Source: Ruminococcus sp. FC2018
GTDB taxonomy: Bacteria > Bacillota > Clostridia > Oscillospirales > Ruminococcaceae
Direction of reading: 5' to 3'
Assembly (NCBI RefSeq): GCF_000621805.1
Contig: NZ_JHXH01000003.1
Span: 62,001 to 126,000 of the forward strand
Length of the DNA: 64,000 nucleotides
Shown here piece by piece: positions 1-64,000 of this stretch; position 1 is the first letter of the stretch, and every line of letters starts with the position of its first letter. Position numbers and translations under genes: made by a program. Below the pieces are notes generated by a model that ran no database searches, was not told where the DNA came from, and saw nothing but the letters and a program-made list of their open reading frames with translations.

Positions 1-576
1 GGTTTCACGATATTTATGGACATCGGCTCTATGCGTGAGCTTTTCGGTGAGGATAAGGACTATTTCAATGCCGTGTTCTCGGGCGAAAAGCTCGATATCG
101 ACGAAAGCAGACTTTACAGCACAACGAGCAAAGCCGACATTGAAAAAAGCGCAGGAGTTTTTGTACAGCAGATGAGTTCGCTCATCTGGACTATGCTTAT
201 CGTCGGCGTGGTGATATTCATCGTGGTTATGTATCTGATGATGGGCGTAATGATAGACCGAAGCTCGTTCGGCATCTCACTGATAAAGATATTCGGTTAC
301 CGCCGCAGCGAGATACGCAAGCTCTACACGAGCGGCAACCTGATGATCGTTGCAATAGGCGCACTTGTCTGCATACCGCTCGCAAAGCTCGTTATGGACG
401 GCATCTACCCAAGCTTCGTGTCAAATGTCGCCTGCTCGATGGTGCTTGAATTTTCCCCGCTGATATATCTGGCGGTTTATGTTTCAGTGCTGGCGGTGTA
501 CTTTATCAGCAGTACCTTGCTGACAAGAAAGCTCAATAAGATAACACCTGCCGAGGTGCTGAAAAACAGAGAATGA
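1..576 (+). CDS. FtsX-like ABC transporter permease, C-terminal part
   Basis: The reading frame is open from the first base of the window, so the 5' end lies outside it. The visible 191 residues contain a hydrophobic stretch after SSLIWTML, a cytoplasmic loop of the type GYRRSEIRKLY, two further membrane segments and the ending TPAEVLKNRE. The FGYRRSEI loop followed by two membrane helices and a terminal PAEVL(K) motif is typical of the C-terminal FtsX domain of MacB/YknZ-like permeases, which work with a separate ATPase to move lipids, peptides or drugs or to control cell-wall enzymes. The partner ATPase is presumably upstream. An AraC regulator follows 28 bases later on the same strand. The substrate cannot be told. 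Confidence 0.8.
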   Translation, partial: GFTIFMDIGSMRELFGEDKDYFNAVFSGEKLDIDESRLYSTTSKADIEKSAGVFVQQMSSLIWTMLIVGVVIFIVVMYLMMGVMIDRSSFGISLIKIFGYRRSEIRKLYTSGNLMIVAIGALVCIPLAKLVMDGIYPSFVSNVACSMVLEFSPLIYLAVYVSVLAVYFISSTLLTRKLNKITPAEVLKNRE

Positions 577-604
577 TACTGATTTTTTGCGAAAGGGTGA
601 TAGT

Positions 605-1591
605 GTGGATCACGATATGAACGGCATTGCCTTTGGCACAAATGTTGCCGATGTTTTTGAAAAAGAGGACTGCCGCATAATGCGCATGACCTCTGAAACA
701 GGTGAAGGCGTAATGACGCTGTATCATGTTTTTGACGGCGTTATAATCATGCACAACAACTTTCATATGCAAAGCTGTGATTCTGACTTTGCAGCAAAGG
801 GCAATTTCCTTTGCATAGATCATTGCCGTGAGGGCAGGATCGAAACGAGCGTGAAGGACGATTCGGTCTGCTGTCTGTCATCGGGCGAACTGCGGATCGA
901 CGACGGCAGACACAACAACGGCACAGCAAGATTTCCTCTCAAGCACTATTACGGGCTGACTATCGCCTTTGACCTTGATACAGCCCAGCCTGCCCTTGAC
1001 AGCTACATCAGCGATTTCAAAGTCAGGCTCTCGGATATCTCGCAAAAATACTGCACCGACAAAGAGCCGTATGTCATATCCTCGTGTCCCGAAATAGCCC
1101 ATATCTTTTCCGAGCTTTACAATGTGCCCTCAAAGATAAGGCGTGATTATTTCCGCATCAAGATACTCGAATTGCTGCTGTTTCTCGATGCACTGGAAAT
1201 AGACAGGTACAAGACCGAAAAGCCGTATTTCTACAAAGGTCAGGTCGAAAAGATACACGCCATCTGCGAACTGATGACATCTGACCTGACAAGATCATAC
1301 ACCATAGAAGAGCTGTCGCACAGATTCGATATCGCACCGACCGCTTTGAAAAAGTGTTTCAGCAGCATTTACGGCAGCCCGATATATACCTATATGAAAA
1401 ACTGCCGCCTTGACCGTGCGGCATATCTGCTGAAAAACGAGCCGTCGATGAAGGTCGCTGATATTGCGGCAGCGGTCGGATACGAAAGCGCAGGCAAATT
1501 CTCGGCGGCTTTCCGCAAGAAAACAGGCAGCACGCCGCTCGATTACCGAAAGTATTCCGAACATAACAAGACCACTCCGAACCGGCAATAG
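605..1591 (+). CDS. AraC family transcriptional regulator
   Basis: A 328-residue protein with a C-terminal AraC-type double helix-turn-helix. The first helix-turn-helix is YTIEELSHRFDIAPTALKKCF, interrupted here only for family reading, and the second includes VADIAAAVGYES followed by KFSAAFRKKTGSTP, the family signature. The N-terminal 200 residues resemble no sensor domain that I can name and probably bind a ligand. The GTG at 605 is preferred because AAAGGG lies 7 bases upstream; a TTG at 587 in the same frame has no ribosome binding site. The regulator sits directly behind the permease gene on the same strand and may control that transporter, which is inference from position. A terminator follows immediately. 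Confidence 0.85.
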   Translation: MDHDMNGIAFGTNVADVFEKEDCRIMRMTSETGEGVMTLYHVFDGVIIMHNNFHMQSCDSDFAAKGNFLCIDHCREGRIETSVKDDSVCCLSSGELRIDDGRHNNGTARFPLKHYYGLTIAFDLDTAQPALDSYISDFKVRLSDISQKYCTDKEPYVISSCPEIAHIFSELYNVPSKIRRDYFRIKILELLLFLDALEIDRYKTEKPYFYKGQVEKIHAICELMTSDLTRSYTIEELSHRFDIAPTALKKCFSSIYGSPIYTYMKNCRLDRAAYLLKNEPSMKVADIAAAVGYESAGKFSAAFRKKTGSTPLDYRKYSEHNKTTPNRQ

Positions 1592-1594
1592 AAC

Positions 1595-1642
1595 AACGCC
1601 TTGCAAGCTGTGCAGTCGCTCTATTTGCAAGGCGTTTTGATT
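1595..1642 (+). terminator. Intrinsic terminator after the AraC gene
   Basis: A 12-bp perfect stem (AACGCCTTGCAA at 1595-1606 with TTGCAAGGCGTT at 1625-1636) is followed by TTGATTT. It starts four bases after the AraC stop codon. The T-run is short, so termination strength is uncertain. Confidence 0.7.
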
Positions 1643-1869
1643 TGTGAGGCAAACGGGCTTGAACAGCGTCCGAGGGCTTTTCGAAACCCGTCAAATAGCG
1701 CAAATACAGCGGTTTTGCAAAGTTTCCCGATTGCCTGCCTGTTGTGATCTCTGCTGAATTTTACCCGATTTGAAAACCCGATAAGCGTCAAATAAACGTC
1801 AGGTTCTGAAATCGGTAGCAGCAATAACATTGCTCCCCGTTATATCCAAGTGTTAAACCTCAACCGAGA

Positions 1870-2034
1870 ATTTTAAGTTTTAATGCTAAAATTTAAAGTT
1901 TCGGGTTTGAATTTTAAGTTTTAAAGTCGAAATTTAAAGTTTCAAGCGCATATTTTAAGTTTTAGAGTCGATATTCTAAGTTTTTAAAGTAAAATTTAAG
2001 GTTCCGAGGGTACGTTTTAAGTTTTAAACCCCGA
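1870..2034. repeat. A/T-rich tandem repeat, about 20-21 bp unit in a 41-bp double unit
   Basis: Eight diverged units begin at 1870, 1891, 1911, 1932, 1952, 1973, 1994 and 2014. Odd units begin ATTTTAAGTTTTAA and most even units begin ATTTAAAGTTT, which gives a roughly 41-bp higher-order period seen four times. The last unit runs into the 3' end of the broken phosphoesterase gene. The 230 bases between the terminator and this array (1643-1869) show nothing that I can assign. Confidence 0.85.
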
Positions 2035-2722
2035 ACGCAGCAATATCCTCAAACAGAATACTGACCTTGTCGATCTTCTTATTGGTGTGATAATGTCCGC
2101 AGTACCACTTCTTGTATTCTACGTTCTCCTCTATCTTGTCAAGCCACTGCTCCGTGGATTTATCAACTGTTGACTGGTCGATACAGGACAAGAACACCTC
2201 TGTCGGTTCGTACTTCAGCGGCGTGGTGTGGCTGAGGATAACATCGATCTTATTGTCCCTTTCCGCAAGAGTCTTTTCAACACGAGCCTTTATCTCGTCG
2301 CTCGGCTGTTCGTCTGCCCACCAGCCCCAGCCGTTCTCAATGCGGTACTCTTTGTCAACGCTGTATGCGCCGCCGATAGCGATCGCACTGATGCCGTCAA
2401 GGTCGTACACCTCGCCGTCCTTTGCAAACAGGATATTGGGGAACTCGTTCTCACGATACACCGTGCCGCCCTACCACTTCACCTCTTTATATGTGTCGAT
2501 GTTCTGCGGCCGCATCTCATGGTTGCCGTGAATACAGAAGAGTATTATCGGCAGAAAGTAAAGCATAGCTTTCAGCTTCTGGTCTCTCTTTCCGCCATAG
2601 TAGTTGATGCCTGCGTCGCCGAGGATAATAAGAATGTCGTCCTGTGTTGTTTCAAACCTGCGGCAGAACTCATGCACCCGCCTGAAATCGCCGTGCGTGT
2701 CGCCTGTAATGTAGATGCTTTC
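2024..2722 (-). pseudogene. Metallophosphoesterase pseudogene
   Basis: Read on the minus strand, the frame carries all the calcineurin-like phosphoesterase motifs in order: GDTHGDF, LGDAGINYYGG, HGNHE, SHTTP and CGHYHTNKK. Two lesions break it. The start codon is missing: the frame can be followed upstream of GDTHGDF to an in-frame stop without passing a suitable start. There is also an in-frame TAG at 2471-2473 between TYKEVKW and GGTVYREN, a place where the match to the family continues on both sides. No bases need be added or removed to join the two parts, so the second lesion is a nonsense change. Full-length relatives are small cytoplasmic phosphoesterases of unknown substrate. The broken 5' end lies exactly where the oppositely oriented TIR-like fragment begins. 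Confidence 0.75.
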
Positions 2723-3409
2723 ATGGAAAAATGTGTGAATGATGATTCTATCACAAATGTATTAATGCTACTTGATCCACTATATGCACAAAAAGCAGAC
2801 AATCATAGTGGAGGTGTAGGGACTGAAACACAGATTATTTCAGCCAGAGTTTATAGTGAGGTTTCACAAGATAGATTTATTCCTATAATAATGAAACGTG
2901 ATGAGAACGGCAACATTTGTAAACCAACTTATCTACAAAGCAGATTACATTTTGATTTAACTGATTCAGATAAATATGACCAAGAGTATTCAAGACTTGT
3001 AAAAAAACTATATGGGGTAGAAGTTTATGAAAAACCTACGCTGGGCAAAAGGCCCGACTGGGTTGACAAACCAATTAGCATTTCGCACAAAAGTTTCGTA
3101 TCTTTTGAATCACTAAAGAAACCCATTCCAGATAAAACTAAACAAAACGAGTTAAAAAAACACCTTAATAATATACGCCTGTATGATCAAAATGAAACTA
3201 AGTATGACGAATCCGGAAATATTATTACGGGGATAGAGTTTGCCACAGTCGATTCGTTCTCTATAGGAGATTACAAACAATTCTTATCTCAAATCAAGCC
3301 AGGTCAAAAACTAAGAATTACAAAGGATAATATACCAGAAAAGATGTGGTGGTGTTCCTACTACCATGGTAAAGAAATCAAAAGAGGCGAGATAAAGTGG
3401 AGAGATTAG
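2723..3409 (+). pseudogene. 5'-truncated TIR/SEFIR-type protein gene
   Basis: From the ATG at 2723 the frame encodes 228 residues beginning MEKCVNDDSITNVLML. It then has YAQKADNHSGGVGTETQIIS, RFIPIIMKRDE, LQSRLHFDLTDSDKY and LGKRPDW. This order, with GGVGxE after a DxxYxxKAD segment, matches the second half of bacterial SEFIR/TIR domains, but the first half with the F(I/V)SYS strand is absent. About 110 residues of unassigned C-terminal sequence follow, ending MWWCSYYHG...IKWRD. No convincing ribosome binding site precedes the ATG, and upstream sequence belongs to the phosphoesterase remnant, so I read this as a gene that lost its 5' end. The AT-rich codon use differs from neighbouring genes and suggests transfer. 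Such proteins are often NAD-consuming or signalling components of defence systems. A short functional product cannot be excluded. Confidence 0.55.
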
Positions 3410-3603
3410 TATTTATACTTTATTGAGTATCCAAAAGAATTCTCCCGCCCAAACTTTTCCCGACCATATGTTTCGTCAAAACGACGGATGTCTCACAGCG
3501 TTTAGAATGTGACAATGTGACAGATAATCAACACGGTGTCGTTTTTCAATGTTCGGTTTTATTGTTAAAGCGCTGAAATTTTGTGACATAGGTCATTTTG
3601 GTA

Positions 3604-3632
3604 TTGACATCGGTCACAGAATCGGTTATACT
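3604..3632 (+). promoter_or_regulatory. Consensus sigma-A promoter for a noncoding RNA
   Basis: TTGACA at 3604-3609 and TATACT at 3627-3632 are separated by exactly 17 bases. A start near 3640 is expected. The first long reading frame on this strand begins 1000 bases further on, past a strong terminator, so this promoter drives a noncoding transcript. Confidence 0.8.
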
Positions 3633-3639
3633 TAATCAC

Positions 3640-4042
3640 AGATACAACAGGAATCTTAACAAAACGAGCAAGCGGAGCAGCGGGTAGGTATCGCCAGGCT
3701 GGCTACCAAGCGGGGGCGGCATCCGAAAGGGTGTTGATTCACAAAGCAACGCATAGGTGTTTTATCTGTCAACGTGTGAAGTATACACTGACGAATAACA
3801 CAGCTGCATTTATGTGACGAAGCAGCTTGCCGTCAAATCGAGTATACGGAGACCGGTCAATTTGACTGAGTACTACTGTGACCGCAAAATGTTTTACTTC
3901 ACCAATGGACAAAAATGTGTCCGGTTGAACCAAGGGGTTGTTATACCCTGATGACAGTAAGACAACTTAACTCCGCTACTTGAAAGAATTGAATACTGAT
4001 ATCAGATCCTTCTTCCGAAGTTTTCGGAGGAAGGATTTTTTT
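3640..4042 (+). ncRNA. Structured noncoding RNA of about 400 nt, unknown family
   Basis: A consensus promoter upstream and a strong terminator at the end delimit a transcript with no reading frame of note. Several helices can be seen: a nested hairpin at 3687-3707 (GGTA, GCCA / TGGC, TACC), an 8-bp stem at 3717-3724 / 3729-3736 capped by a GAAA tetraloop, AGCTGC / GCAGCT at 3802-3807 / 3822-3827, and GTCAAAT / ATTTGAC at 3832-3838 / 3860-3866. I looked for the landmarks of RNase P RNA, tmRNA, SRP RNA and group II domain 5 and found none. It lies within or at the edge of the mobilizable element, so a role in element maintenance or replication control is possible. Nothing in the sequence proves a function. 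Confidence 0.65.
4006..4042 (+). terminator. Strong intrinsic terminator of the noncoding RNA
   Basis: A 13-bp stem (4006-4018 with 4024-4036, one G-T pair) with a five-base loop is followed by seven T residues. It is the strongest terminator in the first 10 kb. Confidence 0.9.
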
Positions 4043-4450
4043 GTTTGCAATAAACGATCTACATATATCGTCAAAGGAGTGAGTCCAATGTAAAATGAAA
4101 ACCACAAGCCAACAACCATAGACAGATCAAAGGAGGAATGTGCAAAAAACAAAAACTGTTGTGCTTTTCACTAAATGAAAGTACGGTTTACTGTGCAAGC
4201 CAACAAAATTTATTACAGATCTCAAAAATAAGGTTATCAAAACCCCAACATCTCTCCCTTATACAAGTAGGAAGAAAGATCTCAGCATCTTGAAAATTGA
4301 ATCCGCACACACGAAGGATACCCCACGGGGAAGTACAGCCATGATGAGCCTGGAGGACTCGGAGCGTACCAAGTCGGGACAATACGCCGAAAGAAATCGG
4401 CAGGAACTATAGTGGAGTGCGACAAAAGCAGCTACCCTGCTCTCAATTTC
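4043..4450 (+). other. Noncoding leader between the RNA and the iterons
   Basis: No long gene is present. AAAGGAG at 4073-4079 precedes an ATG followed at once by TAA (4088-4093). AGGAGG at 4131-4136 precedes a short frame listed separately. A hairpin with GCCGA / TCGGC arms lies at 4386-4401. The region from about 4300 is rich in short complementary G/C blocks and may be structured RNA upstream of the DUF927 gene. Confidence 0.4.
4138..4293 (+). CDS. Possible small ORF of 51 codons
   Basis: An ATG at 4138 opens a frame of 51 residues beginning MCKKQKLLCFSLNES and ending VGRKISAS. AGGAGG lies only one base before this ATG, which is too close; the GTG at 4140 in another frame is three bases away and would give a 12-residue peptide, MQKTKTVVLFTK. 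Neither resembles a family that I know. Translation of either as a leader peptide is possible but unsupported. Confidence 0.15.
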   Translation: MCKKQKLLCFSLNESTVYCASQQNLLQISKIRLSKPQHLSLIQVGRKISAS

Positions 4451-4623
4451 GTCTTACACGCCTTACACTCATCGCAAACGGCGTAGTTTCGAGCTGAAAG
4501 CTGTAATGCGTGTGTAATGCGTGTAATACCTGTAATGCGAGCGTATGCTGTGTGTAATACGAGGAAAAATCCGCAAAGCCCTTTGGTTATTGACTCTGCG
4601 GCAGTTGTAATGCGTGTAATGCG
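4451..4623. repeat. 9-bp iteron-like repeats (TGTAATGCG)
   Basis: Direct copies of TGTAATGCG or one-or-two-base variants occur at 4502, 4513, 4522, 4531, 4553, 4606 and 4615. The groups at 4513-4539 and 4606-4623 are strictly tandem. Inverted relatives (CGCCTTACA and a neighbour) lie at 4452-4468. The array ends 23 bases before the DUF927 gene. Such arrays are binding sites for a replication initiator or for an autoregulator. Confidence 0.8.
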
Positions 4624-4646
4624 TAAAAAGAATAGGAGGAGATAGA

Positions 4647-6524
4647 ATGAATGAAACATTGAACGAAATCCAGATCGAACAAACCCTAAGCGAGATTGAC
4701 GACACCGTCTATGAGCAGCCCTATCTTGTAAAGGACGGCTGTCTTTACGAGGAGGTGAAGATCAAAAACAAGACCGAGTATGTCAAGCTCGCCGACTTCG
4801 TTCCCGTGCTCAAAGCAGAGGTCACCTACGATGACGGAACAGAAGAAAAAAAGAAGTTCCTCATATCCGCTGTTCACAAAAGCGGTGATGTTCTCACCGA
4901 GCAGCTGGTATCTGCTGACGATATGCAGACGATGAAATGGCTGCTGCAAAGGTGGGGGCAGCAGGGCGCTGCACAGCCAAGACAGAATGTGCATCAGAAG
5001 ATATGCCACGCTATAATGTCACCCAAAGAAAAACCAGTCCGTGAATCGATATACACACAGACAGGCTGGAAACTTATCGACGGAGAGTATGTGTTCCTGA
5101 TGCCGAATGAGAACAGCAAGTACACTGTTGAACTTCAAGGCAAGCTCAAACGGTACCGCTTTGTTTCAAAGTGTACGCCCGATGAGCCTGTGCTGCTTTG
5201 TGATATGCTCGACAACACTATTGCACCCGAGAGAGTTATGCTGCCTCTGACAGCGGTTACTTTCCTCTCCCCGCTCGGACACTTTCTCAAAAACGCTGGC
5301 TGTGAACCAAAGTTTGTTACTGCACTCATAGGCAAGACAGGCTCGAGAAAGTCAACACTCGCAGCACTGTTCCTGTCCTTCTTCGGAAGGTTCACGGCGA
5401 GCGACCTGCCGATGTCCTTCCACGACACCGCAAACAGCATACTTGCCAACAGCTATTATCTCAAAGATGTGCTGACCTGCATAGATGACTTTCACCCGTC
5501 AAGCAGCTATCAGGAAAAAGAAATGAACACTATCGCACAGAACATTTCAAGATACTACGGTGACCGCACAGGCAGAGGAAGGCTCAACTCAAAGATTGAG
5601 ATACAAGCCTCAAAGCCGCCGGCAGGCAACGCAGTCATCACTGCTGAGTTCGCACCGAGCATCTCTGTTTCGGGCAGTGCAAGATACTTTTGCCTTGAAC
5701 TCAACAGCGATGATGTTGACCTTAAAGAGCTGTCGGTGTACCAGCGGTGCGCAGAGCAGAACATACTCTCGGGAATAATGATGACATACCTTGACTGGCT
5801 CAAGGAGAAATATCTGAAAGACGCAGACAGCTTTGAAACGAAACTCTCGGAGATGTTCCTGGAATTCAGGAAAGACTATCTTGTCAGTCTGACTGAGAAA
5901 CAGATAGCATTCCACAGCAGAGTTCCGGATATGCTTTCGCATCTGCGGATAGGACTTGTGATGCTGCTTGAGTTCCTGCTCGATACAGAGTTCATAGGCA
6001 GCGATGATCAGAAGAGGTATCTTGACAACCTTGATGAGATACTCATTGAGAATGTTCAGAGCAGCGCCGAGCTTATCCTTGAGGAAGATCCTGTGACAAA
6101 GTTCTGCGAAAAGCTCACCAGTCTACTCGACAGCGGCAGGTGCTATGTTGAAACAAGAGGCTCTGACTACTCAATAAGACAGAAGAACTGCATAGGACTT
6201 CAGGACGACAGATACTACTATCTGTTCATGGACAGTGCGCACTCTGAGGTCAGACAGCTGTGCAGCAATCAGGGTGAGCAGTTCACGATAAGCAAGAAAG
6301 AGCTGCTCAAACAGATGAGGAAAGACGGTCTGATAGTTTCAAAGACCAACCGCAACACTGTCTCGATAAGAGATAGCGGCGGGGTCATCAATGTGACTAT
6401 GCTCGACAAGGAGAAGATAGCCCAGCGACTGTCGCGCGATTTGTGCCCGCCCTCCACCTCGGTGGAGAGTTTACCCGAGCCGCAGACACAGAACGCCCCA
6501 CAGGGCAACGTGGCGCAAGTGTGA
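4647..6524 (+). CDS. DUF927-family ATPase, probable element replication helicase
   Basis: A 625-residue cytoplasmic protein. The P-loop GKTGSRKST is at residues 229-237 and a Walker B-like LTCIDDFHP lies near residue 280. A winged-helix-like C-terminal part (SKKELLKQMRKDGLIVSKTNRNTVSIRD, read in pieces) ends the protein. This arrangement is that of the DUF927 family, found on plasmids and integrative elements and thought to be a primase-associated or replicative helicase-like ATPase. AGGAGGA lies 7 bases upstream of the ATG. The TGTAATGCG array directly upstream suggests that origin and initiator are paired here, or that the gene is autoregulated. No separate primase or Rep gene is visible in the element, so this protein is the best candidate for its replication function, which is inference. 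Confidence 0.75.
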   Translation: MNETLNEIQIEQTLSEIDDTVYEQPYLVKDGCLYEEVKIKNKTEYVKLADFVPVLKAEVTYDDGTEEKKKFLISAVHKSGDVLTEQLVSADDMQTMKWLLQRWGQQGAAQPRQNVHQKICHAIMSPKEKPVRESIYTQTGWKLIDGEYVFLMPNENSKYTVELQGKLKRYRFVSKCTPDEPVLLCDMLDNTIAPERVMLPLTAVTFLSPLGHFLKNAGCEPKFVTALIGKTGSRKSTLAALFLSFFGRFTASDLPMSFHDTANSILANSYYLKDVLTCIDDFHPSSSYQEKEMNTIAQNISRYYGDRTGRGRLNSKIEIQASKPPAGNAVITAEFAPSISVSGSARYFCLELNSDDVDLKELSVYQRCAEQNILSGIMMTYLDWLKEKYLKDADSFETKLSEMFLEFRKDYLVSLTEKQIAFHSRVPDMLSHLRIGLVMLLEFLLDTEFIGSDDQKRYLDNLDEILIENVQSSAELILEEDPVTKFCEKLTSLLDSGRCYVETRGSDYSIRQKNCIGLQDDRYYYLFMDSAHSEVRQLCSNQGEQFTISKKELLKQMRKDGLIVSKTNRNTVSIRDSGGVINVTMLDKEKIAQRLSRDLCPPSTSVESLPEPQTQNAPQGNVAQV

Positions 6525-6887
6525 GCGAATGGCAGAGTAAGGAACTCTCGCCGCAGAGTTTACTATCTGTATAGTAACTCCAAAATTGCAAAAAAAGACA
6601 AACGCCCGAGAATGAGTGCTTTGCGGCACAGAGGTGCTGAATTAAACTGTTCCAAGTATCAGTCGGCAGGTCAAGCCACACAGTATTTTTCTCTCTTCTG
6701 CCAATGATAGCGAAAGAAGAAAAGGTCAAATTGAGGGATGCAAACGGCAGTCCGAAAACCGCAGGGATTCGGACACGCCAGCATCGCAGGCGGCAGTCCA
6801 CAACCCAGCAAGCTGGCTCGAACTTGCCTCCCGCATTGCCGGCTCGGGGAGGACCCCGGACCCCCTCATAGCGAAAAGAAAGGAGTG
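6525..6887. other. Intergenic region with possible oriT
   Basis: No gene is visible. There is an inverted repeat at 6556-6580 (GAGTTTACTAT / ATAGTAACTC, one-base bulge), and CCTCCC / GGGAGG arms at 6827-6832 and 6847-6852. A run of GACCCC-type sequence precedes the MobC gene at 6853-6868. Transfer origins of this kind of element usually lie just upstream of mobC, so this is the most likely place. I cannot identify the nick site. Confidence 0.35.
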
Positions 6888-7205
6888 ATGAAATTGAGAA
6901 CAAGAGATGTAACTATCACAGTCAGATGTACCGAGGACGAGCGGAGAAAGATCAGAGAGCGAGCTGCAAGCCGAGGGCTGAAGCTGTCCGATTTCGTTCT
7001 GCGGTCGGCGCTTGGAAAGAAGATAATTGTGCTTGACGGCTTCCACGAGTTGAGCAAGCAGCTCAAAGCTGTGGGCAACAATCTCAATCAGCTGACCAGG
7101 CTTTGCAACGAGGGCAGAGTGAAAGTTGCCGAGCTGAAAGAGTGCAGAGGTCTGCTTATGGACATCTACGGTCGGCTGGGCGAAATGCTAAAGGAGGTGA
7201 AGTGA
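6888..7205 (+). CDS. MobC-like relaxosome accessory protein
   Basis: A 105-residue basic protein. The N-terminal TRDVTITVRCTEDERRKI followed by ASRGLKLSDFVLRSALG is the ribbon-helix-helix region of MobC proteins, and the C-terminal half (AVGNNLNQLTRLCNEG) is the conserved MobC NLNQ segment. It binds oriT and helps the relaxase nick. AAGGAG lies two bases before the ATG; a TTG at 6894 in the same frame is better spaced (8 bases) and may be the real start. The TGA stop overlaps the ATG of the relaxase gene by one base, so the two are translationally coupled. Confidence 0.85.
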   Translation: MKLRTRDVTITVRCTEDERRKIRERAASRGLKLSDFVLRSALGKKIIVLDGFHELSKQLKAVGNNLNQLTRLCNEGRVKVAELKECRGLLMDIYGRLGEMLKEVK

Positions 7206-8527
7206 TGCCGATAATCCACTTTGCAAACAGCAAGAATCAGACAACGGGCGGCTTGAAAAAGCTGCTCGGGTATGTCAGCAGAGAGAAGAAAACCAAGCTG
7301 GAGGACAGGCGGTTTGTGTCGGGTGTGAACTGTTCAACCGAGAATGCCTACAACGAAATGATGCTAACCAAGCAGATGCACAAAAAGACAGGCGGCAGAC
7401 TGTACTATCATCTGGTGCAGAGTTTCCCGAAAGGCTATGACATCAAGCCAGAGCTTGCACACAAAATTGCAGTTGAACTTGCAGAGAAAGCCCTCAAAAA
7501 CTTTGAATGTGTCGTGGCAACTCACATAGACCGAGAGCATATCCACAGCCACATAGTGTTCAACTCGGTCAGCTTTCAGAACGGACGAAAGTTCCATTCC
7601 AACCTTAATGATGTCAAACAGCTAATGAAACTGTCCGATGAGATCTGTGAAAAGTATGGTGTTCACACATTGCAAGAGCCTACCTTTAGTAAGGATAGTC
7701 ATAAAGAGATACTCGGCGACAAGGAGTACCGCAGTGCTGTGCGTGGCGAGAGCTTCAAGTTCGCTTTGATGAACGCAATCACAGACTGTATGAAACAAGC
7801 AAAGTCCCAAAAGCAGTTCATAGCTTTGATGAAACGCAAAGGTTACCATGTGCGGTGGGAGCAGCAGCGAAAGTACATCACCTACACCACGCCCAAAGGA
7901 AAGAAATGCAGGTGCAATAAACTGCACGACAGAAGATTTACAAAGGAGATGATGGAATATGAATTCGAGATCAGAGATAGAATCTTTAATGGAGAAGAAC
8001 AAGGAGAGCTTTCGGGAGGCTTCGGAAACCGCTCCTATGGTGGTAGTTCAGGAGCAGAACTGGACGGCGGTGTTGAAAATCCTCAGTTCGATTTGTCAGT
8101 CGCAGGACGAGGTCAGAGAAGAATTAAAAGAGCTGCCGACCGGCAAACAGATGACGAGGTACGAGCAGAACCAGTCGATACTGCTTGGCAGATACCAGCA
8201 GGAGAGCGAACAGAACCGTCAGCAGATACATCAGGAGATGAAAGAAATGAGCAGCGACCTGCTGAAACAGGTTGGGAGCATGAGCGCAGAATACTCATCA
8301 AAGCTGAAAGAGCAAGAGAGCTGGCGGCAGAAAGTAAGCTCAAAGCTGTGCAAAATTCTGATAGCTTCGCAATTGATACAATTGGGCTTGTTGACGGGAT
8401 TACTGCTCTGGCTACGTTGATAGAGGACAGCGATGAGGACGAGGACAAGCACTACTCCGCAGTTGACCGCAAGCGGCTCAAAGAGGAATGGGAAAAGAAA
8501 GAGTCGCTGGGAATGCATATGGGGTAA
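7205..8527 (+). CDS. MobA/VirD2-type relaxase
   Basis: A 440-residue relaxase. The N-terminal segment MPIIHFANSKNQ...LLGYVSR and the three-histidine metal site in THIDREHIHSHIVFNSV identify the MobA/VirD2 family (MOBP group in the usual scheme). It nicks oriT, stays bound to the 5' end and leads the strand into the recipient through a borrowed type IV pore. The C-terminal third is low in hydrophobic residues and polar; it ends with ETGWEHERR and AVDRKRLKEEWEKKESLG, which recur in relatives, so this frame is genuinely coding to the end. A second frame inside it (7959-8420) also appears to be a gene. Confidence 0.9.
   Translation: MPIIHFANSKNQTTGGLKKLLGYVSREKKTKLEDRRFVSGVNCSTENAYNEMMLTKQMHKKTGGRLYYHLVQSFPKGYDIKPELAHKIAVELAEKALKNFECVVATHIDREHIHSHIVFNSVSFQNGRKFHSNLNDVKQLMKLSDEICEKYGVHTLQEPTFSKDSHKEILGDKEYRSAVRGESFKFALMNAITDCMKQAKSQKQFIALMKRKGYHVRWEQQRKYITYTTPKGKKCRCNKLHDRRFTKEMMEYEFEIRDRIFNGEEQGELSGGFGNRSYGGSSGAELDGGVENPQFDLSVAGRGQRRIKRAADRQTDDEVRAEPVDTAWQIPAGERTEPSADTSGDERNEQRPAETGWEHERRILIKAERARELAAESKLKAVQNSDSFAIDTIGLVDGITALATLIEDSDEDEDKHYSAVDRKRLKEEWEKKESLGMHMG
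7959..8420 (+). CDS. Membrane-anchored coiled-coil protein nested in the relaxase gene
   Basis: This 153-residue frame lies wholly inside the relaxase gene in another reading frame. Its ATG has AAGGAG (7943-7948) ten bases upstream. The product has a long Gln/Glu/Lys-rich, probably coiled-coil region (about residues 45-125) and ends in one hydrophobic helix, ILIASQLIQLGLLTGLLLWLR, quoted only as a boundary marker at residues 133-153. A soluble coiled coil plus a C-terminal anchor is unlikely to arise by chance in a shifted frame. The arrangement is like mobB within mobA of plasmid RSF1010, where MobB is a membrane-associated mobilization factor. Homology to MobB is not claimed; the similarity is in arrangement and topology. 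Confidence 0.6.
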   Translation: MNSRSEIESLMEKNKESFREASETAPMVVVQEQNWTAVLKILSSICQSQDEVREELKELPTGKQMTRYEQNQSILLGRYQQESEQNRQQIHQEMKEMSSDLLKQVGSMSAEYSSKLKEQESWRQKVSSKLCKILIASQLIQLGLLTGLLLWLR

Positions 8528-8870
8528 CGAAACGTGACTCGATACCGAAACGGTACCGAGTTCCCGAAACGGGCTTTCGGTATCAGTGGAGCCCCAAAAC
8601 AGGACTACATCTCTCACCATGACGTGACAGAACATCCCGTCATCATGGGGTGGCAAACCACCACCTCGTCCAAGGGAGTGGACAAAACGGACACCCCATT
8701 GACGGTGAACGAATTGTTCACCGTATGGATATGGGGTACGCATATGGTATCCCACAGCGACCCGACCTGAAATAAGGTGGGTAAAAATCTAAATCGAAAG
8801 GACAGATTAAATTGAACAATGCAATCAGAAATCGGAACAACATCAAATCAGGAAGGAGAACGATAATAGA
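8528..8870. other. Intergenic region rich in inverted repeats
   Basis: No convincing gene. A perfect 9-bp inverted repeat (ACGGTGAAC, loop GAATT, GTTCACCGT) lies at 8702-8724. Blocks of CCGAAA(C)GG and TTTCGG at 8548-8583 can also pair. These could be terminators, operators or recombinase sites between the mobilization and integration modules. Confidence 0.45.
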
Positions 8871-9071
8871 ATGGCTGAAAACAAAACAGAAACGAAAATC
8901 ACTATGCTTACCATTAAGGAAGCTGCCGAGCTTTTTCAGGGACTTACAGAGTTCAGAGTCAGAGAGCTGTGCAGGACGGGTGCGCTGCCTTGCATAATGG
9001 CGGGCAAAAAGTATTTGATAAACAAAGATACATTGTACAAATTCCTCAGCGGAGGTATGGCGGTTAGGTAG
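8871..9071 (+). CDS. Excisionase-family DNA-binding protein
   Basis: A 66-residue protein with a MerR/excisionase-type winged helix: LTIKEAAELF, then EFRVRELCRTGALPCIMAGKKY, then LINKDTLYKFL. Proteins of this size beside a tyrosine integrase act as recombination directionality factors, bending DNA so that the integrase excises the element. AAGGAG lies upstream at 8851-8857. The integrase gene follows 101 bases later, consistent with an Xis-Int pair. Confidence 0.85.
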   Translation: MAENKTETKITMLTIKEAAELFQGLTEFRVRELCRTGALPCIMAGKKYLINKDTLYKFLSGGMAVR

Positions 9072-9101
9072 AAAAGTATGTTGTAGAAATGAAATGTATG
9101 G

Positions 9102-9147
9102 CTGCCTGATAGCTATGCCCGTAAGTATGTGGTAAGCTGTCAGGTAG
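9102..9147. promoter_or_regulatory. Imperfect 13-bp inverted repeat before the integrase gene
   Basis: CTGCCTGATAGCT at 9102-9114 and AGCTGTCAGGTAG at 9135-9147 match as inverted copies at 11 of 13 positions. They could be an attenuator hairpin or a binding site for Xis or Int. Confidence 0.45.
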
Positions 9148-9172
9148 TATACAGAAAGGAAAGGTGAAATAT

Positions 9173-10384
9173 ATGGCGTATATTGAAAAGAGAAAAAATC
9201 GCAAGGGTGAGTTCGCTGGATACCGAATTCGTGCGTACAGCGGATACGATGTCAATGGCAAGCAGATGGTGCAGTACAAAAGCTGGACGCCGCCAAAGGA
9301 TATGTCTCCTCGTCAGGCAGAGAAAGAAGTGCAACGGCTTGCAGTTCTGTTCGATGAGGAATGTTCACACGGACAGGTCACGGCGGCGGTAAAGCTACAA
9401 AAACTTTGTGAGCAATGGTTCAGTGAGTACGCTGAACTTAACCACCGCAGCACGACATTGCAGAGAGAACACCTCATAGCATCAAGGGTCTATCCTGCAC
9501 TCGGTCATCTTCGTATCGACAAAATATCAGCTCGTGACATTCAGAAATTCATAAACTCACTTGCACAACCGGGTGCAAACAAAAGGACAGGTCAGCCACT
9601 GTCTCAAAAGACAATGCGGCACCACCTGTCGTTCATATCTTCAATATTCGAGTATGCGATACGACTCGATATGGTGACAACAAATCCTTGTTCACGAGTC
9701 ACAATACCAAAGATAGATGCCAACGGTAATGTCTACAAAAAGCCCGAGAAACACATCTACACCAAAGAGGAAACGAGGGAGTTCATGCAGATCCTCGCTG
9801 AAGCTCCGATGAAATACAAGGTGTTCTTCACGCTCGCTATCTACACAGGCTGCCGCAGAGGTGAACTGCTCGGTGTTGAGTGGAAGAACATAGATCTTGA
9901 AAAAGCAACGCTGATGATAGACCACACATCAAACTACACAGCAGGCAAGGGAATTTACACAGATATCACCAAGACGGATAAAAGCACAAGGCTTGTAGAC
10001 CTGCCGCCGACAGTGGTCGAGCTGCTCAAAGCATACAAGCACGATCAGGACTACTACAAGGCAGAGCTGGGCAGCAAGTGGCACGAGCACGACAGGCTGT
10101 TCACCAAATGGGACGGCGAGCCGATGCATCCAAACACTCCGTACTCATGGCTGATGCGGGAATGTGAACGCAGAGGATTTCCGTTCTACGGAGTGCATAC
10201 ATTCAGGCATCTGTTCGTATCGCTTGAGATCGAGGCAGGCATTGACCCGACCACCATAGCAGCTATGGTAGGTCACAGCACCCCACAGACCACGCTGACC
10301 ACTTACAGCCACTTCTTTGCCGATAGCAAACGCAGGGCAAGCAACGTCATAGCGGACATTATTGAGGGTAAAACGGCAGGGTAA
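9173..10384 (+). CDS. Tyrosine-type site-specific integrase
   Basis: A 403-residue integrase. The N-terminal part (MAYIEKRKNRKGEFAGYRIR) is an arm-binding domain, followed by a SAM-like core-binding domain (about residues 60-160) and the catalytic domain. Catalytic residues are visible: Arg in YTGCRRGELLG, the HTFRH box, GHS, and the nucleophilic Tyr in TTYSHF. ATG 9173 is chosen because GAAAGGAAAGG lies 10 bases upstream; a GTG at 9164 is too close to it. The enzyme should catalyse integration and, with the neighbouring excisionase, excision. Its gene abuts tRNA-Leu, the probable attachment site. Confidence 0.93.
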   Translation: MAYIEKRKNRKGEFAGYRIRAYSGYDVNGKQMVQYKSWTPPKDMSPRQAEKEVQRLAVLFDEECSHGQVTAAVKLQKLCEQWFSEYAELNHRSTTLQREHLIASRVYPALGHLRIDKISARDIQKFINSLAQPGANKRTGQPLSQKTMRHHLSFISSIFEYAIRLDMVTTNPCSRVTIPKIDANGNVYKKPEKHIYTKEETREFMQILAEAPMKYKVFFTLAIYTGCRRGELLGVEWKNIDLEKATLMIDHTSNYTAGKGIYTDITKTDKSTRLVDLPPTVVELLKAYKHDQDYYKAELGSKWHEHDRLFTKWDGEPMHPNTPYSWLMRECERRGFPFYGVHTFRHLFVSLEIEAGIDPTTIAAMVGHSTPQTTLTTYSHFFADSKRRASNVIADIIEGKTAG

Positions 10385-10420
10385 AATACAAATAACACCC
10401 AGACAGCACCCAAAACAAAG

Positions 10421-10463
10421 ACGGGAAACTGCGCAGATGCGTAGTCTCCCGTCGTTTGACTTT
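10421..10463 (+). terminator. Probable terminator after the integrase gene
   Basis: ACGGGAAACT at 10421-10430 pairs with AGTCTCCCGT at 10443-10452 with one mismatch, followed by CGTTTGACTTTT. The T-run is broken, so strength is uncertain. Confidence 0.55.
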
Positions 10464-10468
10464 TATCA

Positions 10469-10490
10469 ATAAGGTCCATCATAAGGTCCA
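10469..10490. repeat. Direct repeat ATAAGGTCCA x2
   Basis: Two identical 10-mers at 10469-10478 and 10481-10490, separated by two bases, lie between the integrase gene and the tRNA. Integrase arm sites are often short direct repeats in this place. Confidence 0.5.
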
Positions 10491-10512
10491 CAGGGCAGTT
10501 TTGGACAAAAAT

Positions 10513-10544
10513 AAAGCTCGCAAACGCCGTGTTTGCGAGCTTTT
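10513..10544. terminator. Bidirectional terminator downstream of tRNA-Leu
   Basis: A perfect stem of GCTCGCAAAC (10516-10525) with GTTTGCGAGC (10531-10540) is flanked by A and T runs on both sides. It lies 7 bases past the tRNA 3' end and terminates the minus-strand tRNA transcript. Confidence 0.85.
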
Positions 10545-10550
10545 CATTTA

Positions 10551-10632
10551 TGCGGCAAACGGGACTTGAACCCGTACGTCGTTAAACACACGCCCCTCAA
10601 ACGTGCCTGTCTGCCAGTTCCAGCACTGCCGC
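10551..10632 (-). tRNA. tRNA-Leu (anticodon GAG)
   Basis: On the minus strand the acceptor arm GCGGCAG pairs with the 3' TTGCCGC, and the D region has GGAACTGGCAGAC. The anticodon loop is TTGAGGG (anticodon GAG), followed by a long variable arm typical of leucine tRNA and a T arm with GGGTTCAAGTCCC. The 3' CCA is not encoded. The 3' end faces the integrase gene, so this is the probable attachment site. The gene is intact on the right side of the element. Confidence 0.93.
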
Positions 10633-10662
10633 ATATATTCCGCTGATGTAGTCAGCTTAATT

Positions 10663-10691
10663 ATTATATCACTTCTCTTTATGTTTGTCAA
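10663..10691 (-). promoter_or_regulatory. Consensus promoter of tRNA-Leu
   Basis: On the minus strand TTGACA (10691-10686) and TATAAT (10668-10663) are separated by 17 bases, a perfect sigma-A promoter 30 bases upstream of the tRNA. Confidence 0.85.
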
Positions 10692-10756
10692 GCCTTTTTT
10701 ATGAAAAATCTTATCCTCATTAAAAAGCCCCGAAAACACGTTTCCGAGGCTTATCA

Positions 10757-11947
10757 CTAACGTTTTTCAAGCACGCCCATGATGAGATTTCCGCAATAGC
10801 TGCACCTGCTGTTTTCGTCCGTAACACCTGTAAGCGGTGCGCCGCAGGACAGACATCTGTCCTTCACGACCATTTTTGCAAGTGCTACAACAAGCTGCCC
10901 ATCATGCACCTCAAGAGTGCAGTTTTTGAGATATCCGTTTTTTATGGCATATCTTATGCGCTTGAGCTTACTTTTTCCGCTTGATGCAAAGCCCAGATCA
11001 GGCAGAGTATTTGCGTTGACGAACGGCTTGGTCGAACGTGAGAAATAATTTGCCCAATCCGCAGCGGAAAACAGTGCCATCGTCTTTCTGAAGCGCAGCA
11101 GACCCAGCGGTAAAAGTACAAGTGCAAATGCTCCTCCGTAGATGATGCCGTCACGGATATGATCTTTGATCAGCTTGTATGAAAACAGGTGGTTCGATGG
11201 GTCCAGCAGCATCTTTTTCTGATACTCCTCATCAAAATAGTTGCTGACCTGACTGAGTGTGTATATCAGAAAGATGACGCCGAGCGAGAGCCCTATTATC
11301 GAAAGAACAAAGTACAGACCTTTTCTCAGACCTGTTGTCGGGGATTTATAGAAATCAGGTCTGCCGTTTCCCGAGCCAAGCCGGTTTGAAACGCTGTAAA
11401 AATGGTCATCGGAAAGCACCTTTGCGTGCAGGTCACTGCTGTGGCAATAAGGACAGGTGCCTGTAAAGAAAACTCTTTTCTCTATGTGGGCACCGCAGCT
11501 GCGGCACTCGCACAAGCATTTTTTGCTGTACAGCTCAATTATTTCTTCGCCGCTGCTTTGGACAAAGCTAAAGTTTTTCATATACAGCACACGGTAGATA
11601 TGCATCTGTCTGCGCACAGCAGCCCGGCTTTTGCCCATTACCTGCGACAAGTCCGCATAGGTCGTAAAGCCGTCAAGGTCACCCTCTAAAAAGCTCGAAT
11701 AGAACACGGCATTGCCGACGTGCTTAATAGACAAAAGCGCAGCTATCAGCAGCACCACAGCCACACAGGTCATTACTATTGCGCTTTTCATTGACACTGC
11801 ACCCCAGGCATACTCGGGTTTATCGCTGTATGTAGAAAACTCAGAGATTATATATGTGGTGCTGAGAACAAACTCAAAAGCGCTGAAGAGTATAAGCAGC
11901 ACGTTTTTTATCCGCAGTGCGGTTATAAGCTTCTTTCTTAAATACAC
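10757..11947 (-). CDS. Membrane protein with two zinc ribbons, unknown function
   Basis: A 396-residue protein that I do not recognise. It has four likely membrane segments: two near the N-terminus (about residues 15-33 and 52-72) and two in the middle (about 215-237 and 265-290). Between the pairs is a soluble region with a helix-turn-helix-like stretch (DLSQVMGKSRAAVRRQMHIY, read as a boundary) and a four-cysteine ribbon, CxCRSCG...CPYC. A second ribbon, CLSCGAPLTG...CSYCG, is close to the C-terminus. The GTG start is supported by GGAGGA about 10 bases upstream. The gene follows tRNA-Arg on the same strand and ends 65 bases before the tRNA-Leu promoter. Zinc ribbons on a membrane protein suggest a regulatory or assembly role, not an enzyme. 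Confidence 0.65.
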   Translation of the reverse strand: MYLRKKLITALRIKNVLLILFSAFEFVLSTTYIISEFSTYSDKPEYAWGAVSMKSAIVMTCVAVVLLIAALLSIKHVGNAVFYSSFLEGDLDGFTTYADLSQVMGKSRAAVRRQMHIYRVLYMKNFSFVQSSGEEIIELYSKKCLCECRSCGAHIEKRVFFTGTCPYCHSSDLHAKVLSDDHFYSVSNRLGSGNGRPDFYKSPTTGLRKGLYFVLSIIGLSLGVIFLIYTLSQVSNYFDEEYQKKMLLDPSNHLFSYKLIKDHIRDGIIYGGAFALVLLPLGLLRFRKTMALFSAADWANYFSRSTKPFVNANTLPDLGFASSGKSKLKRIRYAIKNGYLKNCTLEVHDGQLVVALAKMVVKDRCLSCGAPLTGVTDENSRCSYCGNLIMGVLEKR

Positions 11948-11976
11948 AGTTATCCATCCTCCACAGATGTATATTC

Positions 11977-12005
11977 AATAATACCCCACAGCTAATGCTG
12001 CGGGG
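11977..12005 (-). terminator. Terminator downstream of tRNA-Arg
   Basis: On the minus strand CCCCGCAGC and GCTGTGGGG pair (one G-U) with a four-base loop and are followed by TATTATT, six bases past the tRNA 3' end. Confidence 0.75.
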
Positions 12006-12010
12006 CTTGA

Positions 12011-12084
12011 TATGCCTGATGCGATTCGAACGCACGACCTTCAGAGTCGGAGTCTGACGCTCTATCCAGCTGAGCTACAGGCAC
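12011..12084 (-). tRNA. tRNA-Arg (anticodon CCG)
   Basis: On the minus strand the acceptor arm GTGCCTG pairs with CAGGCAT. The D arm is TAGCTCAGCTGGATAGAGC, the anticodon loop is CTCCGAC (anticodon CCG), and the T arm includes GCGTTCGAATCGC. CCA is not encoded. A hairpin with a TTCG loop at 12093-12116 lies between the metG stop and this tRNA and may be a weak terminator or processing signal. Confidence 0.93.
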
Positions 12085-12127
12085 ATATCACGGAGCACAG
12101 CCGAAGCTGTACTCCGAATAAAACATA

Positions 12128-14083
12128 TTACCTTATCTTTGAACCGCAGGGCAGTGACTGGTCGGGGAAGATCACCTTTGCCGAACCGTCAGGTGCATCT
12201 GCTGCGCAGATCATGCCCTGGGACTCAACGCCGCACAGGGTCACAGGTTTGAGATTGGCAACAATAATAACCTTTTTGCCCACCAGATCCTCGGGAGCAT
12301 ACCAGTTGGCGATGCCTGAAACTACCTGTCTTCCGCCCATTCCGTCGTCCAGCTGCAGGCAAAGCAGTTTCTTTGCTTTCTTGACCTTTTCGGCACTCTT
12401 TACAAGAGCGACCCTAAGATCCACCTTTGCAAAATCGTCTATGGTGATCTGGTCAAGCTGGGGCAGCACCTCCGCCTGCGGCTCATCTGTCTCTCCGGCT
12501 GCCTTCTTAGCCTCCTGGATCCTCTTGTTTATCTCCTCAAGGAGCTTTTCTCCGTCTATTCTTGCAAACAGCGGAACAGGGTCGTTTACCGTTACGCCCA
12601 CCTGTAATCTTCCGAAGCTTTCAAGGCTCTCCCATGTGTCGATATCGCAGTTTATCTGCTGCATTATTTTTTCGCTGGTCTCCGGGAGGAAGGGCTTTAA
12701 CAGCACGCCCAGATATCTTATTGTTTCAAGCAGCACATAAAGCACCGTTGCAAGGCGGTCTTTCTGCGCCTCGTCTTTGCCCAGCACCCATGGCTCTGTT
12801 TCGTCGATATACTTATTTGCTCTTTTGGCAAGCGACATAATTGTGTCCATGGTCTCAGCCATTCTGTACTGCTCAAGGAGCTGCTCCACTTTTTTAGGTG
12901 TCTGCTCACACTTACTGATGACCTCGTCGTCAAGCGGCTGCTTTGCACACGGAGGCATTATTTTACCGCCGAAGTATTTTTTCTGCATTGCCACAGTTCT
13001 GTTCACCAGGTTGCCCAGGGTGTTGGCAAGGTCGGTATTGTATCTTTCGATAAGAGATTCATATGTCACCGAGCCGTCCGAGCTGTAAGGCATCTCCGAA
13101 AGCAGATAGTACCTTGCGCCGTCAACGCCGAACTCCTTTACAACGTCCTCGGCATAGATAACGTTGCCCCTTGACTTGGACATCTTTTCTGTGCCGAAAA
13201 GCATCCACTGGTGTCCGAACACCTTTTTAGGCAGAGGCTCGCCCAGTGCCATAAGGATTATTGGCCAGTAAATGGTATGGAACCTCATTATGTCCTTGCC
13301 GATAACGTGGCAGTCCGCAGGCCAGTATTTTTTATAAAGCTCTCCCGAGCCGTCGGGGTCATAGCCAAGTGCGGTGATATAGTTTGACAGGGCATCTATC
13401 CAGATATAGATAACGTGCTTATCGTCAAAGGTTACGGGTATTCCCCACTTTACAGTTGTCCTTGAAACGCAAAGATCCTGGATACCCGGCTTGATGAAGT
13501 TGTTGTACATTTCTTTTTTTCTGGACTCGGGATATATGAACTCCGGGTTGTCTTCAAGGACATATTTTTCAAGCTGTTTCTGGTACTTGGAAAGCTTCAG
13601 GAAATATGCTTCCTCCTTTGCCGGCTTTACCTCACGACCGCAGTCGGGGCACTTCCCGTCCACCAGCTGGCTCTGTGTCCAGAAGCTCTCGCACGGGGTA
13701 CAGTACATACCCTCATACTCGGACTTATAGATATCTCCCTGGTCGTACAGCTTTTTAAATATCTTCTGTACAGCCTTCTCGTGATATTCGTCGGTGGTCC
13801 TTATAAACTTGTCGTATGATGTATTCATAAGGTCGCAGATCTCTCTGATCTCTCCAGCTACCTTATCAACGTGCTCCTTGGGGGTTATGCCCTCCTGCTG
13901 GGCAAGCTCTTCGATCTTCTGACCGTGCTCGTCGGTACCGGTAAGGAAGAAAACATCATACCCGAGCATTCGCTTGAACCTCGCTATCGCATCGGTGAAC
14001 ACTACCTCATATGTGTTGCCTATATGGGGCTTTTTTGAGGTGTAGGCAATAGCCGTGGTGATATAATAGGGTTTCTTGGACAT
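12128..14083 (-). CDS. metG: Methionine--tRNA ligase
   Basis: A 651-residue class I synthetase that charges tRNA-Met. The HIGH-type motif is PHIGNTYE near residue 20, and KMSKS is in GTEKMSKSRGN near residue 300. A zinc knob (CTPCESF...CPDCG) is near residue 130-150. The C-terminal 110 residues (DDFAKVDLRVALV...PCGSKIR) form the EMAPII-like tRNA-binding OB domain found in the long form of the enzyme. AGGAGG precedes the ATG. No T-box is visible in the 55 bases of leader. Confidence 0.97.
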   Translation of the reverse strand: MSKKPYYITTAIAYTSKKPHIGNTYEVVFTDAIARFKRMLGYDVFFLTGTDEHGQKIEELAQQEGITPKEHVDKVAGEIREICDLMNTSYDKFIRTTDEYHEKAVQKIFKKLYDQGDIYKSEYEGMYCTPCESFWTQSQLVDGKCPDCGREVKPAKEEAYFLKLSKYQKQLEKYVLEDNPEFIYPESRKKEMYNNFIKPGIQDLCVSRTTVKWGIPVTFDDKHVIYIWIDALSNYITALGYDPDGSGELYKKYWPADCHVIGKDIMRFHTIYWPIILMALGEPLPKKVFGHQWMLFGTEKMSKSRGNVIYAEDVVKEFGVDGARYYLLSEMPYSSDGSVTYESLIERYNTDLANTLGNLVNRTVAMQKKYFGGKIMPPCAKQPLDDEVISKCEQTPKKVEQLLEQYRMAETMDTIMSLAKRANKYIDETEPWVLGKDEAQKDRLATVLYVLLETIRYLGVLLKPFLPETSEKIMQQINCDIDTWESLESFGRLQVGVTVNDPVPLFARIDGEKLLEEINKRIQEAKKAAGETDEPQAEVLPQLDQITIDDFAKVDLRVALVKSAEKVKKAKKLLCLQLDDGMGGRQVVSGIANWYAPEDLVGKKVIIVANLKPVTLCGVESQGMICAADAPDGSAKVIFPDQSLPCGSKIR

Positions 14084-14141
14084 TTTCTATTCCTCCTGTT
14101 TTTTTGTTTTTCTGCAAACAAGCTTGCAGAACACTCTTTGT

Positions 14142-14170
14142 ATTATACACCTTTTTACCGCCATAGTCAA
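14142..14170 (-). promoter_or_regulatory. Promoter of metG
   Basis: On the minus strand TTGACT (14170-14165) and TATAAT (14147-14142) are 17 bases apart. The expected start is near 14135, giving a leader of about 50 bases. Confidence 0.75.
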
Positions 14171-14276
14171 GCACCGCTGCGGCGGAACGCAATTCCCTCG
14201 CCAATAGGTACGGCACATACTCCTCATTTTCTTTGGCTCGGGGTGCATGGATCAGCGGTTAATACGCAAAATGCTA

Positions 14277-14305
14277 TTGACAGCGTACTTTTTGTGTGCT
14301 ACAAT
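14277..14305 (+). promoter_or_regulatory. Consensus promoter of the RT-associated RNA
   Basis: TTGACA at 14277-14282 and TACAAT at 14300-14305 are separated by 17 bases. The start is expected near 14312, six bases before the first complementary repeat. Confidence 0.8.
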
Positions 14306-14311
14306 AAAGCG

Positions 14312-14460
14312 GTAAATAAGAAGAAGAGAAAGCAGCGTTTGCTGCGTCTGCGAAAGGTGAAGCGTGTTTCGTTTAAAAAGGCTTTGCAGACAGCCGTTGC
14401 ACGTTCAGCCCGGTACATTAAGCGATGCTTAATTGAAAGCATATTCTCTTCTTCTTTTTA
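14312..14460 (+). ncRNA. Retron-like noncoding RNA upstream of the reverse transcriptase
   Basis: The RNA is closed by 13-bp complementary ends: 14318-14330 (ending AGAAGAAGAGAA) pairs with 14444-14456 (starting TTCTCTTCTTCT). Inside are three helices. The first has 5-bp arms, GCAGC / GCTGC, at 14332-14345. The second is longer, GTCTGC / GCAGAC at 14346-14351 / 14386-14391, extended by AAAG / CTTT. The third has 7-bp arms, ATTAAGC / GCTTAAT, at 14417-14433. An AGC triplet follows the first closing strand directly, as at the branch point of retron RNAs. The closing strand runs into a T-rich tract, so the RNA may also terminate there. The reverse transcriptase starts 25 bases later. That the enzyme copies this RNA is inference. 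Confidence 0.6.
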
Positions 14461-14480
14461 TTTTTTAAGGAGGTGGCAGC

Positions 14481-15668
14481 GTGTCCTTGCTCGACAGTCT
14501 TTACGACCCGCAGACATGGGAGGAATACAAACAGTACAAGCTTTCCCACGGGCATATCTCTCCCCGCAGACAGCAGGAGCTGGAGGAGTTTATCAGCCGA
14601 AGGCTCTATCTTCCCACCGCAAAGGACCTTTGCTTTTCACCGCCTGAAAAAAAGACCATAAACAAAAGCGGCACACAGAAAAAGCGTGTGATATATATGT
14701 TCCCGCCCCAGCAGACCCAGGTGCTCAAGCTGCTCACTCACCTTTTGTATAAATATGACGGGGCATTTTGTAAAAGCTGCTATTCCTTCCGCAAGGGCAT
14801 CACCGCCCGGATGGCAATGGAAGACGTTATGGGGCTGAAAAACAAAGACAGTCTGTGGGTGCTGAAGCTGGATATCCACAACTACTTTAACTCCATGCCG
14901 TCAAAAAGGCTGGTAAAGGAGTTTGAGAGGGTCATAACCGACGACCCGCAGCTTTTGAGCTTCCTCACGGATCTTTTCACCGCAGATATATCCATGTGCG
15001 GCGGACAGGTCATCACCGAGGACCGAGGAGCGATGGCAGGCGTGCCTGTGTCGGCATTTTGCGCCAATCTTTATCTCACCGACCTGGACAGGCTTTTTGA
15101 AAGTATGGGCGTGCCATATTTCAGATATTCCGATGATATTCTTGTCTTTGCCCAAAGCCGCAGCCTTGCCATGCAATACTACCGGACGATAAAGCAGCAC
15201 GTTGAAAGCAAGGGACTGACCCTTAACAGCAAGAAGTTCTCCCTCACCCCTCCCGGGGAACCGTGGGAATTTCTCGGCTTTAAATATCACAATGGTGAGA
15301 TAGACCTTTCGCAGGCATCAGTGGACAAAATGAAAGCCAAGATAAAGCGCAAGGCTGCCGCCGTATACCGCCGCAAATGCCGGCGTGGCACAGCGGATGA
15401 CAAGGCGGCAAAAAACATGATAAAGATATTTGACCGCAAGTTCTTTGCCCCTGCGGACGAAAAAGATTTTACCTGGAGCCGCTGGTTCTTCCCTGTGCTC
15501 ACCACACACAAGGGGCTTGAGGAGATAGACAGGTATCTTGTGGAATATATCCGTTATATTTACACCGGGCGGCATTACAAAGGCAACTACAGGATAAGCT
15601 ACGGGCACCTGAAAGCCCTGGGGCTGCGCAGCCTTGTGAACGAATATTACAAGTACCGAAAGGGATAA
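14481..15668 (+). CDS. Reverse transcriptase, unassigned group
   Basis: A 395-residue RNA-directed DNA polymerase with the ordered RT blocks. These are RT1 (KKRVIYMFPPQQ, about residue 68), RT2 (CYSFRKGITA, about 100), RT3 with the first catalytic Asp in KLDIHNYFNSM (Asp131), RT4 (RGAMAGVPVSAFCANLYL), RT5 with YSDD (residues 216-219), RT6 (GLTLNSKKF) and RT7 (WEFLGFKY). It lacks the maturase X and endonuclease domains of group II intron proteins. The retron VTG motif and NAxxH box are not evident, so it may belong to the 'unknown group' or DRT-like enzymes. AAGGAGG lies 7 bases before the GTG start. A promoter and a retron-like RNA lie directly upstream, and a terminator directly follows, making a self-contained two-part unit. 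A defence role is possible by analogy with retrons and DRTs. Confidence 0.9.
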   Translation: MSLLDSLYDPQTWEEYKQYKLSHGHISPRRQQELEEFISRRLYLPTAKDLCFSPPEKKTINKSGTQKKRVIYMFPPQQTQVLKLLTHLLYKYDGAFCKSCYSFRKGITARMAMEDVMGLKNKDSLWVLKLDIHNYFNSMPSKRLVKEFERVITDDPQLLSFLTDLFTADISMCGGQVITEDRGAMAGVPVSAFCANLYLTDLDRLFESMGVPYFRYSDDILVFAQSRSLAMQYYRTIKQHVESKGLTLNSKKFSLTPPGEPWEFLGFKYHNGEIDLSQASVDKMKAKIKRKAAAVYRRKCRRGTADDKAAKNMIKIFDRKFFAPADEKDFTWSRWFFPVLTTHKGLEEIDRYLVEYIRYIYTGRHYKGNYRISYGHLKALGLRSLVNEYYKYRKG

Positions 15669-15716
15669 AAAGACCGAAAAGGGATGCCCGGCATCTTTCA
15701 ACTTTCGGTCTTTTTG
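15667..15716 (+). terminator. Terminator of the reverse transcriptase unit
   Basis: AAAAAGACCGAAA (15667-15679) pairs with TTTCGGTCTTTTT (15703-15715), overlapping the stop codon region and ending in five T residues. Confidence 0.85.
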
Positions 15717-15798
15717 AATTTTTTAATTTTATTATGCACAAATTCTGCCCTGTGAGTTGTATATATAGTGAACCGGGTTCAAGGAAGGAGAAAGCACA

Positions 15799-16275
15799 AT
15801 GGATAAACAGCGTGTAGCACAGGCGTATGAACGTTACTCCGATACCGCAGTGCGTGCCGCATGGCATTACACAGGCGATATGCACAGCGCACAGGACTGT
15901 GCCGAAGAAGCTTTTTTGCGGCTGCTTTCTCAGGAGGATATGCCTGATGAGCGGATACTTCCCTGGCTTATACGTGTCACGGTGAACATAGCCAAAAACC
16001 TTTTGAAATCATCTCACAGAAAATGCACCGATCCCTTTGACGAGCAGGCTGTGGACGGGCAGACCGACGGGCTTGTGCTTGCACGCCGTGCAGCCGCAAG
16101 AGCGATGCTTTGTCTGCCGGAAAAGTACCGCATACCCCTTATGCTGCACCTTGGTGAAGGACGAACTATCGCAGACACCGCAAAAATCATCGGCAAAGGC
16201 ATGAACACCACTGCGTCCCTTATAAGAAGGGGAAAAAAGCTGCTTCAGAAAGCCTATGAAAAGGAGGAATTATGA
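15799..16275 (+). CDS. ECF-type RNA polymerase sigma factor
   Basis: A 158-residue sigma-70 family protein. Region 2 covers about residues 8-75, with DCAEEAFLRLLSQ and LPWLIRVTVNIAKNLLKS. Region 4 covers about 100-155, with LCLPEKYRIPLMLHLGEGRTIADTAK read as its start, and RRGKKLLQKA at the end. It recruits RNA polymerase to alternative promoters. AAGGAAGGAG precedes the ATG. A 13-bp palindrome (TGAACC-G-GGTTCA, 15769-15781) lies just before the ribosome binding site and may be an operator. The stop overlaps the start of the next gene, whose product has the layout of an anti-sigma factor. Confidence 0.88.
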   Translation: MDKQRVAQAYERYSDTAVRAAWHYTGDMHSAQDCAEEAFLRLLSQEDMPDERILPWLIRVTVNIAKNLLKSSHRKCTDPFDEQAVDGQTDGLVLARRAAARAMLCLPEKYRIPLMLHLGEGRTIADTAKIIGKGMNTTASLIRRGKKLLQKAYEKEEL

Positions 16276-17873
16276 TGAACAAACAAACAAGTGCAGAACA
16301 GATGTATAAAGAATATATCACAGACATCCACGCCGACAGCACAGCTTTGGAAAGCTTGCTTAACGGCGAAAGAAGCCCTGTAAACCCCGGTGCAAGGATA
16401 AAGCACCACTCCACAGGTAAAGTTGCTGCCGTGACCACTGCCGCAGCTGCTATCGCAATATGTGCAGGGATAGGTTTTTCGTCTTTCGGTTCAGATGACA
16501 CCCAAAGCTCGCCCTCTGCCGGCGCAGCTACCCCGAAGGTAACAACGGCTCAGCAGCCCGCCAGCATAACTCCCTCAGCTCAGGGTGACTTCAGGACAGA
16601 GGTCACCGATATTATCGGCGGCACCCACGGTATGTGCGCCACATTGAAGCTTACGGGACTTACCGAAAAGGGAAAGACGCTTATCAAAGAGCAGGGCGAC
16701 CAGCTCTCATCGGATCAGAGCTTTTTTGGCACAGGCATAGCAGCTATGTCCTTTTCCACTCCCGTTGCAAGCGGCGACAGCTGCACCATGCAGGTAAGCT
16801 TTGTGCCGCAGAAATTCACGGGATTTGAGAGCAACCTTGGAGTGGATATATTTTTAAGGTTCCCCTCCGATCCAAAGGGTGAGATAAACGATCCGGGAAG
16901 AAAAGTATCGTTTAACATTCCTCTCACACCCTGTGAACAGCGCTTCACAAGCGACAAGGGAGAAGAAATCTGGCTCACCGATCAATATATTGCATCGGGA
17001 CACAATCCTAACGATTCTCAGAAAAGGTATCTGTATACAATAAAATACAAGGACGGCACGGTCAAAGAACTCACCGATAGTGACAACATCAACGCCGCAG
17101 GAGCTTCAGACTATCTGAGTTATACGCTGAGCTATTTCAGAGTAAAGCTGAACACCGCAGACATTGAAAGCATCACCTATGATGGCATTGAGTTCAAGCC
17201 TGCAAAGCAGGGAAATGAGAAGTTCAAGACAGAGCTTGTCCAGACAAAAGCATCTGACCACGGAATGATCGCAACTGTCAAGCTTACTGCTTTGAACGAC
17301 GAGGCTAAAAAATATATGAATAAAGACCTTAGTGTTAGCTATCAGGCATCAAACGACGCATTGATGAACAGATTGATAGGATGCAACGTTGACATTGTGT
17401 CTGATAATACGCTGATAGCAAACGTGGGCTTTGCCGGTCATGATGAAAACGATAAGGTCGCAAACGGTGACACGGTGAGCGCTTTGTTCAGACTCCCGAT
17501 CACCGGTGCTGATGCACAGGGCACAAGTGAAAGTATGGAATCAGCGATGGCAGCAGAGGGAAGACATATAGAAATAACCATAAACAAAAACAAAAAAGAA
17601 AGAACCTTGCGTTCCAAAGACGGCAAGACCCTCTTCCTTTCCGATTTCCATTTGACAGCACATAATATCAGATCAACGATCTCTGTGAAAAACATAACCG
17701 TAAAATATGCAGACGGAACTACTCTGACAGATACTGATATCGGTATGCTCGGAGGCAGTATCGATAACCCAAATAACAAAGGAACAAGTGCAACAATATA
17801 CTTTGAAAAAGATATTGCCGCCGATAAAGTCGTATCCGTGACCTTTAACGGAACACAATACACACCGCAATGA
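16272..17873 (+). CDS. Probable membrane-bound anti-sigma factor with duplicated outer domain
   Basis: A 533-residue protein whose gene overlaps the sigma gene by four bases. The N-terminal 48 residues are cytoplasmic, then comes one hydrophobic Ala-rich helix (about residues 50-70), a Ser/Thr/Pro/Gln linker and a large outer region. That region is a tandem duplication: HGMCATLKLTGL in the first copy (about residue 120) matches HGMIATVKLTAL in the second (about 330). Both copies end in a segment with KYxDGT followed by IT(Y/F)(D/N)G. The N-terminus has no zinc-binding HxxxCxxC motif of the usual anti-sigma domain, so the sigma-binding mode is unclear. The role is inferred from gene order and topology. 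Confidence 0.7.
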   Translation: MMNKQTSAEQMYKEYITDIHADSTALESLLNGERSPVNPGARIKHHSTGKVAAVTTAAAAIAICAGIGFSSFGSDDTQSSPSAGAATPKVTTAQQPASITPSAQGDFRTEVTDIIGGTHGMCATLKLTGLTEKGKTLIKEQGDQLSSDQSFFGTGIAAMSFSTPVASGDSCTMQVSFVPQKFTGFESNLGVDIFLRFPSDPKGEINDPGRKVSFNIPLTPCEQRFTSDKGEEIWLTDQYIASGHNPNDSQKRYLYTIKYKDGTVKELTDSDNINAAGASDYLSYTLSYFRVKLNTADIESITYDGIEFKPAKQGNEKFKTELVQTKASDHGMIATVKLTALNDEAKKYMNKDLSVSYQASNDALMNRLIGCNVDIVSDNTLIANVGFAGHDENDKVANGDTVSALFRLPITGADAQGTSESMESAMAAEGRHIEITINKNKKERTLRSKDGKTLFLSDFHLTAHNIRSTISVKNITVKYADGTTLTDTDIGMLGGSIDNPNNKGTSATIYFEKDIAADKVVSVTFNGTQYTPQ

Positions 17874-17874
17874 A

Positions 17875-17906
17875 CAAAAAACCACCTCGTTTGAGGTGGT
17901 TTTTTC
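17875..17906. terminator. Bidirectional terminator
   Basis: CCACCTC and GAGGTGG with a GTTT loop are flanked by A and T runs. It serves the sigma/anti-sigma pair on the plus strand and the tmk end on the minus strand. Confidence 0.85.
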
Positions 17907-17908
17907 TG

Positions 17909-18562
17909 TTATATAAGCGTCATTATTTCTGCGTGGATATCCTCTATGCTGCGCATCTGTCCGTCCTTGACGCACTCCACCGTTTTCCAGCCCAGCTTTT
18001 GTGCACAGTATGCCGCAGCCTGCTGCGAGCGCTTCAGGTACTCGATATCGCCCTCATGGATATCCTTTTTGCTTTCGTCGCCCTTATATCTGCCTGTCAT
18101 AAGCTTCTGGCTCACGTCGGTGTCCGCTTTGAGATATATCACCAGGTCAGGTGCGGGGATACCAAGCTTTTTATACTCAAAATCATCAAGCCACTCAAGA
18201 TACTCGTCCCACAGCTCACGTTCAAGCTTTGAACACTGGTGTATGCCGTTTGAGGTGGCATATCTGTCGGCGATTATGGTCGCACCGCTGTGGTAAAGCT
18301 CACCCCAGTCTTTCTTGTAGCTTGCGTATCTGTCAACGGCATAAAATGCCGAAGCCGCATAGGCGTTCACGTCCCCCGGACGGCTTCCGAATTCGCCTTT
18401 GAGATACATTTTTACAAGCGCCGAGGAATCGCTTTCATAGTCGGGAAAGGTTATCTCCCTGACCATTTCCCCCTGCTGCTGCAATGTCTTTGCCAGAAGC
18501 TTTGCCTGGGTAGCCTTTCCGCTGCCGTCAAGTCCCTCGATAACAATAAGCCTGCCTTTCAT
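17909..18562 (-). CDS. tmk: Thymidylate kinase
   Basis: A 217-residue dTMP kinase, making dTDP from dTMP and ATP. The P-loop EGLDGSGKATQ is at residues 9-19, the DR(Y/F) motif is in IADRYATSNG, and a lid-like region is at TGRYKGDESKKD. GGAGG precedes two adjacent ATGs; the second (18562) has better spacing, the first is 18565. The gene follows asnA by 13 bases on the same strand and is probably the last gene of the T-box-controlled transcript. Confidence 0.9.
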   Translation of the reverse strand: MKGRLIVIEGLDGSGKATQAKLLAKTLQQQGEMVREITFPDYESDSSALVKMYLKGEFGSRPGDVNAYAASAFYAVDRYASYKKDWGELYHSGATIIADRYATSNGIHQCSKLERELWDEYLEWLDDFEYKKLGIPAPDLVIYLKADTDVSQKLMTGRYKGDESKKDIHEGDIEYLKRSQQAAAYCAQKLGWKTVECVKDGQMRSIEDIHAEIMTLI

Positions 18563-18575
18563 CATATCCTCCGTT

Positions 18576-19589
18576 TTACAGCAGAATAATGCCGTTTTCT
18601 TTGCACTTTGTAGTCATCTCGTCAGACCAGATAGATGCCTGCACCTCGCCGATATGCGCCTTTTCAAGCAGCAGCATACAAAGTCTTGACTGACCGATAC
18701 CGCCGCCTATCGTCAGAGGCAGTGTGCCGTCTGCTATCATCTTGTGGTAGTCGTATTTCATCCTGCCCTGTGCACCGCATATTTCCAGCTGCTTTTCAAG
18801 GGACTTCTCGTCAACTCTTATGCCCATTGAGGAAATCTCCAGAGCGTTGTCAAGCACCTGGTCCCAGATAAGGATATCGCCGTTGAGGGACCAGTCGTCA
18901 TAGTCCGGAGCTCTGCCGTCATGCTTGTTCCCGCTTTTAAGCTCGCCGCCTATCTGCATAAGGAACACCGTGCCGTGCTCTTTGGTGATAAGCCTTTCAC
19001 GCTCCTTTGGGGTCTTATCGGGGTACATATCCTCAAGCTCCTGAGTGGTGATGAAGAAAGGCTCCTCGCATATCTTCCCCTCCAGCACGCCGTAGCGCAG
19101 TCCAACCTTGCGCTTGGTGTAAGCCACTGCTTTTACAATGGACTTTACAGCATCTTTAAGGAACTGCTCGTTTCTCTGTTCACGAGTGATGACCTTTTCC
19201 CAGTCCCACTGGTCCACAAAAACAGAGTGGGTATTGTCTGTATCGTCATCACGTCGAATGGCGTTCATATCGGTATAGATACCCTCGCCTGCCTTGTAGC
19301 CGTAACGGTAAAGAGCCATTCTCTTCCACTTTGCAAGTGACTGGACTATTTCAGCCTCGCCGTCATCTATCTCCTTGATAGTGAACTCCACCTTGCGCTC
19401 AACGCCGTTAAGGTCATCGTTTATACCGCTTCCCTTGCGCACGATAAGCGGCGCAGTAACTCTGTCCAGCGTCAGTGCAAACGCCAGAGCCTGCTGAAAA
19501 ACGTCCTTGATATATTTTATTGCGTGCTGAGTTTCCCTCAGTGTCAGCTTGGACTTATAGCCCTTTGGTATATATAATTCTTTTGACAT
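18576..19589 (-). CDS. asnA: Aspartate--ammonia ligase (asparagine synthetase A)
   Basis: A 337-residue enzyme making asparagine from aspartate, ammonia and ATP. It is related to class II aminoacyl-tRNA synthetases and full-length for the family. Motifs include RVTAPLIVRKGSGINDDLNG near residue 45 (read as a boundary), VFVDQWDWEK near 125, and the C-terminal GGGIGQSRLCMLLL with the class II motif 3 arginine. ATG 19589 is chosen because AAGGAG lies 9 bases upstream. It lies between asnS and tmk, and with asnS forms an asparagine module. Confidence 0.96.
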   Translation of the reverse strand: MSKELYIPKGYKSKLTLRETQHAIKYIKDVFQQALAFALTLDRVTAPLIVRKGSGINDDLNGVERKVEFTIKEIDDGEAEIVQSLAKWKRMALYRYGYKAGEGIYTDMNAIRRDDDTDNTHSVFVDQWDWEKVITREQRNEQFLKDAVKSIVKAVAYTKRKVGLRYGVLEGKICEEPFFITTQELEDMYPDKTPKERERLITKEHGTVFLMQIGGELKSGNKHDGRAPDYDDWSLNGDILIWDQVLDNALEISSMGIRVDEKSLEKQLEICGAQGRMKYDYHKMIADGTLPLTIGGGIGQSRLCMLLLEKAHIGEVQASIWSDEMTTKCKENGIILL

Positions 19590-19718
19590 AATACTCACTC
19601 CTTGTTATCTGTTTTCAAGCACCTTGGAACATCAAATGAACCCCAAGGTTTGTTGATAATTAAGGCTATCCTTATGAGAAAGGATTCTTCTTCATTCTCT
19701 TTTTGAAGCCCTTGGTTA

Positions 19719-19818
19719 TTTTTCGTTATCGGGGTCTTGACCCCGATGGCGAAAAATCATTAAAAGTTTTAGGAAGGGAGCTTGAGGGACAACCCTTTTT
19801 CAAAAGGGTTTCCCTCAA
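19719..19818. repeat. Two adjacent long hairpins between asnS and asnA
   Basis: An 18-bp stem (19719-19736 / 19739-19756, two G-T pairs) with a two-base loop is built around CGGGGTC-TT-GACCCCG. Twenty-five bases further on, TTGAGGGACAACCC... (19782-19800) pairs with ...GGGTTTCCCTCAA (19802-19818). The second hairpin has the same end sequence as the element at 47301-47566, so both belong to one family of interspersed repeats. Confidence 0.75.
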
Positions 19819-19839
19819 CTGTCAGCAAGCCTTTGTGGT

Positions 19840-21210
19840 TTATCTGATGCTTCCAACAGTCCTCGGGAACAGGATAACATCTCTTATATTCTGCATACCT
19901 GTTACATACATTATCAGTCTTTCAAAGCCAAGACCAAAACCGCCGTGGGGTACGCTTCCGTACTTGCGAAGTTCAAGATAGTCTGTGTAAAGGTCCAGGT
20001 TCATTCCCCTTTCCTTCATTGTAGCCACCAGTTTGTCATAATCAGCTTCTCTTTCGCTTCCGCCGATTATCTCGCCCACACCCGGAACCAGCAGGTCAAC
20101 TGCCGCAACGGTCTTTCCGTCAGGATTCTGCTTCATATAGAAAGACTTTATCTCCTTGGGATAGTCGGTTACGAACACTGCTTTTTTGAACACCTTTTCG
20201 GAGATATATCTCTCGTGTTCTGTTTGCAGGTCGCAGCCCCACTCAACAGGGTAAACGAAATTCTCTCCCGACTCCTTCAGCAGCTTTATAGCCTCGGTGT
20301 AGGTAACTACGCCGAACTCATGGCTGATAAGCTCCTCCAGTCTGTCGATAAGTCCCTTTTCAAAATGCTCGTCAAAGAACTTCATCTCGTTGGGGCAGGT
20401 ATCAAGCAGGGTCCTTATAACTGTTTTTATCATATCCTCAGCTGTTTCTATGACCTCGGGAAGCTCTGCAAAGGCTATCTCAGGCTCAACGTGCCAGAAC
20501 TCCGCAAGATGCTTTGGAGTGTTGCTGTTTTCAGCTCTGAAGCTTGGTCCGAAGGTATAGATCTTACCCATTGCCATAGCAGCCATTTCGCCCTCCAGCT
20601 GTCCGGAAACGCTCAGACCGGCTCTTTTGCCGAAAAAGTCGTTCTCATAGTACTCCTGCTCGTTCTTATACTCGGTGGAGTAGCCTATGGTCGTTACCTG
20701 AAACATCTCTCCTGCGCCCTCACAGTCGCTGCCTGTGATAAGCGGGGTGTTCACATATACAAAGTTTCTGTCTTTGAAATAGTTATGTATAGCCTGTGCC
20801 AGCACCGAGCGCACCCTCATAACGGCATTGAATGTGTTTGTTCTGCCACGCAGGTGAGGCATGGTCCTTAAAAACTCAAGGGTATGTCTTTTCTTCTGCA
20901 AAGGATACTCCGCAGGGCAGGTGCCTATTACGGTAATGCTTTGCGCATTTATCTCCGGCACGCCGTTTCTGCCCTCGACCACAGTTCCCTCTACCTTCAA
21001 AGAGCTGCCCAGCTTGAGAGCATCCTCAAAATCTATTCCCGATTCCTTATCCACAACTATCTGTATATGCTTCAGACTTGTGCCGTCGTTAAGCTCGATA
21101 AAAGCTACATTCTTTGAATTTCGTGCAGTCCTTACCCAACCGCAAACCGTGACCTTTTCCCCTGCAAGCTCCTTGCGGGCAAATACTTCCTTGATGTCCA
21201 TGTGCTTCAT
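19840..21210 (-). CDS. asnS: Asparagine--tRNA ligase
   Basis: A 456-residue class IIb synthetase. The N-terminal OB fold (VTVCGWVRTARNSKNVAFIEL) is followed by the catalytic domain with motif 2 (FGPSFRAENSNTPKHLAEFW, read as a boundary) and motif 3 (GGFGLGFERLIMY). The sequence EFWHVEPE favours the Asn over the Asp enzyme. GGAGGTAAGGG precedes the ATG. It lies 50 bases downstream of the DAACS transporter and upstream of asnA. Direct charging with Asn means that an Asp-tRNA(Asn) amidation route is not required. Confidence 0.96.
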   Translation of the reverse strand: MKHMDIKEVFARKELAGEKVTVCGWVRTARNSKNVAFIELNDGTSLKHIQIVVDKESGIDFEDALKLGSSLKVEGTVVEGRNGVPEINAQSITVIGTCPAEYPLQKKRHTLEFLRTMPHLRGRTNTFNAVMRVRSVLAQAIHNYFKDRNFVYVNTPLITGSDCEGAGEMFQVTTIGYSTEYKNEQEYYENDFFGKRAGLSVSGQLEGEMAAMAMGKIYTFGPSFRAENSNTPKHLAEFWHVEPEIAFAELPEVIETAEDMIKTVIRTLLDTCPNEMKFFDEHFEKGLIDRLEELISHEFGVVTYTEAIKLLKESGENFVYPVEWGCDLQTEHERYISEKVFKKAVFVTDYPKEIKSFYMKQNPDGKTVAAVDLLVPGVGEIIGGSEREADYDKLVATMKERGMNLDLYTDYLELRKYGSVPHGGFGLGFERLIMYVTGMQNIRDVILFPRTVGSIR

Positions 21211-21260
21211 AAGCCCTTACCTCCGTTTATTTTATGTTTATAAATTTTGTTTATAACAGG

Positions 21261-22538
21261 TCATATATCGACCTTTGTTTCTCCGCCCAGAAATGTGGGC
21301 AGGCTTTTGCCTCGCTTTTGCCAGCTGCGATACTCTGCCACTGCGGTAAACAGCACATCTCCCGAGGAGTTAAGCGCAGTTTCCATTGAATCCTGAATAA
21401 CGCTTATGGCAAATCCGATACCCACCACTTGCATGGCAGTATTGGTCGGTATCCCGAAAAGGGAGCACGCCATTGGTATCAGCAGCAGCGATCCTCCAGC
21501 AACGCCCGATGCGCCGCAGGCTGCCAGCGTGCTGAGCACCGAAAGAACGATCGCTGACGGCAGGCTCACCGAGATGCCCAGTGTGTGCACCGCTGCAAGC
21601 GTCATTATCGTTATCACAACCGCTGCGCCGTCCATATTTATTGTGGAGCCAAGGGGTATGGACACCGAATAGATGTCCGGGTCAAGCCCAAGCCTTTCGC
21701 ACAAACGCATATTCACAGGGATATTCGCCGCAGACGACCTTGTGAAAAACGCCGTAATACCGCTTTCGCGGATACATCTGAAAACCAGCGGGTACGGGTT
21801 TTTCCGCAGCGCGACAAATACGATCAGCGGGTTTACTATCAATGCTACCGTTGCCATTGATGCCACAAGGACCAGTATCAGCATACCGTAATCGGAGAAT
21901 ATGGAAACTCCGTTTTCCGAAACGCTTGTGAACACCAGTCCCATTATTCCAAACGGAGCAAGATGTATTACTCCTTTGACTGTTGTTGAAAGGATATCCG
22001 ACAGGTCGCTGAAAAGTCTTTTTGACGGATCAGAGCCCAGCTTTTTCATCAGTATGCCAAAGATGACCGCCCAGAAAAGTATGGATATGTAGTTGCCCGA
22101 AGATATAGCAGTTACAGGATTTGTAAGCATATTAGTCAATATATTTTCAAGCACCTGCGCCACGTCTGACGGTACCGATTCCGCGCTGAAAGCCTCGCCT
22201 GACAGCTTGAGCGTTATAGGAAAAGCAAAGCTGAATCCCACAGCAACAAGCGCTGCCATAAGTGTTGAAAACAGGTACTCGAATATTACAAACCCGAACC
22301 GCCTGTCGATTTTTGACTGTCCGTTTGCAAGCGACGAAATGACCAGGATAAACACCAGCACCGGTGCTATCGCTTTGAGCGCGCTTACAAACAGCGTCCC
22401 GAAAAGTCCTATCGCCGTTGCCTTTGGCACTGCAATGCCCAGCAATGCGCCTATCACAAGTCCGATAAATATGCGCAGTATCAAACTTATATGGGTATAG
22501 CGGTAAACGACCCTTGTAAGAAAACTTTTCTTCTGCAC
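21261..22538 (-). CDS. DAACS-family sodium:amino acid symporter (SstT-like)
   Basis: A 425-residue, multi-helix membrane protein of the dicarboxylate/amino acid:cation symporter family. SSAANIPVN and the LGSTINMDGAAV segment are the substrate- and sodium-binding hairpin and helix 7 of the family, and the overall sequence is closest to SstT serine/threonine transporters. The GTG at 22538 has AAAGGGAG 8 bases upstream. The gene is first after a T-box leader whose specifier reads AAC, and asnS and asnA follow, so asparagine or a related amino acid may be the real substrate. That is inference from context. Confidence 0.85.
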   Translation of the reverse strand: MQKKSFLTRVVYRYTHISLILRIFIGLVIGALLGIAVPKATAIGLFGTLFVSALKAIAPVLVFILVISSLANGQSKIDRRFGFVIFEYLFSTLMAALVAVGFSFAFPITLKLSGEAFSAESVPSDVAQVLENILTNMLTNPVTAISSGNYISILFWAVIFGILMKKLGSDPSKRLFSDLSDILSTTVKGVIHLAPFGIMGLVFTSVSENGVSIFSDYGMLILVLVASMATVALIVNPLIVFVALRKNPYPLVFRCIRESGITAFFTRSSAANIPVNMRLCERLGLDPDIYSVSIPLGSTINMDGAAVVITIMTLAAVHTLGISVSLPSAIVLSVLSTLAACGASGVAGGSLLLIPMACSLFGIPTNTAMQVVGIGFAISVIQDSMETALNSSGDVLFTAVAEYRSWQKRGKSLPTFLGGETKVDI

Positions 22539-22584
22539 TGAATACACTCCCTTTCTTCGTCTGATACCCAATTTTGTGCAATAA

Positions 22585-22833
22585 AAAAACCGTCCTGCAT
22601 TTACACAGGACGGGGATAATATACAAAAACCCGTGGTACCACCTGAATTACCGCATTTTCTGCGGTCACTCTCACCGCTTAACGCACGGTAAACGTCTTC
22701 CCTACTTGCTAACGGGTTCAGGTCGCTGCTCAGAAGTGTTATTCACACAAGCTCTGATATGCGGTTTTCACTGTCCCGCACTCACTTTGAACGAAATCTC
22801 ATGCTACTTCTCTTCGTCATGGCATTTATCATG
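22585..22833 (-). promoter_or_regulatory. T-box riboswitch, probable Asn specifier
   Basis: On the minus strand the conserved T-box AGGTGGTACCACGGG (22644-22630) is followed by a G/C-rich terminator, CCGTCCTG...CAGGACGG, with a T-run (22612-22585). The 5' part has AGAGAAGTAGC and a stem I arm, GTGTGAATAACACTTCTGAGC, interrupted here as a marker of the specifier side. In that segment the triplet AAC (22740-22738) sits between GAAT and ACTTCTGAG, where the specifier is expected. Uncharged tRNA-Asn would then allow read-through into the transporter, asnS and asnA. Confidence 0.85.
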
Positions 22834-22838
22834 GACAC

Positions 22839-22867
22839 ATTATATCACTTCGTCACAAAAAAGTCAA
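22839..22867 (-). promoter_or_regulatory. Promoter of the T-box operon
   Basis: On the minus strand TTGACT (22867-22862) and TATAAT (22844-22839) are separated by 17 bases, just upstream of the T-box leader. Confidence 0.8.
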
Positions 22868-22969
22868 GACGTTGCTGTTTTTTATACAGATAACACAGCC
22901 TGCGCCGGGCTTGAAAACACATTTTTGTCTTTTCCCACAAATACAATGGGATTTTTATGGCTGATCGAG

Positions 22970-22998
22970 TTGAAAAACGCATAAAACTGTGATATAAT
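22970..22998 (+). promoter_or_regulatory. Promoter of upp
   Basis: TTGAAA at 22970-22975 and TATAAT at 22993-22998 are separated by 17 bases, 36 bases before the upp start codon. Confidence 0.8.
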
Positions 22999-23033
22999 GG
23001 TTATTGTAAAATAATCTCAAAGGAGCTTAAAAA

Positions 23034-23663
23034 ATGAGCAATACATTTATCATGGATCACCCTCTTGTAAAACACAAGATCACCCTTTTAAGAGACGAAC
23101 GCACCGGCACAAAGGATTTCCGCACCCTTGTTGGCGAGATAGGGAGCCTTATGGCATACGAGGCACTGCGTGACCTGCCCACAGAGCTTGTCCTTGTAAA
23201 GTCCCCGGTCGCCCAGTCTATGCAGCCTGTTCTTGCGGGAAAAAAGCTGGCTGTTGTACCTATCCTGCGTGCAGGCGTGGGTATGGTTGACGGCATACTT
23301 GCAATGTGTCCCTCGGCAAAGGTTGGTCATATCGGTCTTTACCGTGATGAGGTCACTCACGAACCCCACGAGTATTACTGCAAGCTTCCCGAGCATATGG
23401 ACGAGCGTCTTACCATCGTGCCCGACCCTATGCTTGCCACAGGCGGCTCTGCGGTGGACGCAGTAAATATGCTTAAAGAAAAGGGCTGCAAGGACATAAG
23501 ATTCATGTGCATCATCGCTGCACCGGAGGGCTTGAAACGGCTTGAAGAGGCACACCCGGACATAAAGATCTATGTGGGCTGTGTTGACGAAAAGCTCAAC
23601 GAAAACGCTTATATCGTTCCCGGGCTGGGAGATGCAGGCGACAGGATCTTCGGCACAAAATAA
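23034..23663 (+). CDS. upp: Uracil phosphoribosyltransferase
   Basis: A 209-residue pyrimidine salvage enzyme converting uracil and PRPP to UMP. The PRPP-binding loop is [14 protein letters not shown] near residue 130, and [16 protein letters not shown] near residue 75 is the family signature. GGAG lies upstream of the ATG. It is transcribed alone from its own promoter and ends in a terminator. Confidence 0.96.
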
Positions 23664-23670
23664 AAAGAGA

Positions 23671-23707
23671 AAACCAAATGCTCCTTTGGGGAACATTTGG
23701 TTTTTTT
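23671..23707. terminator. Bidirectional terminator after upp
   Basis: AAACCAAATG (23671-23680) pairs with CATTTGGTTT (23694-23703) and T-runs flank both sides. Confidence 0.85.
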
Positions 23708-24398
23708 ATTTGTCAATATCTATCTGCCGAACAATGCTTGCGCTGTAATCGGTAATTCCTTTGCCCTGGTTTGGTACCTTTACGGAGTAGACCAGGTCTA
23801 TGGCAAACCCGACACACAGTATGATCGCAACCACCGTAAGCAGCTTTTTGGATACCCTTTGGAAAATATTATCCAGAAACGGTGAAAGCAGATATATCAC
23901 CAGTATGCAGGCAAACCCGAACACTACCATTCCCTCAAAGCAGATCCTGCCGTTAATGTTGAGGAAGTATCCGTTGTAGTCCCAGTACTTCAGCCCCTGC
24001 ATTTTTTCTATGACCACGCTGGTTATGTACTCGGCAATACCGCACATTACCACCGAGCCCACAAATACAGCTACCTGCTTGTCCACGTGCTTTTTGAAAA
24101 CCAGTATTGCGCTTACGCCGCCGCAGCCGTAGATAGGAAGCCATGGACCGTGCATGGTGCCTCGGTTAATGAACACCCCGTCTTCGATAACGTGGATACC
24201 CACCTCCCAGATCCAGCCGCCGATAGAGAACGAGAAAAACAGAAGGATATATCCCAGAATAGTATAATCCCTGTGATAATCCCGGTGTTTGATGACCTTT
24301 CCGGTAAAGCGGCTGAAGTGATATTTCTGCTCGTAGGCGATCCCGGGGTACTCGTCCAGCTGGCACAATTCATCAATGGTATAAGTTTTTTCTGTCAA
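23706..24398 (-). CDS. Putative ABC-transporter type IV (CmpB-like) membrane protein
   Basis: A 230-residue protein with about five membrane helices. The stretch GGWIWEVGIHVIEDGVFINRG and GPWLPIYGCGGV, marked here only as landmarks near residues 60-95, is the signature of the PF06541 'CmpB' family, whose function is not known. The likely start is TTG, overlapping the TGA of the upstream DUF975 gene, with GGGGG about 9 bases upstream. The two genes are co-transcribed. Confidence 0.75.
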   Translation of the reverse strand: MTEKTYTIDELCQLDEYPGIAYEQKYHFSRFTGKVIKHRDYHRDYTILGYILLFFSFSIGGWIWEVGIHVIEDGVFINRGTMHGPWLPIYGCGGVSAILVFKKHVDKQVAVFVGSVVMCGIAEYITSVVIEKMQGLKYWDYNGYFLNINGRICFEGMVVFGFACILVIYLLSPFLDNIFQRVSKKLLTVVAIILCVGFAIDLVYSVKVPNQGKGITDYSASIVRQIDIDK

Positions 24399-25621
24399 AG
24401 CTGTGCGCCCCCTTTCTCTCCTTCAGGCGTATCATCGCTGCTGTCGGGAATGCTTATCTTGAACATCTTTTCCTCGCCGCTGTTTTTTATCTCCTCACGC
24501 AGCAGTTCAAGGTCGATATACTCATCGTTCAGTTTTTCCGCACCCGGGATCCCCTCCTGTTTTGCCTTGCGCCTCAAAGCGATATAATACTCGGAGTATA
24601 TGGCTGCACGATAGGGATTTGAGAAGAATATTCCCACCGCACCCAGAGAAAGCATGGAAAGCATGGTCCAACCCAGAAGGGTACAGTCCGTTTTGAAAAG
24701 CTCCCACTTATGCCCGTCCATCATCTTCCGTGACAGGGTTATCGCCTCTTTTGAGGGCATATTGGGATTCTCTGCCAGGATACAGGGCACCATAGCATAG
24801 GAATACTGTTTTACAAAAAATCCGCCGATAGTAAACGTCCACAGTGTAAGAAACAGATCCTTGATGAGCATTGTCTTTATGGGGTGCAGGGTCCTTTCTC
24901 GGAACAGAAATCCCAGCCGTCCCACCTTTGTTTTGTGGTATGTTCTGCTTTCCATAAAAAATCTGCACTCGCACACCACAAGAAGATTTGTAACGAACAG
25001 TGCTCTCAAAAGGGATACCAGGAAGTTTGCGAAAATGTCAAAGGATTCCTTGAAGGACTTATTTTCCGAAAACGCAGCAGCAATGGACGCTACAAATGTA
25101 AACTTGTACGACTTGCTCCTTGTAAGCCCGTCAATATACAATATCGCATTGTCCGGCAGGTTCTCAAAAAAGCTGTTGCTTGTCAGCTGGTCCAGCCTTT
25201 CCTTTGCGCTCTTGGTTATAGAAAATGCACCAAGCAGGGTGTTTATCGTTGAGCCATCGCCTGTTGTGCCAAAGAACGTGACCTCCTTTGAGTTCAGCCC
25301 TTCAAGTCCGAAATCCTCAAAAGTCTTTTTCCACTTCTTTACCGCATCAACATTATTTATATGCCATTTTTTGTCCGTCTCCTCGGCAGTCAGACCGTTG
25401 GCGACCATATCCTGCACAATCTCTTTTTTCTGTTCGGGACTGTATTTAAGGTCGGCAACGTGGGTCATATCCCACATGGATATGCCCTGCACCGTAGTGC
25501 TGTATTCACCGGCAAGGAAGACCATTATAAAACACACCGCAATGCAGGCAAAATAATTCAGCTTCAGCGCACTGCGGGCTTTTTTCTTCAGCTCCCTGCG
25601 ATTCAAAACCCTATCCTTCAT
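24395..25621 (-). CDS. DUF975 family membrane protein
   Basis: A 408-residue membrane protein. It starts with the DUF975 signature RRELKKKARSALKLNYF and has about five to six hydrophobic helices. A soluble insertion at about residues 60-175 is longer than in most relatives. The family is widespread in Firmicutes and has no established function. GGGGAAG precedes the ATG. The next gene overlaps it by four bases. Confidence 0.8.
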   Translation of the reverse strand: MKDRVLNRRELKKKARSALKLNYFACIAVCFIMVFLAGEYSTTVQGISMWDMTHVADLKYSPEQKKEIVQDMVANGLTAEETDKKWHINNVDAVKKWKKTFEDFGLEGLNSKEVTFFGTTGDGSTINTLLGAFSITKSAKERLDQLTSNSFFENLPDNAILYIDGLTRSKSYKFTFVASIAAAFSENKSFKESFDIFANFLVSLLRALFVTNLLVVCECRFFMESRTYHKTKVGRLGFLFRERTLHPIKTMLIKDLFLTLWTFTIGGFFVKQYSYAMVPCILAENPNMPSKEAITLSRKMMDGHKWELFKTDCTLLGWTMLSMLSLGAVGIFFSNPYRAAIYSEYYIALRRKAKQEGIPGAEKLNDEYIDLELLREEIKNSGEEKMFKISIPDSSDDTPEGEKGGAQL

Positions 25622-25751
25622 TTCTTCCCCTCTGTTTTTTGTAATTCATTTTACCTCGTTTCAACCATACACACAGTTATTATATACAAATACAGACAAA
25701 ATGTCAAGCAAATCTCCCTTTTGAGCCTCTTTTGCCATATTTTCCGCACAA

Positions 25752-25783
25752 AAAAAGCCTGCCCTTTCCGGGTAGGCTTTTTG
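25752..25783 (-). terminator. Terminator after the 25790-26260 gene
   Basis: AAAAGCCTGCCC pairs with GGGTAGGCTTTT with a five-base loop and A/T runs on both sides, seven bases past the minus-strand gene's stop codon. Confidence 0.85.
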
Positions 25784-25789
25784 CGGTTT

Positions 25790-26260
25790 TTAATAAAGAG
25801 CACGTATCTGTCTGAGGCTGCGGAGTATGAGCCATGCCAGCAGTCCTACGCTTATTACACCAAAAACGGTAGTCTTGGTGCTTATGGGCGAATAGATGTC
25901 TTTATCCTCCAGAAGAGAGATAATGAACGCCTGCTGTGACTGTCCTTCATCGGAACGTTTTGAGCTGAGCTTATCCTTATCAAAATACTTCTGATACTCC
26001 TGGTCAAGTTTATCGTAGTTTACGCTGTATCTTCCGCCGTCACTTTCAATGGCACGGGACAGTGCTGTTTCCTCCCCCTTCATGGTGGAAAACATCAGCT
26101 CCTGCTGGCAGTTGTAGTCGCTTTTAAAGCTGAAAAAAGCCAGCACGGCAAACACCACCATGGCGATGTTGGAAATATAGAATATCGCCATTATCAATAT
26201 GGGGATCCCTATGCCCGTGCTATTGGTAAACTCCTCTCGTGGATTATCTATATGTGCCAT
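25790..26260 (-). CDS. Two-helix membrane protein, unknown function
   Basis: A 156-residue protein not recognised. One hydrophobic helix is at about residues 18-43 and another at about 127-147, with an intervening charged, probably outer region of some 80 residues. The C-terminus is basic (RSLRQIRALY). It begins 9 bases after the paaK stop codon with TAAGGAG as ribosome binding site, so it is the last gene of the ior-paaK operon. Confidence 0.6.
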   Translation of the reverse strand: MAHIDNPREEFTNSTGIGIPILIMAIFYISNIAMVVFAVLAFFSFKSDYNCQQELMFSTMKGEETALSRAIESDGGRYSVNYDKLDQEYQKYFDKDKLSSKRSDEGQSQQAFIISLLEDKDIYSPISTKTTVFGVISVGLLAWLILRSLRQIRALY

Positions 26261-26269
26261 AGTTTCTCC

Positions 26270-27502
26270 TTAATATCTGTTATCAAACACTCTTGTGGAC
26301 TTCTTCTCGCTTCTTGGCAGGTCGCCGATAGCCACAGGCTTAACGTTGACGGTTATGCCTATCTTTGACTTGAATGCAGACTGTATAGCCATTTCCATAT
26401 TGTAAGCATTTGCGTAGGGATTTATCTCAACAAACAGCGTGCAGATATCCTTGCCGTACATATGGTCTATCATGAACTGGTACTCGCTTGAGGCGCCGTC
26501 AACCCCGGAGAGCATTTCCTCTATCTGGCTTGGGAAGATATTTACGCCTTTGACCTTCACCATATCGTCCGTTCTGCCCAGGATAGTATCTATTCTCGGG
26601 TGCGGGTCTCCGCATGGGCAGTCGCCTGTGATTATCCTTGTAAGGTCGTGGGTACGGTATCTTATAAGCGGGGCACCCTGCTTTTTCAACGTGGTTATAA
26701 CAAGCTCTCCCACTTGTCCGTCAGGGAGTACCTCTCCTGTCTTGGGGTCAACTATCTCAAAGTATACAAAATCGTCCCACATATGCATTCCGCACTCATA
26801 GTCACAGCTTATTCCGATTCCCGGACCGTAAACCTCGGTAAGACCGTAGATATCGTAAAGCTGAACGCCAAGTTCATCAGCGATACGCTTTCTCATCTTT
26901 TTGCCCCAGCGCTCGGAGCCGATAACGCCCTTCCTGAGGCATATCTGATCGCCTATTCCTCGTTTTGCTATCTCCTCTGCCAGAAGCAGAGCGTAGCTTG
27001 AGGTTGCACACAGCACAGTGGACTTCATATCTACCATCATACGCAGCTGCTTATCGGTATTTCCCGGACCCATAGGAATTACCATTGCACCCAGCTTTTC
27101 CGCACCGTTCTGAAAGCCGATGCCTGCTGTCCAGAGTCCGTATCCCGGGGTAATATGTATCCTGTCAAGATCAGTTATACCTGCGGTCTTATAGCACCTT
27201 GCAAACATTTCCGCCCAATCCTCAACGTCCTGTCTTGTGTAGGGGATTATAACGGGCGTGCCGGTAGTTCCTGATGAGGAATGTATGCGCACTATCTCCT
27301 CCTCGGGCACTGCCATAAGTCCCAGAGGGTAAGCCTCACGCAGGTCCCCTTTCCAGGTAAAGGGCAGTTTTTCAAAGTCCTCCTGTGACTGTATAGAATC
27401 AACGTCTATGCCCTCCAGCTTTCTCTTGTAAAAGCAATCCTGCGAGGTCAGCTTTTTAAGCTGCTGCTTTATAAATCTGAACTGTTCTTCTTTCATCTTC
27501 AT
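26270..27502 (-). CDS. paaK: Phenylacetate--CoA ligase
   Basis: A 410-residue AMP-forming ligase activating phenylacetate or related aryl acids with CoA. The ATP-binding loop is SSSGTTGTPV near residue 92, the adenylate motif is YDIYGLTEVYGPG near 217, and RTDDMVKVKGVNIFPSQIE (a C-terminal domain landmark) is near 310. It lies 15 bases downstream of iorB. In fermenting Clostridia this trio converts aryl pyruvates to aryl acetyl-CoA and arylacetate, so the ligase may run in the direction that yields ATP. Confidence 0.93.
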   Translation of the reverse strand: MKMKEEQFRFIKQQLKKLTSQDCFYKRKLEGIDVDSIQSQEDFEKLPFTWKGDLREAYPLGLMAVPEEEIVRIHSSSGTTGTPVIIPYTRQDVEDWAEMFARCYKTAGITDLDRIHITPGYGLWTAGIGFQNGAEKLGAMVIPMGPGNTDKQLRMMVDMKSTVLCATSSYALLLAEEIAKRGIGDQICLRKGVIGSERWGKKMRKRIADELGVQLYDIYGLTEVYGPGIGISCDYECGMHMWDDFVYFEIVDPKTGEVLPDGQVGELVITTLKKQGAPLIRYRTHDLTRIITGDCPCGDPHPRIDTILGRTDDMVKVKGVNIFPSQIEEMLSGVDGASSEYQFMIDHMYGKDICTLFVEINPYANAYNMEMAIQSAFKSKIGITVNVKPVAIGDLPRSEKKSTRVFDNRY

Positions 27503-27517
27503 TGTCTTTTCCTCCCT

Positions 27518-28096
27518 TTACCCGTTTACCACAGCGTCGACCGCTTTTAAATTCATTTCGTGGAACTTTTCGGGGACACGCTTTTTTATGGCATTTTTAA
27601 GACTTTGGATGTCTATGCCCAGAGCACCTGTTTTTGCCGCACCTGCCAGCAGGGCGATATTCAGCACCTTTGGCGAGCCGCAGCGTGCACATATCTCCTC
27701 CCCGTCTATCACGGTAAGGTTCTTAACGTTAGCTTTGAGGTATTCAAGCATCTCACTTCCGTCGTATGAGGAACCGGAAAGTGATGCGGTGACCGGTCGG
27801 ACCGCCTTGGTGTTCACCACAACTGTGCCGTCCTTTTTCAGATAGTCTATACACCTTACCGCCTCAGCAGGCTCAAAGGCGATTATCACGTCCGCCTTGC
27901 CCTTTGGGATAAGGGACGAATTTATCTGCTTGTCGGAAACTCTCACATGGCTGACCACACAGCCGCCCCGCTGGGACATTCCGATAGTTTCGGCAGTTCT
28001 CACATTAAAGCCTGCCTCCATGCCCGAGAGGGCTATTATTCTCGAAGCCAGGACCGTACCCTGTCCTCCTACTCCGCACAAAAGTGTATTATTCAT
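27518..28096 (-). CDS. iorB: Indolepyruvate ferredoxin oxidoreductase, beta subunit
   Basis: A 192-residue gamma-type domain of 2-oxoacid:ferredoxin oxidoreductases. The N-terminal GVGGQGTVLASRII and the SQRGGCVVSHVR segment are characteristic. With IorA it oxidatively decarboxylates aryl pyruvates made from aromatic amino acids, reducing ferredoxin and forming aryl acetyl-CoA. It lies 18 bases downstream of iorA and upstream of paaK. Confidence 0.93.
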   Translation of the reverse strand: MNNTLLCGVGGQGTVLASRIIALSGMEAGFNVRTAETIGMSQRGGCVVSHVRVSDKQINSSLIPKGKADVIIAFEPAEAVRCIDYLKKDGTVVVNTKAVRPVTASLSGSSYDGSEMLEYLKANVKNLTVIDGEEICARCGSPKVLNIALLAGAAKTGALGIDIQSLKNAIKKRVPEKFHEMNLKAVDAVVNG

Positions 28097-28114
28097 TTCA
28101 AGCCACCCCTTTCA

Positions 28115-29908
28115 TTATCCCTCACGCTTTTCTATTGCACCCACAGGGCAGACCTGTGCGCACAGGGAACAGCCGAAGCAAAGGCTCTTTTCCACAGTGA
28201 CCTTGCCGTCGTCTATAACTATTGCAGGACAGCCAAGCTGGCTTATGCACTTTTTACAGCCCACGCACTTGTCGGTTATCTCGTACTGCTTTGCAGACTT
28301 TGTAACGGCGATACAGGGCGACTTGAAGATGACTGCTCTTACGCCGCTTTTTTCAGCCGCTCTCTGAACAGCCGCAGTGGCTGCGGAAAGGTCAAGGGGG
28401 TTCACAGTTTCAACGCTTGTAAGACCTATGGCTTTAAGTATGGCTTCAATGGACACCTTCTGTGCCACCTCCCCCATCATAGTGACTCCTGTACCAGGGT
28501 GTGGCTGATGACCTGTCATGGCGGTGGTGGAATTGTCAAGGACAATAAGGATCATATCGTTTTGGTTATACACCGCATTTATCACGCCGGTAATGCCCGA
28601 GGCGAAAAATGTGGAATCGCCGATAAATGAAAAGTTCAGAGTATCCGGCTCCACGATATGAAGTCCCTGGGCGATAGTCACGTCTGCACCCATGCAAAGA
28701 CAGGTATCCACCATATCAAGGGGCATTGCGTTGCCAAGGGTATAGCAGCCGATATCGCCGCTGAACACGGCTTTTCTGCCCTTTACAGCCTGCTTTACCG
28801 CATAGAAGGAAGCTCTGTGGGGACAGCCTGCGCAAAGCACAGGGGGTCTTACGGGAAGCTCAGGCGGCTTTGGGAAAGAGCTTTCTGCGGGCTTGATACC
28901 CAAAAAGCCTTCCAGCACCTTAGCCACTGATTCGGCAGAATTCTCACCTGCGCTCTGAACGCAGGAATCTATCTTTCCGTGTATCTTAACGTTAAGTCCG
29001 TACTTTCCGCAGATGTATACAAGCTCTCTTTCAAGCACAGGGTCGAGCTCCTCAAAGCACATTACCTCATCCAGTCCCTCAAGGAACTCAAGAGCCTGCT
29101 TTTCGGGAAACGGGAACGGCGTTGCAACTTTAAATACCTTGACCTCCTGTCCGCTGTCCTCAAGGCTTTCCATTACATATCCGTAGCTTGCCCCATGGGT
29201 GCAGATACCCTTTTTACCGCTGCCTGTAAGGGTATTGAAGCGGTAAGAGGAAAACTCATCACCGATCAGCGGATTGCGTTTTTCGATTTTCTGATGATTG
29301 AGGAAAGATGTTCTGGGGAATATAACCCAGCGCATGGTGTCCTTTACAAATCCATCGGGGATATGCCTTTCATAGCTTTCATCCACCTGCACGTCAGCGC
29401 ATCCGTGACATATCCTTGTGGTAGGTCTGAAAAGGACAGGGGTTTGGTATTTTTCCGAGAAGTCAAAGGCATCCTTTATCATCTCGTATGCCTCCTCGGG
29501 CGAGGAGGGGTCGAACACAGGCAGCTTGCAGAAGTGTGCAAAGTGCCTTGTATCCTGCTCTGTCTGGGAAGATATCGGACCCGGGTCGTCGGCGGAAACT
29601 ATGACCATTGCCCCCTTGACGCCCACGTAGGCAAGGCTCATAAGCGGATCGGATGCCACGTTCAGTCCCACCTGTTTCATGGTGACAAGAACCCTTGCCC
29701 CTGCATAGGCTCCTCCTGCAGCCACCTCAAGAGCTGCCTTTTCGTTTACGCTCCATTCCACATGGATAGAGCCGTCGTTGTTTTTTGCCACAGTTTCAAG
29801 TATCTCCGTAGAGGGAGTACCGGGATAGCCTGCCACAAGGTTCACACCTGCGTGGATAGCACCCAGTCCGATAGCTTCGTTACCCATTAAGAATTTTTTG
29901 ACCTTCAA
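28115..29908 (-). CDS. iorA: Indolepyruvate ferredoxin oxidoreductase, alpha subunit
   Basis: A 597-residue subunit. The N-terminal pyrimidine domain begins MKVKKFLMGNEAIGLGAIHA, the TPP-binding domain has GDIGCYTLG and GDSTFFASG...NQND (about residues 390-450), and the C-terminus carries two 4Fe-4S motifs (CVGCKKCISQLGCP and CFGCSLCAQVCP). The TTG at 29908 is taken as start because GGTGGG lies about 8 bases upstream and MKxxFLMGNEAI is the usual family N-terminus. It heads the iorA-iorB-paaK operon. Confidence 0.94.
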   Translation of the reverse strand: MKVKKFLMGNEAIGLGAIHAGVNLVAGYPGTPSTEILETVAKNNDGSIHVEWSVNEKAALEVAAGGAYAGARVLVTMKQVGLNVASDPLMSLAYVGVKGAMVIVSADDPGPISSQTEQDTRHFAHFCKLPVFDPSSPEEAYEMIKDAFDFSEKYQTPVLFRPTTRICHGCADVQVDESYERHIPDGFVKDTMRWVIFPRTSFLNHQKIEKRNPLIGDEFSSYRFNTLTGSGKKGICTHGASYGYVMESLEDSGQEVKVFKVATPFPFPEKQALEFLEGLDEVMCFEELDPVLERELVYICGKYGLNVKIHGKIDSCVQSAGENSAESVAKVLEGFLGIKPAESSFPKPPELPVRPPVLCAGCPHRASFYAVKQAVKGRKAVFSGDIGCYTLGNAMPLDMVDTCLCMGADVTIAQGLHIVEPDTLNFSFIGDSTFFASGITGVINAVYNQNDMILIVLDNSTTAMTGHQPHPGTGVTMMGEVAQKVSIEAILKAIGLTSVETVNPLDLSAATAAVQRAAEKSGVRAVIFKSPCIAVTKSAKQYEITDKCVGCKKCISQLGCPAIVIDDGKVTVEKSLCFGCSLCAQVCPVGAIEKREG

Positions 29909-29970
29909 TTTTTATCCCACCGTTTCATGGTATTCTGTATTGTATATAAGCGTTATTCATTGCCGCTTTT

Positions 29971-31122
29971 TTATTTTTTCTCTGCAAAATTTATAGTTAC
30001 TTTTGCCACCTCGCATTTTGCAGGAAACTTGAAATGAAAGCCCCAGCCGCCTGCACCTTGTGTGGTGAATGCAGTCATGTCGCCAAACTGCTGTGTGCCG
30101 TACATCATATCGTTCATAAATGAAAACGGCAGATAGGTAAGGGGGAACTGCTCCCCGTGTGTATGCCCGTGCATGGAAACGTCTGCACCTGCGGCAGCGA
30201 TCTCCTTTATACCGTGAGGCTCATGTTTAAGTACGATAAGAGGCTTTGTCTTATCCGCTTTTGTCCTTTCAAGCAGTTTGTCTATGGAATAGCCCACGGT
30301 GTCGTACTCCGAGCGCATACCAACCAGAGTTATGTCTTCGGCGATAACTGCGCTTTCGTCCTGAAGCACCCTGATACCTGCCTGTGTGAAATACTCTGTT
30401 GTATCGCCCCCCTGCATACCCTCGTGGTTGCCAAGGATATAGAAAGAGCCGTATTTGCTTTTTACGCTTTTGAACTTCTCGCTGAAATACTCCATTTCAT
30501 CTGTGGTTGTGTTCTCATCGAAAACATCACCCAGCAGGAACACAACGTCGGGCTGCATTCCGTTTATCTTTTCCACGATAGTATCTATTGTACTTTTGTG
30601 GGCAGAGATGCCTATATGGGTATCGGACACCACCGCAGCGGTCAGACTCTTGTTTTTTGAAGCCTTCTGAACGTTTATCTCATGATCTGATGTGCGTACT
30701 ATGCCTGCGTTTATATAACCCACCACGCCAAGCAAAGCTGTGGCGATAAGCAGCACCGGGACGGTTATCCTGGTTTCCTTGATAAAGTGAAGAAAGCGGT
30801 TTTCCGGTTTGAGGAATGCACCAAGCAAAAAGCCAAAAACGTATTTGAGCAGCATAATGACCGAGGTGTAGATAAGCACGATGAATGTCACCGCCGACAG
30901 GAATATCATTACCTCTTTAAGCGGCTTGAAAGTTATGCTCTTTATGTTGAACACAGTGTAGAACATATTTGTTATCAGCAATGTTACAATAAGCCAGAAA
31001 TAGACCTTTGATGCCGCAACGTTATTTTTCCACCAGTCAAGGCAGCTCACAACGCCTATCCCAAGGACAAATACCACTGCTGCGAAAATCACAAACACCA
31101 TAATATATACCCCTTTTTTCAT
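29971..31122 (-). CDS. Membrane-anchored metallophosphoesterase
   Basis: A 383-residue protein with four N-terminal membrane helices (to about residue 145) followed by a calcineurin-like phosphoesterase domain. The metal-binding motifs are SDTHIG, LGDVFDE, LGNHEG, LKHEPHG and HGHTHGEQFP, all intact. It resembles the YkuE/YaeI-like branch, which acts on lipid or nucleotide phosphates at the membrane. Two starts are possible: ATG 31122, used here, or ATG 31101 with AAAGGGG 8 bases upstream. It begins two or three bases after the rRNA methyltransferase stop, so the two are coupled. A second protein of the same design is at 52412-53602. Confidence 0.82.
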   Translation of the reverse strand: MKKGVYIMVFVIFAAVVFVLGIGVVSCLDWWKNNVAASKVYFWLIVTLLITNMFYTVFNIKSITFKPLKEVMIFLSAVTFIVLIYTSVIMLLKYVFGFLLGAFLKPENRFLHFIKETRITVPVLLIATALLGVVGYINAGIVRTSDHEINVQKASKNKSLTAAVVSDTHIGISAHKSTIDTIVEKINGMQPDVVFLLGDVFDENTTTDEMEYFSEKFKSVKSKYGSFYILGNHEGMQGGDTTEYFTQAGIRVLQDESAVIAEDITLVGMRSEYDTVGYSIDKLLERTKADKTKPLIVLKHEPHGIKEIAAAGADVSMHGHTHGEQFPLTYLPFSFMNDMMYGTQQFGDMTAFTTQGAGGWGFHFKFPAKCEVAKVTINFAEKK

Positions 31123-31124
31123 TC

Positions 31125-32351
31125 TCAAACCACCTGGAAGAGATAGAATTTGAGATAGTCCGTTTCCGGAACGTTGAGCATTATCGGGTGGTCGGGGCTT
31201 TGTCTTCTGGACTCTATCATTTTAAGGCTGACCCCTGCGTCGGCAGCTGCGGACATAAGCATTTTCACAAACAGCTCATTGTCCATAAAGTGGGAACAGG
31301 AACAAGTGGCGAGGTATCCTCCCCTTGGCAGCAGTTTCATTGCACGGTAGTTTATTTCCTTATATCCCCTTTTGGCACTGTCCACCGTTTTGCGGTTTTT
31401 GGTAAATGCAGGCGGGTCGAGTATTATAAAATCGTAGTCCGCTCCCTTTTGCGCAAGCTGCGGCAGCAGGTCAAACACGTCTGCACACAAAAAATCCATG
31501 CTTCCGTCAAGACCGTTTTTCACAGCGTTTTCCTTTGCGGTATCAACGGCAAACTGCGAAACGTCCACCGCAGTAACGTGCGCCGCACCGCCCTTTGCGG
31601 CATTCAGAGCAAAGGAGCCTGTGTGGGTAAAGCAGTCAAGCACACGCTTGCCCTTTGCGATTTTTGCAACGGCAAGGCGGTTATACTTCTGGTCAAGGAA
31701 AAAGCCTGTTTTCTGTCCGTTTTCCACATCAACGGTATACACTATCCCGTTCTCTGTCATCTCGGTGACCGGTGAGGGCGGCTGGGGAAGAAAATCCGCC
31801 TTATACCAGCCTTTATACTGCTGCAAGCCCTCCAGCTCACGGATAGCCACGTCGTTGCGCTCCATTATCCCTTTTACCTGTATCCCATCTTTGGAAAGGC
31901 AGTCGCACAGCGCTTTGTATATCACATCTTTTTTCCTGTCCATGCCAAAGGAAAGCACCTGGGAAACGAGAATATCACCGTATTTGTCCACGGTAAGTCC
32001 GCACAGTCCGTCGGCTTCACCGAAAATAAGCCTGCACGCCGAAAAGTCATCGCCCATAACAGTCTTTCGATAGTCAATGGCGTACTGCACACGGCGCTGA
32101 TAAAAGCTGTCGGAAAAAGTCTCGTTTGTATTATTTGAAAGCAGACGAATGCGTATCTTGCTTTTTTCGCTGTAAAAACCGCTGCCCAGATACTTTCCGC
32201 CCTGTGAGAAAACATCGGCGATGCAGCCGTTTTCGCACTCGCCCGGCTGGTCGGTTATCACGTTGTCGTACACCCACGGGTGTCCGCTCTTTATTTCACG
32301 CTCGCCTTTTTTTGAAACGGTGAACGCAGGGAACTCTCTTTTTATCTTCAT
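31125..32351 (-). CDS. rlmI: Class I rRNA (cytosine) methyltransferase, RlmI-like
   Basis: A 408-residue SAM-dependent methyltransferase. The N-terminal PUA domain (about residues 1-75, GHPWVYDNVI) precedes an EEHEE-type domain and the Rossmann core. Motif I is VLDCFTHTGSFALNAA and motif IV is FIILDPPAFTKN, with CSCSHF as the catalytic cysteine region. This layout is that of RlmI/YccW, which makes m5C in 23S rRNA. The gene overlaps the preceding small gene by four bases. The symbol is given by family, not by proven site. Confidence 0.82.
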   Translation of the reverse strand: MKIKREFPAFTVSKKGEREIKSGHPWVYDNVITDQPGECENGCIADVFSQGGKYLGSGFYSEKSKIRIRLLSNNTNETFSDSFYQRRVQYAIDYRKTVMGDDFSACRLIFGEADGLCGLTVDKYGDILVSQVLSFGMDRKKDVIYKALCDCLSKDGIQVKGIMERNDVAIRELEGLQQYKGWYKADFLPQPPSPVTEMTENGIVYTVDVENGQKTGFFLDQKYNRLAVAKIAKGKRVLDCFTHTGSFALNAAKGGAAHVTAVDVSQFAVDTAKENAVKNGLDGSMDFLCADVFDLLPQLAQKGADYDFIILDPPAFTKNRKTVDSAKRGYKEINYRAMKLLPRGGYLATCSCSHFMDNELFVKMLMSAAADAGVSLKMIESRRQSPDHPIMLNVPETDYLKFYLFQVV

Positions 32352-32728
32352 TTGTCCTCTCCTTGAGTTTTATCGTCGGGGTAATCCCAGAACCCGCCCT
32401 TGTGGAAATTCTCATTGCCAAGCGGCTTTGCCGTCAGCCTGAATATCACGCACCCGTCGGGGCAGACGACAGTTTTGCTGTACTTTCCATCGCCGCCGAG
32501 ATTTTCAAGGTCGCCGCCGCTTCTCACCGCTTCCATTAGCGGATAAAGCATCATCATCGTCTTTGAGCAGATACCAAATCCCTGCTTATTCACGGGACAG
32601 CCGTAGGTGCAGGTATATACATCGCCTATCTCCTCGCCGTTGCGGCAGTATCTCTCGGTCTTGTCACCGTGCAGAAAGCCCGCTACCTCAACGGTGAACT
32701 CGTATTCTTCATCATACCACTTTTTCAT
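32348..32728 (-). CDS. TIGR04076-like small protein
   Basis: A 126-residue cytoplasmic protein. Its pattern of cysteines (RYCRNGEEIGDVYTC, YGCPV, GFGICSKTM, VVCPDGCVIFRL) resembles the TIGR04076 family, which has no known function. ATG 32728 is chosen because AAAGGAG lies about 7 bases upstream. The stop overlaps the start of the methyltransferase gene, so the two are translationally coupled. Confidence 0.65.
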   Translation of the reverse strand: MKKWYDEEYEFTVEVAGFLHGDKTERYCRNGEEIGDVYTCTYGCPVNKQGFGICSKTMMMLYPLMEAVRSGGDLENLGGDGKYSKTVVCPDGCVIFRLTAKPLGNENFHKGGFWDYPDDKTQGEDK

Positions 32729-32747
32729 AGCTGTCTCCTTTGCGCTG

Positions 32748-33065
32748 CTATTTCTTCTTTTTCTTCGGTTCGTCAAGCTCGGGGTACATCTCCCTGACAA
32801 GTCCGCACAGAAAATCTCTGTCGTCTATATCATCAACGAGCAACATCGGCTTTGCGCCCTCGTAGGGAAGCTCAAGCGGTGCTGTCGGCATCAGCCTTTT
32901 GGCTGACCGGGTGGGCTTGACGAGAAATCTGTCGTCGTACACCCCGCCGAATATCCTGCCTTGATAGTAAAGGATAAACTCCCCCATCATCGCCTTGTAA
33001 GTGATGCCATCCAGTCCCGAAAGCTGTTCAAGTATAAAGTCAAGGTAGCCTTTCTTTGATGCCAT
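32748..33065 (-). CDS. TfoX/Sxy N-terminal domain protein
   Basis: A 105-residue protein with the TfoX N-terminal fold: ITYKAMMGEFILYYQGRIFGG and DDRFLVKPT near the start, read as landmarks. It ends in KKKKK. In Gammaproteobacteria TfoX activates competence; in Firmicutes the stand-alone domain has no established role. GGAGG lies 8 bases upstream of ATG 33065. It lies 19 bases upstream of the TIGR04076-like gene in the same operon. Confidence 0.8.
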   Translation of the reverse strand: MASKKGYLDFILEQLSGLDGITYKAMMGEFILYYQGRIFGGVYDDRFLVKPTRSAKRLMPTAPLELPYEGAKPMLLVDDIDDRDFLCGLVREMYPELDEPKKKKK

Positions 33066-33104
33066 ATGTTTAACCTCCAAGCACATAGATCAGAATTTGT
33101 TCAG

Positions 33105-33416
33105 TTATTCCGAAGAGTCACTTTGCTCATCGTCTTCATTATTCGTTTCATCATTACAATTTAATGCGTCCGGATTAAAATGCCAGTATATAGACCCAAT
33201 AACATAATAATCTAATAAACAAAGTAATGCGAGCCATTTGCAAGGTGATATAAGACCTGCTATCAGAAAATGGATACCGCCAATAAAAGGTACAGCGGAA
33301 TGACTATGACCATCTTTTGTTTTTCCGAAAATCAAAGGGATCTGTACCAAAAGATAGAATAAGCCAATAGCACCTAAAATTGCGGGAAAAACCCATGGAT
33401 GTAATTTAAACCACAT
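33105..33416 (-). CDS. Small membrane protein, unknown function
   Basis: A 103-residue protein with three hydrophobic segments: one at about residues 6-28, one at about 42-58 (VPFIGGIHFLIAG) and one at about 62-78 with CKWLALLCLLDY. The C-terminal tail is acidic. The SHSAVPFIGG...SPCKWLALL pattern recurs in small Clostridial proteins, sometimes near polymorphic toxins, but I cannot assign an activity. GGGGAGGG lies 7 bases upstream of the second ATG (33416), which is therefore preferred over 33422. Confidence 0.6.
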   Translation of the reverse strand: MWFKLHPWVFPAILGAIGLFYLLVQIPLIFGKTKDGHSHSAVPFIGGIHFLIAGLISPCKWLALLCLLDYYVIGSIYWHFNPDALNCNDETNNEDDEQSDSSE

Positions 33417-33496
33417 ATTCATCCCTCCCCACAAATTCCGATTTGTAATAATACAATTATAACCGCCTGCGGCTTTATTGTCAACGATTTGCGCAC

Positions 33497-33532
33497 AAAA
33501 AAACCGCCCGAGCACAAGCCCGAACGGTTTTA
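33497..33532 (-). terminator. Terminator after the amino-acid binding lipoprotein
   Basis: On the minus strand AAAACCGTTCGGGC and GCTCGGGCGGTTTT pair around a TTGT loop and end in a run of T. Confidence 0.85.
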
Positions 33533-33542
33533 TCTTCAAATA

Positions 33543-34376
33543 TTACTTGATAGTAGTTACGTCGCTTCCGAACCACTTCTTGGAGATCTCCTCTACCTTG
33601 CCGTCCTTCTTCATCTCCTTGAGTGTCTCCTCGATCTTCTTGCAAAGCTCGTTTGCGCCAAGCTTGAAGCCGATAGCGTACTGTTCCTCAGAAAGCCCGT
33701 CGGAAAGCACTTCAAAGCTCTTGCCGGTTGATGTTATCTCGTAGTTTGCCACAACAGAGTCAAGAAATACTGCGTCTACCATTTTCAGCTCCAGCTGCTG
33801 GATAGCTTCAACGTTGGTTGCCAGCTCTGTCATGGTTGTTTCCTTGCCGATATCTGAATCCTTCAATATCTCCTGTGCGGTGGAGCCGTTCTGTACCGCA
33901 ACCTTCTTGCCCTTCAGGTCGTCCTTGGACTTGATGCCGCTGTCCTTGTTCACCATAAATACCATGCTGTTGTTCATGTAAGGCTCACTCATAAGCATCT
34001 GCTTCTTTCTCTCGTCACTGACAGAGAGACCGTTCCAGATGCAGTCGATGGTACCTGCATTAAGGTCCTGCTCCTTGGTGTCCCAGTTTACGTTGTAGGT
34101 CTCAAGCTTAACGCCCATTCTCTTGCAGACCTCTTCCGCCAGGTCGATATCAAAGCCCACGATCTTATCGTTCTCGTCGGTGTAGCCCATAGGCTTGAAT
34201 GTAGCATCAAGACCCAGAACCAGCTTGCCTGCGTCCTGAACTTTCTTCAGGGAATCGTCGCTGCCTGAGCTGCTTTTGCTGTCACTGCTGCTGGAAGAGC
34301 TGCCGCAGCCTACAGAAAACAGCATCATTGCTGCCATAGCTGCGCAAGCTATTTTCTTCACAATACTCTTTTTCAT
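33543..34376 (-). CDS. Amino acid ABC transporter substrate-binding lipoprotein
   Basis: A 277-residue extracellular solute-binding protein, family 3. The signal peptide ends in a lipobox, FSVGCGSSS, so Cys (about residue 24) is lipidated after cleavage, and a Ser-rich linker follows. The mature part has the family 3 pattern: LVLGLDATFKPMGYTDENDKIVGFDIDLAEEV, given in part as a landmark, and IWNGLSVSDERKKQM. The closest match is cystine or polar amino acid binding proteins. Permease and ATPase genes are not adjacent. A promoter is visible 50 bases upstream. Confidence 0.9.
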   Translation of the reverse strand: MKKSIVKKIACAAMAAMMLFSVGCGSSSSSSDSKSSSGSDDSLKKVQDAGKLVLGLDATFKPMGYTDENDKIVGFDIDLAEEVCKRMGVKLETYNVNWDTKEQDLNAGTIDCIWNGLSVSDERKKQMLMSEPYMNNSMVFMVNKDSGIKSKDDLKGKKVAVQNGSTAQEILKDSDIGKETTMTELATNVEAIQQLELKMVDAVFLDSVVANYEITSTGKSFEVLSDGLSEEQYAIGFKLGANELCKKIEETLKEMKKDGKVEEISKKWFGSDVTTIK

Positions 34377-34427
34377 GTTCTTACTGTCCTTTCTTACGCC
34401 GTTAACACGGCACTTTAATACACTGAT

Positions 34428-34456
34428 ATGATAACATAAAAAACACATATTGTAAA
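34428..34456 (-). promoter_or_regulatory. Promoter of the binding lipoprotein gene
   Basis: On the minus strand TTTACA (34456-34451) and TATCAT (34433-34428) are separated by 17 bases. Confidence 0.65.
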
Positions 34457-35205
34457 TAGCGCTCTGCCATTTTCCACTCTTTTAGCAATTTTTTCTGTAT
34501 TTTCAAATTATGTTTGCGCACTTTGCACATTCTTCTCAATTACGAAAATGCTGCCTTTAAAATTTCGCTGCTCTCCCAACTCTTTGAGATACAAAAAAAC
34601 GTACACATCGAAGATATTAAATCATCGTTTTCAAACAAAAAACAGTGTCAAAAACAGTACCAATGTTGAAAACTTTGAAGAATTTGGGCAAAAAGAGCCT
34701 TGAAAACCTGCATTTTTAACATTTTCAACCGAGTTTTCAACAAAACTGTATGCTTTTGCCCGGGTTTTCAACTGTCCGAAAAATCTCCTGTTACCTTTTT
34801 GTAACATCTGAAAATGACCGACATTCACCGAAAACGCTTTTTCGGTGGATGATCTTACCGCCTTAAAAAACCGCAGTTCTTTTCTGTACTTTACGAAATT
34901 TTCGATATCTGCTAATAACAAAAAAGAAAGCGGCTGTATCAACAGCCTGCTTCCCACAATGAAGTATAAGATGAAAAAGGAGCAAACGTTCCTTGCTGCC
35001 TTTGTGGAGATTCTACGGCATAACCGTCCCCGGGGCTCCGGGAACAGCAAACCGTATTTATATGAAGGTGAATCTTATTATTTGACAGGAGCTTTCAAAA
35101 TCTCTTTGACTGTTTGTCCAAGCTTTTCTGCGGTGTCCCTGTAACCTTGTACATATATTACCCTTTTAATATGATAAACAGGTGAAAGTCCAAAGAAAGA
35201 ATACT
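34457..35205. other. 750-bp region without a convincing gene
   Basis: TTTTCAAC occurs at 34722, 34734 and 34765, with an inverted copy (GTTGAAAA) at 34665. A hairpin with CACCGAAAA / TTTTCGGTG arms lies at 34826-34847. Open frames here on both strands lack ribosome binding sites and recognisable domains. Confidence 0.5.
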
Positions 35206-35240
35206 GAAAACAAAACAGAGCGGACGACCTGCCCGCTCTG
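35206..35240 (-). terminator. Terminator after the CWB2 surface protein gene
   Basis: On the minus strand CAGAGCGG pairs with CCGCTCTG and TTTTGTTTTC follows, 18 bases past the stop codon. Confidence 0.8.
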
Positions 35241-35257
35241 CTGATATCATATTAAGA

Positions 35258-37390
35258 TCAGATAATATCCTTGGTTATGCCGCCGAAAACATAGACTGTC
35301 TTTGGCTTTCTCTTGTTGCTGTAATTCTCCAGCCAGCTGGTATATCCGTTATCTGCGATAACGATCGGTGCTTTAAGGCTTGCTGCCAGGACTCCGCCTG
35401 CCAGCGCATCCGGGAAGTTAAGACCTGTGGTGGTACAAAGAGCGTCGCCTGTAAGGTCGGATGCAAAAGCTTCGTTGAGCTTAACGCTTGTCTCAAATCT
35501 GTTTACTCCGCCGATACGGGTTATCTTCGGCGCATACGGTGCAAGCACCTTCTCTGCGTCCTCGGATATAGCAAGAGGTCCGCCCACGATATAGATATTT
35601 GTCAGCTTACCCTTCATCTTTTCAAGGTACTGCTGAGTTTTTCCGTCGTACTGTGCCGACTTGGTCATATACAGGATGTTTGCATTTCTTCTTGCGGCGA
35701 TATTACCAAGTGAAAGTGCATCGGCAAAATTCTCACCGCTTACGAAGAACAGCTCCTTGGCTTCCGATTTGCCGTTATTCTTGCGCACATAGTCGGTATT
35801 TTCCGCAACGAGTGCAGCTGTTGCAAATCTTGTTTCTCCGCCTATTCTGAACACATCATAACCCTGTTTTTTAAGGCTGTCCTCTATGTCCTTGGAAACA
35901 ACCAGCGTTCCGCCCATAATAAATATTGAATGAGCTTTAAGACGCTTGATCTCGTTCATTGTATCCTGCTGCAGGGACTGGGGCCCTGTAAGAAGTATAG
36001 GTGCTGACAATCCGTCTGCAAGAGGTACAGCTGCCAGTGCATCTGCAAAAGAAGTATTGGATGCCAGCACTACGCTGTATGCTCCGTTTGGATATGCCTG
36101 CTTGGAAACAGCGGTCGCAGTAGTGAACTCGTTAAGTCCTGCAAGGACTACCTTCTTTGCGTTGTCGGAAACCTTATACTTTGTAACGCTTACAATATTG
36201 GAATTCGCAGAGTAATAGATTTTTCCACCGCTCACATTGTATGAAACCACATAATACTTGGTTGTTCCATCCTTTAGAGCAGTTGATGTCCTCGTCGCTG
36301 TGGTCTGTCCGTGAAGTTTTGCTTTTCCATCACTCCCTACCTCATAGATATAATAGCCAGTGGTGTTATTTGTTGCTGTCCATCTGAGATAAACCGTATT
36401 GCCAATTACCTCGTATCTAAGATTGTGATCGCCGGTAGGCTTCTTAACCTCAACATATCTTACGTCCTGGTCGGTGCTTGGTGACGCAACGCCGGGAACT
36501 TTTCTTGTGCTTGCGAACTGCCACATATTGAACTGTCCGCCGTAATTGGTATTGCTTACATAATGAGCCAGCCAGATATCATGCTTGTTTTCAAGTCTGC
36601 TCATATCAATATCGGTATAGAACCAGGAGTAGAATGAGGTCAGACCTGCATCATAGCCCTTGCTCTTTATATATGTACAGAAATAATCGCAAAGATCTGC
36701 TTTCTGTGCCTTTGAAAGCTTTGCTGCAACCAGTCTTCCGGGAAGTCCTGTGGGGTAGTCGTATGCAGGCTCGATATCAAAGTAAACGGGAAGCTCAAGC
36801 TTTCTGCCGGCTATCTTTTTGAGAGTATAGTCTGCTTCCTGTTTTACCTCGGTCTTATTAACAGCCTGAGTGTAGAAGTAAACGCCTACCATAAGTCCGG
36901 CTTTATGAGCATTATCCACGTGCTCGGCAAACCTTGAATCGTCAATGAGCGTGCCTGCGCTTCCGTATCCTCTTGCACCTGCACGGACGATAACAAAGCT
37001 ATAGCCCTCTTTCTTGACCTGATTGAAATCAATATCTCCGTTGAACACGGAAACGTCTATGCCGTATATCTTATTGAAGCTGTTGAATCTGCTCTGGTGA
37101 GTTACCAGGGAATTAAAGTCCGTAAGACCCACCCTTCCACGTTCATTGATAAGCTTTGAGTACGTGGGGTCCTGAGCAACATTTTCGTCCAGGTACTTTT
37201 CAGCATAGTCCTCATCAATGCCCAGTTTTTCAAGTGCGGCACTTGTGTCCTGCACCTCACCGTCAACGCTTACCACCGCAGCTCCGCCTGTACTATAGTC
37301 TTTTTCGCTTGCTGCGGTGACTGCTGCGGCAGCTTGTATGCTAAGAACTGCTGCACATACAGTTCCCAATATCTTTTTACCGATATTCAT
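35258..37390 (-). CDS. Secreted GH25 lysozyme-like protein with CWB2 cell-wall repeats
   Basis: A 710-residue exported protein. A signal peptide (residues 1-27, ending AAVTAAS) is followed by a spacer and a GH25 domain at about 105-315 with GIDVSVFNGDIDF and the acidic pair in YFDIEPAYDYP. Next comes a fibronectin-like segment (about 320-410). The last 300 residues form three cell wall binding repeat 2 modules (R(I)GG...RF motifs: RIGGETRFATA, RIGGVNRFETS). GH25 enzymes cleave the MurNAc-GlcNAc bond; CWB2 triads bind anionic wall polymers. The ATG at 37390 has GGAGGG 5 bases upstream. It is a monocistronic gene with its own promoter and terminator. Confidence 0.92.
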   Translation of the reverse strand: MNIGKKILGTVCAAVLSIQAAAAVTAASEKDYSTGGAAVVSVDGEVQDTSAALEKLGIDEDYAEKYLDENVAQDPTYSKLINERGRVGLTDFNSLVTHQSRFNSFNKIYGIDVSVFNGDIDFNQVKKEGYSFVIVRAGARGYGSAGTLIDDSRFAEHVDNAHKAGLMVGVYFYTQAVNKTEVKQEADYTLKKIAGRKLELPVYFDIEPAYDYPTGLPGRLVAAKLSKAQKADLCDYFCTYIKSKGYDAGLTSFYSWFYTDIDMSRLENKHDIWLAHYVSNTNYGGQFNMWQFASTRKVPGVASPSTDQDVRYVEVKKPTGDHNLRYEVIGNTVYLRWTATNNTTGYYIYEVGSDGKAKLHGQTTATRTSTALKDGTTKYYVVSYNVSGGKIYYSANSNIVSVTKYKVSDNAKKVVLAGLNEFTTATAVSKQAYPNGAYSVVLASNTSFADALAAVPLADGLSAPILLTGPQSLQQDTMNEIKRLKAHSIFIMGGTLVVSKDIEDSLKKQGYDVFRIGGETRFATAALVAENTDYVRKNNGKSEAKELFFVSGENFADALSLGNIAARRNANILYMTKSAQYDGKTQQYLEKMKGKLTNIYIVGGPLAISEDAEKVLAPYAPKITRIGGVNRFETSVKLNEAFASDLTGDALCTTTGLNFPDALAGGVLAASLKAPIVIADNGYTSWLENYSNKRKPKTVYVFGGITKDII

Positions 37391-37453
37391 AGTCACCCTC
37401 CGATTTGTGTATCATTTAACAAAAAAACTACGCATAATCCGATTATTTATAAC

Positions 37454-37482
37454 ATTATAACAATAATTGTCTGATTTGTCAA
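37454..37482 (-). promoter_or_regulatory. Consensus promoter of the CWB2 gene
   Basis: On the minus strand TTGACA (37482-37477) and TATAAT (37459-37454) are separated by 17 bases. Confidence 0.85.
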
Positions 37483-37812
37483 TAGAGCAAATCGACGATT
37501 TGTTATCAATTTGTAACCTTTTGCCGTTGCACAGGGGGCAATTCAAAACCGCAATTTCGGCAACTGCTAATTATAGGCTTTTGTTTCACTTCTACCACAA
37601 TATATAGGGCGGCGGAAAAATTTTCAAATGAGTAAAAAATACAGAAAAAATTTTACATTTTGCCGAAAACCTATAAATAAAGGGTTTGAGGGGTGCCGGA
37701 TGCCCTAATTGTCCGTCAAATTGCCCAGTTGAAGATTTCCTGAAAAAGGTATATACAAAACGCATGGAATATGTTACAATAAAGGCAGGATAGAACTTTC
37801 AAGGAGGATAGC
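37483..37812. other. Intergenic region before the 37813 gene
   Basis: A/T-rich, no gene. GGGTGCCGGATGCCC at 37694-37708 can form a small hairpin. A possible -10 (TACAAT, 37776-37781) with poor -35 lies before the next gene. Nothing else is recognised. Confidence 0.45.
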
Positions 37813-38172
37813 ATGAAAAGGATCTACAAAGCAAGGATAATCAGCGCAAGCGACACACAGGTCACATACGAATATGCCGATACAGCAGGCTTTGTTCAGA
37901 TATCATCCCTTCCGCCAAGCGGAATAAAGGTCAGCGTAGGCGACACGGTACACATTACGGTGGAGGACGGGGAGGTAATTGCCGTAAGCAAGGGCAGAGG
38001 TCTGCTGTCCACCCCATTTGGCATAAAGCTGGTCGGTGTGCTTACCATGATAATCATGCTGCTGGTGCTGTGGCTGGTATGGAGAATACTCAAAAAGGTG
38101 ATAATCTTTTTTGTCTGGGGATTTATCCTGCTGCTGGTGGGCGTGTATATATTCACTCGTTTCAGACGATAG
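37813..38172 (+). CDS. Small membrane protein with N-terminal beta domain
   Basis: A 119-residue protein not recognised. The first 65 residues look like a small beta barrel (VQISSLPPSGIKVSVGDTVHITVEDGEV, landmark), then come two hydrophobic helices (about 70-92 and 95-113) and a basic end, TRFRR. This layout is similar to NfeD-type proteins in reverse order, but no homology is claimed. GGAGG precedes the ATG by 6 bases. The gene is alone and ends in a terminator. Confidence 0.65.
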   Translation: MKRIYKARIISASDTQVTYEYADTAGFVQISSLPPSGIKVSVGDTVHITVEDGEVIAVSKGRGLLSTPFGIKLVGVLTMIIMLLVLWLVWRILKKVIIFFVWGFILLLVGVYIFTRFRR

Positions 38173-38174
38173 AA

Positions 38175-38205
38175 AAAGTCCGGGAAAGCTCCCGGACTAT
38201 TTTTA
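38175..38205. terminator. Bidirectional terminator
   Basis: AGTCCGGG (38177-38184) pairs with CCCGGACT (38191-38198), flanked by A-run and T-run. It lies between convergent genes. Confidence 0.85.
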
Positions 38206-38208
38206 TGC

Positions 38209-38649
38209 TTATCTGTTCTCCAATTCGGTTATCTTATCCACTCTGCGCTGGTGTCTTCCGCCCTCAAATGGGGTGTTAAGAAATACATCCACAAGCTCCG
38301 CAGCAAGTCCCGCTCCCAGGACCCTTGCGCCCAGACACAGGACGTTTGCGTCGTTATGTGCTCTTGTGAACTTTGCAGAGAAGTAGTCGGAGCAGCAGGC
38401 TGCCCTTATGCCCTTTATCTTATTGGCGCACATGGACATTCCTATTCCTGTTCCGCACACAAGCACCGCCATATCGCACTCACCGCTTGTAACCTTTTCG
38501 CAGACCTGAGCCGCCTTGTCGGGATAATCACACTTTTCTCCCTCAGCCACTCCAAGGTCAACATATTCTATTCCCTTTTCCTGAAAATACCCGATAAGCT
38601 CCTGCTTTAACTGTGGACCTGCGTGGTCATTTCCTATTGCTATCTTCAT
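38209..38649 (-). CDS. rpiB: Ribose 5-phosphate isomerase B
   Basis: A 146-residue enzyme interconverting ribose 5-phosphate and ribulose 5-phosphate. The N-terminus MKIAIGNDHAGPQLK, the catalytic Cys in VLVCGTGIGMSMCANK and the HNDANVLCLGARV motif are those of the LacAB/RpiB family. The start overlaps the tsaB stop by four bases, so it is in the tsaE-tsaB operon. Confidence 0.94.
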   Translation of the reverse strand: MKIAIGNDHAGPQLKQELIGYFQEKGIEYVDLGVAEGEKCDYPDKAAQVCEKVTSGECDMAVLVCGTGIGMSMCANKIKGIRAACCSDYFSAKFTRAHNDANVLCLGARVLGAGLAAELVDVFLNTPFEGGRHQRRVDKITELENR

Positions 38650-39362
38650 TTTTCTTCCTCCTGTTTATCTGAATGGGCTTTATCCTTTTCTGCTTTTGTA
38701 GCCTGAAGATACGACACTTCAAGCTTGTCCGCCTCCGTAATAAGGCTAATGTGGTCATTTACCGCAAGGCAGAGAGAACCTGCTCTTTGCAGCTCGCAGG
38801 CAGCGTTTGCAGTCAGCACATTATCATTGTCCTTAAAAAACTGTTGCTTTACAGCCTGAGCATTATCTCCGGTAAGCATTACAGGCACCGAGGTATCAAG
38901 GCTTTCAAAGATGTCGCTGTCCTTTGCCACGGTATCCTCGCTTATTCTTGTAACTCTCCTGCTGTCGCTTTCAAACACTCCCACATAGGATATACCCGGT
39001 CTTGCTCTCATGACCGGGATTATTCTCCCTTTGAACGCAGCGCAGTTGTAGGCAAGTGAAAGCAGCGTTGAGACCCCTGCACATCTTAATGTTTCGCACC
39101 CCATGCACATTCCCTTTACTGCACCTATGCCGATACGAAGCCCTGTATAAGACCCGGGACCGTTGGCAACAGCCACACAATCTATGCCGCAAAGCTCAAG
39201 CCCGCTTTCTTTAAGCGCCTGCTCGACCATTGGCAGTATCACCTGGGAGTGGGTAAGGGTGGTATACACAGATTTCTCCCACAGCAGCCGTGTACCGTCC
39301 ATTACAGCCACAGACGCCACCTTACCGCTGGTATCTATCCCCAATATCCGCAAATCGTTCAT
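38646..39362 (-). CDS. tsaB: tRNA threonylcarbamoyladenosine biosynthesis protein TsaB
   Basis: A 238-residue protein of the TsaB/YeaZ family, an inactive ASKHA-fold scaffold that binds TsaD in making t6A37 of ANN-decoding tRNAs. The N-terminus LGIDTSGKVASVAV, the YTTLTHSQVILPMVEQAL segment and VAVANGPGSYTGLRIG are family motifs. It overlaps tsaE by 41 bases in another frame and rpiB by four bases, so translation is tightly coupled. Confidence 0.93.
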   Translation of the reverse strand: MNDLRILGIDTSGKVASVAVMDGTRLLWEKSVYTTLTHSQVILPMVEQALKESGLELCGIDCVAVANGPGSYTGLRIGIGAVKGMCMGCETLRCAGVSTLLSLAYNCAAFKGRIIPVMRARPGISYVGVFESDSRRVTRISEDTVAKDSDIFESLDTSVPVMLTGDNAQAVKQQFFKDNDNVLTANAACELQRAGSLCLAVNDHISLITEADKLEVSYLQATKAEKDKAHSDKQEEEK

Positions 39363-39780
39363 CTCCGTCCAATGTTATCCTGCGTGTATTATCGTCCACA
39401 CGTTCAATGTTTATCCTTATACAGTCCCCCGGCAGCTCGTCGGCGATATTCTCGCTCCACTCCACCGCAAGGACGTTGTTTCCGTCAAGGTAATCGAAAA
39501 AACCTGTTGTTTCCAGATCCACGCCTCCGTTTATCCGGTACATATCAAAATGGCAAAGGCTTCTGTCCCTGCCGGCATATTCATTCACCAGGGCAAAGGT
39601 GGGGCTTGTGACCTCGTCGCCCAGTCCCATTCCCAGAGAGATGCCTCTTGTAATGGTGGTTTTCCCCACTCCAAGTCCTCCGCTGTATGCGATGACCTCT
39701 CCCCCTGTGAGGCGTCTTCCTATCTCCTCACCAAGGGCGATAGTCTGTGCGGCAGAGGCAGTTTCAAATTCGTATATCAA
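39322..39780 (-). CDS. tsaE: tRNA threonylcarbamoyladenosine biosynthesis ATPase TsaE
   Basis: A 152-residue P-loop ATPase that powers the TsaB-TsaD complex. The Walker A motif is SGGLGVGKTTITRG near residue 38, followed by SPTFALVNEY and HFDMYRI. The start is TTG with GAGGT 8 bases upstream. It is followed by tsaB and rpiB. TsaD is not in the window. Confidence 0.93.
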   Translation of the reverse strand: MIYEFETASAAQTIALGEEIGRRLTGGEVIAYSGGLGVGKTTITRGISLGMGLGDEVTSPTFALVNEYAGRDRSLCHFDMYRINGGVDLETTGFFDYLDGNNVLAVEWSENIADELPGDCIRINIERVDDNTRRITLDGDERFADIGDRYQR

Positions 39781-39790
39781 AAGCTATACC

Positions 39791-41008
39791 TCACTTTTTG
39801 TCTATATAATAATTAAGCATCAGATCCACCATTCTGCCATAGGACTTGCTCCCGTCGGGCACTCCGTTGAGTTTAAGGTTGCCGTCCACGAAGTCAGAGG
39901 ATATCTTGCTCACGGTCTGGGTATCAAAAACGGTGTCCTCTGCTTTTTTCACACTGTCCCAATACTCTCTGTTGGCATCTATATCCGCCCAGACTTTATC
40001 CGAAATGGTGTTATCGAACTTTATCTTTTTCTCATCGTCTGCATACTCAAATATCTTATTTCGCACATAGGAAAGAGCGGTAAGATAGCCTGCGTATCTG
40101 TAATAAGGGTCGTCGCTCCTTATGCAGGCAAGGTAGGCAATAAAGGTAGCCTCGTCCTCCTGTATGTAACCCCTTGTATGGGCAAGCTCATGACAGACGG
40201 TGCAGGGCAGCTTTGCCTTGTAACAGTGGTTATTATAGTTAGCCTCCATGGAAAAGGGAAAATATATCCCCGTAAGGTTCATCTGGCTCATAAAAAAGGA
40301 GCAGGCAACAGGCTTTGGTGTAACATAATAGCCGTCAAGGTTCTTGAATTCCTTGCCAAGCGCCTGCATCGCTTCCTTAGCCGTGCGGTCATAGTCGCAC
40401 TTCATGACTATGCGGTTTTTCTCGTCCCTGTCCACCTTCTCGGCTGCCTTGTTAATCTCAGCAACTATTGCATCTCCCAGCTGTTCAAGCTGCTCATTGG
40501 TATGGGTGTTTTCCGGTATATCGTTGGTTTTGGCAAAATTGGAGGTTCTGTAAAGCACAAAGCAGTTGTTCACCTGGACCACCACCACAAAGGTTATTAT
40601 CCACAGATAAATATAGCCGAACACCTTGCCGATCTTTTTGCGTCTGCCCTTTTTTATCACAAGCAGAACTATCATTGCCACAAGCGACGCAGGTATGCCG
40701 AAAACGGCTATCATAATAAGTATCTCGCCGAAAGAAAAGGGGAAAACCGATGTCAGTCTGCCGTATGTACTCACCCAGAACGGGAAGATATGCTCACGGT
40801 ACCAGTCGCTGAAAGCGGTGCTGTTTACGGCTGTTATTTCCAGTATGACCGCACCGAGAATAAGCCCCAGGCAGACGCAGGTCTGTATGCTCAAGGGATA
40901 TCTTCGTTTTTTCTTTTCCGCCTTTTCGGCAGAGCTTTCCTCGGCACAGTTTTCCTCCTGCGCAAGCTGCTCCTCGGCGGCAGTGATAAGCTCGGTATCG
41001 GTCGGCAT
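39791..41008 (-). CDS. DUF3810 membrane protein with HExxH motif
   Basis: A 405-residue protein with a Glu-rich cytoplasmic N-terminus, three membrane helices (about residues 40-60, 85-110 and 120-145) and an outer domain carrying CHELAHTRGYIQEDEATF. The HELAH plus downstream EDE pattern is a gluzincin-like zinc site and supports a membrane-bound metallopeptidase, although the DUF3810 family has no proven activity. ATG 41008 is supported by AGGAGA. It lies 10 bases upstream of tsaE in the same direction. Confidence 0.78.
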   Translation of the reverse strand: MPTDTELITAAEEQLAQEENCAEESSAEKAEKKKRRYPLSIQTCVCLGLILGAVILEITAVNSTAFSDWYREHIFPFWVSTYGRLTSVFPFSFGEILIMIAVFGIPASLVAMIVLLVIKKGRRKKIGKVFGYIYLWIITFVVVVQVNNCFVLYRTSNFAKTNDIPENTHTNEQLEQLGDAIVAEINKAAEKVDRDEKNRIVMKCDYDRTAKEAMQALGKEFKNLDGYYVTPKPVACSFFMSQMNLTGIYFPFSMEANYNNHCYKAKLPCTVCHELAHTRGYIQEDEATFIAYLACIRSDDPYYRYAGYLTALSYVRNKIFEYADDEKKIKFDNTISDKVWADIDANREYWDSVKKAEDTVFDTQTVSKISSDFVDGNLKLNGVPDGSKSYGRMVDLMLNYYIDKK

Positions 41009-41050
41009 ATGCGTTCTCCTGCGGTGTTTATGTGTTTTTCTACAACTATA

Positions 41051-41079
41051 AATATACCACGCACCGCATAGTTTGTCAA
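41051..41079 (-). promoter_or_regulatory. Promoter of the DUF3810-tsaE-tsaB-rpiB operon
   Basis: On the minus strand TTGACA (41079-41074) and TATATT (41056-41051) are separated by 17 bases. Confidence 0.75.
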
Positions 41080-41106
41080 CAACAGCAGGCAGTGGGAAAG
41101 TATGGA

Positions 41107-41139
41107 CACAAAACAGCGAGGACAGAGAAATGCCCTCGC
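41107..41139 (-). terminator. Terminator after fhs
   Basis: On the minus strand GCGAGG and CCTCGC pair and TGTTTTGTG follows. The stem is only 6-7 bp. Confidence 0.55.
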
Positions 41140-41165
41140 CGGATAGGTGATATTTACAGCAGTTA

Positions 41166-42836
41166 TCAGAACAGTCCGTAGAGATTTCCCTTGTTATCGC
41201 AGTCGATATCAAAAGCAGCAGGGTGCTTGGGAAGTCCCGGCATGGTCATTATATCGCCTGTGTAAGCCACCACAAAGCCTGCGCCTGCGGAAAGTCTTAC
41301 GTCACGGACAGTTATCTCGAAATTCTCCGGCTTGCCCAGCTTTGCAGGGTCGTCGGAAAGAGAATACTGGGTCTTAGCTACGCACACGGGGATATCTCCG
41401 AAGCCCAGCTCGGTAATCTCCTTGATAGCCTTTTCAGCCTGGGAGGTATATACAACACCGTCGGCTCTGTATATCTCCTTGGCAAGTATGCCCAGCTTTT
41501 CCTTTATAGGCAGCTTTTCGTCATAAAGCGGCTTGTAGTTTGAAGGCTTGCTGTCGATAGTATCGCAAACCTTCTGTGCCAGATCCTTTCCGCCTTCGCC
41601 GCCCTTTGCGAATATCTCTGCCAGCGAATACTCAACGCCCATTTCCTCGCAAGTCTGCTTGATGACCTCTATCTCGGCATCGGTATCTGTATGGAAGCGG
41701 TTGATAGCCACAACTACGGGCACGCCGAATTTCTGCATATTCTCAATATGCGTTTTAAGATTAACAACGCCCTTTTTCAAAGCGTCCACATTTTCATTTG
41801 TCAGCTCTGCTCTTGCCATTCCTCCGTTGTATTTGAGCGCCCTGATAGTTGCAACAAGAACCACACAGCTTGGCTTGAGCCCTGCAAAACGGCACTTGAT
41901 GTCAAAGAACTTTTCTGCGCCCAGATCGGAACCGAAGCCTGCCTCGGTGATAGTGTAATCAGCAAGTTTAAGGCACAGCTTTGTTGCCCTTACCGAGTTG
42001 CAGCCGTGAGCGATATTTGCAAACGGACCGCCGTGCATTATAGCAGGGGTATTTTCCAGCGTCTGCACCAGGTTAGGCTTGAGGGCATCCTTCAGCAGAG
42101 CTGTCATTGCGCCGCAGCCGCCGAGCTGCTTTGCATACACCGCATTTCCATCAAGGTCATAGCCCACAAGAATGCTCTCCAGTCGCTTTTTGAGGTCGTC
42201 GAGGTCGCTTGCGAGGCAAAGGATAGCCATTATCTCGGAAGCGACGGTTATCTGGAATCCGTCCTGTCTTGGGAAACCGTTTATCTTTCCGCCCAGACCC
42301 ACAATTACCTCACGCAGCGCACGGTCGTTCATATCCATACATCTCTTGAAGAGAATGCGTCTTTGGTCAAGTCGCAGGGGGTTGCCCTGGTGGATAGAGT
42401 TGTCTATCAGCGCACACAGCAGGTTGTTAGCCGCTGTTATAGCGTGCATATCGCCCGTGAAATGCAGGTTTATGTCCTCCATAGGCACTACCTGTGCGTA
42501 TCCGCCGCCTGCGGCACCGCCCTTTATTCCGAACACAGGTCCCAGCGACGGCTCACGCAGCGCAAGGATAGCGTTTTTGCCTATCTTCGCCATAGACTCT
42601 GCAAGACCTACGGAAATAGTTGTTTTGCCCTCGCCGGCAGGGGTAGGGTTTATAGCGGTGACAAGAATGAGCTTTCCGTCGGGCTTATCCTTGGTCTTTT
42701 CGTAAAGGCTCTCACTCAGCTTTGCCTTATAGTGACCGTAAGGCTCAAAGTCCTCCTCGCTTATGCCGAGGTTAGCGGCGATCTCGCCTATTTTCAGCAT
42801 TTTCGCCTGCTTTGCGATCTCGATATCTGACAGCAT
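41166..42836 (-). CDS. fhs: Formate--tetrahydrofolate ligase
   Basis: A 556-residue ATP-dependent enzyme forming 10-formyl-THF, feeding purine synthesis and one-carbon metabolism. The nucleotide loop is [16 protein letters not shown] near residue 65, and [24 protein letters not shown] (landmark, about residues 105-128) is the family signature. ATG 42836 is chosen because AAAGGA lies 10 bases upstream; a TTG three codons earlier is too close to it. No other one-carbon genes are adjacent. Confidence 0.97.
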
Positions 42837-42973
42837 TTCAATCAAATCCTTTCAGTAATAATAATGAAATAATCGACGAATAAATTATACCACAAACCCC
42901 CGGTTTTTGCAATAGCAAATTTGCCGTCAAATCTCTTGCTTCTTACCTCCTACATCTTACCTCTAAAAAGCAC

Positions 42974-43002
42974 TTGTATTTTTGCAGCAAATATGCTATA
43001 CT
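42974..43002 (+). promoter_or_regulatory. Promoter of the dehydratase activase gene
   Basis: TTGTAT (42974-42979) and TATACT (42997-43002) are separated by 17 bases. Confidence 0.6.
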
Positions 43003-43078
43003 ATCTATGTATACGTTCTATCCTGCGGATATTGACGAAAAACCGCAAAGGAGCATGATTTCTGTAAGGGAGATTTTT

Positions 43079-46039
43079 ATGGAAAAGATTTACGATTTAG
43101 GTATAGACGTTGGCTCAACTACCGTCAAGACGGTCATTGTTGACGACGACGGAAACTTCATTTACAACAAGTACGAAAGGCACTTTTCAAAGGTGCGTGA
43201 AACTGTTGCACAGCAGCTGAAGCTTATCGGCGAAAAATTCAAAGGCGACAGGTTCAGGATCGCCATAACCGGCTCGGCGGGTCTGGGTATCGCCCAGGCA
43301 AGCGACATCGCTTTTGTGCAGGAGGTATACTCGGCTTTTGTTGCGGTCAACAAGACATATCCCGACGCTGACGTTGTGGTAGAGCTGGGTGGTGAGGACG
43401 CAAAGATAATCTTCCTCACCGGCGGTGTGGAACAGCGAATGAACGGCTCCTGCGCAGGCGGTACGGGTGCATTTATCGACCAGATGGCAAGCCTGCTGGA
43501 CATCACTCCCGACGAGATGAACGAGCTTGCGCTGCAAAGCACAAAGACCTACCCGATAGCTTCACGCTGCGGCGTTTTTGCTAAATCAGACGTTCAGCCG
43601 CTGCTGAACCAGGGCGCAAAGAAAGAGGACATCTCCGCATCTATCTTCCAGGCTGTTGTTGACCAGACGGTATCGGGACTGGCACAGGGCAGAAAGATAG
43701 CAGGAAAGGTTTTGTTCCTGGGTGGACCGCTTACATATCTCAGCGCACTGCGCAAGGCATTCAAAACAACACTTTCTCTTGACAACGAACACGCTATACT
43801 CCCGGAAAAGTCCAGCTGCTATGTGGCATACGGTGCTGCGCTGCACGCACATACCCTTGCCCAGGAGGCGACCATTGAGGAGACCCTTGAGCGTATTGCA
43901 AACGCAAAGACCAACGACAGCATAACCACAGGCAAGCCTTTGTTTGAGTCAAGGGATGACTATGCTGCTTTTGTTGACAGACACAGACAGTCCGACCTTA
44001 AATACGAGGATATACGCACCTACGAGGGCGACGCATACCTGGGAATAGATGCCGGCTCCACCACCACCAAGCTGGTGCTGGTAACACCCGAGGGCAAGCT
44101 GCTTTATCAGCATTACTGTTCCAACAGGGGACAGCCTCTGGATATTATTGCAGCAAAGCTTGAGGAGATATATAATCTTGCCGGTCCGGGACTTAACATA
44201 AAATCTTCCGCAGTTACAGGCTACGGCGAGGACCTTATCCGTGCAGGTCTGGGAGTGGACTACGGCATAGTTGAGACAGTGGCGCACTACAAGGCGGCGG
44301 CATACTTCTGCCCGAATGTTGACTTTATCATCGACATTGGCGGACAGGATATCAAGTGCTTCAAGATAAAGAACAATGCCATTGACAGCATTATGCTCAA
44401 CGAGGCTTGCTCTTCGGGCTGCGGCTCGTTTATACAGACCTTTGCTCAGGCTATGGGCTACGACATATCCGAGTTTGCACGTCTGGGGCTTTTCGCAAAG
44501 GCTCCTGTGGAGCTTGGCTCACGGTGCACAGTGTTTATGAACTCTTCTGTAAAACAGGCACAGAAGGACGGTGCAACGGTGGAGGACATCTCCGCAGGTC
44601 TGTCCTCATCCATAATCAAAAATGCGGTCTACAAAGTTATCAGAGCAAAAACCATAGAGGAGCTTGGAAAGAACATCGTCGTTCAGGGCGGAACGTTCCT
44701 CAACGATGCGGTGCTGCGCTCGTTTGAGACAGAGCTTGGCAGAAACGTTATAAGACCTGCAATAGCAGGACTTATGGGTGCTTTCGGCTGTGCACTGTTT
44801 GCCATGGAAAAGACAAAGCATAAGGACTGCACCTCAGGTATTCTTACCCCGCAGCAGCTCAAAGAGTTTGCATACAACTCAACCGCTGTTCAGTGCAAGG
44901 GCTGCGGCGCACACTGTAACCTTACGATAATCAGGTTCAATGACGGTCACCGCTTCGTTTCCGGCAACCGCTGCGAAAAGGGTGCAGGCATAAAAGTCAC
45001 CGACCGTGCAGAGAACATGATAGAATACAAATACAAGCTGATAAAGGACTACGAGCTGACAAAGCCACAGGGCAAGCCGAAGGCAAGGGTAGGATTCCCT
45101 CTCGCACTGAGTTTCTACGACCTGATGCCGTATTTCCACACGCTGTTCACCGAGCTTGGATTTGAGGTAGTGCTTTCAGAGGAATCCACAAGGGATACCT
45201 ACTACAAGGGACAGCAGACTATCGCTTCGGACACGGTATGCTATCCTGCTAAGCTTTGCCACGGACACATTGAAAGTCTGCTGGACAAGAAGGTGGATTT
45301 CATATTCTACCCGTGTATGAGCTATAACATTGACGAGGGCGGCTCGGATAACCATTACAACTGCCCTGTTGTTGCTTACTATCCGGAGCTTCTGAAGGCT
45401 AACAACGACAAGCTCAACGACAAAAACTTTATCGCCCCCTATCTTGACATCAACATGAAAAAGCACGTTGCCCACGTTGTGTCAAAGTGCCTTGCAAGAT
45501 ACGGCATTACCGAAAAGCAGGTGCTGGGCGTGCTCAACAAGGCATACACCGCACAGCTTCGCTACCGCAGGAACATTGAAAAGAAAGCTCGTGAGATAAT
45601 CGCCGATGCACGCAGCAAGGGACAGAAGATAATCGTTGTTGCAGGCAGACCTTACCACATCGACCCGGAGATAAACCACGGTATCCACAAGCTTATCGCT
45701 TCGCTGGGATTTGCAGTCGTCACCGAGGACAGCGTTTCGGGACTGGTGGACACACCTTCCGTTGACGTTCTAAATCAGTGGACATATCATTCAAGACTTT
45801 ACAGGGCTGCGGAGTATGTGTGCGAAAATGAGGATATGCAGCTGGTACAGCTGGTCTCCTTCGGCTGTGGGATCGATGCGGTGACCACCGACGAGGTCAG
45901 GGCGATACTTGAGGAAAAAGGCAAGCTGTACACACAGCTGAAAATAGACGAGATAACCAACCTGGGTGCGGCAAAGATAAGGCTGCGTTCACTGGCTGCG
46001 GCTCTTGAGGAAAAGGAGGAAAGGGTATATGTCGGATAA
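43079..46039 (+). CDS. 2-hydroxyacyl-CoA dehydratase activase, fused multidomain form
   Basis: A 986-residue protein. Two ASKHA ATPase domains are in tandem: the first begins LGIDVGSTTVKTV (residue 6) and has MNGSCAGGTGAFIDQMA; the second begins YLGIDAGSTTTKLVLV (about 320) and has NEACSSGCGSFIQTFA. The cysteines in these loops ligate a bridging 4Fe-4S cluster in HgdC-type activases, which inject an electron into the dehydratase. Then comes a Cys-rich CKGCGAHCNL and a DUF2229-type domain starting VGFPLALSFYDLMPYF. AAGGGAG precedes ATG 43079. The fused form is common in Clostridia, but its substrate is not established. The partner follows with an 11-base overlap. Confidence 0.88.
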   Translation: MEKIYDLGIDVGSTTVKTVIVDDDGNFIYNKYERHFSKVRETVAQQLKLIGEKFKGDRFRIAITGSAGLGIAQASDIAFVQEVYSAFVAVNKTYPDADVVVELGGEDAKIIFLTGGVEQRMNGSCAGGTGAFIDQMASLLDITPDEMNELALQSTKTYPIASRCGVFAKSDVQPLLNQGAKKEDISASIFQAVVDQTVSGLAQGRKIAGKVLFLGGPLTYLSALRKAFKTTLSLDNEHAILPEKSSCYVAYGAALHAHTLAQEATIEETLERIANAKTNDSITTGKPLFESRDDYAAFVDRHRQSDLKYEDIRTYEGDAYLGIDAGSTTTKLVLVTPEGKLLYQHYCSNRGQPLDIIAAKLEEIYNLAGPGLNIKSSAVTGYGEDLIRAGLGVDYGIVETVAHYKAAAYFCPNVDFIIDIGGQDIKCFKIKNNAIDSIMLNEACSSGCGSFIQTFAQAMGYDISEFARLGLFAKAPVELGSRCTVFMNSSVKQAQKDGATVEDISAGLSSSIIKNAVYKVIRAKTIEELGKNIVVQGGTFLNDAVLRSFETELGRNVIRPAIAGLMGAFGCALFAMEKTKHKDCTSGILTPQQLKEFAYNSTAVQCKGCGAHCNLTIIRFNDGHRFVSGNRCEKGAGIKVTDRAENMIEYKYKLIKDYELTKPQGKPKARVGFPLALSFYDLMPYFHTLFTELGFEVVLSEESTRDTYYKGQQTIASDTVCYPAKLCHGHIESLLDKKVDFIFYPCMSYNIDEGGSDNHYNCPVVAYYPELLKANNDKLNDKNFIAPYLDINMKKHVAHVVSKCLARYGITEKQVLGVLNKAYTAQLRYRRNIEKKAREIIADARSKGQKIIVVAGRPYHIDPEINHGIHKLIASLGFAVVTEDSVSGLVDTPSVDVLNQWTYHSRLYRAAEYVCENEDMQLVQLVSFGCGIDAVTTDEVRAILEEKGKLYTQLKIDEITNLGAAKIRLRSLAAALEEKEERVYVG

Positions 46040-47297
46040 GAAAAAGCTCGCTCCTAAAGAGCCTTCAACAAGAGTTCAAAAGACCTTTTTCACCGAGGAG
46101 ATGAAAAAGGACTACACCATTCTTGTGCCGGATATGCTTCCCATACATTTCAAGCTCATTATCAAGATATATGAAAAGTACGGCTATAAAATGGAGCTTC
46201 TCACAAACACCTCACGCAACGTTATCGACGAGGGATTGAAAAACACCCACAACGATACCTGCTATCCTGCACTTATCGTTATCGGTCAGTTTATGGACGC
46301 TCTCAAAAGCGGCAAGTATGACCTTAACAAGGTGGCACTTATAATGTCGCAGACAGGCGGCGGATGCCGTGCATCAAACTACATACACCTTATCAGAAAG
46401 GCTGTTTCAAGCCAGTTTCCACAGGTGCCGGTGCTGTCACTTAACTTCAGCGGTCTTGAAAAGAACCCTGCGTTCCCCATGACACCTGCCATCGCTCTGA
46501 GGCTTATCTATGCGGTGCTTTACGGCGATATGCTCATGCTGCTTTACAACCAGTGCAAGCCCTATGAAGTGGTGCCCGGCTCCACAGACAAGCTGCTTGC
46601 CCGCTGGCAGCACAGAATGGGAAAGCTGTTTGACACAAAGACAGGATACACTCACACGAAGCGCATTTACAAGGCGATGCTGCGTGATTTTGCGGCACTT
46701 GAAAGAACAAGCGAGAAAAAGCCAAAGGTAGGAATTGTGGGCGAGATATACGTAAAGTACTCCCCCCTTGCAAACAATCACCTCAACGAGTTTCTGCTTG
46801 AAGAGGGCTGCGAGCCGAACGTTCCTGGACTGCTGGATTTCGTGCTTTACTGCGCATCCGACCCGATAAACGACCGCCTGCTGTACGGCATCTTTGACAA
46901 GTCAACTGTGCTTTACACTATCGGCTACGATATCCTTTACAAGTTCCAGAAGCAGCAGATAAAGGTCATTGAGGAGCACGGCGTTTTCCAGCCTCCCCAC
47001 GATTTCGAGCACCTGCGCAGATGTGCCGACAAGTACATTCACCAGGGCGTAAAAATGGGTGAGGGCTGGCTCATCACCGCTGAAATGGCAGCTCTTGCCG
47101 AAACGGGCACAGAAAATATCATCTGTACACAGCCCTTTGGCTGCCTGCCTAACCACATTGTTGCCAAGGGCAGCGCACGAGTTATCAAGCAGGCGTACCC
47201 CAACGCAAACATCGTTGCTATCGACTATGACCCGGGCGCAACAAAGGTAAACCAGGAAAACCGCATCAAGCTGATGCTTGCAAACGCAAGGCTGTAA
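46029..47297 (+). CDS. 2-hydroxyacyl-CoA dehydratase D-component-like protein
   Basis: A 422-residue protein related to the 2-hydroxyglutaryl-CoA dehydratase component family. NDTCYPALIVIGQFMDAL near residue 80 and MSQTGGGCRASNYIHLIRKA near 110 carry cysteines in the positions used for an iron-sulfur cluster, and GCLPNHIVAKG near 380 carries another. The gene overlaps the activase gene by 11 bases, so the products are made together and probably form one redox complex. No CoA transferase or acyl-CoA dehydrogenase is nearby, so a fermentation pathway cannot be named. Confidence 0.82.
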   Translation: MSDKKKLAPKEPSTRVQKTFFTEEMKKDYTILVPDMLPIHFKLIIKIYEKYGYKMELLTNTSRNVIDEGLKNTHNDTCYPALIVIGQFMDALKSGKYDLNKVALIMSQTGGGCRASNYIHLIRKAVSSQFPQVPVLSLNFSGLEKNPAFPMTPAIALRLIYAVLYGDMLMLLYNQCKPYEVVPGSTDKLLARWQHRMGKLFDTKTGYTHTKRIYKAMLRDFAALERTSEKKPKVGIVGEIYVKYSPLANNHLNEFLLEEGCEPNVPGLLDFVLYCASDPINDRLLYGIFDKSTVLYTIGYDILYKFQKQQIKVIEEHGVFQPPHDFEHLRRCADKYIHQGVKMGEGWLITAEMAALAETGTENIICTQPFGCLPNHIVAKGSARVIKQAYPNANIVAIDYDPGATKVNQENRIKLMLANARL

Positions 47298-47300
47298 TTA

Positions 47301-47566
47301 TTGAGGGCAACTCTTTTGGAAGAAGCAAAAAATGGAGAAGTCTTTTTGACTTCTCCATTTTTTTAGAGTAACCGTGGTAACGGTTACTCTGTTCCCCCCG
47401 AGGATACCCGACGGGTATCCTCGCAAGCGACCAAAGGTCGCTTATCCCCCTTTCAGAAACCTTTTATTGATTTTCGGCGGCTGGGAGCTTTGCTCCCGAC
47501 CGCCGAAAATGAGTAAGGGCACCGAGAGAATCTAAGAAAAATTCTTTTCAAGAGGGTTGCCCTCAA
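47301..47566. repeat. MITE-like 266-bp noncoding element with terminal inverted repeats
   Basis: The ends are imperfect inverted repeats of about 24 bases: TTGAGGGCAACTCTTTTGG... at 47301 and ...CAAGAGGGTTGCCCTCAA ending at 47566. Between them are five hairpins in a row: 47331-47342/47348-47359, 47365-47374/47381-47390, 47400-47409/47413-47422, 47425-47432/47436-47443 and 47470-47480/47500-47510 with an inner GGGAGC/GCTCCC. The first acts as a terminator. No coding capacity is seen. The end sequence recurs at 19782-19818. Confidence 0.65.
47329..47362 (+). terminator. Terminator after the activase operon
   Basis: AATGGAGAAGTC pairs with GACTTCTCCATT around a T-rich loop and is followed by a run of T. 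It is the first hairpin of the repeat element. Confidence 0.8.
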
Positions 47567-47589
47567 AAAAACAGCATAGCACTAACACA

Positions 47590-47632
47590 AAAAACAGACA
47601 ATGCTTACACAAAAGCACTGTCTGTTTTTTTC
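47590..47632 (-). terminator. Terminator after ridA
   Basis: AAAACAGACA...GCTT pairs with AAGCACTGTCTGTTTT, with A and T runs on either side, just past the ridA stop codon. Confidence 0.8.
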
Positions 47633-47643
47633 TGTTATCAGTT

Positions 47644-48018
47644 TTAAAGCTCTGCGATGACCTCGACCTCAACAAGAACATCCTTTGGAAGCTCCTTTGC
47701 TGCTACGCAGCTGCGTGCAGGCTTTGAGGTGAAATACTCACCGTAGATCTCGTTGAAAGCTGCAAAGTCTGACATATTCTTGAGGAAGCATATTGTCTTG
47801 ACAGCCTTGGTGATGTCGCTGCCTGCTGCCTCAAGGAGGTTTTTCAGGTTCTTGCATACCTGATGTGTCTGCTCCTGGATAGTTGCCGCATCAACATTTC
47901 CTGTTGCGGGGTCGATAGCTATCTGTCCCGATGTGAAAACAAGGTTTCCAACTACCTTTGCCTGCGAATAAGGTCCGATAGCGTCCGGGGCATTTTTTGT
48001 GTAGATCGTCTGTGCCAT
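47644..48018 (-). CDS. ridA: RidA family enamine/imine deaminase
   Basis: A 124-residue protein of the YjgF/RidA family, which hydrolyses the reactive 2-aminoacrylate and 2-aminocrotonate released by PLP dehydratases. GPYSQAKVVGNLVFTSGQI near the start and the C-terminal SKPARSCVAAKELPKDVLVE carry the catalytic Arg and conserved residues. It lies 19 bases after ilvA, the enzyme that produces its substrate, which supports the assignment. Confidence 0.94.
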   Translation of the reverse strand: MAQTIYTKNAPDAIGPYSQAKVVGNLVFTSGQIAIDPATGNVDAATIQEQTHQVCKNLKNLLEAAGSDITKAVKTICFLKNMSDFAAFNEIYGEYFTSKPARSCVAAKELPKDVLVEVEVIAEL

Positions 48019-48037
48019 TTTACATTACTCCTTTATC

Positions 48038-49240
48038 TTATTTATTAACTATCTTAAAGCCGTTATCGGCAAGTGACTGTCTTATTTCCTTGATGTGCTC
48101 GTAATCCCTTGTTTCAAGCACAATGCGAAGCAGGCAGTCGGTAATGTCGCTGTCCTCGCTTGCTCTTTCGTGGTGGATAGAAACAACGTTTCCTCCCATG
48201 TCGGAGATGATAGCCGAAACGCCCTTGAGCTGACCCGGCTTATCCTCAAGCTGAATGGTCATCGTGTCGCTTCTGCCGGACTTGAGCAGACCTCTCTTGA
48301 TAACTCTTGAAAGGATAGTAACGTCGATATTTCCGCCGGAAACAAGGCAGACTACCTTCTTGCCTTTTATATCAGGGACTTTATTGAACATTACAGCCGC
48401 AACGGAAACTGCGCCTGCGCCCTCAGCAATAAGCTTCTGGTTCTCTATCAGGTGGAGTATTGCCGAGGAAACCTCATCGTCGGTAACTGTTACCATGCCG
48501 TCAACATACTTTGAGCAGTACTCAAACGTGTTCACACCCGGCTCCTTTACCTTGATACCGTCTGCAATGGTGTGGACATTGTCAAGGCACTTTATCTTCC
48601 CCTCTTCAAGGGATTCCACCATTGAAGGTGCACCTGTTGCCTGGACGCCGTAAACTCTGATGCTTGGTCTGAGCTGTTTAATGGCAAAGGCAACGCCTGA
48701 GATAAGTCCGCCGCCGCCAACCGGTACAACTACCACATCACAGTCGGATACCTCGTTAAGTATCTCAAGACCGATAGTTCCCTGACCGGCGATAACATTT
48801 TCGTCGTCAAACGGGTGGATAAAGGTATAGCCCTTTTCGTCACGCTGTCTGATTGCCTCGGCATAGGCATCGTCGTAAACTCCGGGCACAAGGCAGATCT
48901 GTGCGCCGTAGCTCTTTGTAGCCTCTACCTTGGAGATAGGTGCGCCGTCAGGCAGGCAGATCACGGAGCTGATGCCGTTTTTTGTAGCGGCAAGAGCAAC
49001 GCCCTGGGCATGATTTCCTGCGGAGCAGGCAATAACACCGTGGGATTTTTCCTCTTCGGTGAGCTGAGATATCTTGTAATAAGCGCCTCTCACCTTAAAA
49101 GATCCTGTAACCTGAAGATTCTCGGTTTTCAGGTAGGTATGCACCTGGGGATTGATCTGGGGCGCATAGATGCAGGCGGTAGGTCTGATGACCTCTTTAA
49201 GAACCTTTGATGCGTCAAAAACCTTGTCTAATGTCAACAT
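48038..49240 (-). CDS. ilvA: Threonine ammonia-lyase (threonine deaminase)
   Basis: A 400-residue PLP enzyme converting threonine to 2-oxobutyrate. The PLP lysine is in GSFKVRGAYYKI (about residue 48), the phosphate loop is SAGNHAQGVA, and VPVGGGGLISG is the third family motif. A C-terminal ACT domain (QLEDKPGQLKGVSAIISDMGG, landmark) occupies the last 75 residues, as in the shorter IlvA/TdcB type. A T-box leader precedes it. If the specifier is Ile, the biosynthetic role is favoured over the catabolic one. Confidence 0.95.
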   Translation of the reverse strand: MLTLDKVFDASKVLKEVIRPTACIYAPQINPQVHTYLKTENLQVTGSFKVRGAYYKISQLTEEEKSHGVIACSAGNHAQGVALAATKNGISSVICLPDGAPISKVEATKSYGAQICLVPGVYDDAYAEAIRQRDEKGYTFIHPFDDENVIAGQGTIGLEILNEVSDCDVVVVPVGGGGLISGVAFAIKQLRPSIRVYGVQATGAPSMVESLEEGKIKCLDNVHTIADGIKVKEPGVNTFEYCSKYVDGMVTVTDDEVSSAILHLIENQKLIAEGAGAVSVAAVMFNKVPDIKGKKVVCLVSGGNIDVTILSRVIKRGLLKSGRSDTMTIQLEDKPGQLKGVSAIISDMGGNVVSIHHERASEDSDITDCLLRIVLETRDYEHIKEIRQSLADNGFKIVNK

Positions 49241-49257
49241 ATTTCCAACCTCTTTTT

Positions 49258-49510
49258 AATAAAATAAAAATCTCCGCCTCTATTACAGAGGCGAAGACAT
49301 AGTTTCTCCGTGTTACCACTCTGATTGCAGAAAATCCGTATTCTCTGCCGCTCAAACTCCATAACGGTGAGTTACCGTGCCCGCTTACTTTATTTCGGCA
49401 GACCGACTCGGGAATGATCCTGCATGGGTTTTCCTTACGGCGTTGCACCGACCCGCCGCTCTCTGAAAGGCACTGCCCTTACACCTTTTCCGTCAAAGTC
49501 TTTCAAATAT
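49258..49510 (-). promoter_or_regulatory. T-box riboswitch of ilvA-ridA, probable Ile specifier
   Basis: On the minus strand the conserved AGAGTGGTAACACGGAG (49322-49306) is followed by a terminator stem CGCCTCT/AGAGGCG and a T-rich tract (49293-49258). Stem I sequences GAGAGCGGCGGG and GGATCATTCCCGAGT are present upstream. By comparison with the leader at 22585-22833, the specifier triplet would be ATC (isoleucine). The T-box itself is firm; the specifier is tentative. Confidence 0.85.
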
Positions 49511-49516
49511 ACTAAG

Positions 49517-49545
49517 ATTATATCACCGCAGAGGGAAATTGTCAA
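49517..49545 (-). promoter_or_regulatory. Consensus promoter of the ilvA T-box operon
   Basis: On the minus strand TTGACA (49545-49540) and TATAAT (49522-49517) are separated by 17 bases. Confidence 0.85.
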
Positions 49546-49575
49546 GCACTCACCATACAAAAAACATCATCATTC

Positions 49576-50853
49576 TCATTTGAAGAGCACCTTGATGGAT
49601 CTTATCTCCTTCACAAACTCCTCACTCTTTTCCGCAGGGTCAGAGCCATTATATGTCACATCATAGCATTTTGACAAAAACAGCTTGAAAAAGCTTTCGT
49701 TCTCCAGGTGACTGCTCATTGCTTTTATTGAGGTATCGGCGTTCATTTTTCTGTCCGCCACCGCCTGAAGGTCGCTGAGCATATCCCTTGACTCAAGCAC
49801 CTCCTGGGCTGACTTGCTCAGAGGTATGCCTTTTTCGGTACCCTGAAGCTTTGCCATTTCCTCGCTGTTGAGCAGATGGTCCACAAATTTCGCAACCTTT
49901 TGCGGCTCCTTGGTATTCTTGCTTATGCAGTAAAGAGCCATTGGCTTTTTATACCACCCTATGGACTTGCCTTTGTTTACGGTAATAAGATCCCCAAGGG
50001 AAATATTCACCGGCCGGGCGTTTACTCCGGAGTTATCGTTGAAATAGCTTTTTGCGTCCGATATCCAGCATACCAGTCCTGCCGTTTTACCGTTAAAAAA
50101 GTCTGTATGTCTGAAACCGTCGGGACGGGGGGTAACGCCGCTGTCAAGCAGCTTCCTGCCGAATTCCAGCATTATCTTAAAGTCCTGCGCTGTATACTGC
50201 ATATGGTTTGAGCTGTCAAAAAGAGGCTTGCCTGTTGTTTGCTCGGCATATGCCACACAGCTCAGCCAGAAAGCTTTTTCTCCCATTTCAAGCACATATA
50301 CTCCCTCTTTTTTCAGCTTCTGTGCCGCCAGGAAAAGCTCATCCCATGTGGTGGGCACAGCAATGTCGTACTTTCTCAGCGTATTGGTATTATAGAAAAA
50401 GTTTATGCTGTTAAGGGAAATAGGTATCCCCTGGAGCTTACCGTTGACCCTTCCCAGATCAAGCTGCTGTGGGGTGTAATTATCAAGTCTTATTTCGTCT
50501 TTCAAAGTCTCAAGGTCATAAAACTCGTATCCCTGTGAGTTATACTCATACAGCCAGTTGTAGTTTATCTGCATAACATCCGGTATCTCATCGGAGATGA
50601 TTTTTGCATCGAGCCAGCTTTTATATCCGGAGAGCTCGCAGTAACTGGGCTTTACAACGATATTATTTTTATTCTCGAATATTTTTATCGACTCCAGGGT
50701 GTACTTGCTTCTCATATCGTTGCCCCACCAGCTGAAGGATATGCCGGTATTGTGGCTCTGCTTGGTGACGTTAGTCTGATCCACAAGTTCACAAGAGGAA
50801 AAGGACACAAGAACAGCAAACACGATCAGAATGCTCAACACTCGTTTTTTCAT
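49576..50853 (-). CDS. Extracellular solute-binding lipoprotein, family 1
   Basis: A 425-residue lipoprotein. The signal peptide ends in VSFSSCELV, with Cys at about residue 20. The mature part follows the sugar-binding family 1 pattern: SFSWWGNDMRSKYTLESI, DVMQINYNWLYEYNSQG and PTTWDELFLAAQKLKKEG (landmarks). No permease or ATPase gene is adjacent. Instead it follows a sensor protein with a degenerate GGDEF domain by 19 bases. It may therefore serve as a ligand receptor for that sensor, which is inference. Confidence 0.85.
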   Translation of the reverse strand: MKKRVLSILIVFAVLVSFSSCELVDQTNVTKQSHNTGISFSWWGNDMRSKYTLESIKIFENKNNIVVKPSYCELSGYKSWLDAKIISDEIPDVMQINYNWLYEYNSQGYEFYDLETLKDEIRLDNYTPQQLDLGRVNGKLQGIPISLNSINFFYNTNTLRKYDIAVPTTWDELFLAAQKLKKEGVYVLEMGEKAFWLSCVAYAEQTTGKPLFDSSNHMQYTAQDFKIMLEFGRKLLDSGVTPRPDGFRHTDFFNGKTAGLVCWISDAKSYFNDNSGVNARPVNISLGDLITVNKGKSIGWYKKPMALYCISKNTKEPQKVAKFVDHLLNSEEMAKLQGTEKGIPLSKSAQEVLESRDMLSDLQAVADRKMNADTSIKAMSSHLENESFFKLFLSKCYDVTYNGSDPAEKSEEFVKEIRSIKVLFK

Positions 50854-50872
50854 GTCCGTTTCCCCCTTTGTA

Positions 50873-52366
50873 TCACTTATCTCCCTGTTTTTCCTTAGGA
50901 AGGTCCTTATAGAACCTGCACTTGCAGGCACGGGTCTTCATACTGTCCTCAAGGGCGGTCTTTGCCTGCTCGTAGAGCACGTCGTAATCGTCGTTGTCGT
51001 CGGGATATATGGCTGCGCCCACGGCACACATTATAATTCCACGTTCGTTTTCCAGCTCCAGCTTATCAAGCTCTCCCTCCAGCTGACGTGCGTTATCCTT
51101 TATTCTGTCATGGGCTTTGAAAAGGTCAAAATCGGTAAAGTCCGCAAGCACGGCAAACTCGTTTTCACCTGTTTTGCCCACGGTGTTTTTCTTTCCGTAA
51201 AACTCACGCAGCACTCCCGAGACCTTTACCAGAGCTTCATCCACAGCATTTTCTCCGTAGTTTTCATTTATAAGGTCGTAATTCTTAATGCTCACAAGCA
51301 TAAGCACCATGGTGGTTCCGTTTATACATCTGTCTATTTTTTCTACGATCACATTTTCCAGTGCTTCATTCATTATAAGCCCGGTGAGCTTATCAATACT
51401 CTCGGTAGAATAATGTCCACGGTAGATTATATTATCCGGCATTTTTGACGACGAAAGCAGTAAGCCCACAAAGAACACTATCACCACCGCAACACCCAGG
51501 ATACTTGTGCAATATATGAGTATTCTCAGATAGCGGCTGTTTCGTGATGAAAAATCACTTACCGAGATAATGTGCCAGTTGTTTGCACACCTTGCAGAGC
51601 TTGCGGCATACTTCAGACTATCCACTGCCACAGGCTCGCCGTCGCTCCACACTGCTTTCAGATTTTTCACAGCTTCGTCCGTAACGGAGGACCTGTTCAC
51701 GGAGAATATCTCGTTTCCGCCGTCGTCCACCAGTATAAAGCTAAGATGCTTTGCATCATTTTCCGGGAAAACAGATTTCAGGGCATTTGTAAAAATGGAT
51801 CCTGCCAGTATCGTTCCCGAATTAAGCCGGCGCACGAAATACAATCTGTCATAGTCCCCCTTAACTCCTGTGAGCCAAAGCTTCTGCTGATCCTTAAGAT
51901 AGCCGCTGAGCTTGGAATATATATCATTTTCAAAAGAACTGTTGGTAGCGTTTGACACTCTGCCCACAGTATGGTTGTCGTCATACAGCAGGAAAAAGTC
52001 GTTATAATTATCCGTAGTGCTCATATACAGCATAAACTCTTTCAATTCGTTTTCCATACGGATATCATAGTTTCTGCTATTGCCTTTATAGACCGACTCT
52101 TCAAAATTTTTATAACTCTCGCTCTGGATCACTCGGGTGGTGACCTCTTCCATTTTTTCAAGTCTGCTCTGGATCCCGTTGGAAAGCTGGGAGTTCATGG
52201 TATAGACATTCTGGCGGCTTATACTTGTATTCTGGTCAAGCACAAAGTACACCGCCACGATCACAGCTGCCACAAAGGCAAGGATTATGATCGTACCGCT
52301 GATGATGCCCGTGCGCCGTCTTGCAGATGCAACTGCGCTCACCGCTTTAGCCTTATTGCTTTTCAT
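50873..52366 (-). CDS. Membrane sensor with degenerate GGDEF domain
   Basis: A 497-residue protein. One membrane helix (about residues 20-43) and a second (about 285-308) bracket an outer dCache-like sensor domain. The cytoplasmic part begins SIDKLTGLIMNEAL and has the GGDEF fold, but the signature is GENEF (residues 400-404). The first Gly is kept, the second Gly and the Asp are changed. Such domains usually do not make cyclic di-GMP and may bind nucleotides or partners. GGGGAGAGG precedes ATG 52366. The downstream gene encodes a solute-binding lipoprotein. Confidence 0.82.
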   Translation of the reverse strand: MKSNKAKAVSAVASARRRTGIISGTIIILAFVAAVIVAVYFVLDQNTSISRQNVYTMNSQLSNGIQSRLEKMEEVTTRVIQSESYKNFEESVYKGNSRNYDIRMENELKEFMLYMSTTDNYNDFFLLYDDNHTVGRVSNATNSSFENDIYSKLSGYLKDQQKLWLTGVKGDYDRLYFVRRLNSGTILAGSIFTNALKSVFPENDAKHLSFILVDDGGNEIFSVNRSSVTDEAVKNLKAVWSDGEPVAVDSLKYAASSARCANNWHIISVSDFSSRNSRYLRILIYCTSILGVAVVIVFFVGLLLSSSKMPDNIIYRGHYSTESIDKLTGLIMNEALENVIVEKIDRCINGTTMVLMLVSIKNYDLINENYGENAVDEALVKVSGVLREFYGKKNTVGKTGENEFAVLADFTDFDLFKAHDRIKDNARQLEGELDKLELENERGIIMCAVGAAIYPDDNDDYDVLYEQAKTALEDSMKTRACKCRFYKDLPKEKQGDK

Positions 52367-52411
52367 CACACCTCTCCCCTTTACGCAGATATAGCCCTTC
52401 TCCGATTTGTT

Positions 52412-53602
52412 CTATCCTTTGAATCTGACTTTTACCGAACATATTTCCGCACGGGTGCCCACACGCATATACGGTCCGTAAACACCCATGCCAGATGTTA
52501 CCACGCTTGTCATATCCCCCTTTTGGAGCACGCCGCATGGATTTTCCCATATATTTCTCACTATGACCGTCAGAGGGAACAGCTGTCCGTCGTGGGTATG
52601 TCCGCTGAAATCTATGTCCGCTCCTGCGTCCGCAGTTTCCTGAAGCTCGTCCGGCTCATGGGCAATAACAAATACAGGCTTTGTTTTATCAAGATCCTTT
52701 GTCAGCTCTGCAATAGATGCTCTGCTTCCGTCATCGGTGCCTGGCTTATCTCTGTCCCGTCTGCCCACAAGATAAAACTTGTTGTCCACAAGCACGTGAT
52801 CGTCATAAAGCACTTTTATTCCGCAGTCCTCAACAAAGTCCTGCATCTGACGGGACAATGCTGGTGACTCCCCCCAGGAGAAGGTAAAGCCCATAAGTAT
52901 CTTTTCTTCGATGTCATGGTTTCCCATTGTGGCATAAACGCCGTACTTGCTTTTTATTCTGTGAAACTGCTCCTTGATCCCCTCCGGGTCGTCAAGGCTG
53001 TCATAGCTGTTGTCAAAGATGTCCCCTGCAATAACCACAAGGTCCGGATCCTGTTCATTTATTTTGTCCACCATCACCTTCATCTGGTTCACGCCAATGG
53101 AGTAGCCAAGGTGAAGATCTGCCGCAAGGACTACGTTCATATCGCTTATGCCCTCACAGCTTTTATTTACGTTCACCTCATACTTGGTCGTTCTGATATT
53201 TCTTGCGTTTACGCCTCCGAAAATGCACACAAGCACGGTAAGGATCGTAAGCAAAGACCCTACGGTTATCTTTCCGCCTCTGGAAAAGAGCCTGGTATTT
53301 TTCAGCTTTGTGTGCTTTGCGATAAGATGCAGCACCTCAAACAGTCCCACAGCGATAACGCTGTACAGCAGCACGCCCATCCAGTATGTGGATATTCTTC
53401 TCACCACAATGGCAAAAAGGTTCCTTGGCAGCACAAATGCCAGCAGGGGCGAAAGTACCAATGCTATATAGACCACCGTAAAGGGTATCTTAAATCTTTT
53501 CCATGCCAGCCTGTGGTTACAGTTTTTCAGCCAGTGGAAAAATCTCACGAGCAAATATATAGTAACCGCCAGATATGGCGGCAGCAAAAACAAAAATATC
53601 AT
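52412..53602 (-). CDS. Membrane-anchored metallophosphoesterase
   Basis: A 396-residue protein with four N-terminal membrane helices (to about residue 130), then a calcineurin-like domain. All metal-binding motifs are present: AADLHLG, AGDIFDN, MGNHDIE, IAHEPDE and SGHTHDGQLFP. Its layout is the same as the protein at 29971-31122, though the sequences are clearly different in the membrane part, so the two are paralogues of the YkuE-like branch. It lies 46 bases upstream of the GGDEF-like gene on the same strand. Confidence 0.85.
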   Translation of the reverse strand: MIFLFLLPPYLAVTIYLLVRFFHWLKNCNHRLAWKRFKIPFTVVYIALVLSPLLAFVLPRNLFAIVVRRISTYWMGVLLYSVIAVGLFEVLHLIAKHTKLKNTRLFSRGGKITVGSLLTILTVLVCIFGGVNARNIRTTKYEVNVNKSCEGISDMNVVLAADLHLGYSIGVNQMKVMVDKINEQDPDLVVIAGDIFDNSYDSLDDPEGIKEQFHRIKSKYGVYATMGNHDIEEKILMGFTFSWGESPALSRQMQDFVEDCGIKVLYDDHVLVDNKFYLVGRRDRDKPGTDDGSRASIAELTKDLDKTKPVFVIAHEPDELQETADAGADIDFSGHTHDGQLFPLTVIVRNIWENPCGVLQKGDMTSVVTSGMGVYGPYMRVGTRAEICSVKVRFKG

Positions 53603-53701
53603 TTAAAAAATCCTCCAAACACCAACATTATACAATATTCCCCTGAAAAAATCAACCACTATTATTTTAATATTGCCGCCGGTGCTGCAAAAGAGGATAA
53701 C

Positions 53702-53736
53702 AAAAAAGGAAGCCTCAGAAATTGAGACTTCCCTTT
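53702..53736 (-). terminator. Terminator at the end of the ribosomal protein operon
   Basis: On the minus strand GGGAAGTCTCA and TGAGGCTTCC pair and are followed by TTTTTTG, 17 bases past the rplQ stop codon. Confidence 0.8.
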
Positions 53737-53752
53737 GATCATTGTATTGATA

Positions 53753-54094
53753 TTAAACCAACTTAATAATAGCCATTTCAGCAGCGTCGCCACGGCGGGG
53801 ACCGATCTTGATGATCTGTGTATAACCACCGTTGCGTCCTTCGTAAGAAGGTGCGATCTCGTCAAAAAGCTTCTTTGCAACGCCTTCCTTGGTTACATAA
53901 GAAAATACCTGACGCTTTGAATGAAGATCGCCTGCTTTGCCGAGGGTTATCATTTTCTCGGTCATTGCAGCTACTTCTTTAGCTCTTGTTACAGTTGTTT
54001 CAATCTTACCGTTTTCGAGAAGAAATGTGACCATTGCTCTGAGCATTGCCCTTCTCTGGTCAGTAGTCCTTCCCAGTTTTCTTGTGCCTGGCAT
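53753..54094 (-). CDS. rplQ: 50S ribosomal protein L17
   Basis: A 113-residue protein with the L17 signature [20 protein letters not shown] near the start and the C-terminal [15 protein letters not shown]. It assembles near the peptide exit tunnel. AAGGAG precedes the ATG. It is the last gene of the spc-alpha cluster, 18 bases after rpoA. Confidence 0.98.
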
Positions 54095-54112
54095 AGATTT
54101 TCACTCCTTACA

Positions 54113-55072
54113 TTAATTATCGTCTTCCGAACTGAGTTCATACCCCAAAGAATGAAGCTTAGCCTTAACTTCCTCAAAAGATTTCTTTCCAAGGTTTCTG
54201 ACCTTCATCATTTCTTCTTCGGACTTTTCGATCAAATCGTTGACCGTGTTTATTCCTGCACGCTTGAGACAGTTGAAAGAACGCACAGATAAGTCAAGTT
54301 CCTCAATGGTCATCTCAAGAACTTTTTCCTTGCTCTTATCATCTTTTTCTGCCATGATCTCAACTACGTTGACTTCCTCTGACAGATCCACGAATGGATT
54401 TAGATGCTCGTTGAGGAGTTTGGCTGCCATTGATACAGCTTCCTTTGCAGATATGGTACCGTCGGTCCATACCTCAAGGGTGAGCTTATCATAATCGGTG
54501 ATCTGTCCTACACGGGTATTGTCCACAGTATAGTTCACCTTTAATACCGGCGAATAGATGCTGTCCACAGCGATAACACCGATGGGGGCATTTGTCATAA
54601 GGCTCTTGTTCTTTTCAGCGGAAACGTATCCACGACCCCTGTCGATCGTTATTTCCATAAAGAGCTTTGCACCTGCACCCAGTGTTGCAATATGCATATC
54701 CGGTACCAGTATATCTACCTCGGAATCAGCCTTGATGTCTGCGGCGGTAACTTCACATTCACCCTCTGCTTCGATATAGATGGTCTTTGGTCCTTCACAA
54801 TAAAGTTTTGCGGTCAGTCCCTTGAGGTTGAGAATGATCTCTGTAACATCTTCTCTTACTCCCGGGATAGTTGAAAGCTCGTGGTGTACGTCGTCGATCT
54901 TTACAGATGTAACGGCAACACCCGGCAATGAGGAGAGCAGTACACGTCTCAGACTATTTCCGAGAGTGATACCATAGCCACGCTCCAGCGGCTCTAAAAC
55001 AAACTTGCCATAGGTTCCGTTTGGGCGAAGCTCAGGCGTTTCGATCTTAGGCTTCTCTATTTTTTCAAGCAT
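54113..55072 (-). CDS. rpoA: RNA polymerase alpha subunit
   Basis: A 319-residue subunit. The N-terminal dimerisation domain has [20 protein letters not shown], and the C-terminal domain (about residues 250-319) has the DNA- and activator-binding helix-hairpin-helix [17 protein letters not shown]. It lies between rpsD (124 bases upstream) and rplQ. That 124-base gap shows no terminator that I can identify. Confidence 0.98.
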
Positions 55073-55196
55073 TTAAAACCCTCCCTGTGTTCTAACTGTT
55101 TGTTGTTATTCGGTTGATGTGTTTAGGTTTCGCCATGTCCGGCAAAAACTTATGAGAATATTTCCCACAAGCTTTTGAACCATAGGACTGTGTGTA

Positions 55197-55793
55197 TTAC
55201 TTAGAATACAGCTCGACGATCAGATGCTCCTCGATCTCGTAGTCAAGGTCTTCCTTAACGGGCAGACGGGTCACCTTTGCGGTCTGCTTTTCCTTGTCCA
55301 CATCAAGCCATGTAGGAGTGGTTCTTCCTGCCGTTGCCTCGATGATCTGCTTGAACTTTTCGCTCTTCTTGCTATTTTCCTTCAGGGAGATAACATCGCC
55401 TACTCTTACTCTGTAAGAAGGAATGTCTACTCTCTTGCCGTTAACAAGAAAATGTCCGTGAACTACCAGCTGACGTGCTTCTCTTCTGGTCATAGCCATG
55501 CCCATTCTGAAAGCGATGTTGTCAAGTCTGGACTCAAGAAGTGTGATAAGGTTTGCACCTGCCTGACCTTCCATCTTCTGAGCAAGCTCAAAATAGTGGA
55601 AGAAAGGCTTTTCCAGCATACCATAGATAAACTTCAGCTTCTGCTTCTCCTTGAGCTGGAGTCCGTACTCGGATACTTTTCTTCTCTTGTTAGCGTTAGG
55701 ATCACGCTTGGTTTCCTTAGCAACGCCCATAACCATTGGGCTGATACCAAGAGCCTTACATCTCTTGAGTATTGGTTCTCTATTTACTGCCAT
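55197..55793 (-). CDS. rpsD: 30S ribosomal protein S4
   Basis: A 198-residue S4 with the S4 RNA-binding domain LESRLDNIAFRMGMAMTRREARQLVVHGHFLVNG, cited by its ends at about residues 87-120. It nucleates 30S assembly. Relative to the longest forms it lacks the N-terminal zinc cysteines, starting MAVNREPILKRCKALG. It is followed by rpoA. Confidence 0.97.
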   Translation of the reverse strand: MAVNREPILKRCKALGISPMVMGVAKETKRDPNANKRRKVSEYGLQLKEKQKLKFIYGMLEKPFFHYFELAQKMEGQAGANLITLLESRLDNIAFRMGMAMTRREARQLVVHGHFLVNGKRVDIPSYRVRVGDVISLKENSKKSEKFKQIIEATAGRTTPTWLDVDKEKQTAKVTRLPVKEDLDYEIEEHLIVELYSK

Positions 55794-55879
55794 AGTAAAT
55801 TCCTCCGTTTTTAATGATGTATCAGATCTTAGCTTAAATGCTTATCTGACTTTGAGTAAACTGATAACTCAAACTGTGA

Positions 55880-56281
55880 TTATACTCTTCTTCTCTTAGG
55901 CGGGCGGCATCCGTTATGAGGAATTGGGGTAACGTCCTTGATAAGTCTTACCTCAAGGTCCTCGGACTGGAGTGCTCTGATAGCAGCTTCACGTCCTGCA
56001 CCCGGTCCCTTTACATAAACCTCAACTATCTTCAGACCATGCTCCTTAGCAGCTCTTGCAGCTGTCTCGGCAGCTGTCTGTGCAGCGAATGGAGTAGACT
56101 TCTTTGAGCCTCTGAATCCAAGTCCGCCTGCAGATGCCCATGAGATAGCGTTGCCCTGCATATCGGTAATGGTTACGATAGTGTTGTTGAAAGTAGACTG
56201 GATATGAACCTGTCCCTGTTCGATATTTTTTCTTTCACGGCGGCGACGGATAGTCGTTACCTTCTTTTTAGGTTGAGCCAT
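55880..56281 (-). CDS. rpsK: 30S ribosomal protein S11
   Basis: A 133-residue protein. [20 protein letters not shown] and the C-terminal [18 protein letters not shown] are diagnostic. It binds the 16S platform near the mRNA exit. It lies 15 bases after rpsM. Confidence 0.98.
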
Positions 56282-56296
56282 TGTTCACACCCTCCC

Positions 56297-56665
56297 TTAC
56301 TTCTTCTTGTTAGCGATGGTCTTAACAGGACCCTTACGAGTTCTTGCGTTTGTCTTGGTTCTCTGTCCACGTACAGGAAGTCCTCTGCGGTGACGGATAC
56401 CACGATAGCAGCCGATCTCTGTAAGTCTCTTGATGTTAAGAGCCACATTTCTTCTGAGGTCACCCTCAACTGTCAAATTATGATCAATATATTCACGAAG
56501 CTTTGCTACATCGTCCTCGTTCATATCCTTGACACGAGTGTCCGGATCAACGCCTGTTTCTTTGACGATCTTTGTAGCAGTCTTCTGACCGATGCCGTAG
56601 ATATAAGTAAGAGCTACCTCTATTCTTTTATCTCTTGGCAGGTCGATACCAGCAATACGAGCCAT
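56297..56665 (-). CDS. rpsM: 30S ribosomal protein S13
   Basis: A 122-residue protein with [20 protein letters not shown] at the start and [20 protein letters not shown] near the end. It forms bridges to the 50S subunit and contacts the P-site tRNA. It follows rpmJ and precedes rpsK. Confidence 0.98.
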
Positions 56666-56694
56666 TGTTTAGCTGCACCTCCATTATTGGTTTG

Positions 56695-56808
56695 TTAGCC
56701 CTGTCTTTGTTTATGCTTTGGGTTCTGGCAGATCACCATGATCTTGCCCTTTCTCTTGATAACCTTGCACTTCTCGCAAATAGGCTTAACTGAAGGTCTT
56801 ACTTTCAT
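56695..56808 (-). CDS. rpmJ: 50S ribosomal protein L36
   Basis: A 37-residue protein, [16 protein letters not shown] at the start and NPKHKQRQG at the end. Three Cys and one His (CEKC, C27, H32) form the zinc site of the C+ type of L36. GGAGGTATTTC lies before the ATG. It lies between infA and rpsM, the usual position. Confidence 0.97.
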
Positions 56809-56860
56809 TGAAATACCTCCTCTTGATTCATCTGCATCATTCTGACCTTGGGGATATTGA

Positions 56861-57079
56861 TCACTTGGATCTCCAGGTGATCCTGCCCTTTGTCAGATCA
56901 TACGGTGACATTTCGACCGTTACCTTATCCCCAGGAACGATCCTAATGTAGTTCATACGAAGCTTGCCGGAAATGTGGGCAAGGATCTTATGACCGTTAG
57001 AAAGCTCTACCTGGAATGTTGCATTCGGCAGTGCCTCCACAACTGTGCCTTCAAGCTCGATAACATCTTCCTTTGACAT
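56861..57079 (-). CDS. infA: Translation initiation factor IF-1
   Basis: A 72-residue S1-type OB-fold protein. It begins [20 protein letters not shown] and ends in KGRITWRSK, with [19 protein letters not shown] in between. It occupies the 30S A site during initiation. GGAGG precedes the ATG. Confidence 0.98.
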
Positions 57080-57095
57080 TAAAATACCTCCTCGT

Positions 57096-57362
57096 TCAAA
57101 GGTTTTCGGTCTGCTGAAAGTCAGACTGGGTCATGTACTGACTTATCAGTTTTCTTAACTTTTTATTTGTCAGCTCTTCGGTGCTGATCGTTACGTGCAT
57201 AGGTGAAATGTGTTTTCGATTTTTCCGCTTTGGCTTTTCAAGCTTCCTTGTTCTGCCGTCGCTTATATAAACGAAACCGTCGTGAACTCCCACTGCAACG
57301 AAAAGGAAGCCTTTATCACGACCTGCGCACGCTCTTACCAAAGAGCCTTTAACGATCTCCAC
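57096..57362 (-). CDS. KOW-domain RNA-binding protein, L14e/L6e-like
   Basis: An 88-residue basic protein. The N-terminal [23 protein letters not shown] is a KOW motif like that of eukaryotic L14e/L27e, and the middle carries [14 protein letters not shown]. The GTG start has AAGGG 9 bases upstream. Clostridia often carry such a gene between map and infA, which fits here. Its role is probably in ribosome assembly or as a non-essential ribosome-associated protein, but this is not proven. Confidence 0.8.
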
Positions 57363-57377
57363 GATGCCTTACCCTTC

Positions 57378-58124
57378 TCACGGTCTGGTCAGAATGACCG
57401 CACCGTCCTGAGTAACAGCGATCGTATGCTCAAAATGAGCTGAGAGCTTGCCGTCTGCGGTTTTGATTGTCCAGCCGTCGTCCAGCTGATACACCTTTGC
57501 AGTCCCCTGGTTTATCATAGGCTCGATGGCGATGACCATACCTGCCACAAGTCTGATACCGTGTCCTGCTCTGCCGTAGTTAGGGACCTCCGGATCCTCA
57601 TGAAGAACCTTTCCTACCCCATGTCCGACAAATTCTCTCACAACGGAGTAACCGTTATCCTCGTTGTACTTTGCGATAGCCGCACCGAGATCTCCCAGCC
57701 TTACGCCGGGCTTTACCATATCTATTGCAAGATACAGACTTTCCTCGGTTGACTTCATAAGTGCCTTAGCCTCATCGGAGACCTCTCCGCAGGCAAAGGT
57801 CTTGCAGGAATCCCCGTGGTAGCCGTCGATATAGGCTCCCACATCCACCGAAACGATATCTCCCTCAAGGATCTTTCTCGGTCCGGGTATCCCGTGTATC
57901 ACCTCATCGTTTATGGAGATACAAGCAGAGCCTGTAAATCCGCCATAGCCAAGAAAGCTTGGCTTTGCACCGTGGGAGGTGATATATCTGTGGACGACCT
58001 TGTCAAGCTCCAGGGTAGTCATACCCGGTCTTAACGCTTCGCCCGCAGCGAGGATAGCGCCGGCGGTGATCTGTCCCGCCTTACGCATCTTCTCTATTTC
58101 TTTATTGGATTTGACACATATCAT
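57378..58124 (-). CDS. map: Type I methionine aminopeptidase
   Basis: A 248-residue enzyme removing the N-terminal Met. The metal ligands are in SVDVGAYIDGYHGDSCKTF (landmark, Asp pair), FVGHGVGKVLHE (His), MVIAIEPMINQG (Glu) and SAHFEHTIAVT (Glu). It lies between adk and the KOW gene in the spc operon, as is usual in Firmicutes. Confidence 0.98.
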   Translation of the reverse strand: MICVKSNKEIEKMRKAGQITAGAILAAGEALRPGMTTLELDKVVHRYITSHGAKPSFLGYGGFTGSACISINDEVIHGIPGPRKILEGDIVSVDVGAYIDGYHGDSCKTFACGEVSDEAKALMKSTEESLYLAIDMVKPGVRLGDLGAAIAKYNEDNGYSVVREFVGHGVGKVLHEDPEVPNYGRAGHGIRLVAGMVIAIEPMINQGTAKVYQLDDGWTIKTADGKLSAHFEHTIAVTQDGAVILTRP

Positions 58125-58158
58125 TATTTATGCCTTTTTGACCTTTCTATGCAGCGCC

Positions 58159-58791
58159 TTAGCCCTTGAGTGCAGCAAGCACCAGGTCGTTGGTCTCTGC
58201 TACGGAATCTGTACCATGAACTGTTACCAGCTTGCCCTGCTTGGAGTAGTAATCTACCAGCGGAGCGGTGGTCTTGTGATATGTTTCAAGTCTGCTGATC
58301 ACTGTTGCCGGCTCGTCATCCTTTCTGATAACAAGCTCTTTTCCGCAAACATCACACACGCCCTCGACCTTTGGAGCCTTGGTAACAACGTGATAGGTTG
58401 CGCCGCAGTCCAGACAAACTCTTCTGCCTGAAAGTCTGCTCTTTATCTTTTCATCCTCAACAGCAAGCTCAATGACCTTATCGATCTGAACGCCCATGTT
58501 ATCCAGAGCCTCAGCCTGAGGAACTGTTCTTGGGAAACCGTCGAGAATAAAACCGTTTTGTGCATCAGGCTCTGCGATCCTGTCCTTGAGAATACCGATA
58601 ACGATATCGTCGGACACCAGCGCACCTGCATCCATTGCAGCCTTTGCTTTAAGACCGTACTCTGTGCCTGCCTTTACAGCTGCACGGAGCATATTACCTG
58701 TGGAGATGGTAGGGATACCAAGCTCCTTGCACATAACCTCTGCCTGAGTGCCTTTTCCGGCACCGGGAGCGCCTAAAAGAATAATGTTCAT
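58159..58791 (-). CDS. adk: Adenylate kinase
   Basis: A 210-residue enzyme (2 ADP to ATP and AMP). The P-loop is LLGAPGAGKGTQAE, FILDGFPRTVPQAEAL is the AMP-binding helix, and the LID has a zinc site, CLDCGATYH...CDVCG, typical of Gram-positive enzymes. It lies between secY and map. Confidence 0.98.
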   Translation of the reverse strand: MNIILLGAPGAGKGTQAEVMCKELGIPTISTGNMLRAAVKAGTEYGLKAKAAMDAGALVSDDIVIGILKDRIAEPDAQNGFILDGFPRTVPQAEALDNMGVQIDKVIELAVEDEKIKSRLSGRRVCLDCGATYHVVTKAPKVEGVCDVCGKELVIRKDDEPATVISRLETYHKTTAPLVDYYSKQGKLVTVHGTDSVAETNDLVLAALKG

Positions 58792-58923
58792 ACTTTAACT
58801 ATATCCCTGTAAACAAGGATATATCCTCCTTTCGTGGTTTTATAGGTTTTGCCCTGTGGCTTGCACAAAGCTTATTTTGAATTATCCATTTTCAAAATCT
58901 ACTGCCTTACAAAAACTCGGGGG

Positions 58924-60219
58924 TTATTCCAGGAAGCCCTTGTGATGACGCATCATCATCTGGGACTCCATTGTACGAACTGTTTCAAGGGCAACTGCCA
59001 CAACGATAAGGATGGAAGTACCGCCCATTGCAATGTTCATCTTTGTGATAGCTGTAAAGATGATAGGGAATATAGCTATTACGCCCAGGAATATAGCGCC
59101 CACCAATGTGATCTTGCCCAGGATCCTCTTGATATAATCGGATGTGGGTTTACCGGGTCTGATTCCGGGGATGCCGCCGTTATTCTGTCTCAGATTGTTA
59201 GCTATCTCAACAGGATTATACTGCATTGAAACATAGAAATAGTTAAATCCGATTATCAGCAGGAAATAAATTATAGCGTACACAGGATGTGTATATCTGA
59301 ACCAGCTCAGGAACTTGTCATAGAACGAGCCCGGGTTTGGTTTGATGAACATTTCCAGTGTTGACGGAAGTGAAACGAACGCCATAGCGAAGATGATAGG
59401 CAGAACGCCGCTCATTGCTATCTTGACAGGAATAAAGGTATTCTGTCCGCCGTACTGTTTCCTTCCCACTACTCTTTTTGCGTACTGGATCGGTATTCTT
59501 CTTTCTGCCTCGTTCATAAAGATGATAAAGGCGATCATCAGAACGAAAACAATGATAATGATCGGAACGAGGATCATATTCTTTGCGTTGCCGGTCTGCA
59601 TCAGCTGTACAAGTCCGATAACTGCTGCCGGACCTCTTGCGATGATACCAGCGAACAACAGCATTGAGATACCGTTTCCGATACCCTTTGCGTTGATCTC
59701 CTCACCAAGCCAGATGGTCATTGAAGCACCTGCTGTGAAGCAAGCGATAATAACTATCTCTGCAAATACCTTTGCGAAGCCGTCTGTATAAACAACTGCG
59801 CCTGCCTTTGAAAGTGTGAGGTAGTATGCCCAACCCTGGAATATAGCGATCAGCAAAGCAAAATACTTTGTGATCTTGTCCAGTTTCTTCCTGCCTTCGG
59901 GACCTTCGTGTGCAAGTCTTTCCAGCGGAGGAAGAGCATAAGTGAGAAGCTGAATAATGATCTGTGCATTGATATACGGTGAAACAGACAGTGCCAGAAG
60001 AGTGGCTTTGGAGAAGTTACCTCCGGACAGAACGTTCAGGTAGCTGAAGAAGTTACCTGTATTCTCGCTCTGTTCAAACCAGCTCTTGAGTGCTGCTGAA
60101 TCAAGGAACGGAACGGGGACCGTACCGCCCACTCTGTATATGACGATGATGAAGAATGTAAATATGAGTTTTTTCCTTAAGTCCGGTATTTTCCAGGCAT
60201 TACGAAATGTCTCTATCAC
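58924..60219 (-). CDS. secY: Preprotein translocase subunit SecY
   Basis: A 431-residue channel protein with ten membrane helices. RKKLIFTFFIIVIYRVGGTVPVP at the start (landmark), ALSVSPYINAQIIIQLL and the ATPase-contact loop RIPIQYAKRVVGRKQYGGQ are conserved. Translation starts at GTG with GAGGTG about 10 bases upstream. It begins two bases after the rplO stop codon, so the two are coupled. The unlabelled 132 bases between secY and adk hold no gene. Confidence 0.98.
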   Translation of the reverse strand: MIETFRNAWKIPDLRKKLIFTFFIIVIYRVGGTVPVPFLDSAALKSWFEQSENTGNFFSYLNVLSGGNFSKATLLALSVSPYINAQIIIQLLTYALPPLERLAHEGPEGRKKLDKITKYFALLIAIFQGWAYYLTLSKAGAVVYTDGFAKVFAEIVIIACFTAGASMTIWLGEEINAKGIGNGISMLLFAGIIARGPAAVIGLVQLMQTGNAKNMILVPIIIIVFVLMIAFIIFMNEAERRIPIQYAKRVVGRKQYGGQNTFIPVKIAMSGVLPIIFAMAFVSLPSTLEMFIKPNPGSFYDKFLSWFRYTHPVYAIIYFLLIIGFNYFYVSMQYNPVEIANNLRQNNGGIPGIRPGKPTSDYIKRILGKITLVGAIFLGVIAIFPIIFTAITKMNIAMGGTSILIVVAVALETVRTMESQMMMRHHKGFLE

Positions 60220-60221
60220 AA

Positions 60222-60662
60222 TTACATCACCTCAGCCTTCCCGCCTGCCTTTTCGATTTTTTCCTTGGCAGCTGCCGAGAACTTGGCAGCCTTTACGGTA
60301 AGGTTCTTAGTAAGCTCGCCGTTTCCAAGCACCTTGATGCCGTCAAGCTCCTTATTAACAAGTCCGCTTGCCTTGAGCAGCTCTGCGTCAACGGTGATAC
60401 CGTCGTTGAACATTTCAAGATCCGAAACATTGATAACTGCGTACTTTGTTGCAAATATATTGTTGAATCCACGCTTAGGGATCCTTCGAGCCAGTGCTGT
60501 CTGACCGCCTTCAAAGCCCGGTCTGATCGAGCCGCCGGAACGTGCCTTCTGTCCCTTGTGACCCTTGCCGGCTGTCTTTCCGTTTCCGGAACCGTGACCT
60601 CTGCCCTTACGCTTGCTCTCTACGTTTGAGCCGGGCATAGGTGATAATTCGTGCAGTTTCAT
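60222..60662 (-). CDS. rplO: 50S ribosomal protein L15
   Basis: A 146-residue protein. The glycine-rich, basic N-terminus ([22 protein letters not shown], landmark) and [18 protein letters not shown] are diagnostic. It contacts 23S rRNA domain II. It lies between rpmD and secY. Confidence 0.98.
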
Positions 60663-60681
60663 TTGTATTGCACCTCCTTGC

Positions 60682-60861
60682 TTAAGCTTGGGTTACTTTT
60701 ATAAGGTGAGATACGACCTTGATCTTACCCTGTGTCTGTGGGTTATCAGGCTGATCTGTTGTGTCACCGATTTTTCTCAGACCAAGAGAATTTGCAGTGG
60801 CGATCTGCTTTGCGCTTCTACCGTTCAAGCTCTTGACCAGTTCGATTTTCAGGTTTGCCAT
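60682..60861 (-). CDS. rpmD: 50S ribosomal protein L30
   Basis: A 59-residue protein starting [20 protein letters not shown], with [10 protein letters not shown] and KVVSHLIKV in the second half, as in other bacterial L30 proteins. AGGAGGA precedes the ATG. It fills the gap between rpsE and rplO. Confidence 0.97.
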
Positions 60862-60874
60862 CTGTTATTCCTCC

Positions 60875-61375
60875 TTAGCCTACAATTTCTTTTGCAGTCT
60901 TGCCTCTCTTTGCAGCGATCTCATCAAGACTTCTTACTGCAGCAAGACCTGCAAGTGTAGCTCTTACTACGTTGCAAGGATTGTTTGAACGAAGTGACTT
61001 TGTTCTGATATCCTTGATGCCTGCCATCTCTACTACCGATCTCACAGGACCACCTGCGATAACACCGGTACCGGGAGCAGCCGGCTTCATAAGAACTGCG
61101 CCTGCGCCATATTTTCCAACGATCTCGTGAGGGATTGTTGTACCCTTGAGTGAGATCTTTATAAGATTCTTCTTAGCGTCCTCGATACCCTTACGGATCG
61201 CATCCGGAACTTCTCCGGACTTTCCGATGCCGAAGCCTACTGTGCCGTTTCCGTCGCCTACAACAACCAGTGCTGCAAACTTATAGATACGACCACCCTT
61301 AACGGTCTTGGATACTCTGTTGATCGCAACTACCTTTTCGCTAAGTTCCAATGTTGAAGCATCTATTAAAGCCAA
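60875..61375 (-). CDS. rpsE: 30S ribosomal protein S5
   Basis: A 166-residue protein. [20 protein letters not shown] is the double-stranded RNA-binding part with the Gly loop linked in other species to spectinomycin response, and the C-terminal half has [20 protein letters not shown]. It helps decoding accuracy. Confidence 0.98.
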
Positions 61376-61392
61376 ATGTATACCCTCCTTAT

Positions 61393-61752
61393 TTAGAACT
61401 TAAGTCCGCCTTCACGGGCTCCGTCTGCTAACTCCTGAACACGTCCGTGGTAAAGGAATCCGCCTCTGTCGAATACAACATTCTCGATTCCCTTTGCCTT
61501 AGCCGCTGAAGCGATCATCTCTCCGACCTTGCGAGCGCCTTCCTTGTTGCTGCCCTTGCCGTCAAAATCCTTTGACATTGAGGATGCTGCGCAAAGTGTA
61601 ACGCCTGTCTCGTCGTTTATGATCTGTGCATAGATATGCTTAGAGGAGCGGAATACATTAAGGCGAGGACACTGTGCAGTACCGCAGATCTTATTGCGGA
61701 CTCTTGCGTGTCTCTTGGCTCTTGCCTTAGCCTTGTCAAGCTTTTTAACCAT
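61393..61752 (-). CDS. rplR: 50S ribosomal protein L18
   Basis: A 119-residue 5S rRNA-binding protein. [19 protein letters not shown] and [24 protein letters not shown] (landmark) are diagnostic. Confidence 0.98.
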
Positions 61753-61770
61753 AGTAATTCTCTCCTTTTA

Positions 61771-62322
61771 TTACTTCTTAGCACCCTTACCGGCTTTACC
61801 TTCCTTATGGATAACGTACTCGCCGACATAGCGGATACCCTTACCCTTATAAGGCTCCGGTGGACGCTTCTTACGGATCTCGCAAGCAAACTGACCAACT
61901 TCCTGCTTGTCGCAGCCTGATACTGTGATGTGGTTTGCATCAGGCATCTCCAACTTGATAGTATCTGTTTCAGCGATAACTACCTGATTGGAGAAGCCCA
62001 GGTTAAGAACCAGGTTCTTGCCCTGCTTCTGTCCTCTGTAACCTACACCTACGATCTCCAGCTGCTTTGTGAATCCATTTGTTACACCCTCGACCATATT
62101 GTTGAGAAGTGTTCTTGTAAGACCGTGCAGTGACTTGTGCATCTTGTCCTCGCTTGGACGCTCAACAGTGAGCACACCTGCATCGTTCTTGATTATCATA
62201 TCACCATGAAGCTTCTTGGTGAGTGTTCCCTTTGGTCCCTTGACCGTAACCAGATTGCCTTCCGCAATTGTTACATCCACACCTGCAGGAACACTAATCG
62301 GCTTGATACCTATTCTTGACAT
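61771..62322 (-). CDS. rplF: 50S ribosomal protein L6
   Basis: A 183-residue protein with two L6 domains. SRIGIKPISVPAGVDVTI starts it and PPEPYKGKGIRYVGEYV is the C-terminal signature. It lies near the factor-binding site of the 50S subunit. Confidence 0.98.
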   Translation of the reverse strand: MSRIGIKPISVPAGVDVTIAEGNLVTVKGPKGTLTKKLHGDMIIKNDAGVLTVERPSEDKMHKSLHGLTRTLLNNMVEGVTNGFTKQLEIVGVGYRGQKQGKNLVLNLGFSNQVVIAETDTIKLEMPDANHITVSGCDKQEVGQFACEIRKKRPPEPYKGKGIRYVGEYVIHKEGKAGKGAKK

Positions 62323-62336
62323 AACATTAGTCCTCC

Positions 62337-62735
62337 TTACCAGATGAATGCGAGAACTTCTCCGCCCACGTTCAGCTCACGAGCCTTCTTATCGGTGATA
62401 ACGCCCTTGGATGTTGATACGATGGCAACACCAAGACCCTTTATTACCTTAGGCATATCCTCGCAGCTTGCGTAGATCCTCAGTCCCGGCTTAGACACTC
62501 TTCTAAGACCTGTGATGACTGAATTTCTGTTCTCGTCATATTTAAGAGTAATTCTTATTATACCCTGCTTACCGTCCTCAATGATCTTGAAGTCCTTGAT
62601 ATAGCCCTCGTCCACGAGGATCTGTATGATGGACTTCTTCATATTAGATGCAGGAACGTCAACAGTTGCGTGCTTTGCAGAACTTGCATTACGAATTCTG
62701 GTCAATAAATCTGCTATTGTATCAGTAATTTGCAT
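62337..62735 (-). CDS. rpsH: 30S ribosomal protein S8
   Basis: A 132-residue protein. [18 protein letters not shown] at the start and the C-terminal [20 protein letters not shown] are characteristic. In other bacteria S8 can repress the spc operon by binding its mRNA; no site is identified here. Confidence 0.98.
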
Positions 62736-62750
62736 GCTTGTTAACCTCCT

Positions 62751-62936
62751 TTACCAACTTGCCTTCTTAACGCCCGGGATCTTACCCTCATGAGCCAGTT
62801 CTCTGAAGCAGATACGGCAGATGCCGAACTTTCTCAGATATGCATGAGGTCTTCCGCAGATCTTACATCTGTTGTAAGCACGAGTTGAATACTTAGGCGC
62901 AGCCTGCTGCTTGTTTATCATAGACTTCTTAGCCAT
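62751..62936 (-). CDS. rpsN: 30S ribosomal protein S14, zinc (type Z) form
   Basis: A 61-residue protein. The pair CKICG and CRICF, 12 residues apart, makes the zinc ribbon of the short C+ form of S14. The length and the final [11 protein letters not shown] agree with that form. It lies between rplE and rpsH. Confidence 0.97.
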
Positions 62937-62955
62937 TACTTATATCCTCCTCTTC

Positions 62956-63498
62956 TTACTTCTCTGCAAAAGGTGCGCCCATCAGTGAGAGCAGCTCTTT
63001 TGCCTCTTCATCGGTGTTTGCGGTAGTGATAAAGTTGATATCCATACCACGAACCTTGTCGATCTTATCGTACTCGATCTCAGGGAAGATCAGCTGCTCT
63101 TTGATACCGGTGGAGTAATTTCCTCTGCCGTCGAAAGAGTTTGCGCTGATGCCTCTGAAGTCACGAACACGTGGGAATGCAACATTGAAAAGTCTGTCAA
63201 CAAACTCATACATCTTTTCCGATCTGAGTGTTACCTTAACGCCGATCACCTGTCCGTCACGAAGCTTGAAGTTAGCAACAGACTTCTTGGACTTGCACAC
63301 TACAGGCTTCTGTCCTGTGATCGCTGCAAGGTCAGCCATGATAGCGTCGATGACCTTCTTGTTATCCTTATCAGCTCCGCAGCCAACGTTGATGACTACC
63401 TTATCGAGCTTTGGGATCTGCATTACGTTTGAATAGTTGAACTTCTTCATCATAGCAGGAGCTACGGTGTTCACATATTCTTCTTTAAGTCTTGACAT
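62956..63498 (-). CDS. rplE: 50S ribosomal protein L5
   Basis: A 180-residue 5S rRNA-binding protein. [19 protein letters not shown] and [19 protein letters not shown] are diagnostic. It contacts the P-site tRNA and bridges to S13. Confidence 0.98.
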
Positions 63499-63515
63499 CG
63501 TTTAACTCCTCCTTA

Positions 63516-63833
63516 TCATATTTCTTCGCTGCAGCTCTTGCAGACTCTGACTTTAGAGCCGTCCTCAAGGATCTTGTGAGCGATCCTTGTAGGCTTGCTG
63601 CACTTAGGGCAAACCAGCTGTACCTTGCTTGCATACATAGCTGCCTCAGCCTCTACGATGCCGCCCTGCTCGCCCTGTCTTCTGGGCTTAACGTGCTTTG
63701 TTACAACATTAAGTCCCTCAACGATTACCTTACCTTCCTTGGGAGATACCTGAAGTACCTTACCCTGCTTGCCCTTATCCTTACCGGAAAGAACAACGAC
63801 GGTGTCGCCTGATCTTACGTGTACCTTATTCAT
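63516..63833 (-). CDS. rplX: 50S ribosomal protein L24
   Basis: A 105-residue KOW protein beginning [21 protein letters not shown]. The C-terminal half has a four-cysteine ribbon (CPKC...CKSC), which is present in many Firmicutes L24 proteins. It helps start 50S assembly. Confidence 0.97.
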
Positions 63834-63848
63834 TTACGACACCTCCGA

Positions 63849-64000
63849 TCAAAGAACTTCAGGAGCCAGAGACAGGATCTTCAGATAATCCTTTTCTCTC
63901 AGTTCCTTTGCAACAGGTCCGAATATACGGGTTCCTCTTGGGTTCTTATCTTCCTTGATTATTACAGCTGCGTTCTCGTCGAAACGGATATATGTTCCGT
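63849..64000 (-). CDS. rplN: 50S ribosomal protein L14, C-terminal part
   Basis: The last 50 codons are visible on the minus strand: [38 protein letters not shown] and the end LAPEVL. The 5' part lies beyond the window. L14 directly upstream of L24 is the standard gene order. Confidence 0.95.

Follow-up and report, generated by a model that had tools for sequence, protein, structure and literature searches.

A reverse transcriptase (RT) gene on the chromosome of Ruminococcus sp. FC2018, a rumen member of the Clostridia, is preceded by a promoter and a structured RNA with complementary ends, which raises the question of what kind of unit the RNA and the RT form and what the RNA does. To address this question, we analyzed a stretch of 64,000 nucleotides that contains the locus (hereafter, the window). 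An earlier note on this DNA had described the layout as that of a retron or DRT system. We found that the DRT half of this description holds, since the RT matches the UG26 family and groups with UG27, while the retron-like RNA half amounts to a likeness, since the RNA is RT-5. With moderate confidence, we propose that a trans-acting RT-5 RNA and a class 2 UG-type RT together would form an RNA-templated, protein-primed synthesizer of cDNA with an anti-phage effect.

Organization of the locus

The unit lies on the plus strand and comprises the following features:

14277–14305, + strand: sigma-70-type promoter with an extended −10 (TTGACA-17-TACAAT; 11 of 12 consensus positions)
near 14312, + strand: predicted RNA start, placed from the promoter
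14312–14462, + strand: RT-5 noncoding RNA, predicted extent from the start site to the U-tract (Rfam RF03026 over 14342–14446)
14467–14473, + strand: AAGGAGG ribosome-binding site of the RT gene
14481–15668, + strand: UG26 reverse transcriptase by family match, 395 aa, GTG start, YSDD at residues 216–219 (37-sequence alignment)
15667–15715, + strand: terminator-like inverted repeat (AAAAAGACCGAAA ... TTTCGGTCTTTTT) with a T-run, overlapping the RT stop codon

The ends of the RNA are predicted from the promoter, the closing helix, and the T-run. The promoter sits exactly where the earlier note had placed it. Taken alone, such a match is at chance level (four promoter-grade matches in 4 kb versus 4.6 expected), and by eye similar boxes were seen 5' of the RNA in L004, L007, L009, and L088, four relatives from the genus, and not in L005. 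The rest of the coding unit is also as previously described, with a GTG-started gene 25 bases past the end of the helix, a 395-residue product with the YSDD site, and a terminator made of an inverted repeat and a T-run.

The RT matches the UG26 family over its full length

When compared with PADLOC models, the RT scored 536.3 bits against RT_UG26 (PDLC03764) over residues 1–394 of 395, and among the best 25 of 89 matches the runners-up were RT_UG27 (116 bits), a general RT model (113), Drt9 (101), and RT_UG17 (99). Judged by this match, the RT is a full-length UG26 enzyme, a family reportedly named by Mestre et al. Its nearness to the UG27, DRT9, and UG17 models would place UG26 within class 2 of the UG/DRT enzymes. 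RVT_1 was the sole Pfam domain found. The RT is intact and under purifying selection, with a dN/dS of 0.13 between the window and L032 and of 0.08–0.24 in four other pairs from the genus (one further pair was saturated).

The earlier note had proposed a phylogeny of the RT as a check. In a quick tree of 68 rows, the 37 UG26 rows formed one group and 12 rows from viral contigs formed another; seven of the latter proved to be UG27 when scanned, and the other five are labeled by kinship. UG27 was the sister group of UG26 in this small tree, and retron-like, group II-like, and most other RTs from related genomes lay apart from UG26. One RT on a very long branch (L026) was placed on the UG26/UG27 side, and the tree carries a long-branch warning. 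An AlphaFold model of the RT (pLDDT of 80.9, six sequences) was closest in Foldseek to the GsI-IIC group II RT, followed by G2L4, other group II RTs, DRT9, and DRT2. As a separate observation, an alignment search identified 35 loci on viral contigs with UG26-related RTs (L154–L188), seven of which were scanned and are UG27; L154, L155, and L158 score closer to UG26 than the other scanned viral RTs.

The RNA is RT-5, with a conserved closing helix and pseudoknot

The RNA matches Rfam RT-5 with 62.4 bits against a gathering score of 45.7. This RNA was reportedly first described by Weinberg et al. in 2017. The elements of the fold are as follows:

14318–14330, + strand: closing helix P1, 5' strand, pairing with 14444–14456 (own versus swapped strands in 37 RNAs)
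14332–14345, + strand: hairpin P2 (14332–14336 with 14341–14345; 99.1% of cells paired, four columns counted)
14346–14352, + strand: pseudoknot, 5' strand, pairing with 14385–14391
14355–14359, + strand: helix P2a, 5' strand, pairing with 14407–14411 (three of five pairs form in the window)
14362–14404, + strand: arm made of P3 (14362–14370 with 14396–14404) and P4 (14380–14383 with 14392–14395)
14371–14379, + strand: 9-nt internal loop of the P3/P4 arm
14385–14391, + strand: pseudoknot, 3' strand, within the P4 loop
14417–14433, + strand: hairpin P5 (14417–14423 with 14427–14433; two-sided changes at seven of seven pairs, 81.4% of cells paired)
14434–14443, + strand: single strand between P5 and P1, candidate template by its position
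14444–14456, + strand: closing helix P1, 3' strand, followed by the T-run

The Rfam match stops at 14342–14446, so the closing helix falls outside it, and the structure line given by cmscan has no pseudoknot, which Rfam may record elsewhere. We aligned 37 RNAs with MAFFT, without structure, and omitted L101 as a near copy of L084. Since the register of P1 differs from species to species, we paired every 5' strand both with its own 3' strand and with those of all other RNAs. Own strands paired with a mean energy of −18.13 kcal/mol versus −10.65 kcal/mol for swapped strands (0 of 10,000 permutations were as good), and in 25 of the 37 RNAs the own 3' strand was the best partner. The 13-bp end pairing that had been noticed in the window is therefore not only exact but kept as a helix across the 37 RNAs by compensatory change, in a covariation check that the earlier note had suggested.

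Outside P1, 91.8% of cells pair, compared to 75.5% in shuffles and 32–42% in slid controls, and two-sided changes occur in 30 of 36 pairs versus 20.2 in shuffles, counts that are inflated by kinship of the sequences. The strongest of these helices is the pseudoknot, in which 99.6% of cells are paired and five of seven pairs show two-sided changes across the 37 RNAs, with strands such as GCCUGC/GCAGGC, GUCUGC/GCAGAC, and ACCUGC/GCAGGU. In 15 of the 37 RNAs, P2a lacks its last pair, and two of the nine P3 pairs are mismatched in the window. The window RNA folds better than its dinucleotide shuffles (z of −4.1; 1 of 200 shuffles did as well), and its minimum-energy fold forms the pseudoknot helix at the cost of P3 and P4. 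The three hairpins or arms previously seen within the closing helix are thus present, together with a pseudoknot that had been missed. Both the closing helix and the pseudoknot are backed by covariation and, as far as can be told, are new here.

UG26 is rare and keeps a chromosomal place near metG in the genus

Of 29 genomes from the genus, 9 hold UG26 (E < 1e-100) and 8 hold RT-5; the one that differs is G009, where the contig starts 551 bases ahead of the RT. At the level of the order, UG26 (E ≤ 1e-60) was found in 11 and RT-5 in 12 of 394 genomes; all 11 are among the 12, and in the twelfth (G145) the contig ends soon past the RNA. The class search yielded UG26 in 16 of 391 genomes, and the phylum search in 2 of 358, namely that of the window and another from its class. 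RT-5 is present as a single copy in the window's own genome.

An upstream metG on the opposite strand occurs in 8 of 10 loci of the genus, which are all those with contigs of sufficient reach; it is either adjacent to the RT or separated from it by up to four small or medium ORFs. Matches to the RT in phage and plasmid records were all below 60% identity, with 15 listed per search at 20–30%. Among six proteins encoded close to the RT in the window, none matched a PADLOC model at 1e-15 or better. Outside the genus, we compared 71 neighbor proteins, part of the 151 that lie within three genes, with partner genes left out; three to five matched PADLOC models at 1e-15 (two matches to mad3 and one to each of three PDC-S15 models).

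A constant chromosomal position within a subclade of the genus could indicate a host-domesticated RT–RNA unit with a role other than defense. The position beside metG is in keeping with this, as are the purifying selection, the scarcity of defense genes nearby, and the fact that the phage and plasmid records searched hold no relative above 60% identity. On the other hand, only 9 of the 29 genus genomes carry UG26, its scatter over the class is thin, and excerpts of the DRT10 and DRT9 sources (PMC12632851 and PMC12483538) report UG17 and UG28, which are its relatives, as experimentally shown defense systems. We therefore regard domestication as unlikely, while still giving it some weight. Given the sparse defense neighborhood, the case for defense rests on kinship, by which we infer, as the earlier note had, that the UG26/RT-5 unit may protect against phages.

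Several other features of the surroundings were observed. A mobilizable element at 4647–10384 encodes a relaxase (7103–8527), an HTH_17 protein and an integrase (9164–10384), and, by eye, an ATPase- or primase-like ORF and a MobC-like ORF, with tRNA-Leu at 10550–10633. We considered whether the RT is part of this element (4.6–10.4 kb) and ruled this out, since the integrase end beside tRNA-Leu falls about 4 kb short of the RT, which stays near metG in relatives. Just 5' of the ORF that starts at 4647, iteron-like 9-bp repeats that resemble TGTAATGCG (4513–4623) are perhaps the replication origin of the element. At 15799–17873, an ECF-type sigma factor gene is followed by one for a 533-aa protein without a family above the cut-off; orthologues of the sigma factor (at least 69% identity) were found in exactly those 9 of 29 genus genomes that hold UG26, and the gene is probably a marker of the subclade. 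Two T-box leaders lie on the minus strand, one at 49284–49505 and one at 22603–22829, the latter preceding ORFs that by eye resemble a transporter and an asparaginyl-tRNA synthetase. In L106 and L108, UG26 lies within or next to a repeated series of genes from one family encoding ~430–450 aa, one member of which weakly matched PADLOC PDC-M51A (2.1e-09).

RT-5 accompanies UG26 and probably acts in trans

We read 40 loci from 38 genomes (the window, L032–L036, and L083–L116) and found RT-5 in 38 of them; 37 exceeded the Rfam gathering score, and in L114 the RNA was recognized only by alignment. The two RTs for which RT-5 was not found are that of L033 (genome G009), where the contig begins 551 bases before the RT, and that of the distant L116, at its locus. 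RT-5 was above the gathering score in 0 of 17 UG27 viral loci, and our own RT-5 model, built without P1 and the pseudoknot, had no match at 35 RT loci on viral contigs.

We considered whether the RNA could instead be a cis-acting leader or attenuator, in which P1 and the T-run would form a terminator that controls expression of an RT working without the RNA. In most loci, the RNA does lie directly before the RT, and its 3' strand enters a T-run ahead of the ribosome-binding site, as expected for a leader. However, two loci separate them. In L103, the RNA is ~1.2 kb upstream of the RT with one opposite-strand gene in between, and in L105 it is ~7.3 kb upstream, with one same-strand and six opposite-strand ORFs in between; the RNA structure is intact in both. 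A second UG26 RT was not found by tblastn in either, and in L104, a near relative, the RNA directly precedes the RT. Together, these findings are the strongest evidence that RT-5 is not a mere leader and suggest that it probably acts in trans, and we consider the leader reading improbable. As far as can be told, such cases of an RNA separated from its RT are new here.

We find it very hard to maintain that the RNA is the msr-msd of a retron, from which the RT would make branched msDNA. The inverted repeat at the RNA ends and the AGC after the first of them, which the earlier note had likened to a retron branch point, are both present in the window. However, the triplet at this position is CGC in 20, AGC in 8, TGC in 8, and TGT in 1 of the 37 RNAs, and the GC is paired in P2, so there is no conserved branch site. 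Moreover, the best retron model among the matches listed reached 54.7 bits versus 536 for UG26, the RNA belongs to RT-5, and the protein has neither VTG nor NAxxH, motifs whose names we took from the earlier note and whose absence it had reported correctly. We rejected the retron reading on the unconserved AGC, the RT family, and the absent motifs. Weakest of all, and scarcely tenable, is descent from a selfish element such as a group II intron, which the top Foldseek match and a 116-bit match to TIGR04416 (the NCBIfam group II maturase model) might suggest but which we rejected because that score is far below the cut-off of 300, UG26 forms one group apart from the sampled group II-like RTs, the Rfam scan found no intron RNA in the window, and the RT is intact and under purifying selection. 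Neither of the conditions that the earlier note had named as refuting its reading occurred, as P1 is conserved and the RT does not group with the sampled group II-like RTs.

A third gene was not found in the window's lineage

In 21 of the 40 loci, a third gene, mostly of 150–200 aa, immediately precedes the RNA in the same orientation. It was identified with a profile made here, for which 17 of the 21 were seeds; the new finds were L090, L092, L098, and L115, the last of these a weak match (7e-07) without a PADLOC match. PADLOC labels the gene RTasCOG2852 (best match, 4e-59; 1.4e-54 for L090), with two of five tested lacking a match. In the order, RTasCOG2852 matches occurred in 7 of 295 genomes, and all seven carry RT-5. 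No third gene was detected next to the RT at the ten genus loci that we read, of which L033 and L100 extend too little upstream to be judged, and PADLOC found no RTasCOG2852 match in the window's own genome, nor in control genomes. The gene seems to have been lost in the genus. Its pattern is explained by six changes on a 36-row RT tree (L033 uncounted), which fits an old partner gene lost several times. A lineage that keeps the RNA and the RT without the third gene is, as far as can be told, new here. By its PADLOC name, the third gene is near COG2852, which we take to be Vsr-like nucleases. We saw no conserved D-ExK set by eye in the seed alignment, which makes nuclease activity of its product doubtful.

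Proposed mechanism and candidate template

We propose that one promoter would transcribe both the RNA and the RT, with the 3' end of the RNA probably set by the closing helix and the T-run, and with read-through reaching the RT gene. The RT would bind the pseudoknotted RNA and repeatedly copy a short unpaired stretch of it into DNA, most likely the single strand that separates P5 from the 3' side of P1, with synthesis primed on a tyrosine in the C-terminal tail of the RT (389, 390, or 392). The cDNA would build up, be checked by host nucleases, and harm or stop the phage-infected cell.

This model draws on DRT10 and DRT9, for which excerpts of the sources (PMC12632851 and PMC12483538) describe a stretch of the ncRNA that is copied again and again, with a residue of the C-terminal tail, tyrosine or serine, as the primer. 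In 36 of 37 UG26 RTs, a tyrosine lies at most nine residues from L385, and the tail of the RT at locus L109 has none; by analogy, priming from a tail tyrosine may be expected. The excerpts place the DRT10 template directly past SL5, at ~107–119 of 137 as reckoned from named mutants (PMC12632851), and the DRT9 template at U123–U126 (PMC12483538). The segment at 14434–14443 may occupy a similar place, as judged by comparing positions, without a structural alignment.

If templates of the A-B-A' type were used, the segment should contain a repeat, and such repeats look striking in single species (L103, L106, L107, and L115), but the comparison of own with swapped segments gave a weak result. Across 36 RNAs (L114, with a 29-nt segment, was dropped beforehand), the mean longest repeat was 3.11 for own versus 2.79 for swapped segments, a difference matched by 97 of 20,000 permutations; the corresponding counts were 681 of 20,000 when repeats of at least four were scored and 174 of 20,000 for 32 distinct pairs. 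With 25 hand-picked RNAs, 236 of 20,000 were as good using the first boundaries, and 936 to 8,937 of 20,000 using five other choices. A GUAC-GGUCUU-GUAC repeat after P3, found by eye, was also considered as a template and dropped because its middle pairs in P2a.

A telomerase-like variant of this mechanism would have a realigning template after P5 (AUU-GAAAGCAU-AUU) yield protein-linked tandem-repeat DNA, and would have the window's lineage turned to a housekeeping or stress role. The latter is proposed for a lineage that lacks the COG2852-type gene and has a fixed chromosomal site and few defense neighbors. In excerpts of the DRT10 preprint (PMC12632851), UG enzymes are placed near telomerase. 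We offer this variant as a speculation that is probably wrong.

Implications and comparison with known systems

The RT family, the RNA family, and the accessory gene are each already catalogued. Among the matches listed in the limited literature searched, none was a functional study of either UG26 or RT-5. With UG26 tied to RT-5, and with a pseudoknot, P1, evidence for action in trans, and a third gene missing from some lineages, a direct test of the unit becomes possible: which stretch is copied, which DNA is made, and whether the unit defends its host are all testable questions. The known UG enzymes differ widely in the DNA they produce, and the unit would add a further case.

The unit differs from group II intron RTs in that neither a maturase domain nor an intron RNA was found here, and from retrons in RT family, motifs, and the lack of a conserved AGC. 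DRT3 (preprint PMC13174585) has a pair of RTs, whereas the window's genome has one RVT_1 match. UG27 of gut and rumen phages is the sister RT group in the small tree, yet no RT-5-like RNA was detected around the RTs at the 35 viral-contig loci.

DRT9 (UG28) and DRT10 (UG17) likewise combine a UG-type RT with an upstream structured ncRNA that has a large central stem, and their C-terminal tails hold a tyrosine or serine, comparable to the tail tyrosine of 36 of 37 UG26 RTs. According to excerpts of the DRT9 source (PMC12483538), its priming peptide ends in QSLNYDYE; UG26 has RSLVNEYYKY near its end. On the other hand, the DRT9 and DRT10 RT models reach 101 and 99 bits versus 536 for UG26. A conserved U-run of the DRT9 type is not present in the P5–P1 segment of the 37 RNAs (other loops were viewed by eye only), and the A-B-A' template repeat of DRT10 is, in RT-5, not robust to the choice of set and boundaries. 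The third gene of UG26, where it occurs, is COG2852-like by its PADLOC label and not SLATT. Within the UG26 family itself, the window and the judgeable loci of its genus lack the RTasCOG2852-type gene seen in 21 of 40 loci but share with the family a match over the whole protein and an RNA that adjoins the RT in nearly all loci read.
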